Assembly: GCA_016875875.1 (NCBI GenBank)
Contig: VGOP01000008.1
Span: 83,834 to 125,795 of the forward strand
Source: Chloroflexota bacterium
Lineage (GTDB): Bacteria; Chloroflexota; Dehalococcoidia; GIF9; UBA5629
Length of the DNA stretch: 41,962 nt
Direction: 5' to 3'
Positions 1 to 41,962 of the stretch are shown here, in pieces. Each line of letters begins with the position of its first letter. The stretch's first letter is position 1. The notes under the pieces were generated by a model that did not search any database, had not been told where the DNA came from, and saw nothing but the letters and a program-made list of their open reading frames with translations. Position numbers and translations under genes: made by a program.

Positions 1-1
1 T

Positions 2-172
2 GAGATATGCTCACCTATTGTCGAAACTCATCTGATAGAAACCGCCGCCGAAATAGAAAGGGGCTGGCTTTCGGGAAAGCGGCATGTTGGTGTAACCGCC
101 GGTGCCTCTACACCTGATGAAGCTATTGAAGAGGTGGTGTTAAAGCTGAAATCACTCGCCGGCGATGATTAG
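2..172 (+). CDS. ispH: 4-hydroxy-3-methylbut-2-enyl diphosphate reductase, C-terminal end (partial)
   Basis: This frame enters from the left edge and ends at TAG 170-172, giving the last 56 residues of a protein. It contains 'HLIETAAEIERGWL' followed by 'VGVTAGASTPDEAIEEV', which matches the C-terminal signature of IspH (LytB), including the TAGAS-P segment near the substrate site. IspH is the last enzyme of the methylerythritol phosphate isoprenoid pathway. It is a cytoplasmic iron-sulfur enzyme that reduces HMBPP to IPP and DMAPP. The cluster cysteines lie outside the window, except possibly one cysteine near the edge. The gene converges on the HIT gene with only 4 bp between the stops. The family assignment rests on the C-terminal motif alone but is fairly distinctive. 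Confidence 0.82.
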   Translation, partial: EICSPIVETHLIETAAEIERGWLSGKRHVGVTAGASTPDEAIEEVVLKLKSLAGDD

Positions 173-176
173 AATC

Positions 177-518
177 TTAACCCAGCATATCATCCAATTT
201 TCGACCGCCAAGAAGGTGGAAGTGGAGATGAGGCACAAGCTGGCCACCATCAGCACCAGTACTTTCCGACAATCGATAACCGCTGGCAGAAATGCCTTCT
301 TTCTCAGCAAGTTTTTTAGCCAGCAAGATGAGACGTCCCATTAACGCTTGCTGTTTGCTGGTGAGCTCTGTCATTGAGGCGATATGGGATTTGGGTATGA
401 TGAGAATATGCGTAGGTGCCTGGGGATGGATATCCCGAAAAGCTAGAAGCTCTTTGTCCTGGTAAACAATGTCAGCAGGTATTTCTCCGGCAACAATCCG
501 GCAAAAAATACATTCCAT
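177..518 (-). CDS. HIT family protein (HinT-like purine nucleoside phosphoramidase)
   Basis: This 113-residue protein begins with the zinc-like pair C3/C6 (ECIFCRI), typical of Hint-branch HIT proteins. It ends with the histidine triad HLHFH (H97, H99, H101) followed by LLGGR. Full length matches the HinT family (about 110-120 aa). HinT proteins hydrolyse AMP-lysine and other nucleoside phosphoramidates in the cytoplasm; the physiological substrate is unknown. The segment before the triad reads RLSESTGADGGQ, where many relatives have RVVxNxGxxGGQ, so the usual nucleotide-contacting Asn position is not the common one. The gene is last in a minus-strand set with the RAM-domain gene (15 bp gap) and the racemase-like gene, probably one transcript. 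Confidence 0.93.
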   Translation of the reverse strand: MECIFCRIVAGEIPADIVYQDKELLAFRDIHPQAPTHILIIPKSHIASMTELTSKQQALMGRLILLAKKLAEKEGISASGYRLSESTGADGGQLVPHLHFHLLGGRKLDDMLG

Positions 519-533
519 GATTTAAGACGGCTG

Positions 534-779
534 CTAGGACACGCGGATTGATAAGCAGGTAACCGTTCTCTTTATACCTGGTATAGGGTGGATCTTCTCG
601 GTGACCAAGGCGCCAACGGCATTAAAGTCATCATGTTCAACCACAGCGATAACATCGTAAGGGCCAGTTACCAGGTCAACCGACTTTATCTCCTTAACCT
701 TTTGACCATGAAGGGCTGTCACCACATCTTTGGTCCTGCCTACCTCCGTCTCGATTAGCACAAAGGCCTTGGCTGGCAT
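534..779 (-). CDS. Stand-alone RAM (Lrp/AsnC ligand-binding) domain protein
   Basis: This 81-residue protein consists only of the C-terminal alpha/beta domain of Lrp/AsnC regulators. It has the beta strand AFVLIETEVG, the segment VDLVTGPYDVIAVVEHDD and the closing PGIKRTVTCLSI. No helix-turn-helix is present, so it cannot bind DNA like a full Lrp protein. Stand-alone RAM proteins form ring oligomers that bind amino acids or related small ligands and are thought to act as sensors or partners of full regulators. A strong Shine-Dalgarno, GAGGGGG, precedes the ATG. It sits 25 bp after the racemase-like gene and 15 bp before the HIT gene. Which regulator it might pair with is not visible here. Confidence 0.9.
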   Translation of the reverse strand: MPAKAFVLIETEVGRTKDVVTALHGQKVKEIKSVDLVTGPYDVIAVVEHDDFNAVGALVTEKIHPIPGIKRTVTCLSIRVS

Positions 780-804
780 ATTTTCACCCCCTCTAACTAG
801 AATT

Positions 805-2022
805 TTAGCCTATTATGTTAGATTGACGCAACTCGTTAATTTGCGACTTATTATAGCCTAAATCACGCAATATCGCTTCGGTATGCTCGCCGAAGACAGG
901 TGCCAGGCTCCTCACCTTGCCCGGAGTCTCGGATAGCTTGACCGCGATGCCGGGGTGTTTCACCTTACCCAAGGTCGGATGGTCTATCTCTAAAACCATC
1001 TGACGGTGGAGCACTTGAGGGTCGCTGAAAACTTCATCCAAAGTATAGACTTTTCCCACCGGCACGTCCTTCTGGGATAAAAAATCAAACCACTCATCCC
1101 TGGTCTTGGTCAGGAAGACCTGCCTCAGATTGGAAGAGATTTCCTCCCATTTCTCACCCTCGGGTTTGTGAAGAAAATGTTCTGGCGAAACGCAATAAGG
1201 TATATATTCCTCCCTGCCTAGAGCACGACACAGGTTCTCCCAGAACCATGGCTCAACACAACCGATGCTGACATATTTGCCATCCTTAGCCTCATATACA
1301 CCGTAATAAGGATAAGCGCCATGAAGCCAGGTTTCACCTCTATTGAACATAACACCTCTGGAAAAGTAATTACTAATGAACCACGTCAGAAGGGTGATTA
1401 CCCCATCTGCATAGGCGATATCCACGTTTTGTCCTCTACCTGTTTTGTCTCTGGCTACCAAAGCTGCCATGATGCCGATAACCCCATGCAAGGAAGCTCC
1501 AGCAAAATCTGCTAATAGATTTAACGGGACAACTGGTGGTCGGTCGGGAGTGCCAATGAGATTAAGGGCACCAGCTATTGATATATAGTTTACGTCGTGT
1601 CCTGAGAATTTGCTGTACGGGCCATCCTGCCCGTAGCCACTGAGGGAGCAATAGATAATCCCGGGGTTAATCTCCTTTATCTTTTCGTAGTCCACACCCA
1701 AGCGCTTAACCACGCCTGGCCTGAAACCCTCAACAATAACATCAGCCGTCTGTGCCAGCTGGTAGAATATGTCACGGCCTTTGTCAGATCTGAGATTTAG
1801 CCCGATACTCCTTTTATTGCGATTCATAGCGTCATAAGCTGCTTGTTTTCCATCTTCGTCTCCTGCCAATAGCATGCCCAATCCGGCACCCCGACCACCA
1901 ACACCAAGCGGTGCCCCCACCTTAATTACATCAGCACCCAAGTCGCCCAAAATCATAGTGCACAAAGCACCGGGAACCAGATGGGTAAGGTCCAAAATCC
2001 TGATACCATCCAGAGCTAACAT
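805..2022 (-). CDS. CaiB/BaiF family protein, alpha-methylacyl-CoA racemase-like
   Basis: This 405-residue family III CoA-transferase-fold protein opens with LDGIRILDLTHLVPGALC and GDLGADVIKV. It carries H142 in GHDVNYIS, D172 in LLADFAGAS and E257 in GCVEPWFW. These three align with the catalytic His126, Asp156 and Glu241 of mycobacterial alpha-methylacyl-CoA racemase, each offset by exactly 16. Epimerisation of a 2-methylacyl-CoA is therefore a better guess than CoA transfer: in formyl-CoA transferases the catalytic residue is an Asp in a different context. Racemases of this kind prepare branched acyl-CoAs for acyl-CoA dehydrogenases, which fits the acyl-CoA operons further along. The start is ATG after GGAGG, and a good promoter lies at 2065-2093. 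It leads the RAM and HIT genes. Confidence 0.87.
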   Translation of the reverse strand: MLALDGIRILDLTHLVPGALCTMILGDLGADVIKVGAPLGVGGRGAGLGMLLAGDEDGKQAAYDAMNRNKRSIGLNLRSDKGRDIFYQLAQTADVIVEGFRPGVVKRLGVDYEKIKEINPGIIYCSLSGYGQDGPYSKFSGHDVNYISIAGALNLIGTPDRPPVVPLNLLADFAGASLHGVIGIMAALVARDKTGRGQNVDIAYADGVITLLTWFISNYFSRGVMFNRGETWLHGAYPYYGVYEAKDGKYVSIGCVEPWFWENLCRALGREEYIPYCVSPEHFLHKPEGEKWEEISSNLRQVFLTKTRDEWFDFLSQKDVPVGKVYTLDEVFSDPQVLHRQMVLEIDHPTLGKVKHPGIAVKLSETPGKVRSLAPVFGEHTEAILRDLGYNKSQINELRQSNIIG

Positions 2023-2064
2023 ATTACCTCCATCCGAATTGATTAGGCCGGCCAGGTTTCACTA

Positions 2065-2093
2065 ATATTACTTTTTGACGTAGTTACAGTCAA
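2065..2093 (-). promoter_or_regulatory. Sigma-70 type promoter for the racemase-like operon
   Basis: Read on the minus strand, TTGACT (2093-2088) is followed after exactly 17 nt by TAATAT (2070-2065). The expected transcription start is near 2058, about 36 nt upstream of the ATG at 2022 and ahead of the GGAGG ribosome site. It diverges from the nrpR promoter at 2213-2241. Confidence 0.6.
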
Positions 2094-2130
2094 GAGAGGG
2101 GAGGAATTGTAGGGATACACACTAAACATG

Positions 2131-2184
2131 TAGCCCCGAGGCTTTAGCCTCGGTAGTCCCGACCCTAAAGGGTCGGGACTACAT
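2131..2184. repeat. Two adjacent hairpins (dispersed palindromic repeat)
   Basis: Two perfect hairpins lie side by side: CCGAGGC-TTTA-GCCTCGG, then AGTCCCGACCC-TAAA-GGGTCGGGACT. They sit between the divergent promoters of the racemase-like operon and nrpR. The same layout (tgtaggga start, two GC-rich hairpins, ctac end) recurs at 26143-26206 with different stem sequence, which points to a dispersed repeat family and not to a gene-specific element. There is no T-run, so they are not classic terminators. Confidence 0.75.
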
Positions 2185-2212
2185 TTTCGGGTAACTTCTG
2201 TCCCCAGGGGGC

Positions 2213-2241
2213 TTGACAAGATTTCCTGCTTCTATTATAAT
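2213..2241 (+). promoter_or_regulatory. Consensus sigma-70 promoter of the nrpR-hisF-glutamate synthase operon
   Basis: TTGACA (2213-2218), a 17-nt spacer and TATAAT (2236-2241) match the bacterial consensus at every position. Transcription would start near 2248, about 43 nt before the GTG at 2291. The leader contains arms TTCCT (about 2253) and AGGAA (about 2279), the second overlapping the ribosome site. A perfect promoter usually implies repression, and the first gene downstream is itself a repressor-type regulator. Confidence 0.8.
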
Positions 2242-2290
2242 AGGCAAACGGTTTCCTACGACCTAAAGTATCAACTTCAGGAACAATATC

Positions 2291-3292
2291 GTGATAGGCG
2301 TTGAAACACAAGAGGTTGAGAGAAAAGAGCTCTCCATCCTAAAAATCCTGAGTGAATCTCAGGAACCTTTGGGGGCCAGGGTCCTTGCTCGACGACTGAA
2401 AGACTACGGGGTTTACCTGGGCGAAAGAGCAGTGAGATACCACCTCAAATTGATGGATGAACGAGGATTAACCAGGCTCGTCAGCCGGGATGGCCGGCTG
2501 ATCACCGAATTGGGTGCAGAAGAGCTGGGCAATGCCCTAGTCAGAGACAAGGTCGGTTTTGCCATAGCCAGAATCGAACTGCTCGCCTTTCGTACCGATT
2601 TCGATTGGGAGAAACGCACCGGCACCATACCGGTTAACATCTCTTTCTTCCCCAAGGCGAAATTCGCTAGAGCACTTCAGGCAATGAAACCGGTTTTCGA
2701 TGCAGGGATTTGCGTGAGCGACCTGGTGGCTGTAGCTCAAGGGGGAGAACAACTGGGTGAGCTAACTGTTCCTGAAAATAGCATAGGGTTGGCAACTGTG
2801 TGCAGCATCGTGATAAACGGCACTTTACTCAAGGCCGGCGTTCCCACGGATTCTCGATTCGGCGGCATACTGCAGATTCGAAACCACCAGCCGCTCCGTT
2901 TCGTGGAACTCATTAATTATGCCGGCTCTTCCCTCGACCCCTCCGAGGTATTCATCAGGGCCAGGATGACCTCAGTCAGAGACGCAGCCAAGGCAGGCAA
3001 CGGTAAAATACTGGCTAATTTCCGTGAAATACCAGCCCTGTGCCGACCAATAGCTGAGAAGGTCGTGACTGAACTGAAGGATGCAGGTCTGGGAGGTCTG
3101 ATGGTGATGGGTAATACCAGTGAGCCAGTGTGTGAAATCCCAGTGGAACTCAACAGGATAGGAATGGTTCTAATCGGAGGCCTGAATCCAGTGGCTGCCG
3201 TTGAGGAGGCAGGTATAGAAGCAGAAAACTATGCCATGAGCACTATCATGGAATATCAGAAATTAAAGAAATTTGAGGAGGTTACAAGTTGA
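2291..3292 (+). CDS. nrpR: NrpR-type transcriptional regulator (winged helix + DUF128)
   Basis: This 333-residue protein has an N-terminal winged helix (about residues 12-80, with ILKILSESQEPLGARVLARRL and RAVRYHLKLMDERGL). One NrpR regulatory (DUF128) domain follows, about residues 85-325, with VNISFFP and DSRFGGILQI. Archaeal NrpR represses nitrogen-assimilation genes and is released by 2-oxoglutarate; it often carries two DUF128 domains, whereas one is present here. The start is GTG with AGGAA 8 nt upstream. The stop overlaps the hisF start (TTGA), so the two are translationally coupled. Its position ahead of a glutamate synthase-like gene supports a nitrogen-control role, and autoregulation through the consensus promoter is likely but unproven. 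Confidence 0.88.
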   Translation: MIGVETQEVERKELSILKILSESQEPLGARVLARRLKDYGVYLGERAVRYHLKLMDERGLTRLVSRDGRLITELGAEELGNALVRDKVGFAIARIELLAFRTDFDWEKRTGTIPVNISFFPKAKFARALQAMKPVFDAGICVSDLVAVAQGGEQLGELTVPENSIGLATVCSIVINGTLLKAGVPTDSRFGGILQIRNHQPLRFVELINYAGSSLDPSEVFIRARMTSVRDAAKAGNGKILANFREIPALCRPIAEKVVTELKDAGLGGLMVMGNTSEPVCEIPVELNRIGMVLIGGLNPVAAVEEAGIEAENYAMSTIMEYQKLKKFEEVTS

Positions 3293-4062
3293 AAGAGATA
3301 AAAGTTATACCGTGTCTGGATGTAAAGGAGGGGAGGGTAGTTAAGGGGGTAAAGTTCGTCAACATGAGGGATGCGCGCGACCCGGTAGAGGCTGCAGAAG
3401 CTTACTGCCGAGAAGGGGCGGATGAGCTGGTCTTCCTCGACATTATGGCTAGTGCCGAAGACAGGGGAACAAGACTGGAATGGGTCAAGAGGGTAGCAGA
3501 GAAAGTCACCATTCCCTTCGCTGTAGGCGGTGGCATCAGAGACACCAAAGACATGAAAGATTTATTTGACCTGGGCGTAAGCAAGGTCTCCATCAATACT
3601 GCTGCCGTCAGAAATCCAGACCTGATAAAGGAAGCATCAAAAAAGTTCGGCAAGCAAAGGCTTGTTGTTGCCATTGACGGCATTAAAAATCCGCCGAATA
3701 GCGGCCGTCCCAGATTAGAGGTGGTGGTTAAGAGCGGCATGGAGTCAACGGGATTGGACATCGTCGAGTGGGCAAAAAAGGTGGAGAAATTGGGTGCCGG
3801 AGAGATTTTGCTTACCAGCAAGGATGCCGATGGCACCAAGGAAGGATATGATTTGGAGATGACCAAGGCCGTAGCTGAAGCTGTAAGCATACCGGTTACA
3901 GCTTCGGGCGGTGCCGGTAAATTAGAGCACCTTTACGAAGCCGTAGCCATTGCCAAAGCTTCAGCAGTCCTGGCGGCGTCAATATTTCACTTTGGAGAAA
4001 TATCCATACCCGAAGCCAAAAAATACCTTAAGGAAAAAGGAATACCGGTAAGAATAAGTTAA
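3289..4062 (+). CDS. hisF: Imidazole glycerol phosphate synthase cyclase subunit HisF
   Basis: This 257-residue (beta/alpha)8 protein is of normal HisF length. The catalytic aspartates are present in IPCLDVKEGRVVKG (Asp11 equivalent) and VAIDGIK (Asp130 equivalent). The phosphate-binding glycines are in AVGGGIRDT and TASGGAGK, and K in SKVSINTAA matches the Lys99 gate. HisF takes ammonia from HisH and converts PRFAR to imidazole glycerol phosphate plus AICAR in histidine biosynthesis. The TTG start overlaps the nrpR stop by four bases and follows GAGGAGG, so translation is coupled. No hisH or other his gene is in the window, so HisH must be encoded elsewhere or the enzyme uses free ammonia. 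Its place in a nitrogen-regulated operon is noteworthy. Confidence 0.92.
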   Translation: MKEIKVIPCLDVKEGRVVKGVKFVNMRDARDPVEAAEAYCREGADELVFLDIMASAEDRGTRLEWVKRVAEKVTIPFAVGGGIRDTKDMKDLFDLGVSKVSINTAAVRNPDLIKEASKKFGKQRLVVAIDGIKNPPNSGRPRLEVVVKSGMESTGLDIVEWAKKVEKLGAGEILLTSKDADGTKEGYDLEMTKAVAEAVSIPVTASGGAGKLEHLYEAVAIAKASAVLAASIFHFGEISIPEAKKYLKEKGIPVRIS

Positions 4063-4097
4063 AGACTAAAATCAAAATTAAGAAGGAGTAAGGAAAA

Positions 4098-5690
4098 ATG
4101 AATTTACAACGACCAAACGCAAACGATGCCACCAGAAGCGCCAATCGCTCCAGAAGCGTAGTCCCGGGCAGTGGTCTCTGCTCCCGCTGCCTTGACGGCT
4201 GCACCGGTAACTGTGAAGTTTTCAAAGCCACCTTCCGCGGCCGGGAATTAATCTATCCCGGCCCCTTTGGTGAAATAACCGCTGGCGGCGACAAGGAATA
4301 CCCCGTTGATTATTCTCATTTGAACATTCAAGGTTATGCACTAGGAGCCAGAGGAATGCCTAAGGGTGTTGTCGGCGACCCGGATACCGCCCTTTTCCCG
4401 GCGGTGAACACCGAGACTGATTATGGCTGGGACATAAAGGTCAAGATGAAGGTTCCCATTTTCACCGGCGCTCTAGGGTCTACCGAGATAGCGCGAAAAA
4501 ACTGGGAACATTTTGCTGTCGGCGCTGCCATCAGCGGGGTTACCCTGGTCTGTGGTGAAAATGTGTGCGGTATTGACCCGCGACTGGAGCGTGATGCCAA
4601 GGGCAAAGTTACTTCAGCCCCCGATATGGACCGCCGCATCGAGGTATACCGGCGTTATCATCAGGGATTTGGCGAAATATTGGTGCAGATGAACGTTGAA
4701 GACACCAGATTGGGTGTTGCTGAGTATATCCTTAAAAAGCACGGTATAGAGACCATTGAATTGAAATGGGGACAGGGCGCCAAATGCATCGGCGGTGAGA
4801 TAAAGGTCAACTCTCTGGAGCGGGCTCTGGAGCTCCAGAAGCGCGGTTATATCATTACCCCCGATCCGTCAGACCCCATTAATCAGGCCGCTTTTAAGGA
4901 AGGCGCGCTTAAAGAATTTGAAAGGCACAGCCGCCTAGGTTTTATCGATGAGGAAGGTTTTTATGCCGAAGTTAAGCGTCTGAGAAATCTGGGATTCAAG
5001 CGCGTTACCTTAAAGACCGGAGCCTACAGCCTGCGTGAGCTGGCCATGGCTATAAAATGGGGCTCGAAAGCCAAAATCGACCTACTCACCATAGACGGCG
5101 CCTCTGGTGGCACTGGCATGAGCCCATGGCGGATGATGGAAGAGTGGGGCGTACCCAGCCTCCATCTCCACGCCGCAGCTTATGAGTTCGCCAAGATGCT
5201 GGCTGATAAAGGCCAGCGACCGCCTGATTTGGCCTTTGCCGGCGGCTTCAGCAGCGAAGACGGCGTGTTCAAGGCACTTGCCTTAGGTGCACCTTTCACC
5301 AAGGCGGTATGCATGGGCCGAGCTTTGATGATTCCTGGTATGGTGGGCAAGAACATCGCCGAATGGATCAAGGATGGCAAGCTGCCGAATACCGTCAGTC
5401 AATTCGGCTCGACGCCTGAGGAAATCTTTGTCTGCTACGAACAGGTAAAGAACATCGTCGGTGCCAATGAAATGAAGAACATACCTCTGGGTGCTATTGG
5501 TATCTACAGCTACTCTGATAAAATCAAGGTAGGCTTACAGCAGTTGATGGCCGGTGCCAGGTGCTTCAGCGTGCCCGCAATCAGCCGCAATGATCTGATG
5601 TCCTTGACTGAAGATTGTGCCAAGGTCACCGGCATACCCTATCTCATGGATGCCTACAGAAAAGAAGCAGTCAAGATCCTCACCAGCTAA
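4098..5690 (+). CDS. FMN-binding glutamate synthase family protein
   Basis: This 530-residue protein resembles the central and FMN domains of glutamate synthase. It has IFTGALGSTEIARKNW, the nucleotide/substrate segment LLTIDGASGGTGMSP and, later, LAFAGGFSSEDGVFKALALGA. It lacks the amidotransferase and gltB-alpha domains, like archaeal-type GltB proteins and the 'FMN-binding glutamate synthase' family. The N terminus adds a tight cysteine cluster (C28, C31, C35, C39; CX2CX3CX3C) absent from the normal FMN domain, perhaps for a metal or iron-sulfur site. The 3Fe-4S motif of classical GOGAT was not seen. It follows hisF by 35 bp, with AAGGAG before ATG, and ends at a strong terminator. The electron donor and ammonia source are unknown. 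Confidence 0.85.
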   Translation: MNLQRPNANDATRSANRSRSVVPGSGLCSRCLDGCTGNCEVFKATFRGRELIYPGPFGEITAGGDKEYPVDYSHLNIQGYALGARGMPKGVVGDPDTALFPAVNTETDYGWDIKVKMKVPIFTGALGSTEIARKNWEHFAVGAAISGVTLVCGENVCGIDPRLERDAKGKVTSAPDMDRRIEVYRRYHQGFGEILVQMNVEDTRLGVAEYILKKHGIETIELKWGQGAKCIGGEIKVNSLERALELQKRGYIITPDPSDPINQAAFKEGALKEFERHSRLGFIDEEGFYAEVKRLRNLGFKRVTLKTGAYSLRELAMAIKWGSKAKIDLLTIDGASGGTGMSPWRMMEEWGVPSLHLHAAAYEFAKMLADKGQRPPDLAFAGGFSSEDGVFKALALGAPFTKAVCMGRALMIPGMVGKNIAEWIKDGKLPNTVSQFGSTPEEIFVCYEQVKNIVGANEMKNIPLGAIGIYSYSDKIKVGLQQLMAGARCFSVPAISRNDLMSLTEDCAKVTGIPYLMDAYRKEAVKILTS

Positions 5691-5711
5691 ATGTTGCGTT
5701 TCGGTCAAATG

Positions 5712-5745
5712 AACAGGCTCCGACAACCTCGGAGCCTGTTTTTTT
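5712..5745 (+). terminator. Rho-independent terminator of the nrpR operon
   Basis: A 12-bp perfect stem (5712-5723 with 5729-5740) encloses the loop CAACC. It runs straight into a T-tract of seven (5739-5745), 22 bp after the stop of the glutamate synthase-like gene. Confidence 0.93.
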
Positions 5746-5897
5746 ATCCCCAATAAATCATGCGTTCACGCGGAGTGCCACCAAACCAAACCTTGAATTT
5801 TACGTTCGCCAGCCTGTCCCTCCACCAAGGGAGAGGTGAGCAATTCTAATCTAAGAGGTGGTACAATTGCGGTGGCAGGTCACAATTCGAAGGCGCT

Positions 5898-6185
5898 TCA
5901 GGCAAGCTCGTTGTATACCCCAAACTCAGGGCGTCCATCCAGCAGAGAGGCGATAGCCTTGGAAAACTCCTTGAAGTGCTCTGTCGAGCCATGGAGCTTT
6001 AAAGCTTCCCCGCTCTCATATTTCTCATACACAAAGAACTCATTCGGGGCATCCACTTTGCGGTGAACGACATAGCTTATAGTGCCCGGGTCCTGAAGGA
6101 CTTTGGGTGCAAGCTTCCGGAATTCCTGCTCGAGTTCATCTCCTTTGCCTTCTACTGCCTTTAGTTTCGCAGCCACAACTATCAT
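5898..6185 (-). CDS. Antibiotic biosynthesis monooxygenase (ABM) domain protein, YgiN-like
   Basis: This is a 95-residue protein starting MIVVAAKLKAVEGKGDELE. It contains the ferredoxin-like ABM fold pattern: DPGTISYVVHRKVDAPNEFFVYEKYESGEALKLHGST, then HFKEFSKAI. Small ABM proteins are dimeric; members include quinol monooxygenases and haem-degrading enzymes, but many have no known substrate. The ATG at 6185 is preferred because AAGGAGG lies 9 nt upstream. A longer frame with 16 more residues has no ribosome site and adds a non-conserved basic stretch. It stands alone, convergent with the nrpR operon across about 150 bp of unremarkable sequence that includes a short ccctcc/gggagagg repeat near 5815-5838. 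Confidence 0.88.
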   Translation of the reverse strand: MIVVAAKLKAVEGKGDELEQEFRKLAPKVLQDPGTISYVVHRKVDAPNEFFVYEKYESGEALKLHGSTEHFKEFSKAIASLLDGRPEFGVYNELA

Positions 6186-6500
6186 GCTAATTAACCTCCT
6201 TGAACGACGTTTCTCCCCAATTCCCTGCCTCAAATAGATTAATCTCGTTACTTGGCTTGTAGCTTAAAGAGCCTCTAAATTATGGTACAGATTAGTGTTG
6301 AATGCAATACTCCCTACTTCAACAATGCCCAATAAATCATTTATTCAGCCGGGCTGCAAAGAGGTCAAGAGCGGGAATCATACACCAGGGAGCGCATCCC
6401 ACACCATTGAAGTACTAACAATTTTCAAATTAAACAAACTCGATTTGTTGGGCCATATTACGATGAAAAGGAGCTATGGGTGTATGTGCTGCGAAATATG
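6186..6500. other. Intergenic stretch without a supported gene
   Basis: This is the divergent spacer between the ABM gene and the DUF1214 gene. A 69-codon frame inside it (6295-6504, plus) has no ribosome site and no recognisable protein pattern. No RNA gene or repeat was recognised. The promoter of the downstream genes begins at its right end. Confidence 0.6.
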
Positions 6501-6528
6501 TTGACTTTTTTGGGGGATAGATTAAAAT
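6501..6528 (+). promoter_or_regulatory. Probable promoter for the DUF1214/DUF1254 gene pair
   Basis: TTGACT (6501-6506) is followed by a 16-nt spacer and TAAAAT (6523-6528). The start of transcription would be near 6535, about 53 nt before the ATG at 6588, which has GAAGGAGGGG upstream. Confidence 0.55.
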
Positions 6529-6587
6529 AGTCGTATATTAGGCTGGCCAGTTTAAGTCTTATCTCTGAAAAAACGAAGGAGGGGTAG

Positions 6588-7181
6588 ATGAAAAAACCAT
6601 TCAAGTTTATCATAGCAGCTCTAGTCGCCTTGGTCGTAGGTGGCGCAATCGGATACTTCACTGTTGATCCCATGCTTAATCTCATCACAAACATTAGCGG
6701 GGTTCAGAACGGACCGTGGGGTACCAGCCTTGCCGTTGGCAGCACCTCGGCTAACCCATATCTTAGAGGCTGGGTTGCCAAACATGGACTTCTGGCGCTT
6801 GCCAAATCCGAGACAATCTATTTACACGCCTACGTAGACGACAATGGGGAGCCACTTCTGGGAAATTGCGACTATAGGATAGAAGGCAAGGCGCCTGACA
6901 CCCGGTGGTGGTCCATCACTGCATATGCTGAGGATGATTTCCTGATACCCAATGAACAGGGACGCTACTCGTGGAGTTGTACCGAGATGAAGTTTGAGCC
7001 GGATGGGAGTTTCAAAATCTACTTGTCCAAGACACCGAGGGAAGGAAATTGGCTGCCTACAGGTGACGCCAAAAAGCTGTCTCTTTCGCTCCGCCTGTAT
7101 AATCCCGGGAGTGCCTATTATGATTATGAGACCCTAAAGACAGTCGAGCTACCAAGCGTTATCAAGGAGGGCTGCAAATAA
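6588..7181 (+). CDS. DUF1214 domain protein, membrane-anchored
   Basis: This 197-residue protein has an N-terminal hydrophobic segment (about residues 6-27) that is either an anchor or an uncleaved signal. The DUF1214 domain follows, with NGPWGTS, NPYLRGWVAKHGLLAL, KSETIYLHAYVDDNGEPL, TRWWSITAYAEDD and NWLPTGDAKKLSLSLRLYNP. DUF1214 is usually the C-terminal half of a DUF1254-DUF1214 protein of unknown biochemical function. Here the two halves are separate genes, with DUF1214 first. The ATG follows GAAGGAGGGG. The stop TAA overlaps the next ATG by one base, so the two products are almost certainly made together. The domain should face outside the cytoplasmic membrane. Confidence 0.85.
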   Translation: MKKPFKFIIAALVALVVGGAIGYFTVDPMLNLITNISGVQNGPWGTSLAVGSTSANPYLRGWVAKHGLLALAKSETIYLHAYVDDNGEPLLGNCDYRIEGKAPDTRWWSITAYAEDDFLIPNEQGRYSWSCTEMKFEPDGSFKIYLSKTPREGNWLPTGDAKKLSLSLRLYNPGSAYYDYETLKTVELPSVIKEGCK

Positions 7182-8185
7182 TGAAGAAGTGGATAGGATG
7201 GACGGTATTAGCCATCTTTGTTGTGGCTATCATTGTAAATCTTGTCATGGTAATCAGGATACCCAATGACATAATGGAGATTACACTGACGCAGAGGTTC
7301 AATTATCCACCTAACCAGTGGGTTTTTGCCCCGCCGGCGACAGCAGAACGCAGAACGATAGTTAGGCCATCGCCTGACCTTCTCTATTCACTCTGCTGCT
7401 ATGACATAAGCCAGTACCCTCTTCGTTTAACTGCGGCTATACCTGATAATTATTGGTCTATCTCAGGTTTTGCCATGAATACGGACAATTTCTTTGCCAT
7501 CAATGACAAGCAGGCGAAGTCGAACCCAATCGAGGTAGTTTTGATCCGGAAGGATATGACGTATCAGGATACAACGGGGAAAGCACATGTCATAGTCGCA
7601 CCCACCGACAGGGGCATAATCTTAATTCGGACAGTCATCACCAGTAAGGCTGATTTGCCAGGTCACACGGAGATTCAAAAGAAAGCCACCATTGAGTTGG
7701 TAGGAGCTCCAGCCGAAGAGGAGGTAGTGAAACCGCCAACCGCAGGCGGACTCTCATTTGAGGCAGCTGAATATGTGAATACCGAGCACAGCTTCTCTAT
7801 TAAATACCCGGCCGCTTGGGTAAAGGGACAGCCTGTGGGAGCACAGGTCTTTACTGCTGCGGCAACCGCCAGGGTTCCAGTGATAACCGTCAGCATTAGG
7901 GAGGCTGCTACCTTTACCGGTGCACTCAAGGCTGGCCTGGAAGAGTCTGGCGGTTCGAATATAAATATTGGGCCCGAGAAACAGACGAAGCTGGCTGATG
8001 GCACCGAGGCTACCACAGCCAAGGCTGATTGGACGGTTAAGTCGGGCTACCCAGGCGAGACCTTTGCCCTAGGAGTGCAGAAGGGCAGCAAGTGGATCGT
8101 GGTTACAATAACCACTGTAGCTATGCTTGTCCCTTACGATGAAGCAAAGTTCTCTGAAATAGCCCATACCCTACAATCCAAATAG
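7181..8185 (+). CDS. DUF1254 domain protein with C-terminal PsbP/DcrB-like domain
   Basis: This 334-residue protein has an N-terminal membrane anchor (about residues 4-26) and a DUF1254-like domain (about 40-175; RPSPDLLYSLCCYDIS, IPDNYWSISGFAMNTDNFFAI). A linker rich in E, V and P follows. The C-terminal domain (about 200-334) begins YVNTEHSFSIKYPAAW, a pattern shared with PsbP/DcrB-like lipid-associated or secreted domains. ATG overlaps the preceding stop by one base, and AAGGAGG lies 10 nt upstream, inside the DUF1214 gene. The split DUF1214/DUF1254 arrangement plus the extra domain suggests an extracytoplasmic two-component assembly. No enzymatic residues can be named. The PsbP-like call is pattern-based and less certain than the DUF1254 call. 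Confidence 0.78.
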   Translation: MKKWIGWTVLAIFVVAIIVNLVMVIRIPNDIMEITLTQRFNYPPNQWVFAPPATAERRTIVRPSPDLLYSLCCYDISQYPLRLTAAIPDNYWSISGFAMNTDNFFAINDKQAKSNPIEVVLIRKDMTYQDTTGKAHVIVAPTDRGIILIRTVITSKADLPGHTEIQKKATIELVGAPAEEEVVKPPTAGGLSFEAAEYVNTEHSFSIKYPAAWVKGQPVGAQVFTAAATARVPVITVSIREAATFTGALKAGLEESGGSNINIGPEKQTKLADGTEATTAKADWTVKSGYPGETFALGVQKGSKWIVVTITTVAMLVPYDEAKFSEIAHTLQSK

Positions 8186-8333
8186 CAAGCGGGAAAAGTC
8201 AGCCTTGTTCTATATCAGCACAATTCACCCGAAACAATGGCTTAAGGTCAGCAGGAGTTCCTGTTCACAATTCTCGGTCTGTTTGAGAAATCCGAGAGAG
8301 AAATAATTGAAATAATTGAGGAGGTTGTATTTG

Positions 8334-10349
8334 ATGAAAAACGTCAGACAATGGTTAGTCAGTGCCCTTAGCATCAGCATTGTATTAACAATTTGCCTCG
8401 GCTTGGCGTGTGTTTCAGCGCCGGCCATTGACATGGCGGTTGACAGCAAAGCCGTCGGTATCGGTGCCTTAGATGCGCTGTCAGATCTGGAGAGTCAGAT
8501 ATCTGCGTTGCCAGACTCTGCTTTTACAGATCCGAACCATCGTAACACGCTGCTAAATAATCTTGATGACGCAATAAACCAGGTTGAAAATGGTGGCTAC
8601 AAGGGCGCACTTAATAAGCTTGACAAGGATGTTAAAAATAATATCAAGGAGTGGATAGTCGCTGCTCAACAACCCGCAGTACTGGACAGTGTGGACGTTG
8701 CCATCGTTTGCACCACTAATGCATCGCTTACCACAGTAAAGACCGTATACGGCAAAGTTGCAGGGACAAACGCAGGCAATGACAGCTGGGTCTGGAAGGG
8801 AATTCCCTATGCTAAGCCACCGGTAGGGGCACTAAGATGGAAGGCACCGCAGGACCCCGATTCATGGCAGATAGTTCGCCACTCTACGGATACATTCACG
8901 CCGGCCACTCAACCGGTAATGTCACTGCAGTGGATGCCCGCAAACCAGATTACCGGTTCGGAGGATTGCCTATATTTGAACATATTCCGGCCTAAGATAG
9001 GCGCCAAGAACCTGCCAGTCTACATCTGGATCCACGGCGGAGCTAACTTTTTCGGTGGTGCCCATAGGTACGATGCGTCTCTCATGGCCAGTAAATGTAA
9101 TATGGTCGTGGTTGTGATTCAGTACAGGCTCGGCCCATTCGGTTGGTTCATCCATCCAGCACTTAATGCCGGAGGTTCCAGTGAGGACAGGTCCGGCAAC
9201 TACGGCACCCTAGACACAATCCAGGTTCTCAAATGGGTGCGCAATAACATTGCAGCATTCGGTGGCAACCCGGATAACGTGGCAGTAGCTGGTCAATCAG
9301 CCGGCGGATTTAACACGATGAACCTCATTATTTCACCTTTGGCGAAGGGCCTTTTCCACAAGGCAATTTCGCAAAGCGCTGGAGGTGGCCTCATCCCGGT
9401 TGAAACCGGTGTTGCACGGGCCAATGCCATTATAGATAAGCTCCTTGTAGCTGATAAGACCTGCCCCGACTTGGCGGCGGCAACAGCTTACCGCACAGCC
9501 ATGACAAATGAAAAAATAGAAGCCTACCTTAAGGGCAAGACGACTCATGAAATAATGCGGGCCGCGATGAACGACAGGGGTGCCATTGACAATGTTTCAC
9601 CCTTTATAGATGGTGCGGTGATACCCGGCAAGGCTGCTGATATCATCGCATCTGGGAATTACAACCATGTCCCGATTATCCTGGGAAGCACGGAGGATGA
9701 ATTGAAGCCCTTCATGCCCCTCTATGGCGCGGCCGTTCCAACTTCTACTGGTCAAACCTGGTTCGCTGCATTCAAGATTATATCCGGTGAGCTGCCCCTA
9801 GATACAGTATTTGCAACGTCGGATAAGCTCATTTACGATGCCTGTGGCAAATATCCTTCACTCAACTGGAAAGCAGGCGCAGTGGATTCCGTCGCCAGGC
9901 TTTTAACAGACAAACAGGATAATGTCTACTGCTACTTCTTTAAGTGGGGTGGCTCGGGTTCCGGCCCGGCACCGTTAGATTTCCTCTATGGGGCTGGCCA
10001 TTCTTTGGATATCTCGTTCTTCTTCGGATGGGACAGTGACACTTATGGAATTTACTTCTTCAACTCAACCAACGAGCCTGGCAGGGTAGCGCTTCAACAG
10101 GCCATGATGTCCTACCTGGCGAACTTTGCTCGCACAGGAGACCCCAATGGTTCCGGCTTACCCGTATGGGCAAAATGGTCTAACGTCCCAGGCGAACCTA
10201 AATCCATTACGTTCAATGCAAGCAATACCGAGGCCGACATCGTGATGGAGAACTGGGAAATAACCAGAGCAGATGCACTGGCACAGATAGATGCTTTGCC
10301 GTTGCCGTCGGAAGCCAAATCTTTGATCAAAAGATTTTTAATCTACTAA
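8334..10349 (+). CDS. Secreted type-B carboxylesterase with N-terminal helical domain
   Basis: This 671-residue protein has a signal peptide (about residues 1-30). A helical domain (about 45-110) contains SDLESQISALPD and LLNNLDDAINQVENGGYKGA, resembling FIMAH-type domains of secreted proteins. The alpha/beta-hydrolase carboxylesterase domain follows (about 130-660). The oxyanion segment is HGGANFFGG (234-242), the nucleophile is S322 in AGQSAGG, the acid is probably E456, and the histidine is H556 in GAGHSLDI. The family hydrolyses carboxylic esters; the substrate is unknown. The ATG at 8334 is chosen because GAGGAGG (8318-8324) lies 9 nt upstream; an in-frame TTG at 8316 precedes that site. 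It follows the DUF1254 gene by 148 bp and may share its transcript. Confidence 0.87.
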   Translation: MKNVRQWLVSALSISIVLTICLGLACVSAPAIDMAVDSKAVGIGALDALSDLESQISALPDSAFTDPNHRNTLLNNLDDAINQVENGGYKGALNKLDKDVKNNIKEWIVAAQQPAVLDSVDVAIVCTTNASLTTVKTVYGKVAGTNAGNDSWVWKGIPYAKPPVGALRWKAPQDPDSWQIVRHSTDTFTPATQPVMSLQWMPANQITGSEDCLYLNIFRPKIGAKNLPVYIWIHGGANFFGGAHRYDASLMASKCNMVVVVIQYRLGPFGWFIHPALNAGGSSEDRSGNYGTLDTIQVLKWVRNNIAAFGGNPDNVAVAGQSAGGFNTMNLIISPLAKGLFHKAISQSAGGGLIPVETGVARANAIIDKLLVADKTCPDLAAATAYRTAMTNEKIEAYLKGKTTHEIMRAAMNDRGAIDNVSPFIDGAVIPGKAADIIASGNYNHVPIILGSTEDELKPFMPLYGAAVPTSTGQTWFAAFKIISGELPLDTVFATSDKLIYDACGKYPSLNWKAGAVDSVARLLTDKQDNVYCYFFKWGGSGSGPAPLDFLYGAGHSLDISFFFGWDSDTYGIYFFNSTNEPGRVALQQAMMSYLANFARTGDPNGSGLPVWAKWSNVPGEPKSITFNASNTEADIVMENWEITRADALAQIDALPLPSEAKSLIKRFLIY

Positions 10350-10457
10350 GCTAGGATCTCTTTGAAGGATAGATGACTATCGGGGCTGGCGACAAAGCTA
10401 CATTAGAAGGTTTGCCGCCGCTGGTGATGACTAACATATGCGATGGTATAACAAGAC

Positions 10458-10485
10458 AAGGGAGCCCACCTTGGGCTCCCTTCTT
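10458..10485 (+). terminator. Terminator-like hairpin after the esterase gene
   Basis: An 11-bp perfect stem (10458-10468 with 10472-10482) has a 3-nt loop and is followed by a short T-rich tail (CTTATC). The tail is poor, so termination may be partial or factor-assisted. Confidence 0.6.
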
Positions 10486-10636
10486 ATCGGTTTAATAACG
10501 GGGCTATCTTCCGCTTCGGGGTGCCCCACTACATCGACAAAGCCGGTGCAAAGTGAACACATTAGGGCGGTTTGTTCAACAGGACCGCCAGTTCATTTTG
10601 CTAACATACTTTTCAGCACCACCCACCGCACACGAT

Positions 10637-10666
10637 TTGCTATGTAGAAGCATCTGATGGCATAAT
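10637..10666 (+). promoter_or_regulatory. Weak candidate promoter for the GPH symporter gene
   Basis: TTGCTA (10637-10642), an 18-nt spacer and CATAAT (10661-10666), the last preceded by TG as in extended -10 elements. It lies about 60 nt before the ATG at 10728. The match is moderate. Confidence 0.35.
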
Positions 10667-10727
10667 TGGAGCTTGATTCGTAACCTTTCTAAATTAATTC
10701 CGTTTCCGGATTAAAAAGGGGGAGAAT

Positions 10728-12146
10728 ATGGAAACCATTAGCGAAAAGAAGACAGGCACCGAACAAAAGAAGATACAAAGGCTCCCTTTCGGGATAAAGT
10801 TGAGCTACGGCATCGGTGACATCTCCAATAACATTTTCATCGTCGCCACGGGGATGTATCTCCTATTCTTTATGACGAATGTGGTCGGCATCAATCCCGC
10901 GCTGGCGGGGATCATGCTCCTGTTTCCCAAGATCTGGGATGTCATCGAAGACCCAATCATGGGGGCCATCTCGGATATCACCCGCTCCCGGTTCGGTCGG
11001 AGGCGCATCTATCTCCTCTACGGCGCGATCCCCTTCGGCGTCACCTTTTTCGTCCTCTTTATCGCCCCTGGCTATCGGAGCGAGTTCGCCAACGCGCTCC
11101 AAATATCGCTCCTCTTCGCGCTGGGCTGCACTGTCTTTACGGTCGTCAACGTTCCGTATGCCAGCATGGTGCCGGAGATGTCGGACGATTATAACGAGCG
11201 GTTGTCGATCACATCTTTTCGCATGTTCCTTGCCTCCGTCGGCGCACTACTGGCTGGGGCGCTGGCCCTGCCTCTGGTGCAGGCCGGTGGGGGAGGCGCC
11301 GCCGGTTTTCAATTGATGGGGATCGTCTTCGGCGTGGGTATCATTATCTCGTGTCTTATCTGCTTTTTTGGCACGAGAAAGGCGCCAAGCCTGCCGCCGA
11401 AAAAGGAGATGCCTCCCATGAAAGAGCAGGTCAGGATCGCGGTTAAGAATTATCCCTTTGTCATGTTGATGACCAGCTATTTCTTACAGGCGCTGGCCAT
11501 CGGCGTCATGATGGCGGGGTTCGTCTACTATGTGAAATACGCGATGAACCTGCCCGAGACCGCGATGAACGTCGCCTTTCCCATCTTTCTAATCACCGGC
11601 ATCCTGTTTATCCCGGTATGGCTCGCGGTGGGAAAGAGACTCGGCAAGATAAAGTCGTACTATATCGGGCTCGCCATATTTACCGTCATGATGGGGTCCC
11701 TCTTCTTTACGAGCTCTTCTCTGCCGTGGCTCTTCTATGTACAGGTATTCCTGGCGGGGATCGGTTTCTCGAGTTTTCAGCTCTTCCCATTCTCGATGCT
11801 ACCCGACACGATCGAGTATGATCAGATGCAGTCCGGCTTGCGGCGCGAGGGGGTCTTTTCTGGCATGTGGTCAGCGGGCCAAAAGATCGCCTACTCCGTG
11901 GGACCTCCTATCGTAGGCTTTGCCCTCGCCCTTTCGGGATTCGTGATGGAAGGCCCCCAGCCTGAGAGCCTTAACGTCGGGGTTCGCGCAATTTTCTGCC
12001 TGTTTCCAGCGGCCATGATCCTGTTGAGTTTCCTGCCGTTTCGCAAGTACAATCTCACCGAAGAGGAATTCGAACGGGTAAAGGCGCACATCTCCCGGAC
12101 CGCGGAGAGCCAGATAGGCAAACAAAACAGGCCTCGTTCTAAGTAG
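10728..12146 (+). CDS. GPH-family (MelB-type) sugar:cation symporter, MFS
   Basis: This 472-residue protein has about twelve membrane segments. It carries the GPH signature early on: LSYGIGDISNNIF, then IWDVIEDPIMGAISDITRSRFGRRR, with the conserved aspartates in helix II and the loop 2-3 arginines. A later segment, LPDTIEYDQMQSGLRREGVFSG, is also typical. Members import glycosides, pentosides or hexuronides with Na+ or H+ across the cytoplasmic membrane; the substrate cannot be told. GGGGGAG precedes ATG. The gene is visibly richer in G and C at third positions (many TCC, CTC, ATC, GGG codons) than its neighbours, which suggests a different recent history. No sugar kinase or hydrolase sits beside it; the nearest glycosidase is at 38245-39654. 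Confidence 0.88.
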   Translation: METISEKKTGTEQKKIQRLPFGIKLSYGIGDISNNIFIVATGMYLLFFMTNVVGINPALAGIMLLFPKIWDVIEDPIMGAISDITRSRFGRRRIYLLYGAIPFGVTFFVLFIAPGYRSEFANALQISLLFALGCTVFTVVNVPYASMVPEMSDDYNERLSITSFRMFLASVGALLAGALALPLVQAGGGGAAGFQLMGIVFGVGIIISCLICFFGTRKAPSLPPKKEMPPMKEQVRIAVKNYPFVMLMTSYFLQALAIGVMMAGFVYYVKYAMNLPETAMNVAFPIFLITGILFIPVWLAVGKRLGKIKSYYIGLAIFTVMMGSLFFTSSSLPWLFYVQVFLAGIGFSSFQLFPFSMLPDTIEYDQMQSGLRREGVFSGMWSAGQKIAYSVGPPIVGFALALSGFVMEGPQPESLNVGVRAIFCLFPAAMILLSFLPFRKYNLTEEEFERVKAHISRTAESQIGKQNRPRSK

Positions 12147-12229
12147 AGTCTTTAGAGTGAAAATAGGAAATGGCACCCAATCATACTATTTGGAGTAGTG
12201 CCTTTGTTGGCTCTCTGGGCTAAGTTTGG

Positions 12230-12277
12230 GAGGTCAGGCACTGGCAATAAGTTTGAATCCTACCCACGCCTGACCTC
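12230..12277. terminator. Long-loop hairpin between convergent genes
   Basis: A perfect 10-bp inverted repeat, GAGGTCAGGC and GCCTGACCTC, is separated by 28 nt and followed on the plus strand by ATGTTTTCTT. It lies between the convergent symporter and serine hydrolase genes and may terminate the symporter transcript. The long loop makes this uncertain. Confidence 0.4.
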
Positions 12278-12349
12278 ATGTTTTCTTCGCGGGTCTATGA
12301 TAAAGCAGCGAATGGCCGAATCAGCTTGGCTTTGCTTGAAATCCTCAGA

Positions 12350-13597
12350 CTAGTCGACGACGGCCTTGTAAATCATACTCTGTATTAAATTCCGGTAATA
12401 CTCCCGGAGGCTTGGAGTGCTCACCATAAAAACAGCAACCAGGTCTTCCTTGGGATCAACCCAGTACACGGTCCCGGCAGCACCACCCTTACAGAATTCG
12501 CCGACATTTGCCGGAAAGTCTGCACTTGCAGTATCAACGCGAACGTAAAAATCGAAGCCTACACCATATCCATGTCCGGGTATGTACAGGGCATCGTCGC
12601 GGTTGCCCAGTGGGCCCAATTGATCCGAAGTTATGAAGGCCACGGTTGTCGGTTTCAGCAGACGCTTACCTTCAAGTTCGCCGCCATTTAGGAGCATCTG
12701 GGCAAAGCGCGCCCAATCCATGGCCGTCGATACTGAACCCCCACCTCCACTCCAATATTTCCTATTGGGGTCAGTTACATCAATGCAGAGAGGCCATGCG
12801 GGGTCCAAGTAAACCAAACGGTCTATGTCCTCTCCTGTAATCTGGAATCCGGAATCTTTCATTTCCAATGGTTTGTAAATGCGTTCTGCAAAGAATTTGT
12901 CCAGCGTCATGCCGGAGACAACCTCTATCACCCGACCAAGGACATCATACGACACGCCGTATCGATATATGGTTCCCGGATTTTCAACCAGCGGCATCTT
13001 GGCCACCTTTTCACACACTTCGGCATTTGTTAATCCTTCAAGTTTATTCATGCCAGCTTGTAAGTACATGGCTTGAATGACTGTTGGAGGAAAAAACCAA
13101 TAACTTAATCCTGAAGTGTGTGTGGCAAGGTTCTGAATCGTCATAACGTTGCTGGGTTGCGCCATGGTGACCACATCTTTGCCTGTCTCGTCTTTCGAGA
13201 CTTCCCCCACTTTAATATCTTTAAAAGCCGGTATGTATTTTTCGACCGGGTCTGTAAGCGCCAATTTCCCCTCATCCATCAACATAGCGACCGCCAAGGC
13301 GGTGATGGATTTAGTCATGGAGTAGACGCGGAATATCGAGTCCTTTTCCATCAGTAACTTTTTCTCATTGTCCCGGTAGCCGAAACTCTTGAAGTAGGCG
13401 ATTTTCCCATCTCGAGCCACTAAGAGAACAGCGCCGTTTATTTTGTTTGCTGCTACGTCGTCATTTAATACAGTGTCAATCTGATTTAGTCGTTCCGACG
13501 AAAGACCGACATCCTCTGGCTTAACCGTTTCACTGGAGAAGACTGCAGGCTGGGCGCAAGCTGCAAAAACAGAAGAGATTAACAGGACCGATAGCAA
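12350..13597 (-). CDS. Secreted serine hydrolase, beta-lactamase (class C/EstB) family
   Basis: This protein of 415 residues or more contains the SxxK motif S93-M-T-K96 in FRVYSMTKS. It has the Tyr region PGTIYRYGVSYDVLG (about 208-221) and a C-terminal KGGAAGTVYW segment in place of KTG. These fit the penicillin-binding/EstB/class C fold; esterase or peptidase activity is more likely than resistance. The N terminus encodes a hydrophobic signal ending VFAACAQ, possibly a lipobox. The start is unclear. TTG 13597 has no ribosome site, whereas AAGGAGG (13658-13664) lies upstream and the open frame continues through a basic n-region (KIEKVYQNK), but its codons at the right spacing are ATC, not ATG, GTG or TTG. 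The true protein may begin near 13651. Confidence 0.85.
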   Translation of the reverse strand: MLSVLLISSVFAACAQPAVFSSETVKPEDVGLSSERLNQIDTVLNDDVAANKINGAVLLVARDGKIAYFKSFGYRDNEKKLLMEKDSIFRVYSMTKSITALAVAMLMDEGKLALTDPVEKYIPAFKDIKVGEVSKDETGKDVVTMAQPSNVMTIQNLATHTSGLSYWFFPPTVIQAMYLQAGMNKLEGLTNAEVCEKVAKMPLVENPGTIYRYGVSYDVLGRVIEVVSGMTLDKFFAERIYKPLEMKDSGFQITGEDIDRLVYLDPAWPLCIDVTDPNRKYWSGGGGSVSTAMDWARFAQMLLNGGELEGKRLLKPTTVAFITSDQLGPLGNRDDALYIPGHGYGVGFDFYVRVDTASADFPANVGEFCKGGAAGTVYWVDPKEDLVAVFMVSTPSLREYYRNLIQSMIYKAVVD

Positions 13598-13825
13598 TAG
13601 GATTGAGCAAACCAGCCAAATCTTGTTTTGATATACCTTCTCTATTTTGATGATACGCCTCCTTTTTGGATTCTAGATAAGTGCTGTAACTTCGAAATGG
13701 CAGTGAAGCCCATAATACCTAACCAAGATGTGTAATATTCACCTCCTTTCAATGAGATTTATGTTTATAATCATTAGTTTCTTGCTACGGAGTAAGAATA
13801 ATTCAATCACTGAACAATTACGTGT

Positions 13826-14833
13826 TTATGCCACTGCTTTCAATACGCACAATGCGCGCAGCGTTACCCACTTGTTAGGTTGTTTCTTAGCACCAAAGTC
13901 TATCCACGTCTTGCCTGTGTAGTCGTATTCCAGCAACCAACGCCCCTGAGCATCTTGCTTGTCATAAATTATGGCCAAAGCATTTGTCAGCCTAGGGTCA
14001 TTACCGTAGCCTAATCCAATCAGCGCCTCAACGTTCTGCAGCAAATCGGTAACATAAAACACTGGAAAGCCGAATTTCCACCAATTTCGGCTCGGTTTAT
14101 TGCTGTACCCGCAGGGATAATCTGCCTTGGCTGGGTCTTTGCTGAACAGGAAATCAACTCCTACGTTAATCGCGTTATCTATCAGTACCGTCCTTTTTCC
14201 CTTCGGCAATTTACTGAAAGCCAGCATTACTTTCACTGCTCCCCAGGCACAGGGCAATTTATTATTTGAGCCACAGGCAAAGTTCGGTCCACGTTTCGCA
14301 GAGTAGTAACGCACCGGGGCCGACTTATCTTCCATCGGAGCTACACCTTCCCCTGTGACACTCCTCGCCATCCACTCAAACGCTTTATCTAAGCGTGGGT
14401 CTTCACATCCCAGGTCAAGTAATGCGGCGCAAAGGTCTCCTTGCAAACAATCTGCTGTTCCCGAGGGAAGCCCATTCACTGTGAAATGCCCACCTTTTGT
14501 CAGCGTATGCTCCAATAAATAGGAACAGGCGGTGGCTATGCGCTCATCCATTTCAATAGAAGCGCCAAGCTGAGACAACAAGATAATCGACCACACAGTT
14601 CCGGTGTATTTCGGGTAATACCCGGCTCCGGGTTGCTCCCAGTATCCTTCTTTTTCCATCTTTTCTAACACGTGAGCAATAGGGCCTTCAGCGTGTGCCC
14701 TTTTCTTTACCGCCATCAATTCATCTGCATCGGTTTCCATTAGGTCACGCATGGCAAGGTATTTCACGCCAATATCGCTCAGCTCCAGTAACCACTGTAA
14801 TTGATTTTCCTTTATCTTAATGTCCATTGCCAT
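13826..14833 (-). CDS. Alpha/alpha-toroid (prenyltransferase/squalene-oxidase repeat-like) protein
   Basis: This 335-residue soluble protein is made of repeated helical segments with aromatic and glycine turns (YTGTVWSIILLSQLGA, GTADCLQGDLCAALLDLGCEDPRL, PCAWGAVKVMLAF, QGRWLLEYDYTGKTW). This fits the alpha/alpha toroid of prenyltransferase/squalene cyclase repeat proteins. The DXDD motif of squalene-hopene cyclases is absent, so terpene cyclisation is not supported. Related entries are sometimes labelled NifH, but there is no P-loop or nitrogenase signature here. GGAGG lies about 7 nt before ATG 14833. It follows the methyltransferase gene by 18 bp, so the two are probably co-transcribed. The function is unknown. 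Confidence 0.72.
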   Translation of the reverse strand: MAMDIKIKENQLQWLLELSDIGVKYLAMRDLMETDADELMAVKKRAHAEGPIAHVLEKMEKEGYWEQPGAGYYPKYTGTVWSIILLSQLGASIEMDERIATACSYLLEHTLTKGGHFTVNGLPSGTADCLQGDLCAALLDLGCEDPRLDKAFEWMARSVTGEGVAPMEDKSAPVRYYSAKRGPNFACGSNNKLPCAWGAVKVMLAFSKLPKGKRTVLIDNAINVGVDFLFSKDPAKADYPCGYSNKPSRNWWKFGFPVFYVTDLLQNVEALIGLGYGNDPRLTNALAIIYDKQDAQGRWLLEYDYTGKTWIDFGAKKQPNKWVTLRALCVLKAVA

Positions 14834-14851
14834 TAGAGTCCTCCATCTGGC

Positions 14852-15499
14852 TCAGTTTACACCCAAAAGTATCCATAAAATGTGATGGTGAGTCTCCCCA
14901 TTAGAACGAGGTTCATAATGCTCGTGCTCAAATATTTCCTTAACAGTTAAGAAACTGAAATCTCCTTCCAGCTCTTCCCGTGTACAAAAATGGAGGAACC
15001 TCTCGTCTTCAAATGAGTTATCCTCGTTCTCGATGCGTTTACCTCTGCCAAAGTGCTCTGGGTCACCCGTGGAAAACGTGCTGAGGAAAAGCATGCCACC
15101 AGGCTTCAGCTTCTTTTCAATTATATCCCTGAGGGCGTTTCTTTCTTCCATTTTTAGCAACTGATAAAGGTTAGAGGCGAATATAATTTCGAATTTGCCG
15201 TCATCCATCTGCCTGAAGTCACAACATTCAAATCTGACACGCGATTCTAAATCATCAGCCAGCGCCTTCCGTGCCATTTCAATCGCTTCCCTGGAATTGT
15301 CAATGCCGAAAACATCGCATTTAATGTTTCGTGCCAAATATATGGCATCACGCCCATAGCCACATCCTAGGTCTAATATGTCGATAGCCTTGTAAGAGGG
15401 TTTGATTCCTTGAAGATAGTTGCAGGCAAAGGTAGCTAATTCGCTGGGTCTGTCACCCCAGACATGCTGATTAGTCCGATAAGTATTATCCCACGCCAT
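14852..15499 (-). CDS. Class I SAM-dependent methyltransferase
   Basis: This 215-residue cytoplasmic protein has motif I ILDLGCGYGRDA (about 41-52), acidic residue D in VFGIDNSREAIE (motif II), FECCDFRQM (motif III) and KPGGMLFLSTFS (post-motif). The start MAWDNTYRTNQHVWGDRPSE resembles TehB/thiol methyltransferase-like proteins with a short N-terminal cap. The substrate cannot be named. Its 5' end overlaps the 3' end of the upstream membrane-protein gene by 14 bp, and the toroid gene follows after 18 bp. The three genes therefore form a compact minus-strand operon. Confidence 0.88.
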   Translation of the reverse strand: MAWDNTYRTNQHVWGDRPSELATFACNYLQGIKPSYKAIDILDLGCGYGRDAIYLARNIKCDVFGIDNSREAIEMARKALADDLESRVRFECCDFRQMDDGKFEIIFASNLYQLLKMEERNALRDIIEKKLKPGGMLFLSTFSTGDPEHFGRGKRIENEDNSFEDERFLHFCTREELEGDFSFLTVKEIFEHEHYEPRSNGETHHHILWILLGVN

Positions 15500-15965
15500 C
15501 GGTTTCGTGTTTCTTTCTTCGGGTAATAAGAACGATGCTGCCCACTGTTCCCACTAGGTAGGCAAGCGGGCAAACGAAAATTGCCGTCATAAAGAAAAAT
15601 GGCTCATCGCCTATTCCGGTTCTCTCCCAGAAGTCCTCACCAAACCACAGAGCAAATGCCGCGCCAACAAGATTGTGCAGGAGCATGCTGGCAAAAATTC
15701 CCACAGCGGAAGCGCCGGCCAGTATGAGGAACTTCTTAAGGGTTCTGTCAATGTCCGCTTTCACTGCCAGAATCAGCAGTGCCAGTCCTAACAGAAAGAA
15801 AAGTGAGCCGGAAACGAAGAAAAGCGTCGGAGCGAAATTAACGCCTAGAATATCGTTGAGCAATTGCCTCAGTGGCGGTCCCAGAAGCAACTGCATTACG
15901 ATTGCAAGCAGGATGAAAACACCAAACAGTGCCCAGAATACCGGCAGAAGAAATTTGTTCGCCAT
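15486..15965 (-). CDS. Small four-helix integral membrane protein, unknown function
   Basis: This 159-residue protein has four hydrophobic segments: about residues 5-28, 45-68, 77-100 and 120-145. They are joined by short loops, with a basic C-terminal tail RRKKHE. No domain was recognised. The ATG at 15965 is chosen because GGAGGGG lies directly upstream; a longer frame would start inside or before that ribosome site. It overlaps the methyltransferase gene by 14 bp and is the first gene of that set. The 90 bp upstream hold no recognised element. Confidence 0.75.
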   Translation of the reverse strand: MANKFLLPVFWALFGVFILLAIVMQLLLGPPLRQLLNDILGVNFAPTLFFVSGSLFFLLGLALLILAVKADIDRTLKKFLILAGASAVGIFASMLLHNLVGAAFALWFGEDFWERTGIGDEPFFFMTAIFVCPLAYLVGTVGSIVLITRRKKHETDGVG

Positions 15966-16055
15966 TTTCCCCTCCATATAACTCGTAAGTTGCAAACAAT
16001 ACTAATCCTCCATCAATAGCTTGTCAATGAGCCAGATGGACAGATAGGGTCGTGG

Positions 16056-16565
16056 CTAGGCATCTTGAAACTCGGGTTGGTACTTTACCGTTCCGCTTAT
16101 GTTTGCCAGTGCGCCTTTGCTGAGCTCCAGGGCCATAAATGCCTCCTCAGGGACTGGATATTCACATTTGAGGTTAAAGGTTCTGGCTGGAACAAAACCG
16201 AAGCGCGGGTAGTAATCCGGATGGCCCAGAACAACCACCGCTTTGTGACCAGCTTGATGGCATTTCTCAAGACCAGCGCTGACAAGGCTTGCCCCTATTC
16301 CCCTGCTCTGATGCGATGGCAAAACGGCCAATGGCCCAAGCCCGACGGCAGTCAGGCTCGATGATTCTGATTGGATTGTGACAGGGGTGAATAGGATATG
16401 ACCTACGACCTGGTCTGAATCAATAGCCACGAGCGACAGTATGAATGCTTGCCTGATGCGAAGCTTCTCAACTATGTCTGCTTCAGCCGTGCCACCAAAT
16501 GCCTGCTCATTAACATAGCCAATAGCAGCTATATCTTCAGGTGTTTCCTGACGTATAATTAACAC
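16056..16565 (-). CDS. GNAT N-acetyltransferase, YhbS-like
   Basis: This protein of about 170 residues begins VLIIRQETPEDIAAIGYVNEQAFGG. It carries the acetyl-CoA binding motif A LAVLPSHQSRGIGASLV and the YhbS-type segment VVLGHPDYYPRFGFVPA, so membership of the COG3153 branch of GNAT enzymes is likely. The acceptor is unknown. The GTG at 16565 is proposed as start. A longer frame reaching 16694 translates the complement of the neighbour's glycine-rich tail as an Ala/Val-rich stretch and is an artefact. The ribosome site before GTG is weak, so the start could be slightly different. It follows the DUF2207 gene by 73 bp. Confidence 0.85.
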   Translation of the reverse strand: MLIIRQETPEDIAAIGYVNEQAFGGTAEADIVEKLRIRQAFILSLVAIDSDQVVGHILFTPVTIQSESSSLTAVGLGPLAVLPSHQSRGIGASLVSAGLEKCHQAGHKAVVVLGHPDYYPRFGFVPARTFNLKCEYPVPEEAFMALELSKGALANISGTVKYQPEFQDA

Positions 16566-16638
16566 GAAAAGCTCAATTCTTAAGTTTGATGTCTTGTGCC
16601 TGGGGATTGGCGCATGGGCAATGATTGCCTTCAGGGTG

Positions 16639-18453
16639 TCAGCCAGCGCCACCTCCACCACCACCGCCACCTCCACCACCACTGCCGCTGCCACCGGAAA
16701 AGCCTCCCTGGACCATGTTTACCATGCCACTGAAGGCATCGCTTATCGAGCCTAGCGATGGTGCCGATGAGATGGCGGGGGTTATCCCGTCTCCTGTATC
16801 ACCGGCGGCGTAAAACCAGACCGGTGTTGGAGCCTCAAGCTCGCTGAACTGCTTTACCCAGCCCTGGGTCAAGCCAAAAACTACCGCATAGGCGAAATAG
16901 GTATCCCAGTAGCTCAGATTGTCGGTAGCTAGCTGCTTGTCTTTAACCATTTTCTTGAGATACTTGCCAAAAGCCTTCCACTGCGCAGATTCTTTTGTGC
17001 CTGTCTCCGTTCGCTTGGGTAGTTTCCGTGATAACATGACCGCTGCTATGCCAACGGGAATTAGCATCACAAAAGGAACGAATGTCATCTCAGCATATTG
17101 GCCCAGAAGCACAAAGAGCAGTATGCCAAGAAACATGGCAAAAACGATGAGAAGTAATGCGGGAGTAAGCAGGCGTTGGGCTGACCGCGATGGCTCCTCT
17201 TCAAAAAGTCCCTGCTTTACGGCATCCCGTTCCACCTTCTGGGTAAATTCCCGCAATAGCTGCGGATGCCGTCCTTTCTGCCCTGAAAGCAGTTTGCCGT
17301 CGCGACTTGCCATAGTCTGCGTTACCAGTTTCTCGAAAGAGAATTTCTCACCATCCTTGGCTTTTATTATCAGGATGTCTTTTTGTGTGCCGAACCAACG
17401 TCGTCTTTCTGTTTGCACTATCTCCAGGATGCCTTTGTTGGCCAGGTCGAAGAGGGTGGCAGTAAGTTCCGCCGGACCCACTCTGGCACGGGTTACTAGT
17501 GCCACCAGTGCTGGAGGTAGGTCACTCGGGGGTGAGTACTGTGACTGCGGCACCGGCCCAATTTCAGGCAAGCGGCCTCTTCTGCTGAAGGCACGACGTA
17601 TCCAGAGAGCCCCAAGTAGCGGTACAACCAATAAGCCAAATAGCGTCAGGAGCAGGTTTATTACCGGCTTAACTTCATTGTTGTAGGCCTCTTGCTTTTC
17701 TAGCTTTATCTGCCACGTTGGCGGAGTGCCTTCGATAAGGCCGTGGGGGAAATAGACTCTGATCTCAAGTTCTTCAGCAGCCGGTACTCTACCGGCGAGG
17801 AACTCTATGGTCTGGTCATCCACTATACGCCTGATAGTAGGTACACCATAGCTATAAATGGAAAGCTGCTGTGGCGGCACCGGCTGAGGCAGGTGAACTA
17901 CTACTTTGCTTGACTCCACATAGCTGTCGCGGTCTCCGAAAACGGCTTTCCAGTATAGCTGGTCAGCAGGGCTGTTGATGTGCACACAACCGTGTACCGT
18001 GTACCTCAGCTCTATGCTCCGACGGCTGTTAATTGTCTCCGGAAACCACCAGCCAATCCAGAACTTGTCTTTCTCCATCCATGTAGCATAGGCATAAGTC
18101 TCACCACCGGGTGACTCACCAGTCCTCTTCCGAACATCTATCCATTCTTTCACCGAAGGGTTCAGTGAGTATCGCCGGTCACCTTCCCAAACCTCTACAT
18201 TGTCGATTGACTCAAGCCTGTCGGTGGGCATCCATCTGAATGCATAGTGGAAATCGCCTGAGGTGAAAACGAATGTCTGTGTCTCGCTGATTTGTATATC
18301 CGAATTGGCTAGAATGCTGATATCGACATTTATGGACTCGTAATGATACACTCGGTCGGCTGCGGCAATAGCCCCAAAGCTGCCTAATAGCAGGGCCAGA
18401 GCCAAAAAAACAACCAGAATAGAAAGCAGCCCCTTGTCGATCCTGCTAAACAT
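16639..18453 (-). CDS. DUF2207 domain membrane protein with poly-glycine tail
   Basis: This 604-residue protein has a signal/anchor (about 8-30) and an extracytoplasmic beta-rich DUF2207 domain (about 35-255; YHYESINVDISILANSDI, FHYAFRWMP, WIGWWFP). A membrane segment (about 265-285) and a cytoplasmic winged-helix-like part (ELTATLFDLANKGILEI) follow. Two close membrane helices (about 430-475) come next, then YWDTYFAYAVVFGLTQGWVKQF. It ends in a serine/glycine run, with eleven consecutive glycines. This is the usual DUF2207 (YciQ-like) layout, including the glycine-rich end; the molecular role is unknown. ATG follows AGGAGAAAGTCAGGG. It starts 16 bp after the acyl-CoA dehydrogenase stop and may be read through from that operon. 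Confidence 0.88.
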   Translation of the reverse strand: MFSRIDKGLLSILVVFLALALLLGSFGAIAAADRVYHYESINVDISILANSDIQISETQTFVFTSGDFHYAFRWMPTDRLESIDNVEVWEGDRRYSLNPSVKEWIDVRKRTGESPGGETYAYATWMEKDKFWIGWWFPETINSRRSIELRYTVHGCVHINSPADQLYWKAVFGDRDSYVESSKVVVHLPQPVPPQQLSIYSYGVPTIRRIVDDQTIEFLAGRVPAAEELEIRVYFPHGLIEGTPPTWQIKLEKQEAYNNEVKPVINLLLTLFGLLVVPLLGALWIRRAFSRRGRLPEIGPVPQSQYSPPSDLPPALVALVTRARVGPAELTATLFDLANKGILEIVQTERRRWFGTQKDILIIKAKDGEKFSFEKLVTQTMASRDGKLLSGQKGRHPQLLREFTQKVERDAVKQGLFEEEPSRSAQRLLTPALLLIVFAMFLGILLFVLLGQYAEMTFVPFVMLIPVGIAAVMLSRKLPKRTETGTKESAQWKAFGKYLKKMVKDKQLATDNLSYWDTYFAYAVVFGLTQGWVKQFSELEAPTPVWFYAAGDTGDGITPAISSAPSLGSISDAFSGMVNMVQGGFSGGSGSGGGGGGGGGGGAG

Positions 18454-18469
18454 CTGCCCTGACTTTCTC

Positions 18470-19645
18470 CTATTCCTTTGCCTTGGGGATGATGGAGCGG
18501 GCGATGATTTCTTTCTGGATTTCGTCTGTCCCGCCGCCTATTCGGGAGAGGCGGCAGTCCCGCCAATAGCGTTGAGCAGGACTGTCCATCAATAGACCAT
18601 GACCGCCATGAATTTGCAGAGCCTCATCGGCTACGCTGTTGGCTACCTGAGACGACATCAATTTTGCCATGGATATTTCTTTAACCGGATAAACTCCGTT
18701 TTCGAATAGCCAGGCCACATAATACACGAATTGCCTGGTGACTTCTATCTCTGTCGCCATATCTGCGAGCTTATGTTGAATGACTTGGAAATGAGCCAGC
18801 GGGTGACCAAATTGCTCCCTCTGTTGAGCATACTTAAGGGCGGCTTCAAAAGCTACCTGAGCCCGACCCACCGCATTAGCTGCCCCAGCTATCCTCTCTC
18901 CCTGGAGTTCCCACATAATGTGGTAGAAGCCCTTCCCCTCATCACCAATCATGTTTTCGGCTGGAACCTGACAGTTATCAAAATGAAGATGAGCAGCATC
19001 AGAGCAGACAGTCGTCACTTTGTGCAGCTTTCGCCTGGTGAATCCGGGAGCGTTTGATTCCACAAGAAACAGGGATATACCCTTATACCCTTTCTGCTCG
19101 CTGGTTCTGGCCACTACAAGGATAAAATCGGCACGGTAGCCATTGGTGATGAATATCTTCTCTCCGTTGATGACCCAGGAGTTGCCGTCCTTCCTGGCAT
19201 TTGTCTGGATGGCAGCTACATCAGAGCCAGCCTTAGGCTCGGTTACCCCTAGAGCCCCGATCTTCAGGCCACGGTTCATCGCCACCAGAAATCGTTGTCT
19301 CTGTTGTTCAGTGCCGAATTTAAAGACAGGCGGTGCGACCATTTCATTCTGAACGGATACTGCTGTGGTTACTCCACCCATGGTTGAGTGAGCTAACTCC
19401 TCAGAAAAGATTATCGAATACATGAAGTCCAGATTTTGCCCGGCGTACTTCTTGGGGAAACGCAAGCCCAGAAACCCGAGTTCGGCAAGACGCGGGAAAA
19501 TGGAGGAGGGGAATTCCTCTTTTTCTTCCCATTCATCAGCGTGAGGCGCCAGCTCTTTCTCGGCGAATTCCCTTACCTTCTTGCCGAATTGTAAGTGCTT
19601 TTCTGTGATAATTGGATGTAGTGTTTTGGGGCTTTTCTCTTCCAT
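18470..19645 (-). CDS. Acyl-CoA dehydrogenase
   Basis: This 391-residue flavoprotein has the three-domain ACAD fold: TEPKAGSDVAAI (135-146), WVINGEKIFITNG (157-169) and QIHGGHGLLMDSPAQRYWRDCR (344-365). The usual catalytic Glu of medium-chain enzymes (YEGT motif) is replaced by Gly (RIGGGTDEI, G371). A Glu is present at E250 in ELQGERIAGA, the position used as base in isovaleryl- and long-chain acyl-CoA dehydrogenases. It should oxidise an acyl-CoA to the enoyl-CoA and pass electrons to ETF; branched or longer substrates are favoured. It sits 2 bp after the CoA-transferase beta gene, as the last clear enzyme of the 24493-18470 operon. Confidence 0.92.
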   Translation of the reverse strand: MEEKSPKTLHPIITEKHLQFGKKVREFAEKELAPHADEWEEKEEFPSSIFPRLAELGFLGLRFPKKYAGQNLDFMYSIIFSEELAHSTMGGVTTAVSVQNEMVAPPVFKFGTEQQRQRFLVAMNRGLKIGALGVTEPKAGSDVAAIQTNARKDGNSWVINGEKIFITNGYRADFILVVARTSEQKGYKGISLFLVESNAPGFTRRKLHKVTTVCSDAAHLHFDNCQVPAENMIGDEGKGFYHIMWELQGERIAGAANAVGRAQVAFEAALKYAQQREQFGHPLAHFQVIQHKLADMATEIEVTRQFVYYVAWLFENGVYPVKEISMAKLMSSQVANSVADEALQIHGGHGLLMDSPAQRYWRDCRLSRIGGGTDEIQKEIIARSIIPKAKE

Positions 19646-19647
19646 AA

Positions 19648-20334
19648 CTAGAACTCCATTACTTTCAAGTCCTTGCTTATTATGAGCTTTGGTTTGGTAA
19701 ACTGCTGGATGTAGTCAACGCTTATCCCGGGGGCGAGCTCTTTCAGTTCCAGCCCGGCCTCTATAATATCAAGCACACATAGACTGGTGATGATTCTGTT
19801 TACCACGCCCTTTGCTGTCAAGGGCAAAGTGCATCGCTTTACAATCCGCGGCTTCCCGTTTCGGTCGGTATGTTCACAGATGACGATGATGCGTCTGGCT
19901 CCGTAAGCCAGGTCCATGGAGCCGCCTATGGCTCCCAAGGCCTCTCCTTCAGTTCGCCAGTTGGCTAAATCACCGGTCTCGGACACCTGGTAAGCGCCAA
20001 GGATGGCGACATCGAGGTGACGACCGCGCATCATGACAAAAGAATCTGCAGAATGGAAGAAGGAGATGCCCGGGAGCATTGTTATCGGTTGAGCCCCGGC
20101 ATTGACTAATTCCCAGTCCATTTCATCATCGCTGGCTATCGGTCCGAAGTTCAGTACACCGTTTTGTGAATGAAGGATGACTCCTTCAGGAGCAAAATTG
20201 GCTACTAGAGTCGGCAACCCGATGCCCAGGTTTGCATACATCCCCGGCTTCAGTTCTTTGGCTGCTCTTAGGCATATAAGGTCTTTGGCTAAACCTGCTG
20301 CTGGTGGTTGTTCAGAGCTACTTTCTTGGGTCAA
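19648..20334 (-). CDS. CoA-transferase family I, beta subunit with Gln at the catalytic Glu
   Basis: This 228-residue protein aligns along its length with AtoA/ScoB beta subunits: NLGIGLPTLVANFAPEGV, then HSQNGVLNFGP, NWRTEGEALGAIGGSMDLAYGARR and KRCTLPLTAKGVVNRIITSLCV. In active family I enzymes the motif is SENG, and the Glu forms the glutamyl-CoA thioester intermediate (E46 in E. coli AtoA). Here the codon is CAA, giving S-Q57-N-G. The rest of the active-site scaffold is intact. The protein may therefore be inactive in ordinary CoA transfer, may regain activity by deamidation, or may do another reaction. TTG start; the stop of the alpha gene overlaps it by four bases (TTGA). It is followed by the acyl-CoA dehydrogenase after 2 bp. 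Confidence 0.9.
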   Translation of the reverse strand: MTQESSSEQPPAAGLAKDLICLRAAKELKPGMYANLGIGLPTLVANFAPEGVILHSQNGVLNFGPIASDDEMDWELVNAGAQPITMLPGISFFHSADSFVMMRGRHLDVAILGAYQVSETGDLANWRTEGEALGAIGGSMDLAYGARRIIVICEHTDRNGKPRIVKRCTLPLTAKGVVNRIITSLCVLDIIEAGLELKELAPGISVDYIQQFTKPKLIISKDLKVMEF

Positions 20335-21068
20335 GTCTTACGCCCTTTTGTTTTGACGGTACCTTTGTATACCCAGTCCAGTGGCGGCTTCTCGGCCTTG
20401 ACCACTTTGTGGACGAAGATGCCCGGTGTAACAATAGCCTCGGGGTCGAGCTCGCCCGCCTCTACCATTTTGTCCACTTCGGCAATGGTAACCCTGGCAG
20501 CTATCGCCATGACGGGATTATGGCACCTTGCTGTCATTCGATAGACCAAATTACCCAATCTGTCACCCTTGTGTCCTTTGATGAGGGCAAAGTCGAGGGG
20601 GAGAGCGTGTTCCAGGATACACTCTCGGGTTCCGAATGTCTTTTTCTCCTTGCCTTCTTCTACTATTGTGCCCACGCCGACCGGACAGTAAAAAGCGGGT
20701 ATGCCAGCGGCGGCAGCACGCAGCCTCTCTATCAGATTCCCTAAGGGTAATATCTCTACCTCGAATTCACCCTTTAAGTATGGCTCGAGTAGAGGATTGG
20801 GAGCAGATGGATCAGCGTATCTGGCGAATGGTGTGATGGCTTTTTGGACGCTGCCGGATTGAATCAAGAATTCGAATTGTCTCGGGCTGGTAGCCACCAC
20901 GGTGAGACCTTTGACCTTTCGCTCGGCTAAAGCGAGGACGAGTCTGTACGGAGTACCGGCAGCGCCGAAACCACCAATACCAATAACAGCGCCATCAAAT
21001 ATATCGGCCACTGCTTCAGAAGGGCTGGCTACAATTTTGCTAACTACCGGCGATTTACCTGTACTCAA
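20331..21068 (-). CDS. CoA-transferase family I, alpha subunit
   Basis: This 245-residue protein matches AtoD/ScoA alpha subunits: GAVIGIGGFGAAGTPYRLV (CoA-binding glycines), AAAGIPAFYCPVGVGTIV, FALIKGHKGDRLGNLVYRMTARCHNPVMA and ELDPEAIVTPGIFV. Paired with the beta subunit, it should move CoA between an acyl-CoA donor and a free acid, activating the pathway substrate. It is slightly longer than many alpha subunits (about 220 aa) because of the N and C termini. TTG start with a weak ribosome site, 12 bp after the DUF35 gene, so it probably depends on coupling. The overlap with the beta gene fits equal production of both subunits. Confidence 0.92.
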   Translation of the reverse strand: MSTGKSPVVSKIVASPSEAVADIFDGAVIGIGGFGAAGTPYRLVLALAERKVKGLTVVATSPRQFEFLIQSGSVQKAITPFARYADPSAPNPLLEPYLKGEFEVEILPLGNLIERLRAAAAGIPAFYCPVGVGTIVEEGKEKKTFGTRECILEHALPLDFALIKGHKGDRLGNLVYRMTARCHNPVMAIAARVTIAEVDKMVEAGELDPEAIVTPGIFVHKVVKAEKPPLDWVYKGTVKTKGRKT

Positions 21069-21080
21069 GCTATACTCGCA

Positions 21081-21542
21081 CTACAACGGCTTGAAATATT
21101 TGATATCAAGGATATTGCCCTCGCATTTGTCTTTAAATACCGCCTCTACACGCATCCCTATTGTGATTTTATCAAGGGCTGTCTCTCCCAGGAGATGACA
21201 CATTCCGGTATCTGCTCCATCTAGTTGAATTATCCCGCAGGCGTAGGGAACATCTGTGGGCTGGTAGCTTGGAGAATAAGTATATTGGATAACGGTGTAA
21301 GTCTGGACAGTACCTCTGGGCAAAACCTCAACTAATTCGCTCAGATTGCTAAAACACACGGCGCAGACAGATCGGGGTGGCACGTACACCTTTTGGCAAG
21401 TAGGGCACTTCACACCCATTATCTTTTTATTATCTCTGAGCTGCCGGTAGAACTCGCTGGCAAGAGCCCCGTAGTAGTTGAAATAAGGGACGTAGAGCCG
21501 CCCTGGAACCGTGAACGGTGCAGTCGCTTCCTCTTTAGCCAT
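21081..21542 (-). CDS. DUF35 OB-fold / zinc-ribbon acyl-CoA-binding protein (first)
   Basis: This 153-residue protein has the N-terminal helix FYRQLRDNKKIMG, a rubredoxin-like zinc ribbon with C46, C49, C60 and C63, and an OB-fold domain (GTVQTYTVIQYT, CGIIQLDG, IGMRVEAVF). Such COG1545 proteins bind thiolase-fold partners and form part of the acyl-CoA channel, as in ChsH2-Ltp2 aldolase and the archaeal thiolase/HMG-CoA synthase complex. Two thiolase-fold genes and a second DUF35 gene lie just upstream in the same operon, so it is most likely a subunit of one of them. Cysteine spacing is identical in both DUF35 proteins. It is 122 bp from the preceding gene across a hairpin repeat. Confidence 0.92.
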   Translation of the reverse strand: MAKEEATAPFTVPGRLYVPYFNYYGALASEFYRQLRDNKKIMGVKCPTCQKVYVPPRSVCAVCFSNLSELVEVLPRGTVQTYTVIQYTYSPSYQPTDVPYACGIIQLDGADTGMCHLLGETALDKITIGMRVEAVFKDKCEGNILDIKYFKPL

Positions 21543-21575
21543 CCTGTCAATCCCTTTTTACTGAGAGTATTTGTT

Positions 21576-21660
21576 TGTCATTGCGACGGGCGTAAGCCAC
21601 AAAGCAACCCCGGAGATTGCCACGCTTCCCTCTCAATTACAGAGAGGAGTTGCTCGCAAT
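21576..21660. repeat. Dispersed 'gtcattgcgag / ggcaatctc' repeat, copy A
   Basis: This 85-bp element in the gap between the two DUF35 genes starts gtcattgcga, contains agattgccacgcttccctc, and ends with an inverted cgagcaa-type arm (gttgctcgcaa). Shorter relatives occur at 24653-24687 and 26091-26130. It interrupts an otherwise tight operon and could form a stem-loop in the mRNA. Confidence 0.7.
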
Positions 21661-21664
21661 TCTT

Positions 21665-22150
21665 CTAGCCTTTCACTAACCTGAAATAGAGAATATCTGT
21701 TACTAACCCCTTGCGTTCCTGCTTTGGCTTCAATACCATCTCAACCCTCGCCCCTTCCTTCAGTTTTGTCTCATCTTGCTCTTCGAGATAATGCTGAAAG
21801 GTTATTCCCTCATCAAGTAAGATATTCCCGTGAATGTAAGGCTCCGGCTCTATTTTCCCGGTGCTCGGGTTCATCTGTGGTGCAACTACCTTCTCCCACT
21901 CTATCAGCTCTCCCTTACCGGAAAGCTCTACCCAATCAGGCCATTCTGACGCTCTCACGTGGCATATTCCACAGATAATCCTGGGTGGTAATAGGAGACG
22001 CTGACATTTGGGGCAGCGACTAGCCCAGAGCTTGCCATTGTCTCGTAGCTCGACTAGCCACTTGCCCAAGTAGGGACCGGCACTCCAATTGAAAGGCAGG
22101 TTCATCAAATTTGAAGTGCCGAGGTATTCTGGCGACTCTTTTTTGTCCAA
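21665..22150 (-). CDS. DUF35 OB-fold / zinc-ribbon acyl-CoA-binding protein (second)
   Basis: From the proposed TTG at 22150 this is a 161-residue protein. It has the helix YLGKWLVELRDNGKL, zinc ribbon cysteines C46, C49, C60 and C63, and an OB-fold (GKGELIEWEKVV, YIHGNILLDEG, LKEGARVEMVLKP). TTG 22150 has GAGG about 6 nt upstream; GTG 22162 and ATG 22105 are alternatives. A frame extending to 22300 would run deep into the upstream thiolase-fold gene and is unlikely. It follows that gene's stop by 13 bp. The likely role is to assemble with a thiolase-fold partner and position the acyl-CoA substrate. Confidence 0.9.
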   Translation of the reverse strand: MDKKESPEYLGTSNLMNLPFNWSAGPYLGKWLVELRDNGKLWASRCPKCQRLLLPPRIICGICHVRASEWPDWVELSGKGELIEWEKVVAPQMNPSTGKIEPEPYIHGNILLDEGITFQHYLEEQDETKLKEGARVEMVLKPKQERKGLVTDILYFRLVKG

Positions 22151-22163
22151 ACTATTCCTCACT

Positions 22164-23324
22164 TTAATCCAGAGCTTTACTGAGCAAGTGTGCCACCGTC
22201 CAGCTGCTGCCGCCCCAGGCTGTGGTGAATGTTCTTTTAACTTCACGGTTGACCTGGCGTGCCCCGGCATCACCGCGGATTTGCAGGGCAGCTTCAGCAA
22301 CCCGTATCATCCCGGTAGCTCCAATAGGGTTAGTGGCGATGACGCCCCCTGATGGATTGACCGGAAACTCGCCATCACGGTTGGTGACACCTCTCTCGAC
22401 GAGCTTGTAAGCCTCTCCCTTTTCACAGAAGTGGAACGCCTCAGACCAGACCAACTCCGCCCATGTAGATGGCTCATATATTTCAGCCATGGAGATATCT
22501 CGGCGCGGGTTAGTTATGCCATTCCGCTTGTATATTGTTAGTGCTGCCTTTTCCAGGTTATCCAGGGAAACAGGGTCGCCTCGATTGTAGCGAGTCTCGT
22601 TGTGGACCTCGACCCAATCTTTGACCCAAACCGGCTTTCGGCTCAGTTTTTTCGCCTTTTCCTCAGAGGCGACTATTATGGCACAGGCGCCTTCCGAAGC
22701 CGGGCACATGTCGAGCCTTCTCAGTGGTGGTACCAGCATCTCAGATTTAAGCACATCTTCGACTGTTTTCAGATTTAGTCTTAGATGGGCATGGGGGTTC
22801 AGGCATGCGTTTCTATCTGCCTTTAAGCGGACCAGAGCGGCATGTTCCTCAGTGGCGCCCGATGTTTTCATGTACCAACTACCCAATCGGGCGAAGGTGC
22901 CTATAGCTCCCGTGGATATCCAGCGATCCCATAGCGGGTCAGCGACGGTTTTTAGGCCAGCTCTGCTATCTCCCTCGCTTTGTTTTTCAAAAGTGACCGC
23001 CATGACAACATCGTAAAGCCCTGAAGCAGCACAGAAGAAGGCAGTGCAGGCCAGGGTGCCGCCGGTGGTGCCACCTGTGGTTACTCTGAACCCGGGCTTG
23101 TGATAGCAGCCTACATAGTCCACCTGCCACAGGTCCTGATGGTATCTTCCCTCGAAGAGCTCCATGTTCCCCGTTACTACTGCATCGACATCTTTTATCG
23201 TTAATTTGGCATCCTCCAAAGCAGCTCTTACCGCTTCGTTGCATAACTCAGGTATGCATACATCGGGACGTTTGCTTGTATGGTATGTCTGGCCTATGCC
23301 GATTATTGCAACTCTATTAGCCAT
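22164..23324 (-). CDS. Thiolase-superfamily protein (SCP2/Ltp2-like) lacking the canonical Cys and His
   Basis: This 386-residue protein starts MANRVAIIGIGQTYH and shows the SCP2-thiolase layout (VDAVVTGNMELFEG, ASGLYDVVMAVTFEKQSEG, EIYEPSTWAELVWSEAFHFCEKG, PVNPSGGVIATNPIGATGMIRVAEAALQI). The nucleophile region that normally reads CASG is G-G-T86-T-G-G, and the usual GHP histidine is Asn (ATNPIGATG). The C-terminal CxG cysteine is also missing (AWGGSSW). Normal thiolysis is thus unlikely. Relatives such as Ltp2 act as retro-aldolases with a DUF35 partner, which fits the adjacent DUF35 genes. ATG 23324 is used; the ribosome site is weak (GGAAAG). It follows the other thiolase-fold gene by 14 bp. 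Confidence 0.87.
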   Translation of the reverse strand: MANRVAIIGIGQTYHTSKRPDVCIPELCNEAVRAALEDAKLTIKDVDAVVTGNMELFEGRYHQDLWQVDYVGCYHKPGFRVTTGGTTGGTLACTAFFCAASGLYDVVMAVTFEKQSEGDSRAGLKTVADPLWDRWISTGAIGTFARLGSWYMKTSGATEEHAALVRLKADRNACLNPHAHLRLNLKTVEDVLKSEMLVPPLRRLDMCPASEGACAIIVASEEKAKKLSRKPVWVKDWVEVHNETRYNRGDPVSLDNLEKAALTIYKRNGITNPRRDISMAEIYEPSTWAELVWSEAFHFCEKGEAYKLVERGVTNRDGEFPVNPSGGVIATNPIGATGMIRVAEAALQIRGDAGARQVNREVKRTFTTAWGGSSWTVAHLLSKALD

Positions 23325-23338
23325 CTTTTCTTTCCGTT

Positions 23339-24493
23339 TCAGGTTTTTAGGATGAGCACTGCATGATGCTGCCCGCATGGGCCATAAGTGCCGTGGGCAA
23401 GACCGGTCTTAGCTTTGGGGATTTGGTGGCCGTCTGCCTTCCCCATAAGCTGAAGAGCTACTTCAGCCACCCTGGCGATTCCAGCTACCAGCGTGGGATT
23501 CCCAGATAACACCCCACCGGATGGATTCACCGGCAGTTTGCCTCCCATCTCGGTGAGGCCTTTTTCAATTAGCTTTCCTCCGTTGCCTTTTTCACAGAAT
23601 CCCAGGCCTTCGCTCCAGAGCAACTCTTGATAGGAGTAGTATTCTGATATTTCAGCCAGGTCGCTCTCACGCAATGGGTCGGTTATCCCAGCCTGACGAT
23701 AGGCGTCCCTTGCCGCTGAAGATAGAGCATCGCATTCGGCCAGGTCTCGGTCTCCCAGATAATGGCTTTCGTAGCATTGTCCCATGCCGGCTATCCAGAC
23801 CGGTGTCTTAGCAAGTTTCTTAGCTTTCTCTTCTACAGCCAGGATTAGGCCGCAAGCTCCGTCTGAAACTGGTTTGACTTCCAGTGACTTTATAGGAGAG
23901 GCCAGTACGGGCGAATTAAGCACCTCTTTAATTGATACCGGTTTTCTCAGCTGAGCAAAGGGGTTATTTTTAGCATTGCCTCGATTCTTGACTACTACAC
24001 GAGCCCGCTGCTCTGGAGTAATCCCATATTTGTGAATATAGCGGTTTGCCTGGAGAGCGGCAGCAGCTAGGAAATCAAGGCCGACTTTCTGCTGATAAAC
24101 TGGGTCGAAGGCAAAGTTCTCTATGATGTAACCCACCGTCTGCGATTCTTTACAGGTAGCCACCACTAAGACGACGTCGTAGTGTCCAGAGAGTATTTGG
24201 AGGTAAGCGTAGATGACGGCGTTAATCCCGTCTGAGCTTATTTTCTCCTCAGCTCGCAAATGGGCGCCGGCTACTTCACCATGGGCTATGTCAGACAGGG
24301 TTCTGCCATCCCAATGGTCAGAACTACAGGTAACAGTAGCATCGATGCCAGTGCCATCCCCGGAAAAGCTAAGCCCGGTCTCTTTCAAAAGCCTCTCTAC
24401 TACCTGATAGGTAATCTCGACTTCGCGCCAGGCTGGCTTTGCCTCTTCATATTTGGTCTGGGCAACAACTACAATGCCAACTTTTCGACTCAT
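23339..24493 (-). CDS. Thiolase-superfamily protein, second paralogue lacking canonical catalytic residues
   Basis: This 384-residue protein is the first gene of the acyl-CoA operon. The layout is as in its neighbour: VGIVVVAQTKYEEAK, SGHYDVVLVVATCKES, EISEYYSYQELLWSEGLGFCEKG, PVNPSGGVLSGNPTLVAGIARVAEVALQLMG. The nucleophile site reads K-I-S86-S-D-G, so Ser takes the place of Cys, and GHP is GNP. A cysteine near the C terminus (GPCGQHH) resembles the second thiolase cysteine. The two paralogues may form a hetero-oligomer, or each may pair with one DUF35 protein. ATG follows CAGGGA at good spacing, and a strong promoter with an inverted repeat lies just upstream (24519-24574). The exact reaction is unknown; aldol cleavage is a reasonable guess. 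Confidence 0.87.
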   Translation of the reverse strand: MSRKVGIVVVAQTKYEEAKPAWREVEITYQVVERLLKETGLSFSGDGTGIDATVTCSSDHWDGRTLSDIAHGEVAGAHLRAEEKISSDGINAVIYAYLQILSGHYDVVLVVATCKESQTVGYIIENFAFDPVYQQKVGLDFLAAAALQANRYIHKYGITPEQRARVVVKNRGNAKNNPFAQLRKPVSIKEVLNSPVLASPIKSLEVKPVSDGACGLILAVEEKAKKLAKTPVWIAGMGQCYESHYLGDRDLAECDALSSAARDAYRQAGITDPLRESDLAEISEYYSYQELLWSEGLGFCEKGNGGKLIEKGLTEMGGKLPVNPSGGVLSGNPTLVAGIARVAEVALQLMGKADGHQIPKAKTGLAHGTYGPCGQHHAVLILKT

Positions 24494-24518
24494 TTTTTAT
24501 CCCTGGGGTTACCGATAG

Positions 24519-24545
24519 TTGCGATTTAAGAGTCGCCAATCGCAA
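24519..24545. promoter_or_regulatory. Inverted repeat next to the -10 box, candidate operator
   Basis: TTGCGATT and AATCGCAA form a perfect 8-bp inverted repeat with an 11-nt spacer (27 bp overall). It abuts the -10 box at 24546-24551 and covers the expected start of transcription. Size and place suit a dimeric repressor of the TetR or GntR type. No regulator gene lies beside it. Confidence 0.6.
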
Positions 24546-24574
24546 ATTATACCTTCAGACTGCCAGGTTGTAAA
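24546..24574 (-). promoter_or_regulatory. Sigma-70 type promoter of the acyl-CoA operon
   Basis: On the minus strand TTTACA (24574-24569) is followed by a 17-nt spacer and a perfect TATAAT (24551-24546). Transcription should start near 24539, about 46 nt before the ATG of the first thiolase-fold gene. Confidence 0.72.
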
Positions 24575-24652
24575 CATCGCATCGAGGGTGTCGAGCATCT
24601 TCTCGCTGCCATTGCGCCTCCTTTTGCCCATCTTTGCGAACTTCTTTTACCC

Positions 24653-24687
24653 GGTCATTGCGAGGCACCGAGTGCCGTGGCAATCTC
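24653..24687. repeat. Dispersed 'gtcattgcgag / ggcaatctc' repeat, copy B
   Basis: This short copy reads gtcattgcgag, a central hairpin GGCAC-CGA-GTGCC, then gtggcaatctc. It lies between the acyl-CoA operon promoter and the 3' end of hemL. Confidence 0.75.
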
Positions 24688-24714
24688 AGGCAATACATCA
24701 GCCTCTGTCCGCTT

Positions 24715-26013
24715 CTACATCCCATACGGCAGTGAACGGAAGGCTTTATTGATTGTGCCAACAGTTGTCCGAGTGTCCTCGTCGGTGTGAGCCAGTGAGA
24801 CAAAGGCGGCTTCGAACTGGGATGGCGGCAAATATATGCCTTGAAGCAACATCTGATGGAAGAATTTGGCGTAGACCTTGATGTCCGATTTGGTGGCAGT
24901 TTCATGGTCCGTGACCGGGTCTTTGGCGAAAAAGACGGTGAACATTGAGCCTAGCCGGTTCAGTTGTATGTATATTCTGGCTTTATTTGCCGCTTCGTTA
25001 ATGCCTTTCGCCAGAAACGATGACTTTCGCTCAAGTGCGTCGTAAGCTTTAGATTCCTTTAATATGGTGAGTGTTTCAATACCGGCGGTCATAGCCACTG
25101 GATTTCCGGAAAGTGTCCCGGCCTGGTACACCGGCCCTGAAGGTGCCACCATTTCCATAATGTCTTTTCGGCCGCCGTAGGCTCCTATGGGGAAGCCGCC
25201 GCCTATAATCTTTCCCAAACAGGTCAAGTCCGGAGATATATTATAAAGGCTCTGGGCGCCACCGTAAGCCACTCGAAAGCCAGTTATGACTTCATCGAAG
25301 ATGAGCAGCACTCCGGATTGGCAGGTCAAGCCTCGGAGATGTTCCAGGAAGCCAGGCTTTGGCAATACAACCCCTGTATTGCCAGCTATTGGTTCAACTA
25401 TCACAGCAGCGATGTCAGAAGCGAAGTCTTTGAAAATTCGTTCTACTGCCTTTAGATTGTTATAGGGGGCGACCAGGGTATCGGAGGTCAATGAGGCGGG
25501 CACGCCGGGAGAGCTAGGTATGCCCAGGGTTGCCATTCCCGACCCTGCTTTAGCCAGTAGTCCATCTGAATGGCCGTGGTAGCAGCCGGCGAATTTCACC
25601 ACCTTGTTTCTGCCGGTGAAGGCTCGAGCCAGCCGGATGGCGCTCATGGTGGCTTCTGTGCCTGAGTTAACGAATCGCACCATCTCGATTGAAGGCATAG
25701 CTCCGCAGACCAGCTTTGCCAGCGTTGTTTCCAGTTCAGTTGGAGCGCCAAAGCTTGAGCCATGTTCTACTGCCTTCTTGACTGCTTTTACTATTCGAGG
25801 ATGGGAATGTCCCAGTATGAGCGGCCCCCAGGAGCAGACGTAATCTATGAATTCATTACCATCTTCGTCGTACAGTCTAGAGCCCCGACCCCACTTGATG
25901 AAAAACGGCGTACCTCCAACCGCCTTGAAGGCACGCACCGGACTATCCACGCCTCCGGGCAGATAGCGCTGGGCTTCTTCAAAAAGCTGTTTGGAGCGAT
26001 TAGTATTTTTCAT
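24715..26013 (-). CDS. hemL: Glutamate-1-semialdehyde 2,1-aminomutase
   Basis: This 432-residue class III aminotransferase-fold enzyme matches GSA aminomutase throughout: [64 protein letters not shown] and [13 protein letters not shown]. The PLP lysine is in [18 protein letters not shown]. It turns glutamate 1-semialdehyde into 5-aminolevulinate in the C5 route of tetrapyrrole synthesis. No clear ribosome site precedes ATG 26013. HemB and the CobA-HemD fusion lie upstream on the same strand, 244 bp away across hairpin repeats; co-transcription is possible. HemA and HemC are not in the window. The route fits cobalamin or sirohaem supply, needed by the B12-type radical SAM enzyme here. Confidence 0.95.
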
Positions 26014-26048
26014 AACTTTATGTCAGACACGCATGCAACTATTTGATT

Positions 26049-26130
26049 TTGACCCTCACCCTAACCCTCTCCCATCAAGGGAGAGTGATTGAGATTGCCA
26101 CGTCCTTCAGCGGAAGGACTCGCAATGACA
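26049..26130. repeat. Composite dispersed repeats (ccctcaccc...gggagag plus 'ggcaatctc' copy C)
   Basis: Two short repeat types are joined. Bases 26049-26085 read ccctcaccctaaccctctccc, with a complementary gggagag arm, like the shorter arm at 5815-5838. Bases 26091-26130 read gagattgccac, hairpin GTCCTTC-AGCG-GAAGGAC, then tcgcaatgaca, an inverted copy of the element at 24653-24687. Confidence 0.7.
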
Positions 26131-26142
26131 GCAAAATTTACA

Positions 26143-26206
26143 GAGATGTAGGGACTGGTCTTTAGACCTGTCCGAAGCGGACAGACCTGAAGGTCTGTCC
26201 CTACGT
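26143..26206. repeat. Dispersed double-hairpin repeat, second copy
   Basis: gtagggactggtct, a short hairpin (GGTCT-TTA-GACC), then GTCCGAAGCGGAC and GACAGACC-TGAA-GGTCTGTC, ending cctac. It has the same architecture as 2131-2184, between hemL and hemB. Confidence 0.7.
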
Positions 26207-26257
26207 GAGATTCTTCGATGGGCCCAGAATGACAGGTAATGAATGGTGACAAATAAT

Positions 26258-27229
26258 TCACAGCCAGTGGGCTGCCTCCTTGGCGTAGTAAGTTATGATT
26301 ATATCAGCCCCGGCTCTTTTGATGGCGGTGAGTATTTCCAGGACTATTCCTCTCTCATCCAGCCAGCCTTGCTGCGCCGCTGCTTTCACCATGGCGTACT
26401 CGCCGCTAACGCTGTAAGCAGCCAATGGGTGATTGAAGATATCACGCACCTTGCGTATTACATCCAGACAAGGCAAGGCTGGCTTGACCATGACGATGTC
26501 CGCACCCTCGGCTATGTCCTGCTCTATCTCTCTCAAAGCCTCCCGCCAGTTGGGCGGGTCCGTCTGGTAAGAGCGGCGGTCGCCGAACTGCGGCGCCGAC
26601 TCAGCAGCTTCACGGAAAGGCCCATAAAAGGCAGAGGCATATTTAGCGGCATAAGCCAGAATTGGGATATTGTGAAAGCCGTTTCTGTCTAACGCCTGCC
26701 GAATCGCCTTTACCCTGCCATCCATCATATCTGAAGGAGCTACCATATCAGCGCCGGCTTCAGCATGAGATAAAGCTGTTTTGGCAAGTAGTTTCAAAGT
26801 TTTATCGTTGTCGACATAGCCATCCACGACAACACCGCAGTGGCCATGACTTGTATATTCACATAGGCAGACATCGGTTATCACCAGTAACTCAGGGCTC
26901 GTCTTTTTGATAGCTCGTATTGCCTGCTGGATCACTCCCTTTGGGTGATAGGCTGAGGAGCCGATTTCATCTTTCTTTCGGGGTATGCCGAAAAGTGTTA
27001 TTGCTGGAATGCCAAGCTTAGCGATTTCCTCGGCTTCCTTAGGCAGCAGGTCATTGGAAAGGCGGTATAGGCCGGGCATTGAGCTTATCGCTTGCTTTAT
27101 CTTATCGCCTTCTACAACAAAAAGAGGATATATCAGGTCGCCGACCTCAACCTTTGTCTCTCGAACCAGTGCCCGCAGGGCTTCACTGCGTCGGAGCCGT
27201 CGCAAACGCAGTTGTGGGAAACTACTCAT
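26258..27229 (-). CDS. hemB: Porphobilinogen synthase (delta-aminolevulinic acid dehydratase)
   Basis: This 323-residue enzyme is of standard length. The zinc-type cysteine site is [17 protein letters not shown] (three Cys plus His). Schiff-base lysines are in [12 protein letters not shown] and [10 protein letters not shown], and PSDMMDGRV and SVSGEYAM are conserved. It joins two 5-aminolevulinate molecules into porphobilinogen. The three-cysteine site marks it as a zinc-dependent and not a magnesium-only enzyme. ATG follows GGAAAGGGGG. Its start overlaps the stop of the CobA-HemD fusion by four bases, so translation is coupled. Confidence 0.96.
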
Positions 27230-28755
27230 CTTCCTTCCCCCTTTCCTTGGAAGTAATGTTCTATGGCTGCTACCAACCCGGGTATGGTGTGCTCCGTAGC
27301 TATTATGTCAGCCTTCAATCCCTTTTCAACCATGGCTGCAGTTGTGCTCGGTCCGATGCAAGCTAGCTTGGCTTGTTTTATAACCTCCCATCTTTGCCCC
27401 AGTATAGCCAACAGGCTGTTTACTGTCGAGGCACTGGTGAAGGTAATAACGTCAATCTCTCCTTTCAACAGCATCTCTTTTCCCTGTGAGGTTCCTTTGG
27501 TTGAGGTAGCAGTTTTATAGGCGTTTACCTGGTGGACTTTAGCTCCAAGTTTGGCAAGTCCGTCAGTCAATTCATTACCAGCGATGTCGGCACGAGGCAG
27601 AAGAACCTTGCATTCGGTGACATCCTTCTTGCTAAGGCCGGCTAGGAAGCCCTGACTCGTGTATATCTCCGGCAGATAATCAGGACATATGCCTTTTTTC
27701 TCAATGACTCTAGCTGTAGCCGGGCCTATAACCCCGATTCTAATGCCGGCAAAGTGACGCGCGTCCAAACTAAGGGCATATAGCCTTTTCCAAAACATCT
27801 CCACGGCATTGACGCTGGTAAGGATTATCCAGTCGTAGTTTTTCAGGTTCAGGATAGCCCGGTCAAGCTCCTTCCAGGTTTGTGGCGGGCTAATCCTTAT
27901 AACCGGCATTTGGGTAGGAACAGCCCCACGTTCCCAAAGTAGCTGGCTCAATTCACTGGCCTGGTGTTCGGCTCTTGTCACCAGGACTCGTTTGCCGAAA
28001 AGAGGGAGGTTATCAAACCAGCGCAGCTGTTTGCGGAGCTTGACCACTTCGCCAACTACTATCACCGCTGGTGGCTCGAAGTTCTCTTGTTTGGCTTTAC
28101 TGACGATATCTTCCAGCGTGCCGACCACAATCCGCTGCCTTGGGCTGGTGCCCTGGCTTATCACCGCCACCGGAGTAGCGGATGGCCTGCCGTTCTGTAT
28201 CAATTGGTTGACTATCTGTGCCAGATTCGCCATTCCCATAAGGAAGACCAATGTATCGCTACCGGTGCTTATCTTATCCCAGGCAATGCTTGATTTACCT
28301 TTTTCGGGGTCTTCATGACCGGTGATGACAGTAAATGAGGAAGCCAGACGACGATGGGTCACCGGTATGCCGGCATAGGCCGGGACAGCATAGGCCGATG
28401 ATATCCCGGGCACCACCTCGAAAGGAATTTGGTTGGCAGCCAGGACTTCAGTTTCTTCGCCCCCCCGCCCGAGGACAAAAGGGTCGCCGCCTTTGAGTCT
28501 AACCACTGTCTCGCCTTCTCGGGCTTTGCCAACCATTAGCAGGTTTATCTCCTTCTGCTCCATGGCATGGCAGCCACGTCCCTTGCCCACATATATCTTC
28601 TCAGCATCAGGAGATGCTTCTTCAAGCAGGCTATCATTGATAAGCCGGTCGTAAATGATGACATCGGCTTTTCTGAGGCATTTCAGCCCCTTTACAGTGA
28701 TAAGGGCTGGGTCACCCGGCCCAGCACCCACCAGGTATACTTTGCCACGTTTCAC
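27226..28755 (-). CDS. Fused uroporphyrinogen-III C-methyltransferase / uroporphyrinogen-III synthase
   Basis: This 509-residue two-domain protein combines residues 1-245, a SUMT/CobA methyltransferase, with residues 255-505, uroporphyrinogen-III synthase (HemD). The first domain has [56 protein letters not shown] and [11 protein letters not shown]. The second has [57 protein letters not shown] and [13 protein letters not shown]. It closes hydroxymethylbilane to uroporphyrinogen III and methylates it at C2 and C7 to precorrin-2, directing flux to cobalamin or sirohaem. Such fusions are known in Firmicutes and Chloroflexota. The start is GTG with AAAGGTTGAG upstream, and a promoter lies at 28778-28807. 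hemB follows with a 4-bp overlap. Confidence 0.94.
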
Positions 28756-28777
28756 GTTAGCTCAACCTTTACTATAA

Positions 28778-28807
28778 ATTCTAGTATCTTGATTTTAAGC
28801 ATTTCAA
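28778..28807 (-). promoter_or_regulatory. Probable promoter for the cobA-hemD/hemB transcript
   Basis: Minus-strand TTGAAA (28807-28802), an 18-nt spacer and TAGAAT (28783-28778). Transcription would begin about 15-20 nt upstream of the GTG at 28755, leaving just enough leader for the AAAGG ribosome site. No cobalamin riboswitch motif was recognised in the 190-bp gap. Confidence 0.45.
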
Positions 28808-29004
28808 ATATCTTTTACCTATGTTAGGCTATTCTACCACACCATCCTTTGTCCTCGCAGAGCCATGATTGAATATCATCCAGAATCTAATCCAGTACCA
28901 TTAACATTAAAGTAGTATAGACCTTTTAAGGCCTATACAAGGTTTTGTCATGCCTAGCTTTTGTGGTAAAGTTTATAGATACTTTGCAAATACGAGAATC
29001 GAGA

Positions 29005-30162
29005 TTGAAGAACTCCTTTACCCTTATAACGCTGTACATAGTAGCCTTTGTCGGATTTGCCGGTTTCAGCTTTTTGTTTCCGGTGATACCGCTCTATGCG
29101 GCTGAGTTGGGTGCTACGGTGGCAGAAGTCGGGCTGATAGTAGCTACCATCTCTTACGTTACGGCTTTCTTTCTGATTCCATTTGGCATGCTTTCTGATA
29201 AATTTGGCCGGCACGAACTTCTGGTCGGTGGTTTAGCCGTCTTTACCTTGGCCCCCTTACTCTATCCTCTGGCTAACAATCCTGAGCAGCTTATTTGGGT
29301 CAGGGCAATCCATGGCCTGGCAGCAGCGGCTTTTCTGCCGACCGCCATTGCCCTGGTAGTTGATCTAACCCCCGAGACAAAGCGAGGCGAAGCCATAGGC
29401 TGGTATACAGCTTCACTCCAACTGGGCTTGATGGCCGGCCCAATAACCGGTGGTTTCCTGACAAGCCACTTTGGTTTCGATGCTGCCTTTTATGGCTGTA
29501 GCGCTATCTCTCTGATAGGCCTAGTTCTGGCTTTTTCCCGACTCCGTGCTATTTCCCACCGACCAACGGCCATTCCAGGCAAAGCCAGCTCATCATGGCA
29601 TTGGCTAGGACAACCGCTGGCGATTGCCGTCTTGTTGGCCCCCCTGCTAGTTGCTGTTGGCTCAGGCACGATTGGCAGCTACATCCCACTTTACGGCAGG
29701 GGTTTCGGCATGACTGAGGCTGATGCCGGGGCAATCATTACTGCCCTTTATGCCAGCTCAGCTTTGTTGCGAGCTCCAGCCGGGAGATTATCGGACAGTG
29801 TTGATAGAAAGCTTTTGCTTATCGTTGGTGTGGGGCTAAGTGCTATAGCTGTGTCTCTTTTTCCCTTCTTTCATAGCCTATCACAGTTTATCATCATAGG
29901 CATCATATTTGGCATCGGTATGGGAATAGCCATGCCGGCAAGTCTAGCTATGGCGGCCGATTTTTCTCCGGTGGGGGGAAGGGGTCTGTCTATGTCCATA
30001 CCTACTTGTTTCTTTCAAGTCGGCTTGGCGGTCGGGCCTACAGCCATGGGATATGTAGCTGGGATAAGTAGTTTTGAGACTATGTTCCTGGCCTGTGCTG
30101 CAAGCCTGGTCTTCGGTTTGCTCATCATGCTCGGCTTAATGCGCGTCCAAAAGGTACAGTGA
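29005..30162 (+). CDS. Major facilitator superfamily transporter (drug:H+ antiporter-1 type)
   Basis: This protein of about 385 residues has some twelve hydrophobic segments. The MFS loop 2-3 motif is FGMLSDKFGRHELLVGG, and its repeat in the second half is PAGRLSDSVDRKLLLIVG. Motif C-like glycines are in GLMAGPITGGFL. These point to an exporter of small hydrophobic compounds in the cytoplasmic membrane; the substrate is unknown. The start is unclear. TTG 29005 places about six residues before the first helix, as in relatives, but lacks a good ribosome site. TTG 28984 and TTG 28945 are in-frame alternatives. Its TGA overlaps the queH ATG (TGATG), so the two are coupled. Confidence 0.86.
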   Translation: MKNSFTLITLYIVAFVGFAGFSFLFPVIPLYAAELGATVAEVGLIVATISYVTAFFLIPFGMLSDKFGRHELLVGGLAVFTLAPLLYPLANNPEQLIWVRAIHGLAAAAFLPTAIALVVDLTPETKRGEAIGWYTASLQLGLMAGPITGGFLTSHFGFDAAFYGCSAISLIGLVLAFSRLRAISHRPTAIPGKASSSWHWLGQPLAIAVLLAPLLVAVGSGTIGSYIPLYGRGFGMTEADAGAIITALYASSALLRAPAGRLSDSVDRKLLLIVGVGLSAIAVSLFPFFHSLSQFIIIGIIFGIGMGIAMPASLAMAADFSPVGGRGLSMSIPTCFFQVGLAVGPTAMGYVAGISSFETMFLACAASLVFGLLIMLGLMRVQKVQ

Positions 30163-30692
30163 TGAAGGTTGTGTTACATATATGCTGCGGAGTCTGCGCT
30201 GCAGGTGCGGTGGAAGCACTGGTCACAGAGGAGCACGAGGTTCTCGGCTTTTTTTACAATCCAAACATTCACCCGGCAGAGGAATACCAAAAAAGACTAG
30301 AGGCAGCCTGCAAGGTAGCTAAAGAGTTAGATTTCCCGTTACAGGCCGGGCCCTATACTCCCGAAGAATGGTTCGACCGGACTAGCTCCTTAAAGGATGA
30401 ACCTGAAGGTGGTAAGCGATGCCAGGTATGCTACAGACTACGGCTGGAAAAGACCTATGATTACATGGCGGCTTGTGGGGCGGATGCCTTTGCCACTACT
30501 TTGACAATTAGCCCTCGCAAGTCGGCACAGGCAATCAATAATATAGGACAGGAAATTGGTGGGGACAAGTTTCTAATGAGAGATTTTAAGAAAAAGGATG
30601 GCTTTAAGCGGGCTGTGCAGTCAGCCAAGAGATTGGAGCTTTACCGACAGAACTATTGTGGCTGCATATATAGCATAAGGCAAGGGACATGA
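30162..30692 (+). CDS. queH: Epoxyqueuosine reductase QueH
   Basis: This 176-residue protein of the former DUF208 family has three cysteine sets: C8-C9-x2-C12 (HICCGVC), C87/C90 (KRCQVCYRLRLE) and C166/C168 (YRQNYCGC). These match the iron-sulfur and metal ligands described for QueH, the non-cobalamin enzyme that reduces epoxyqueuosine to queuosine in tRNA. FFYNPNIHPAEEY and the DGF segment near the C terminus are also typical. ATG 30162 overlaps the transporter stop, with AAAGG upstream; GTG 30159 is an equal alternative. The link with the transporter may reflect only shared transcription. A DUF6485 gene converges on it after 51 bp. Confidence 0.94.
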   Translation: MKVVLHICCGVCAAGAVEALVTEEHEVLGFFYNPNIHPAEEYQKRLEAACKVAKELDFPLQAGPYTPEEWFDRTSSLKDEPEGGKRCQVCYRLRLEKTYDYMAACGADAFATTLTISPRKSAQAINNIGQEIGGDKFLMRDFKKKDGFKRAVQSAKRLELYRQNYCGCIYSIRQGT

Positions 30693-30743
30693 CAACATCC
30701 CCCCTCCTTCTAGCTCCCTCCCGCCAGGGGAGGGAGAAAATGG

Positions 30744-30950
30744 TCACCGACCCCTCTTGCGGTGGGTCTCGATAAATCTCTCGATGGAGCGGTCGTAAGT
30801 CCTCTCGATATCAGCCGAGAAGAAACAGGCTGGCAGCTCACCTGACCTTTGATGATAAGTGAGACATTCGCAGCAAATACCTTTTCTGGCGCATGGTTCG
30901 TAGGTGCAGTTGCACCTGGTTTTGTTTTCCTCAATTTTGCATTCTCTCAT
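30744..30950 (-). CDS. Small cysteine-rich protein, DUF6485-like
   Basis: This 68-residue protein has eight cysteines in its first 42 residues (C4, C13, C15, C20, C26, C27, C29, C42): [18 protein letters not shown], then GELPACFF. The spacing and sequence match the DUF6485 family of anaerobic bacteria and archaea, whose role is unknown; the cysteines suggest a zinc or iron-sulfur site. The C-terminal part ([20 protein letters not shown]) is charged and helical. ATG has GGAGG 7 nt upstream, and the overlapping longer frame on the same strand is spurious. It follows the acyl-CoA dehydrogenase gene by 27 bp, probably on the same transcript, and converges on queH. Confidence 0.85.
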
Positions 30951-30977
30951 CGCAGCTCCTCCATAAAATCTATGCCC

Positions 30978-32138
30978 CTATCTTCTCTGGTCGAATCTCC
31001 GGCCTAGGAGTAGTGAAGCTATGGTGATTTTTTGAATCTCGATGGTTCCACCGGCAACCCCCCAGCCCCAGCCATCGCGCATCATGCGCTCCACAGGATA
31101 TTCTTTTGAGTAACCATAGCCGCCGTGTATTTGCAAGGCCATCCCGGTAACTTCTCTCACCATCTGGTTGGCAAAACACTTAGCCAGGTTAGCCTCAAGT
31201 GGGACGGGCAATCCTGTGGCTGCGTTGACTGTTGCCCTGTAGATGAGAAGGCGGGCGGCTTCAACCTTCATGGTCATCTCTGCCAGCATGAACTGTATTG
31301 CCTGGAATTCACATATCTCTTTGCCCCACTGCTTCCTTTGCTGCGAATAGGCCATAGCCTCTTCCAGAGCTCCTTGAGCTATCCCCAAGCACATGGTGGC
31401 ATTGCCGCATCGCTCAAGGTCGAAAGCCATCATTAGCTTTCTAAACTCGCCCTCCTTGACCACCAGATTATCCGTGGGGACGCGGCAATCCTCAAAAATC
31501 AGGTCGCAACTCGGAAAGCCTCTCAAGCCCATGAACTGTTCTTGTTTACCAAAGGAAAAGCCGGGTGTACCTTTCTCAATGATTAGCCCGCCTATACCTT
31601 TAGCCCCTTTCTGTTCACTGAGTCTCACATATACCACATAAACGTCAGACTCGCCTCCACCGGAGATAAAGCGTTTCATGCCATTAACCACATAGTGGTC
31701 ACCTTTTAATACAGCTCTGGTGCTGAGGTCGGTCAGTGCCGAACCTGCCTCGGGTTCGGTCATGCCAACCGAAATCATGGATTCGCCATGACATACAGGA
31801 GGCATATATTTCTTTTTCTGTTGCTCGGTGCCAAACTGTTCAATTACCTTTACCGGGCCAACATTGGATTCGAAAACAGGTGCGGCGCATAAAGGTGATA
31901 CCCTGGCTAACTCTTCGATCGCCAGAATGGCTTCAAACGCAGACCGTCCCTGTCCACCGTATGTGACCGGCAGGCACAAGCCCAAGAGGCCTAAACCTGC
32001 CAGCTTTTGCACATACTCGGGGGGTATGTGTTCAGCCCTGGCTTCCCATTCCACAGCCTTTGGGCGGAACTCCTTTTCAGCCACATCATGCACCATCTTC
32101 TTCAGCATTTTTTGCTCTTCGGTTAATTGAAAGTCCAT
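30978..32138 (-). CDS. Acyl-CoA dehydrogenase (second)
   Basis: This 386-residue ACAD has MTEPEAGSALTDL (126-138), YVVNGMKRFISGGGESD, ALQIHGGYGYSKEYPVERMMRD and GGTIEIQK. The YEGT catalytic Glu is lost (VAGGT). E242 in AFDLERCGNA sits at the isovaleryl/long-chain-type position, so this enzyme probably also acts on branched or longer acyl-CoAs. It shares this base shift with the other ACAD in the window but is clearly a different subtype. AAGGAG precedes ATG 32138. It diverges from the FAH-family gene and leads the DUF6485 gene. Electrons would go to ETF, which is not encoded here. Confidence 0.92.
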   Translation of the reverse strand: MDFQLTEEQKMLKKMVHDVAEKEFRPKAVEWEARAEHIPPEYVQKLAGLGLLGLCLPVTYGGQGRSAFEAILAIEELARVSPLCAAPVFESNVGPVKVIEQFGTEQQKKKYMPPVCHGESMISVGMTEPEAGSALTDLSTRAVLKGDHYVVNGMKRFISGGGESDVYVVYVRLSEQKGAKGIGGLIIEKGTPGFSFGKQEQFMGLRGFPSCDLIFEDCRVPTDNLVVKEGEFRKLMMAFDLERCGNATMCLGIAQGALEEAMAYSQQRKQWGKEICEFQAIQFMLAEMTMKVEAARLLIYRATVNAATGLPVPLEANLAKCFANQMVREVTGMALQIHGGYGYSKEYPVERMMRDGWGWGVAGGTIEIQKITIASLLLGRRFDQRR

Positions 32139-32304
32139 CTTTCGACTCCTTAGTTTCTTATCAGTGCCGCCTGGGTATTTTATGTCGTCATTAGTTTTTT
32201 TACAATATAAACGGGCTTGTTTAACAATCTATTCCGAAATCCTTGCTATCGACTTAAGACTTTTGTTAAGCTGTGGAAAGCACGCGCGGGAAAGGAGGCA
32301 AAAA

Positions 32305-33306
32305 ATGAAACTGGTGACTTTCGAGGTTGTTACCGCTGTAGGGCCGGCGCAACGCATCGGGGCGATAAGCCAGGGGAAGATAATTGATCTCAACATGAGC
32401 TACACGTGCTATTTGGCGGACAAGCGTGGCAGCCACCGAGCTTATGAGATAGCTTCAGCAGTATTGCCACCCGACATGACTGCTTTTTTCCGCAGTGGGC
32501 AGGAGGGCAGAGAGGCAGCCGAGACAGCTATTGACTACGTGGCAAAGCAGCGGTCGAAAACGCCTATCATGGGGCCGAGGGGTGAAAAGATGGTCTATGA
32601 GATGGTGGAAGTCAGGCTCAAAGCTCCGGTGCCCCGACCCAACTCTCTTCGAGACTACATCACCTTCGAAGGCCATGTTACCTTCTCTGGGCTGAAGCAG
32701 GTGGATAAGGCTTGGTATGAGATGCCTGTGTGTTATAAAGGTAATCCCGACACGGTTATCGGCCCAGAAGAAACCATCCCCTGGCCCAGTTACACTGACC
32801 TGCTAGACTACGAACTAGAATACGGCATCTACATAGGCAAAGAAGGCAAGAACATCCCACGGGAAAGAGCAAAGGAATACATCGCCGGCTACACGATATT
32901 CAATGATACCAGTGCTCGAGATATCCAGTTACAGGAGATGACGGTGCTCCTCGGCCCGGTCAAAGGGAAGGACTTCTGCAGCGTTATGGGACCTTGTCTG
33001 GTAACTCCAGATGAGGTGAACCCCAGCAACATGCGGATGATAGCCCGCATCAACGGTGAGGTATGGTCAGACAGCAATAGCGGCACCAGTTACTGGACCT
33101 GGCCTCAGATTATTGAGTTTGCCTCTATGGAGGAAACACTTTACCCCGGCGACTTTCTAGGCTCGGGAACTGTGGAGAGGGGCTGTGGTGGCGAGCTGAA
33201 CAGATGGCTTCAGCCGGGGGATGTCATCGAGCTAGAGGTGGAAGGCATCGGCATCCTGAGAAATCGGGTGGGCGAGAAGCCGCCTAAGCGGACTTTTATC
33301 CGTTGA
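32305..33306 (+). CDS. Fumarylacetoacetate hydrolase (FAH) family protein
   Basis: From ATG 32305 this is a 333-residue protein, chosen because AAAGGAGG lies 6-7 nt upstream; the frame is open further up but has no ribosome site. Metal ligands typical of FAH are present: D117 (LRDYITFEGH), E170 and E172 (DYELEYGIYIG), and D201 (FNDTSARDIQ). GTVERGCGGELNRWLQPGDVIELEVEGIG is the family C-terminal signature. The family cleaves or isomerises beta-diketo acids and 2-oxo-enols. It is followed by a ferredoxin and an AOR gene on the same strand (59-bp and 1-bp gaps), so the product or substrate may be an aldehyde or acid handled by AOR. That link is inference. Confidence 0.9.
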   Translation: MKLVTFEVVTAVGPAQRIGAISQGKIIDLNMSYTCYLADKRGSHRAYEIASAVLPPDMTAFFRSGQEGREAAETAIDYVAKQRSKTPIMGPRGEKMVYEMVEVRLKAPVPRPNSLRDYITFEGHVTFSGLKQVDKAWYEMPVCYKGNPDTVIGPEETIPWPSYTDLLDYELEYGIYIGKEGKNIPRERAKEYIAGYTIFNDTSARDIQLQEMTVLLGPVKGKDFCSVMGPCLVTPDEVNPSNMRMIARINGEVWSDSNSGTSYWTWPQIIEFASMEETLYPGDFLGSGTVERGCGGELNRWLQPGDVIELEVEGIGILRNRVGEKPPKRTFIR

Positions 33307-33365
33307 CGCCTGCCTTGACAGCATTTGTGTACCAAGATACTCTTAAGCCAGCATAGAGATAAAGG

Positions 33366-33635
33366 ATGTCAGACAGAGTTACCCAGAAAAGCACCCTTTT
33401 AATAAATGCTGATGCCTCCGAATGTGCTGGCTGCATGACCTGTATGTTGAGTTGTTCTTTCAGGCTTGATGGCACGTTTAATTTATCCGCCGCCCGGATT
33501 CAGGTTAAAAAGTCGGTCAATCAGCCCAACGAATTCGAGATAGCTTTCACCAAAGATTGTGACAGGTGCGGGGTGTGCGTTACCTATTGTCCATATGGTG
33601 CTTTAACTCGGCAAAGAGTTAGAAGGGCAGCGTAA
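33366..33635 (+). CDS. 2[4Fe-4S] ferredoxin-like subunit linked to AOR
   Basis: This 89-residue protein has two CX2CX2CX3C cluster motifs: C20, C23, C26, C30 and C65, C68, C71, C75. The last cysteine of the second motif is followed by Pro (CPYGAL). It has no membrane segment. It ends one base before the AOR gene, so it should be the dedicated electron carrier or small subunit of that enzyme, like the ferredoxin-like subunit in AorAB-type enzymes. The ribosome site AAAGG is very close to ATG 33366, so initiation may be weak; no better start is seen. Confidence 0.92.
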   Translation: MSDRVTQKSTLLINADASECAGCMTCMLSCSFRLDGTFNLSAARIQVKKSVNQPNEFEIAFTKDCDRCGVCVTYCPYGALTRQRVRRAA

Positions 33636-33636
33636 A

Positions 33637-35619
33637 ATGGGGCTCCACGGTTATGCTGGCAACATCCTCTATGTTGACCTAACCAATAGTAGTATAAGGA
33701 GAGAGCCGCTTGATGCTGAACTGGTTAGAACCTACATCGGCGGCGCTGGAATCAACAATAAGCTCGCTTACGACCTCATACCTCCAGATGTAGGGCCGTT
33801 TTCCTCTCAGAACGCAATAATCATAGGCACCGGTCCGTTTAACGGCACTATGATACCAGGCTCCTCAGAGGTGATGGTTATACATAAATCGCCTCTTAAT
33901 GGTTCCTTTCCTCATACCAATGGTGGCGGCCATTTCAGTCACTTCCTAAAATCCTCTGGCTATGACCACCTTGTGATTACAGGGCGATCAGATAAGCCGG
34001 TGTACCTCAAAATCCATGATGAGGATGTGGAAATATGTGATGCCACTGACCTCTGGGGCATGGATGTCTTTGAAACCACGGACGAGCTGAGGCAAAGATA
34101 TGAGCAGTGCAGTGTAATCCCAATTGGTCAGGCGGGGGAGAACCTGGTCAGTATCTCAGTGACCCAAATTGACAAAGGGGGTACCTTGGGTTCGGGCGGT
34201 CTTTGCGCGGTGATGGGTTCTAAAAAGCTTAAAGCTATAGTTGCTGTCCGGGGCACGAAGGGGATTACTGTAGCTGACCCCAAAAGGTTGCAGAAACTTG
34301 TCGACGAAATATTAACTCTAGTTAGAGGTTATCACCTGCGTGATGAGATGATGCAGGGCGGCGCCATGACCATGACGTCTGGCTGGGTGCCAGAGGGAAC
34401 GCTGGCCAAGAACTCATCGGTGCTTATACCCTTCCCACCAAATGCGAAAGGAGTACAGGCAGAAATATACGAGCTTCATAAACGAAGCCGTAAGAAAATC
34501 GCCTGCATAACCTGTCCCATGTCCGATAAAGACCGCCTTGACCTATCTGAGCGTGGCATGGTGACATACGATACCGCAGTGTTTGCCGTCGGGGCGATAA
34601 TGACAGCCTCTCCGGCATTCGGTCATCGGGCTGAAGGCTCCCCACTGGACAGATATGCAGATGCCTTGCACTTCTTTGACTTAACAAACCGCTATGGTAT
34701 TGACAGAGTTTATAGCTTCCAAGGGCTCATTGACTTTGTGGTCACCTTGTACGAGGAGGGGATAATAACCAAAGAGGACACCGGCGGCATGGAATTGAAC
34801 CGGGAATTTGGCACCCTTCTGAATTTAGCAAAGATGACTGCTTTCAGGGAGGGTTTTGGTGATATACTTGCCGATGGTGTCATCAGTGCTGCTCGTAGGC
34901 TTGGAAGAGGAGTAGAAAAATACGTCCAGAATGTAATTAAGGGACAATTTGTCATTCTAGACCCGAGAATATCAGGACTTGGGCCGATGCAATTTGAGAT
35001 GATGGTGTACCCCGGTCGGTCGTTGGGTGTGGCTGCTGCTATGGGTGCTCCTTCGTACAGCCCTGGCTGGCCGATGAAGGAACTTCTAAAACAGGCTGAC
35101 AGATGCGGAGTCCCTGAGGAGGTGCTAGGGCATATCTTTACCGAGAAGTCATTTAATGTTGGGCGGCTAGCCAAGCATGGGGAGGATTTTTTCAACCTGT
35201 TCGATATGTTTGGGCAATGCCACCGGCTTTATATTTCCAGATTCTACAGTATTAGGATGCTGGCTGAGTTATACTCGGCTGTTACTGGAATTGAAGTAAC
35301 GCCGACTGATCTAAAGTTGGCCAGTGAACGTGTGTGGAACCTGTGGAAGTTGCTTAACTACAGGGCTGGCTTCGACCGTAAAGATGATGAGCCACCTGAA
35401 ATATGGTTCCAGCCTCTTAAAGGGATGGACAAGGAGTATGTCCTGAAGGATTACTTTGGAACTACCCCCTTGACCAAGAAGGATTTAGGCCACCTTCTGG
35501 ACGACTACTATGATGAAAGAGGCTGGGACAAAAAGACTAGCTTGCCTACTGCTAGAAAACTTAGAGAGTTAGGGCTGGATAGCCTAGTCTCGGATGTAGG
35601 AAAGCAGTCAGCCAATTAG
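33637..35619 (+). CDS. Aldehyde:ferredoxin oxidoreductase family protein (tungsten enzyme) with Cys-to-Asp cluster ligand
   Basis: This 660-residue protein has an AOR N-terminal domain (residues 1-210; IGGAGINNKLAYDL, GTGPFNGTMIPGSSEVMVIHKSPLNGS, IGQAGENLVSIS) and a C-terminal helical part. Tungsto-bispterin contacts are expected around NRYGID (351-356) and FDMFGQC (522-528). In Pyrococcus AOR the 4Fe-4S cluster uses CX2CX3C plus a distant Cys. Here C290 and C293 are present, the third position is D297 (CITCPMSD), and C528 supplies the distant one. The cluster may thus be Cys3Asp or a 3Fe form. It would oxidise aldehydes to acids, or reduce acids, with ferredoxin; the upstream ferredoxin gene is 1 bp away. 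The substrate is unknown. The stop lies 6 bp from the convergent dehydrogenase stop. Confidence 0.9.
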   Translation: MGLHGYAGNILYVDLTNSSIRREPLDAELVRTYIGGAGINNKLAYDLIPPDVGPFSSQNAIIIGTGPFNGTMIPGSSEVMVIHKSPLNGSFPHTNGGGHFSHFLKSSGYDHLVITGRSDKPVYLKIHDEDVEICDATDLWGMDVFETTDELRQRYEQCSVIPIGQAGENLVSISVTQIDKGGTLGSGGLCAVMGSKKLKAIVAVRGTKGITVADPKRLQKLVDEILTLVRGYHLRDEMMQGGAMTMTSGWVPEGTLAKNSSVLIPFPPNAKGVQAEIYELHKRSRKKIACITCPMSDKDRLDLSERGMVTYDTAVFAVGAIMTASPAFGHRAEGSPLDRYADALHFFDLTNRYGIDRVYSFQGLIDFVVTLYEEGIITKEDTGGMELNREFGTLLNLAKMTAFREGFGDILADGVISAARRLGRGVEKYVQNVIKGQFVILDPRISGLGPMQFEMMVYPGRSLGVAAAMGAPSYSPGWPMKELLKQADRCGVPEEVLGHIFTEKSFNVGRLAKHGEDFFNLFDMFGQCHRLYISRFYSIRMLAELYSAVTGIEVTPTDLKLASERVWNLWKLLNYRAGFDRKDDEPPEIWFQPLKGMDKEYVLKDYFGTTPLTKKDLGHLLDDYYDERGWDKKTSLPTARKLRELGLDSLVSDVGKQSAN

Positions 35620-35625
35620 AACACA

Positions 35626-36489
35626 TTATTTCTGGCCAAACAGGGTATAAAACCCTTTGCCGACCTTTCTGCCCAGATAGCCGATTTCCACCATTCTCTT
35701 GAGCAACGGCGCTGGCTTATATCTTTCCCATCCGGTCTGCTGGTAAATTCCCTCGAGCAGGTCTACGCCTACATCTATGCCAATGAGGTCACATAGCTCG
35801 AATGGTCCCATAGGCCAGTTAAAAGATATCCTTACGATTTTATCTATGTCCTCCATAGTAGCCAACCCCTCTTCTAGCAATTTGGCGCCCTCGTTCATTA
35901 CCAAGGGTATTATCCTGTTGGTTACAAAACCGGGCGAGTCTTTAACCACCACGGGTTCCTTGCCTATGGACTTGGCAAATTCATAGCTCACCTTGAGCGT
36001 TTCTTCCGAGGTAAGCAAAGACTTCACTATTTCTATTCCCCTCATCATCGGCACCGGGCTGAAGAAATGCATGCCGATAACCTTTTCTGGGCGTTTAGTC
36101 GCCGAGGCTAGTAAGCCTATAGGTATGCCTGAAGTGTTAGATGCCAGTATAGTCTGCTTTGGGCATATCTCTTCAAGTTGTTGGAATATAGGTGTCTTAA
36201 CATCGGCCCTTTCAAATACCGCCTCGATTACGTAGTCGGCGTCCCTAGCCGCCTCCTTCAAGTCTATTGATGTGCGAATATTTGCCATGGCCTTATCCAT
36301 ATCGGTCTGGCCGATTCTGCTCTTCTCCACAAATTTACCCAGGCTGGCTTTTATGGCACTCATTCCCTTGTCGATGAACTCCTGCTTCACATCGACCATC
36401 GTTGTTTCGTAACCTGCTTGAGCCACTACCTGAGTTATCCCATTGCCCATCGTTCCTGAGCCGATAACGCATACCTTCTTTATCGCCAT
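35626..36489 (-). CDS. 3-hydroxybutyryl-CoA dehydrogenase
   Basis: This 287-residue protein is of the normal short (non-fused) type. NAD-binding Rossmann motif: VCVIGSGTMGNGITQ. Catalytic residues: Ser in ASNTSGIPI, His in GMHFFSPVPMM, Glu in RGIEIVKS and Asn in VTNRIIP. The C-terminal domain has GPFELCDLIGIDV and GRKVGKGFY. It interconverts 3-hydroxyacyl-CoA and acetoacyl-CoA. It is divergent from the 4HBD-family gene, with which it could act in a 4-hydroxybutyryl-crotonyl-acetoacetyl-CoA series; the enoyl-CoA hydratase needed between them is not in the window. A decayed copy of its 5' end lies at 39876-39962. ATG follows AGGGGGAAC. Confidence 0.95.
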   Translation of the reverse strand: MAIKKVCVIGSGTMGNGITQVVAQAGYETTMVDVKQEFIDKGMSAIKASLGKFVEKSRIGQTDMDKAMANIRTSIDLKEAARDADYVIEAVFERADVKTPIFQQLEEICPKQTILASNTSGIPIGLLASATKRPEKVIGMHFFSPVPMMRGIEIVKSLLTSEETLKVSYEFAKSIGKEPVVVKDSPGFVTNRIIPLVMNEGAKLLEEGLATMEDIDKIVRISFNWPMGPFELCDLIGIDVGVDLLEGIYQQTGWERYKPAPLLKRMVEIGYLGRKVGKGFYTLFGQK

Positions 36490-36591
36490 TTGTTCCCCCT
36501 AAGTTTTTGGTCAATTTTACCACGAAATTCTGTTTGCCGCTAAGCAGTTCGGAAGCCGTTGATTATACCGTTTAGCGAAGCCCATCAAATT

Positions 36592-36602
36592 GGTGCTATA
36601 AT
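36592..36602 (+). promoter_or_regulatory. Extended -10 promoter for the 4HBD-family gene
   Basis: TGC-TATAAT (TATAAT at 36597-36602) forms an extended -10 element. No good -35 box is seen 17 nt upstream. Transcription would start about 20-25 nt before the ATG at 36631, leaving room for GAGGAGG. Confidence 0.55.
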
Positions 36603-36630
36603 GCGAAAATCACTTTAGAGGAGGTGCGAG

Positions 36631-38079
36631 ATGAAGACCGGTAAGGAATACCTTGAAAGCATCAAGAAGATGAATTTCTCGCTCTATATTGACGGTGGAA
36701 AGATAAACAATGCTCTGGATCATCCTTCAGTAAGAGCAGCGGCAAATGCTGTGGCTGCCACTTATGACCTCGCCCATGATAAAGAGATGCGGGACAAGAT
36801 AATTACCACATCACATTTCACCGGTCAACCAATACCACTGTTCCAGCACGTACCTCAAAGCGTGGATGACCTTGTCGCCAAGGTGAGCATAACGCGCTAC
36901 TGTAATCGGAGCCTAGGCATGTGCTCTTTCCGATGTATTCAGAATGCTTACGCTCCCTTGCTGTACGTCACCCACAAAGTAGATAGTGACAAGGGGACAT
37001 CGTATCACCATAATCTCATCGAATGGCTGAAATATATGCAGAAAAATGACCTCTTAGCCTGTCCGGCGATAACCGACCCCAAAGGGAATCGAAAGATACC
37101 TGCTGATAAACAACTTGACCCCGATATGTACCTGCGGGTGGTGGAAAAACGCAAGGATGGGATTGTGCTAAGGGGGGCAAAATTACATCAGACCGGGGCG
37201 GTGATCTCGCATGAGAAACTGGTCTTGCCCAGCACCACCCATCGCAAGGGGGCCGAAGCTTACGCGGTGGCCTGTGCCGTACCGGGCAATGCCAAAGGGA
37301 TTATTCACATCTCGGTGCGGCAATCTCAGGACGACCGCAGAAAAGAGGGTGTGGAGATAGACCTAGGGAACATCAGGTACGGAGTTCACGAGTGTGTAGC
37401 TATATTCGACAATGTTTTCGTTCCCTGGGAGCGGGTATTCCTGTGCGGTGAAGTGGAAGTTTTTGACGACATGGTCGGATTCTATGGCGCGTCTCATCGG
37501 CCAACCACTGGTGGCTGCAAAGCTGGCTGGGCTGACGTCCTCATTGGTGGAGTGCAACTGATGGCACAGTATAACGGTCTGGACCAGGCAGCACATGTAA
37601 AAGACAAAATAACAGACATGATAGCGATAACTGAAACCATGTATTCATGTGGCATTGCTGCTGCTGTCAGGGGGTTTGAACTGCCTCACGCTGGGTACAT
37701 CGCTGACCCTGTTCTGGCAAATAACACAAAGTATTATGCATCTAAGGCAGTGTTTGACCTGATAAGGCTGGCAGAGGACATAACCGGCGGCATTTTAGCC
37801 TGCTGTCCCAGCGAGAAGGAGATGAAGAATCCAGAAATCGCACATTACCTAGAGAGATTTCTTAAGGGAGTAGACGAGGCACCGGCTGAACATAGGATTC
37901 GTATAGTAAGGCTGATTGAAAATATCTCCTGGGGGCTGGGTGCGATATTGCACTCAGCTACGCACGGAGGCGGCTCGGGGCAGGCGTGCAAAATGATGAT
38001 TTACGAGCTTTCAAAACTCCAGCCGCACAGGGAGATGGCGATTAAATCAGCCAAAGCCCTGGCTGGAATATCGGTATAG
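36631..38079 (+). CDS. 4-hydroxybutyryl-CoA dehydratase / vinylacetyl-CoA isomerase family protein
   Basis: This 482-residue flavin and iron-sulfur enzyme is of the 4HBD (AbfD)/HpaB family. The unusual 4Fe-4S ligands of the Clostridium enzyme (Cys99, Cys103, His292, Cys299) are matched by C98 and C102 in MCSFRC, and by H289 and C296 in SHRPTTGGCKAGW. Also typical are RGAKLHQTGAVISHE and VPWERVFLCGE. It dehydrates 4-hydroxybutyryl-CoA to crotonyl-CoA by a radical mechanism; the substrate may differ in this clade. GAGGAGG lies 7 nt before ATG. It is divergent from the 3-hydroxybutyryl-CoA dehydrogenase. The pair suggests 4-hydroxybutyrate or related acid breakdown, or part of a carbon-fixation route, but the other enzymes are absent here. 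Confidence 0.9.
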   Translation: MKTGKEYLESIKKMNFSLYIDGGKINNALDHPSVRAAANAVAATYDLAHDKEMRDKIITTSHFTGQPIPLFQHVPQSVDDLVAKVSITRYCNRSLGMCSFRCIQNAYAPLLYVTHKVDSDKGTSYHHNLIEWLKYMQKNDLLACPAITDPKGNRKIPADKQLDPDMYLRVVEKRKDGIVLRGAKLHQTGAVISHEKLVLPSTTHRKGAEAYAVACAVPGNAKGIIHISVRQSQDDRRKEGVEIDLGNIRYGVHECVAIFDNVFVPWERVFLCGEVEVFDDMVGFYGASHRPTTGGCKAGWADVLIGGVQLMAQYNGLDQAAHVKDKITDMIAITETMYSCGIAAAVRGFELPHAGYIADPVLANNTKYYASKAVFDLIRLAEDITGGILACCPSEKEMKNPEIAHYLERFLKGVDEAPAEHRIRIVRLIENISWGLGAILHSATHGGGSGQACKMMIYELSKLQPHREMAIKSAKALAGISV

Positions 38080-38083
38080 GTTG

Positions 38084-38140
38084 ATGTTGCATCACGGTGT
38101 TAACAAAGGTATTCCGTTTGGGCTGACGTTGTATAAGTAG
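38084..38140 (+). repeat. Degenerate direct repeat, left copy (flanks GH1 gene)
   Basis: Fifty-seven bases just after the 4HBD-family stop align without gaps to 39788-39844 at about three quarters identity. The core TGTTAACAAA is identical in both. The copies bracket the GH1 gene. Confidence 0.65.
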
Positions 38141-38244
38141 TCCGATGCCAAACTATCAGACTATCTCCTCGTCCCCCTTGAGCTACAGACGGAACTCCTG
38201 GCAATAACCTGCTGCGTTTTTGCTTATCATTCGAATTCCATATG

Positions 38245-39654
38245 TCATTTCACACCTGACTCTTTACTCTTCTGAATCATCTCCAGATATATACGACTCC
38301 CCTGGCGCAGCGTCCGCTCTTGAGTGCTGTAGTCAACATGATAAAGTCCAAATCGCCTCTCGAACCCATATGCCCACTCAAAGTTGTCCATCAGCGACCA
38401 ATAGAAACAGCCCTTAACGTTCATTCCTTCAGAGATCGCCTTGTTCACAACCAGCAAATGGTCTTCGATGAACTTGGCTCTCTTCGTGTCGCTGTCATCA
38501 GCAATGCCATTCTCTGTGATATAGATGGGTTTAGAGGTGTAGCCAGTTATCAGCTTGAGGGCACGGTATAAGCCTTCGGGGTAAATCTCATATCCCATGT
38601 CCGTCAATTTCTCTGGAGGCGCGCGTGTAATTTCAACAAACTGCTCTTGACTGAAAGGGTTAAACCGCCGGTGGAAGTGCGTGTAATAATTCAGGCCAAC
38701 GAAATCGAAGGCTTCCTTCACCCCGCTTGTGTATGATTCGTTTGCCAAGCCAGGCATTGAGAAATCGAAGCGCCCGTCCACAAGGTACGGGAAATGCGAT
38801 TCAGTCAGATTCTTATTGAGGAGGTAGGCCACCACAACATCCAGCAGGTACCACTGATTGGGAGGGTCATAGGTCCCCATGTACACGACGAGCCCGACCT
38901 GAGCTTGTGGCTCGAGCCTCTTGATGGCAGTGTAAGCCGCCGTATGAGCGCGCAGCAGGTTTCGAAAGACTATTGCTGCCTTTTGAGGGTCTTTTACGGC
39001 CGGAGGCCACTCAGCTGTGAAGTATCCAAGTACAGCGTAGATGGACGGTTCATTGATGGTGCACCATAGTTTCACCTTAGGTCCTAAACGCTGGACAACA
39101 TGTTCAACAAATCTGACAAAGATATCAGGGGAATCCTCTTGGAGGAACGCCCCCTGTTCCTCAAACCATATGGGATTGGTGAAGTGATGCAACGTAACCA
39201 TCGGCTCAATGCCATTCGCCAGCAGTTCATCCACCAACTGTTCATAGTGGTCGAGTACCGCCTCATCAAACTCTCCTGGCTTCGGCTCAATCTTGCTCCA
39301 TTCGACTGAGAAGCGATAAGCATTCAGCGAGAGTGCCTTCATAAGCTGAATATCTTCCTTATAGCGCTGCCAATGGTCGCATGCCATCCCAGCTTTCTGA
39401 CCGTTCAATATCTGAGGTTTGCCGTGTTCATCAACAGCGGATTCGAATTGAAACCAGTTGTTATTTGTGCAGTTGCCTTCGACCTGATGAGCCGCTGTAG
39501 CACTGCCCCAGAGAAAATCTTTCCCGAAGTGCAGTGAGTCGCTCTTAAGCTTGTCGAAATCTAAGCGCATGTTGACGTTGGGATCTCTGAACCAGAGCAC
39601 CACCCCAAAATACACTATGGCGAGTATCAGCAGTGTAAAAAGCAGTTTCCTCAA
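38245..39654 (-). CDS. Membrane-anchored family 1 glycoside hydrolase (beta-glucosidase-like)
   Basis: This 469-residue protein has an N-terminal hydrophobic segment (about 4-22), an anchor or signal not usual for GH1 enzymes. The complete TIM barrel follows: FLWGSATAAHQVEG, LMKALSLNAYRFSVEWSKIEP, acid/base E202 in CTINEP, nucleophile E381 in YITENGI, and CFYWSLMDNFEWAYGFERRFGLYHVDY. It should hydrolyse beta-glycosides, retaining the anomeric form, outside the cytoplasm if the anchor is real. The start is TTG, with AAGGAGG 11 nt upstream; no ATG or GTG is available before an in-frame stop. It is flanked by degenerate 57-bp direct repeats. The GPH symporter (10728-12146) could import its products, but the genes are far apart. 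Confidence 0.92.
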   Translation of the reverse strand: MRKLLFTLLILAIVYFGVVLWFRDPNVNMRLDFDKLKSDSLHFGKDFLWGSATAAHQVEGNCTNNNWFQFESAVDEHGKPQILNGQKAGMACDHWQRYKEDIQLMKALSLNAYRFSVEWSKIEPKPGEFDEAVLDHYEQLVDELLANGIEPMVTLHHFTNPIWFEEQGAFLQEDSPDIFVRFVEHVVQRLGPKVKLWCTINEPSIYAVLGYFTAEWPPAVKDPQKAAIVFRNLLRAHTAAYTAIKRLEPQAQVGLVVYMGTYDPPNQWYLLDVVVAYLLNKNLTESHFPYLVDGRFDFSMPGLANESYTSGVKEAFDFVGLNYYTHFHRRFNPFSQEQFVEITRAPPEKLTDMGYEIYPEGLYRALKLITGYTSKPIYITENGIADDSDTKRAKFIEDHLLVVNKAISEGMNVKGCFYWSLMDNFEWAYGFERRFGLYHVDYSTQERTLRQGSRIYLEMIQKSKESGVK

Positions 39655-39787
39655 GTTTCTGTCTTACCTCCTTACGGTGTCAATGCTTCACTCAAGCTGA
39701 ATTATACCATTCTTAAGGCGAAGGTCTAACACTGCCATTTCAATTGCATGTGATTTCAGCTTCTTATTGGTTTATCAACACCCGTCA

Positions 39788-39844
39788 ATGTCGCCACACA
39801 ATGTTAACAAAAGTGTTCTGTTTGAACTGGCTTTGTTGAACTAG
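39788..39844 (+). repeat. Degenerate direct repeat, right copy (flanks GH1 gene)
   Basis: Partner of 38084-38140, same length without gaps. It ends about 30 bp before the decayed dehydrogenase fragment at 39876. Confidence 0.65.
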
Positions 39845-39875
39845 GGGAACCACTACGTAGTGAAGCCGTGGGCGT

Positions 39876-39962
39876 GCCCATCGTCCCCGAGCCGATAACG
39901 CAAACTTTCTTTATAGCTATATTCGTTCCCTCCAACAATTTTGGGTTAATTTTATCATGAAG
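39876..39962 (-). pseudogene. Decayed 5' fragment of a 3-hydroxybutyryl-CoA dehydrogenase gene
   Basis: On the minus strand, bases 39920-39876 encode I-A-I-K-K-V-C-V-I-G-S-G-T-M-G. This equals the first 15 residues of the intact dehydrogenase at 36489, except that the start codon ATG is now ATA. Similarity continues upstream through the ribosome site (GGAGGGAAC) and the TAAAATT box to about 39962. After the fifteenth codon the sequence is unrelated. It is a truncated duplicate with no coding potential left. Confidence 0.85.
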
Positions 39963-40008
39963 CTCCGCCCCCTCAGTAAGCCGGTTAGGTCATCAGCCAG
40001 CATCCTAA

Positions 40009-40037
40009 TTGACTTTTCCCAAACGGAATGATATTCT
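40009..40037 (+). promoter_or_regulatory. Promoter for the radical SAM gene
   Basis: TTGACT (40009-40014), 17-nt spacer, TATTCT (40032-40037). The expected start is near 40044, followed by GAGGG (about 40073) and the TTG start at 40086. Confidence 0.55.
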
Positions 40038-40085
40038 GCCATAACTTATACCCATGGCAATGTTGGGACATAGTGAGGGCATAAT

Positions 40086-41591
40086 TTGAGAATACTTCTG
40101 GTTTATCCGCAATATCCAGACACATTCTGGAGTTTTAAGCATGCTTTAAAATTCATTTCTAAAAAGGCGGCTTTTCCTCCTCTGGGCTTGTTGACTGTGG
40201 CAGCAATGCTACCAAAAGAGTGGGAAAAGAAGCTCGTGGATATGAACATGGCAAATTTGAACGCCAGAGATATTGAATGGGCTGATTACGTCTTTATCAG
40301 TGCTATGGCTATACAGAGAGATTCAGTGAAGGATGTTATCAGGAAATGTAAAAAATTGGGCGCTAAGATTGTTGCCGGCGGCCCTCTTTTCACTACCGGA
40401 CATGAAGAATTCGATGGAATAGACCATTTCGTGCTTAATGAGGCCGAGATTACGCTGCCATCCTTTTTACAGGATTTGAGCGATGGCTGTGCTAAACATA
40501 TTTACACATCTGATAAATACCCGGACATAACAACAACTCCCGTCCCAGCTTGGGAACTTATTAACCTGAGCAAATATTCCTCAATGAGTGCTCAATATTC
40601 TCGAGGTTGTCCCTTTGATTGTGAGTTCTGCGACATCGTCCTGCTGAATGGACACATGCCGCGAACAAAGGATAAAGACCAATTATTGGCTGAACTAGAG
40701 GCACTGCGCAAACAAGGCTGGCGGGGCAGTGTCTTTATTGTCGACGATAATTTCATAGGTAATAAGAGGAAACTGAAGACGGAAATCCTCCCGGCATTAA
40801 GCAAATGGATGAAAGAAAAAAGGCATCCCTTCTCACTCTTCACCGAAGCCTCCGTAAATCTCGCTGACGATGAAGAGCTAATGCGATTGATGGTCGAAGC
40901 CAATTTCAACACAGTATTCGTCGGAATTGAAACTACAAACGAAGAGAGCCTATCCGAATGCGGGAAGTCGCAAAATAGAAATCGAGATTTGCTAGCTTCC
41001 GTTAAGAAGCTCCAGAGCTATGGTTTACAGGTGCACGGAGGATTTATTGTCGGCTTTGATAATGACCCGCCCTCAACCTTCGAGAACTTAATAAATTTCA
41101 TTCAAAGAAGCGGAATTGTCACGGCAATGGTCGGCTTATTAAACGCGCCTCCCGGCACAAAGCTATATCACCGCCTGAAAAAGGAGAACCGCCTACTATC
41201 AGAATTCTCCGGTGACAACACCGATTGCTCTATTAACTTCATTCCTAAAATGGACTATAAAGTTCTTATCAAAGGCTATTACAAAATCATCGATAACATC
41301 TACGCACCCAAGCAGTACTATGAACGCGTAAAAACATTCCTGAAACAATACAAATCCACGCGAACAAAGGGACTTCGACCTCGGCTTGAACATCTTATGG
41401 CGCTGGTCAAGTCTGTGTGGTTCTTGGGAATCAAGGAAAAGGGAAGAAAATACTACTGGAAGCTCATCGGCTGGACATTATTAAGACACCCAAAGTCTCT
41501 CCCCATGTCAGTAACGCTTTCAATATACGGATTTCATTTCCGTAAGATTGTGAAGGGCTACATTCGGACCCTGGCTTTAAATAATTCCTGA
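40086..41591 (+). CDS. B12-binding-domain radical SAM protein with DUF4070-like C terminus
   Basis: This 501-residue protein has an N-terminal B12-binding-like Rossmann domain (residues 1-145; MRILLVYPQYPDTFWSFKHA, FPPLGLLTVAAMLP, AKIVAGGPLFTTG). No DxHxxG cobalamin motif is obvious, as in many class B relatives. The radical SAM core follows (about 165-360) with cluster cysteines C175, C179 and C182 in RGCPFDCEFC. A C-terminal region (about 370-500; YERVKTFLKQY) resembles DUF4070. The family includes hopanoid methylases (HpnP-like) and many uncharacterised enzymes; the substrate cannot be told. The TTG start is preceded by GAGGG, and a promoter lies at 40009-40037. The gene stands alone. The 180 bp after it hold the promoter of the next short frame. 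Confidence 0.9.
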   Translation: MRILLVYPQYPDTFWSFKHALKFISKKAAFPPLGLLTVAAMLPKEWEKKLVDMNMANLNARDIEWADYVFISAMAIQRDSVKDVIRKCKKLGAKIVAGGPLFTTGHEEFDGIDHFVLNEAEITLPSFLQDLSDGCAKHIYTSDKYPDITTTPVPAWELINLSKYSSMSAQYSRGCPFDCEFCDIVLLNGHMPRTKDKDQLLAELEALRKQGWRGSVFIVDDNFIGNKRKLKTEILPALSKWMKEKRHPFSLFTEASVNLADDEELMRLMVEANFNTVFVGIETTNEESLSECGKSQNRNRDLLASVKKLQSYGLQVHGGFIVGFDNDPPSTFENLINFIQRSGIVTAMVGLLNAPPGTKLYHRLKKENRLLSEFSGDNTDCSINFIPKMDYKVLIKGYYKIIDNIYAPKQYYERVKTFLKQYKSTRTKGLRPRLEHLMALVKSVWFLGIKEKGRKYYWKLIGWTLLRHPKSLPMSVTLSIYGFHFRKIVKGYIRTLALNNS

Positions 41592-41736
41592 GCCTTGCGG
41601 TAAAATAAACAAACAGCCCACCCAAACCGAATCCCGTAGAAATTGGCTATGGTTCCAGATATCCCCCTCCCCGGTGGAGCTACCAAACGAAAAGAACAGC
41701 CTCTTTACTCACATTTTGCCTTCGCATACAATTGCC

Positions 41737-41742
41737 TATAAT
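41737..41742 (+). promoter_or_regulatory. -10 box upstream of the truncated short ORF
   Basis: A perfect TATAAT lies 29 nt before the ATG at 41772. The best -35 candidate, TTGCCT, has only 15 nt spacing, so the promoter is weak or incomplete. Its presence suggests the interrupted frame was once an expressed gene. Confidence 0.4.
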
Positions 41743-41771
41743 AAGAAGTAGGTCATGAAAAGGAGAAAGAT

Positions 41772-41870
41772 ATGAAAGATGTATATCTCGAATTAAATTC
41801 AATAATCAATGATTTCTATAATAAATATAAAGGTCTATACTGCTCCCCATTAAGACAGGGCTTGAGCTAA
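41772..41870 (+). pseudogene. Short reading frame probably cut off by an IS element
   Basis: ATG at 41772 has AAGGAG 7 nt upstream. The frame reads MKDVYLELNSIINDFYNKY and continues KGLY to about 41840, an A/T-rich, plausible helical start of a protein. From 41841 the sequence changes to the presumed IS end, and the frame closes after ten further codons at TAA 41868-41870. No family was recognised from 23 residues. The intact gene would continue beyond the element, outside the window. Confidence 0.55.
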
Positions 41871-41962
41871 GAGAGTAAAATGGCTGAAAGGAAAACAGCC
41901 ATGAAAAGAAGAAAATGGGATCCTAAGACCAAAGCCATGATAGTGATAGAGGGACTCAAGGG
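41841..41962 (+). mobile_element. Left end of an IS3-like insertion sequence (partial)
   Basis: The element probably begins with TGCTCCCC at 41841 (IS3-family ends start with TG), about 40 nt before the first orfA start. It continues past the window edge. The exact end and target duplication cannot be fixed without the right end. Confidence 0.55.
41880..41962 (+). CDS. IS3-family transposase OrfA, N-terminal part (partial)
   Basis: The frame opens at ATG 41880 (or ATG 41901, same frame) and runs off the right edge. It encodes MAERKTAMKRRKWDP, then KTKAMIVIEGLKG. The pattern basic-RRKW-x-x-x-x-K-x-x-IVxEGLKG is the start of the helix-turn-helix OrfA protein of IS3-type elements, which together with OrfB makes the transposase by frameshifting. 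AGAGAG lies before the first ATG and AAAGGA before the second. Only about 27 residues are visible, so the call rests on that motif. Confidence 0.7.
   Translation, partial: MAERKTAMKRRKWDPKTKAMIVIEGLK

Follow-up and report, generated by a model that had tools for sequence, protein, structure and literature searches.

A CoA-transferase-like gene pair with Gln at the catalytic Glu site in a Dehalococcoidia operon

Gene content of the locus

The window analysed here is the whole stretch of 41,962 nucleotides from a Chloroflexota bacterium of the class Dehalococcoidia. It contains an operon in which the genes are arranged in the order thiolase-like protein 2, thiolase-like protein 1, DUF35 protein A, DUF35 protein B, CoA-transferase alpha-like subunit, beta-like subunit and acyl-CoA dehydrogenase (Table 1). 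The alpha gene lies upstream of the beta gene and the two overlap, such that the TTG start of the beta open reading frame (228 amino acids, minus strand) at position 20334 falls within the end of alpha and overlaps its stop codon. In profile searches, the beta subunit scored 268.3 bits against TIGR02428 (cut-off 243.55) and contained a PF01144 domain, and the alpha subunit scored 225 bits against TIGR02429 (cut-off 128.5). By sequence, both subunits are members of the 3-oxoacid CoA-transferase families, and the top PDB matches of the beta model in Foldseek were CtfB, AtoA and SCOT.

Elsewhere in the window, the protein encoded at 36631-38079 reached only 186 of 480 bits against HpaB-1, far below the cut-off, and is presumably a flavoprotein of the 4-hydroxybutyryl-CoA dehydratase type. 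Its gene adjoins 3-hydroxyacyl-CoA dehydrogenase and aldehyde:ferredoxin oxidoreductase-like genes.

Table 1. Coordinates of the operon genes and of the Gln57 codon in the window
Feature	Position	Strand	Basis and remarks
Acyl-CoA dehydrogenase (terminal operon gene)	18470..19645	-	PF00441, PF02771, PF02770; follows beta in G012 and G009
CoA-transferase beta-like subunit (PcaJ/ScoB family) with the catalytic Glu replaced by Gln57	19648..20334	-	TIGR02428, PF01144, Foldseek
Gln57 codon CAA (SQNG; family I enzymes have the catalytic Glu here)	20164..20166	-	ORF translation, alignment to relatives
CoA-transferase alpha-like subunit (PcaI/ScoA family), Thr60-Ser61 and Leu109 in place of Asn/Asn and Gln	20331..21068	-	TIGR02429, alignment
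DUF35 protein B (zf-ChsH2 and OB_ChsH2_C)	21081..21542	-	PF12172, PF01796; adjoins alpha, conserved
DUF35 protein A; its ORF probably starts too far upstream, inside the thiolase gene	21665..22300	-	PF12172, PF01796
Thiolase-like protein 1; thiolase Cys absent (TTGGTT), IYEPS for HDCF, NPIGATG for HPxGATG	22164..23378	-	
Thiolase-like protein 2; without thiolase Cys (ISSDG) and His (GNPTLVAG)	23339..24493	-	

Replacement of the catalytic Glu by Gln in the beta subunit

The active-site motif of the beta subunit is ILHSQNGVLNFGP, in which residue 57 is Gln (codon CAA, window 20166-20164) within HSQNG. The segment hsqng aligns unambiguously with qseng in 3rrl_B, 3cdk_B and 4kgb (E values of 1e-57 to 1e-61), and identity to the solved family members is 41-48%. 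Gln57 therefore occupies the position of the catalytic Glu in ScoB, SCOT and CtfB, in the same alignment column as the residue changed to Ser in the CtfB E46S structure (9cry). Both the minus-strand reading of the frame and this alignment bear out the S-Q57-N-G motif with a CAA codon that the initial annotation had placed at the catalytic Glu site. In the AlphaFold model (mean pLDDT 72, with low confidence at residues 58-95), Gln57 is located between two short strands, matching the description of CtfB Glu46.

Residues on the CoA side of the site are retained. Asn35 (CtfB Asn22) and the Gly137-Gly138 pair are invariant in all 127 relatives compared, and the backbone oxyanion hole is attributed to the Gly pair; the external oxyanion hole has been described as "strictly conserved" (PMC4876117). 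Residue 75 is Glu in all five Gln-type proteins, i.e., those with Gln at the catalytic site, and in 7 of the 122 Glu-type proteins, 111 of which have Asp there.

Loss of the acceptor site in the alpha subunit

In crystal structures of CtfAB, CtfA Gln98 (2.5 A) and Asn50 (3.4 A) bind the acceptor acetate beside CtfB Glu46 (PMC12400318). When these two CtfA residues are mapped onto alpha by alignment, in which the two sites are slightly offset from each other, the Gln98 position is Leu109 in the window and Leu or Ile within the Gln clade, and the Asn positions are Thr60-Ser61 in the window and Leu-Ala in a fused relative described below. Asn or Gln is found at positions 60, 61 and 109 in none of the five Gln-type pairs, and at least one of them is kept in 110 of 114 Glu-type pairs. 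The Gln98 position is also replaced (by Met, Ile or His) in 21 Glu-type pairs; hence its loss alone is no proof of lost transferase function, and Leu109 was rejected as a marker specific to Gln-type pairs. The loop TSPRQ (residues 60-64) is strictly conserved among the four orthologues.

Considering that the acceptor amides are lost and the CoA-side residues are kept, the half of the active site that serves the free carboxylate and covalent catalysis by Glu has been dismantled while the acyl-CoA half was retained. The initial annotation had regarded the alpha subunit as intact, which is true of its scaffold and does not extend to its active site.

A different acceptor site was observed in a separate Dehalococcoidia group (L005, L006, L174 and related loci), whose beta subunits have AEIG or SEIG for SENG with the Glu kept, and whose alpha subunits have YPMG or YPIG with the Gln98 position lost, an arrangement unlike that of the solved enzymes.

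Distribution and evolution of Gln-type proteins

Four additional proteins with Gln at this site were found in three other assemblies, one for each of three other genera in the window's family. Their identities to the beta subunit of the window are 85% (G015), 82% (G012, contig C170), 75% (G009) and 60% (G012, contig C61), and three of the five Gln-type genes use the codon CAA at site 57, the other two CAG. Among 127 relatives with the motif read, which are the best-ranking ones with DNA fetched, Gln is present in 5 and Glu in 122, and the restriction of Gln to this group holds for that sample. The initial annotation had named Glu in all close orthologues as the finding that would count against its reading; the opposite was found, in that every orthologue detected has Gln.

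Phylogenetic analysis places the five Gln proteins in a single clade (support 100/98) with one Glu-to-Gln change on the tree, and the clade remains (support 98) in a tree built without the Gln column. Because the changes in both alpha and beta lie on one ancestral branch, their coupling counts as only one event. Pairwise comparisons of beta orthologues gave dN/dS values of 0.06-0.09 at near-saturated dS (1-2.4), with similar results for alpha and the neighboring genes. Gln57 is thus held by strong purifying selection across the clade, and a chance substitution in one lineage is ruled out by this selection together with clade-wide fixation.

The most divergent member, on contig C61 of G012, is a natural in-frame fusion of alpha and beta (470 codons; L173, 741-2153), and the same genome also carries an unfused Gln-type operon. 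Since the fused protein is a paralogue that still has Gln, this residue has survived both duplication and gene fusion.

Searches for further Gln-type orthologues added none from 84 genomes of the order or from 393 of the class, gave no match at E <= 1e-76 besides the window's own in a sample of 400 genomes of the phylum, and found none in viral contigs. The distribution is patchy: G001-G003, which belong to the window's own genus, are without the beta gene, two of them being only 77% complete. In view of this absence the operon looks accessory, as a result of loss, transfer or incomplete assembly.

Two interrupted genes, either real or due to error, were also noticed in two genomes of one genus, namely an alpha gene with an in-frame TAG (G014:C28:54545-55273, L141) and a beta gene broken by a frameshift (G022:C5:38554-39220, L018 and L027).

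Genomic context and the thiolase-like/DUF35 cassette

The full gene order of the operon is common to three genomes (the window, G012 and G009). In G015 the same order extends up to the contig end, and no dehydrogenase was found there; the fused paralogue likewise lies downstream of two DUF35 genes. The four-gene cassette of thiolase-like and DUF35 genes is widespread in Dehalococcoidia, being present at nearly all of 20 loci examined around homologues of thiolase-like protein 1. At none of these 20 loci do CoA-transferase genes directly follow the cassette, and those found nearby are at least 1.3 kb away and encode Glu in beta and PQG or AQG in alpha.

The nucleophilic Cys and the catalytic His of thiolases are missing from both thiolase-like proteins, orthologues included, which rules out thiolase activity for these neighbors. 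Several motifs of thiolase-like protein 1, namely TGGT(T/S)G, IYEPS and TNPIGAT, recur in Dehalococcoidia cassettes (L195-L214; window 21081-24493). The HDCF motif of thiolases corresponds to YDHF in the Ltp2 aldolase (PMC12329534), and the first residue of this motif in thiolase-like protein 1 is Tyr. With this Tyr and without the Cys and His, the neighboring genes look like a non-thiolytic module for carbon-carbon cleavage. They share with the steroid aldolases Ltp2-ChsH2 and Sal-Shy a thiolase fold without the nucleophile, a DUF35 partner and the first-position Tyr (IYEPS), but thiolase-like protein 1 has YEPS rather than YDHF or YDCY. The Dehalococcoidia cassette is possibly retro-aldolase-like.

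Comparison with known family I enzymes

The pair shares its sequence family, alpha-beta organization, fold, CoA-side Asn35 and Gly-Gly with SCOT/ScoAB/PcaIJ (TIGR02428/TIGR02429) and CtfAB, whereas it has Gln for Glu, and Thr and Leu/Ile for alpha Asn50 and Gln98. Both the Glu nucleophile and the acceptor amides were tested for and found absent, so that membership of the sequence family does not carry over to membership as a CoA-transferase enzyme.

Two groups of family I proteins without the Glu have been characterized. IpdAB, the COCHEA-CoA hydrolase of steroid ring opening, has Gly57 in beta, shows no transferase activity and catalyzes hydrolytic ring opening; like the window pair, it has the family I fold without Glu and thiolase and acyl-CoA dehydrogenase genes alongside (PMC5380842). 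AibA/AibB, a 3-methylglutaconyl-CoA decarboxylase, also combines the family I fold with a replaced Glu and non-transferase chemistry; it has Cys56 at the site and stays active with Ala, Ser, Asn or Val there, and a Glu of AibB near this site can deliver a proton (PMC7756340). Both, however, belong to the glutaconate CoA-transferase branch and differ from the window pair in the residue itself (Gly or Cys rather than Gln57). The alpha matches are distant, with E values of about 1e-11 to the probable IpdA entries 6co6 (2e-11) and 6coj and about 7e-8 to AibA, compared with 1e-52 to ScoA. We found no report of natural Gln variants or of a self-activating Gln mutant in the part of the literature covered and, to our knowledge and within that coverage, a Gln-site member of the SCOT/PcaIJ branch has not been described before.

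Possible functions of the Gln-type pair

We propose, with a probability of roughly 55%, that the pair arose by duplication and repurposing of a family I CoA-transferase, has lost CoA transfer and would act as a hydrolase or lyase of the IpdAB or AibAB sort. The altered chemistry suggested by the initial annotation gains support here from a Gln fixed throughout the clade and from an alpha acceptor site dismantled along with it. Such a pair would still bind acyl-CoA, and the retained oxyanion hole would polarize the thioester carbonyl. Without the Glu, neither a glutamyl anhydride nor a glutamyl-CoA could form and no transfer to a second acid would follow; instead, water attack on the bound acyl-CoA or its carbon-carbon cleavage (of the hydrolase or the retro-Claisen/decarboxylase type) might take over. 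Gln57 may then hold substrate or water in position as an uncharged hydrogen-bond donor, comparable to the Gly site of IpdAB or the Cys site of AibAB, and the pair may either provide the acyl-CoA on which the adjoining thiolase-like/DUF35 module acts or take it away. In CtfB, E46S supports neither transfer nor hydrolysis and E46A is inactive, while Asp at the site gives a hydrolase (PMC12400318). Removal of the carboxylate by itself thus makes no hydrolase, and a Gln enzyme would need compensating changes, for which the alpha TSPRQ loop and beta Glu75 are candidates.

The strongest rival is that the pair is a dead pseudoenzyme that binds acyl-CoA or CoA as a scaffold, carrier or regulator for an assembly of the thiolase-like, DUF35 and acyl-CoA dehydrogenase proteins. 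Loss of both nucleophile and acceptor site in a fold that keeps its CoA-side residues, under strong selection and in a tight operon, would fit this, as would the fact that Ser or Ala at the site kills CtfAB (PMC12400318). A binding role, one of the options named in the initial annotation, is compatible with the sequence. We nevertheless consider it unlikely, because every member has one specific residue, a pattern other than drift, and a strictly conserved TSPRQ loop is more readily explained by a reshaped active site than by decay.

Slow self-activation by deamidation had also been suggested initially, in which a single attack of the CoA thiolate on the Gln57 amide releases ammonia and yields a Glu enzyme that then runs normally. 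Gln and Glu are isosteric, the CoA side of the site is undamaged, and a laboratory-made Glu-to-Gln variant of glutaconate CoA-transferase reportedly regains activity on incubation. But Glu is one base away and has not been restored, Gln being kept through near-saturated dS and in the diverged fused paralogue, and the amides in alpha that would hold the acceptor carboxylate are also gone, which makes this route improbable.

Ordinary transfer or hydrolysis could alternatively be carried out with another nucleophile or base, such as Glu75 or a residue of the altered alpha loop. The enrichment of Glu75 in Gln-type proteins and the proton-donating Glu of AibB (PMC7756340) point in this direction. 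However, AibB Glu72 misses beta Glu75 by about two residues in the phmmer alignment, and the model is of low confidence at 58-95, so that distances cannot be argued from it; the equivalence of the two residues was not upheld and serves as a lead only, and we give this alternative little credence.

Finally, a sequencing or assembly error at the CAA codon, which the initial annotation had allowed for given the single base that separates CAA from GAA, or a decaying pseudogene, has a negligible chance of being correct and is refuted by the orthologues, with the same residue in four independent assemblies, two synonymous codons (CAA and CAG), intact open reading frames and dN/dS of 0.06-0.09.

Implications

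A more far-reaching version of the proposed repurposing, which we put forward tentatively and with the odds against it, is that the pair represents a third and independent exit from CoA-transferase chemistry, this time in the SCOT/PcaIJ branch, the earlier two having occurred in the glutaconate branch. Here, the Glu-to-Gln change and acceptor-site loss would have produced a neutral-site enzyme that cleaves or hydrolyzes acyl-CoA within a non-thiolytic thiolase-like/DUF35 complex for carbon-carbon cleavage. Annotation pipelines would label the pair as a 3-oxoacid CoA-transferase, since both curated cut-offs are passed even in the absence of the catalytic residue. Gln at this site is normally installed by enzymologists only as a dead mutant. 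If the repurposing is true, the Gln-type pair would be a natural experiment in reaction switching of the CoA-transferase fold, and it would point to an uncharacterized carbon-carbon cleavage module in Dehalococcoidia, contained in one small operon.
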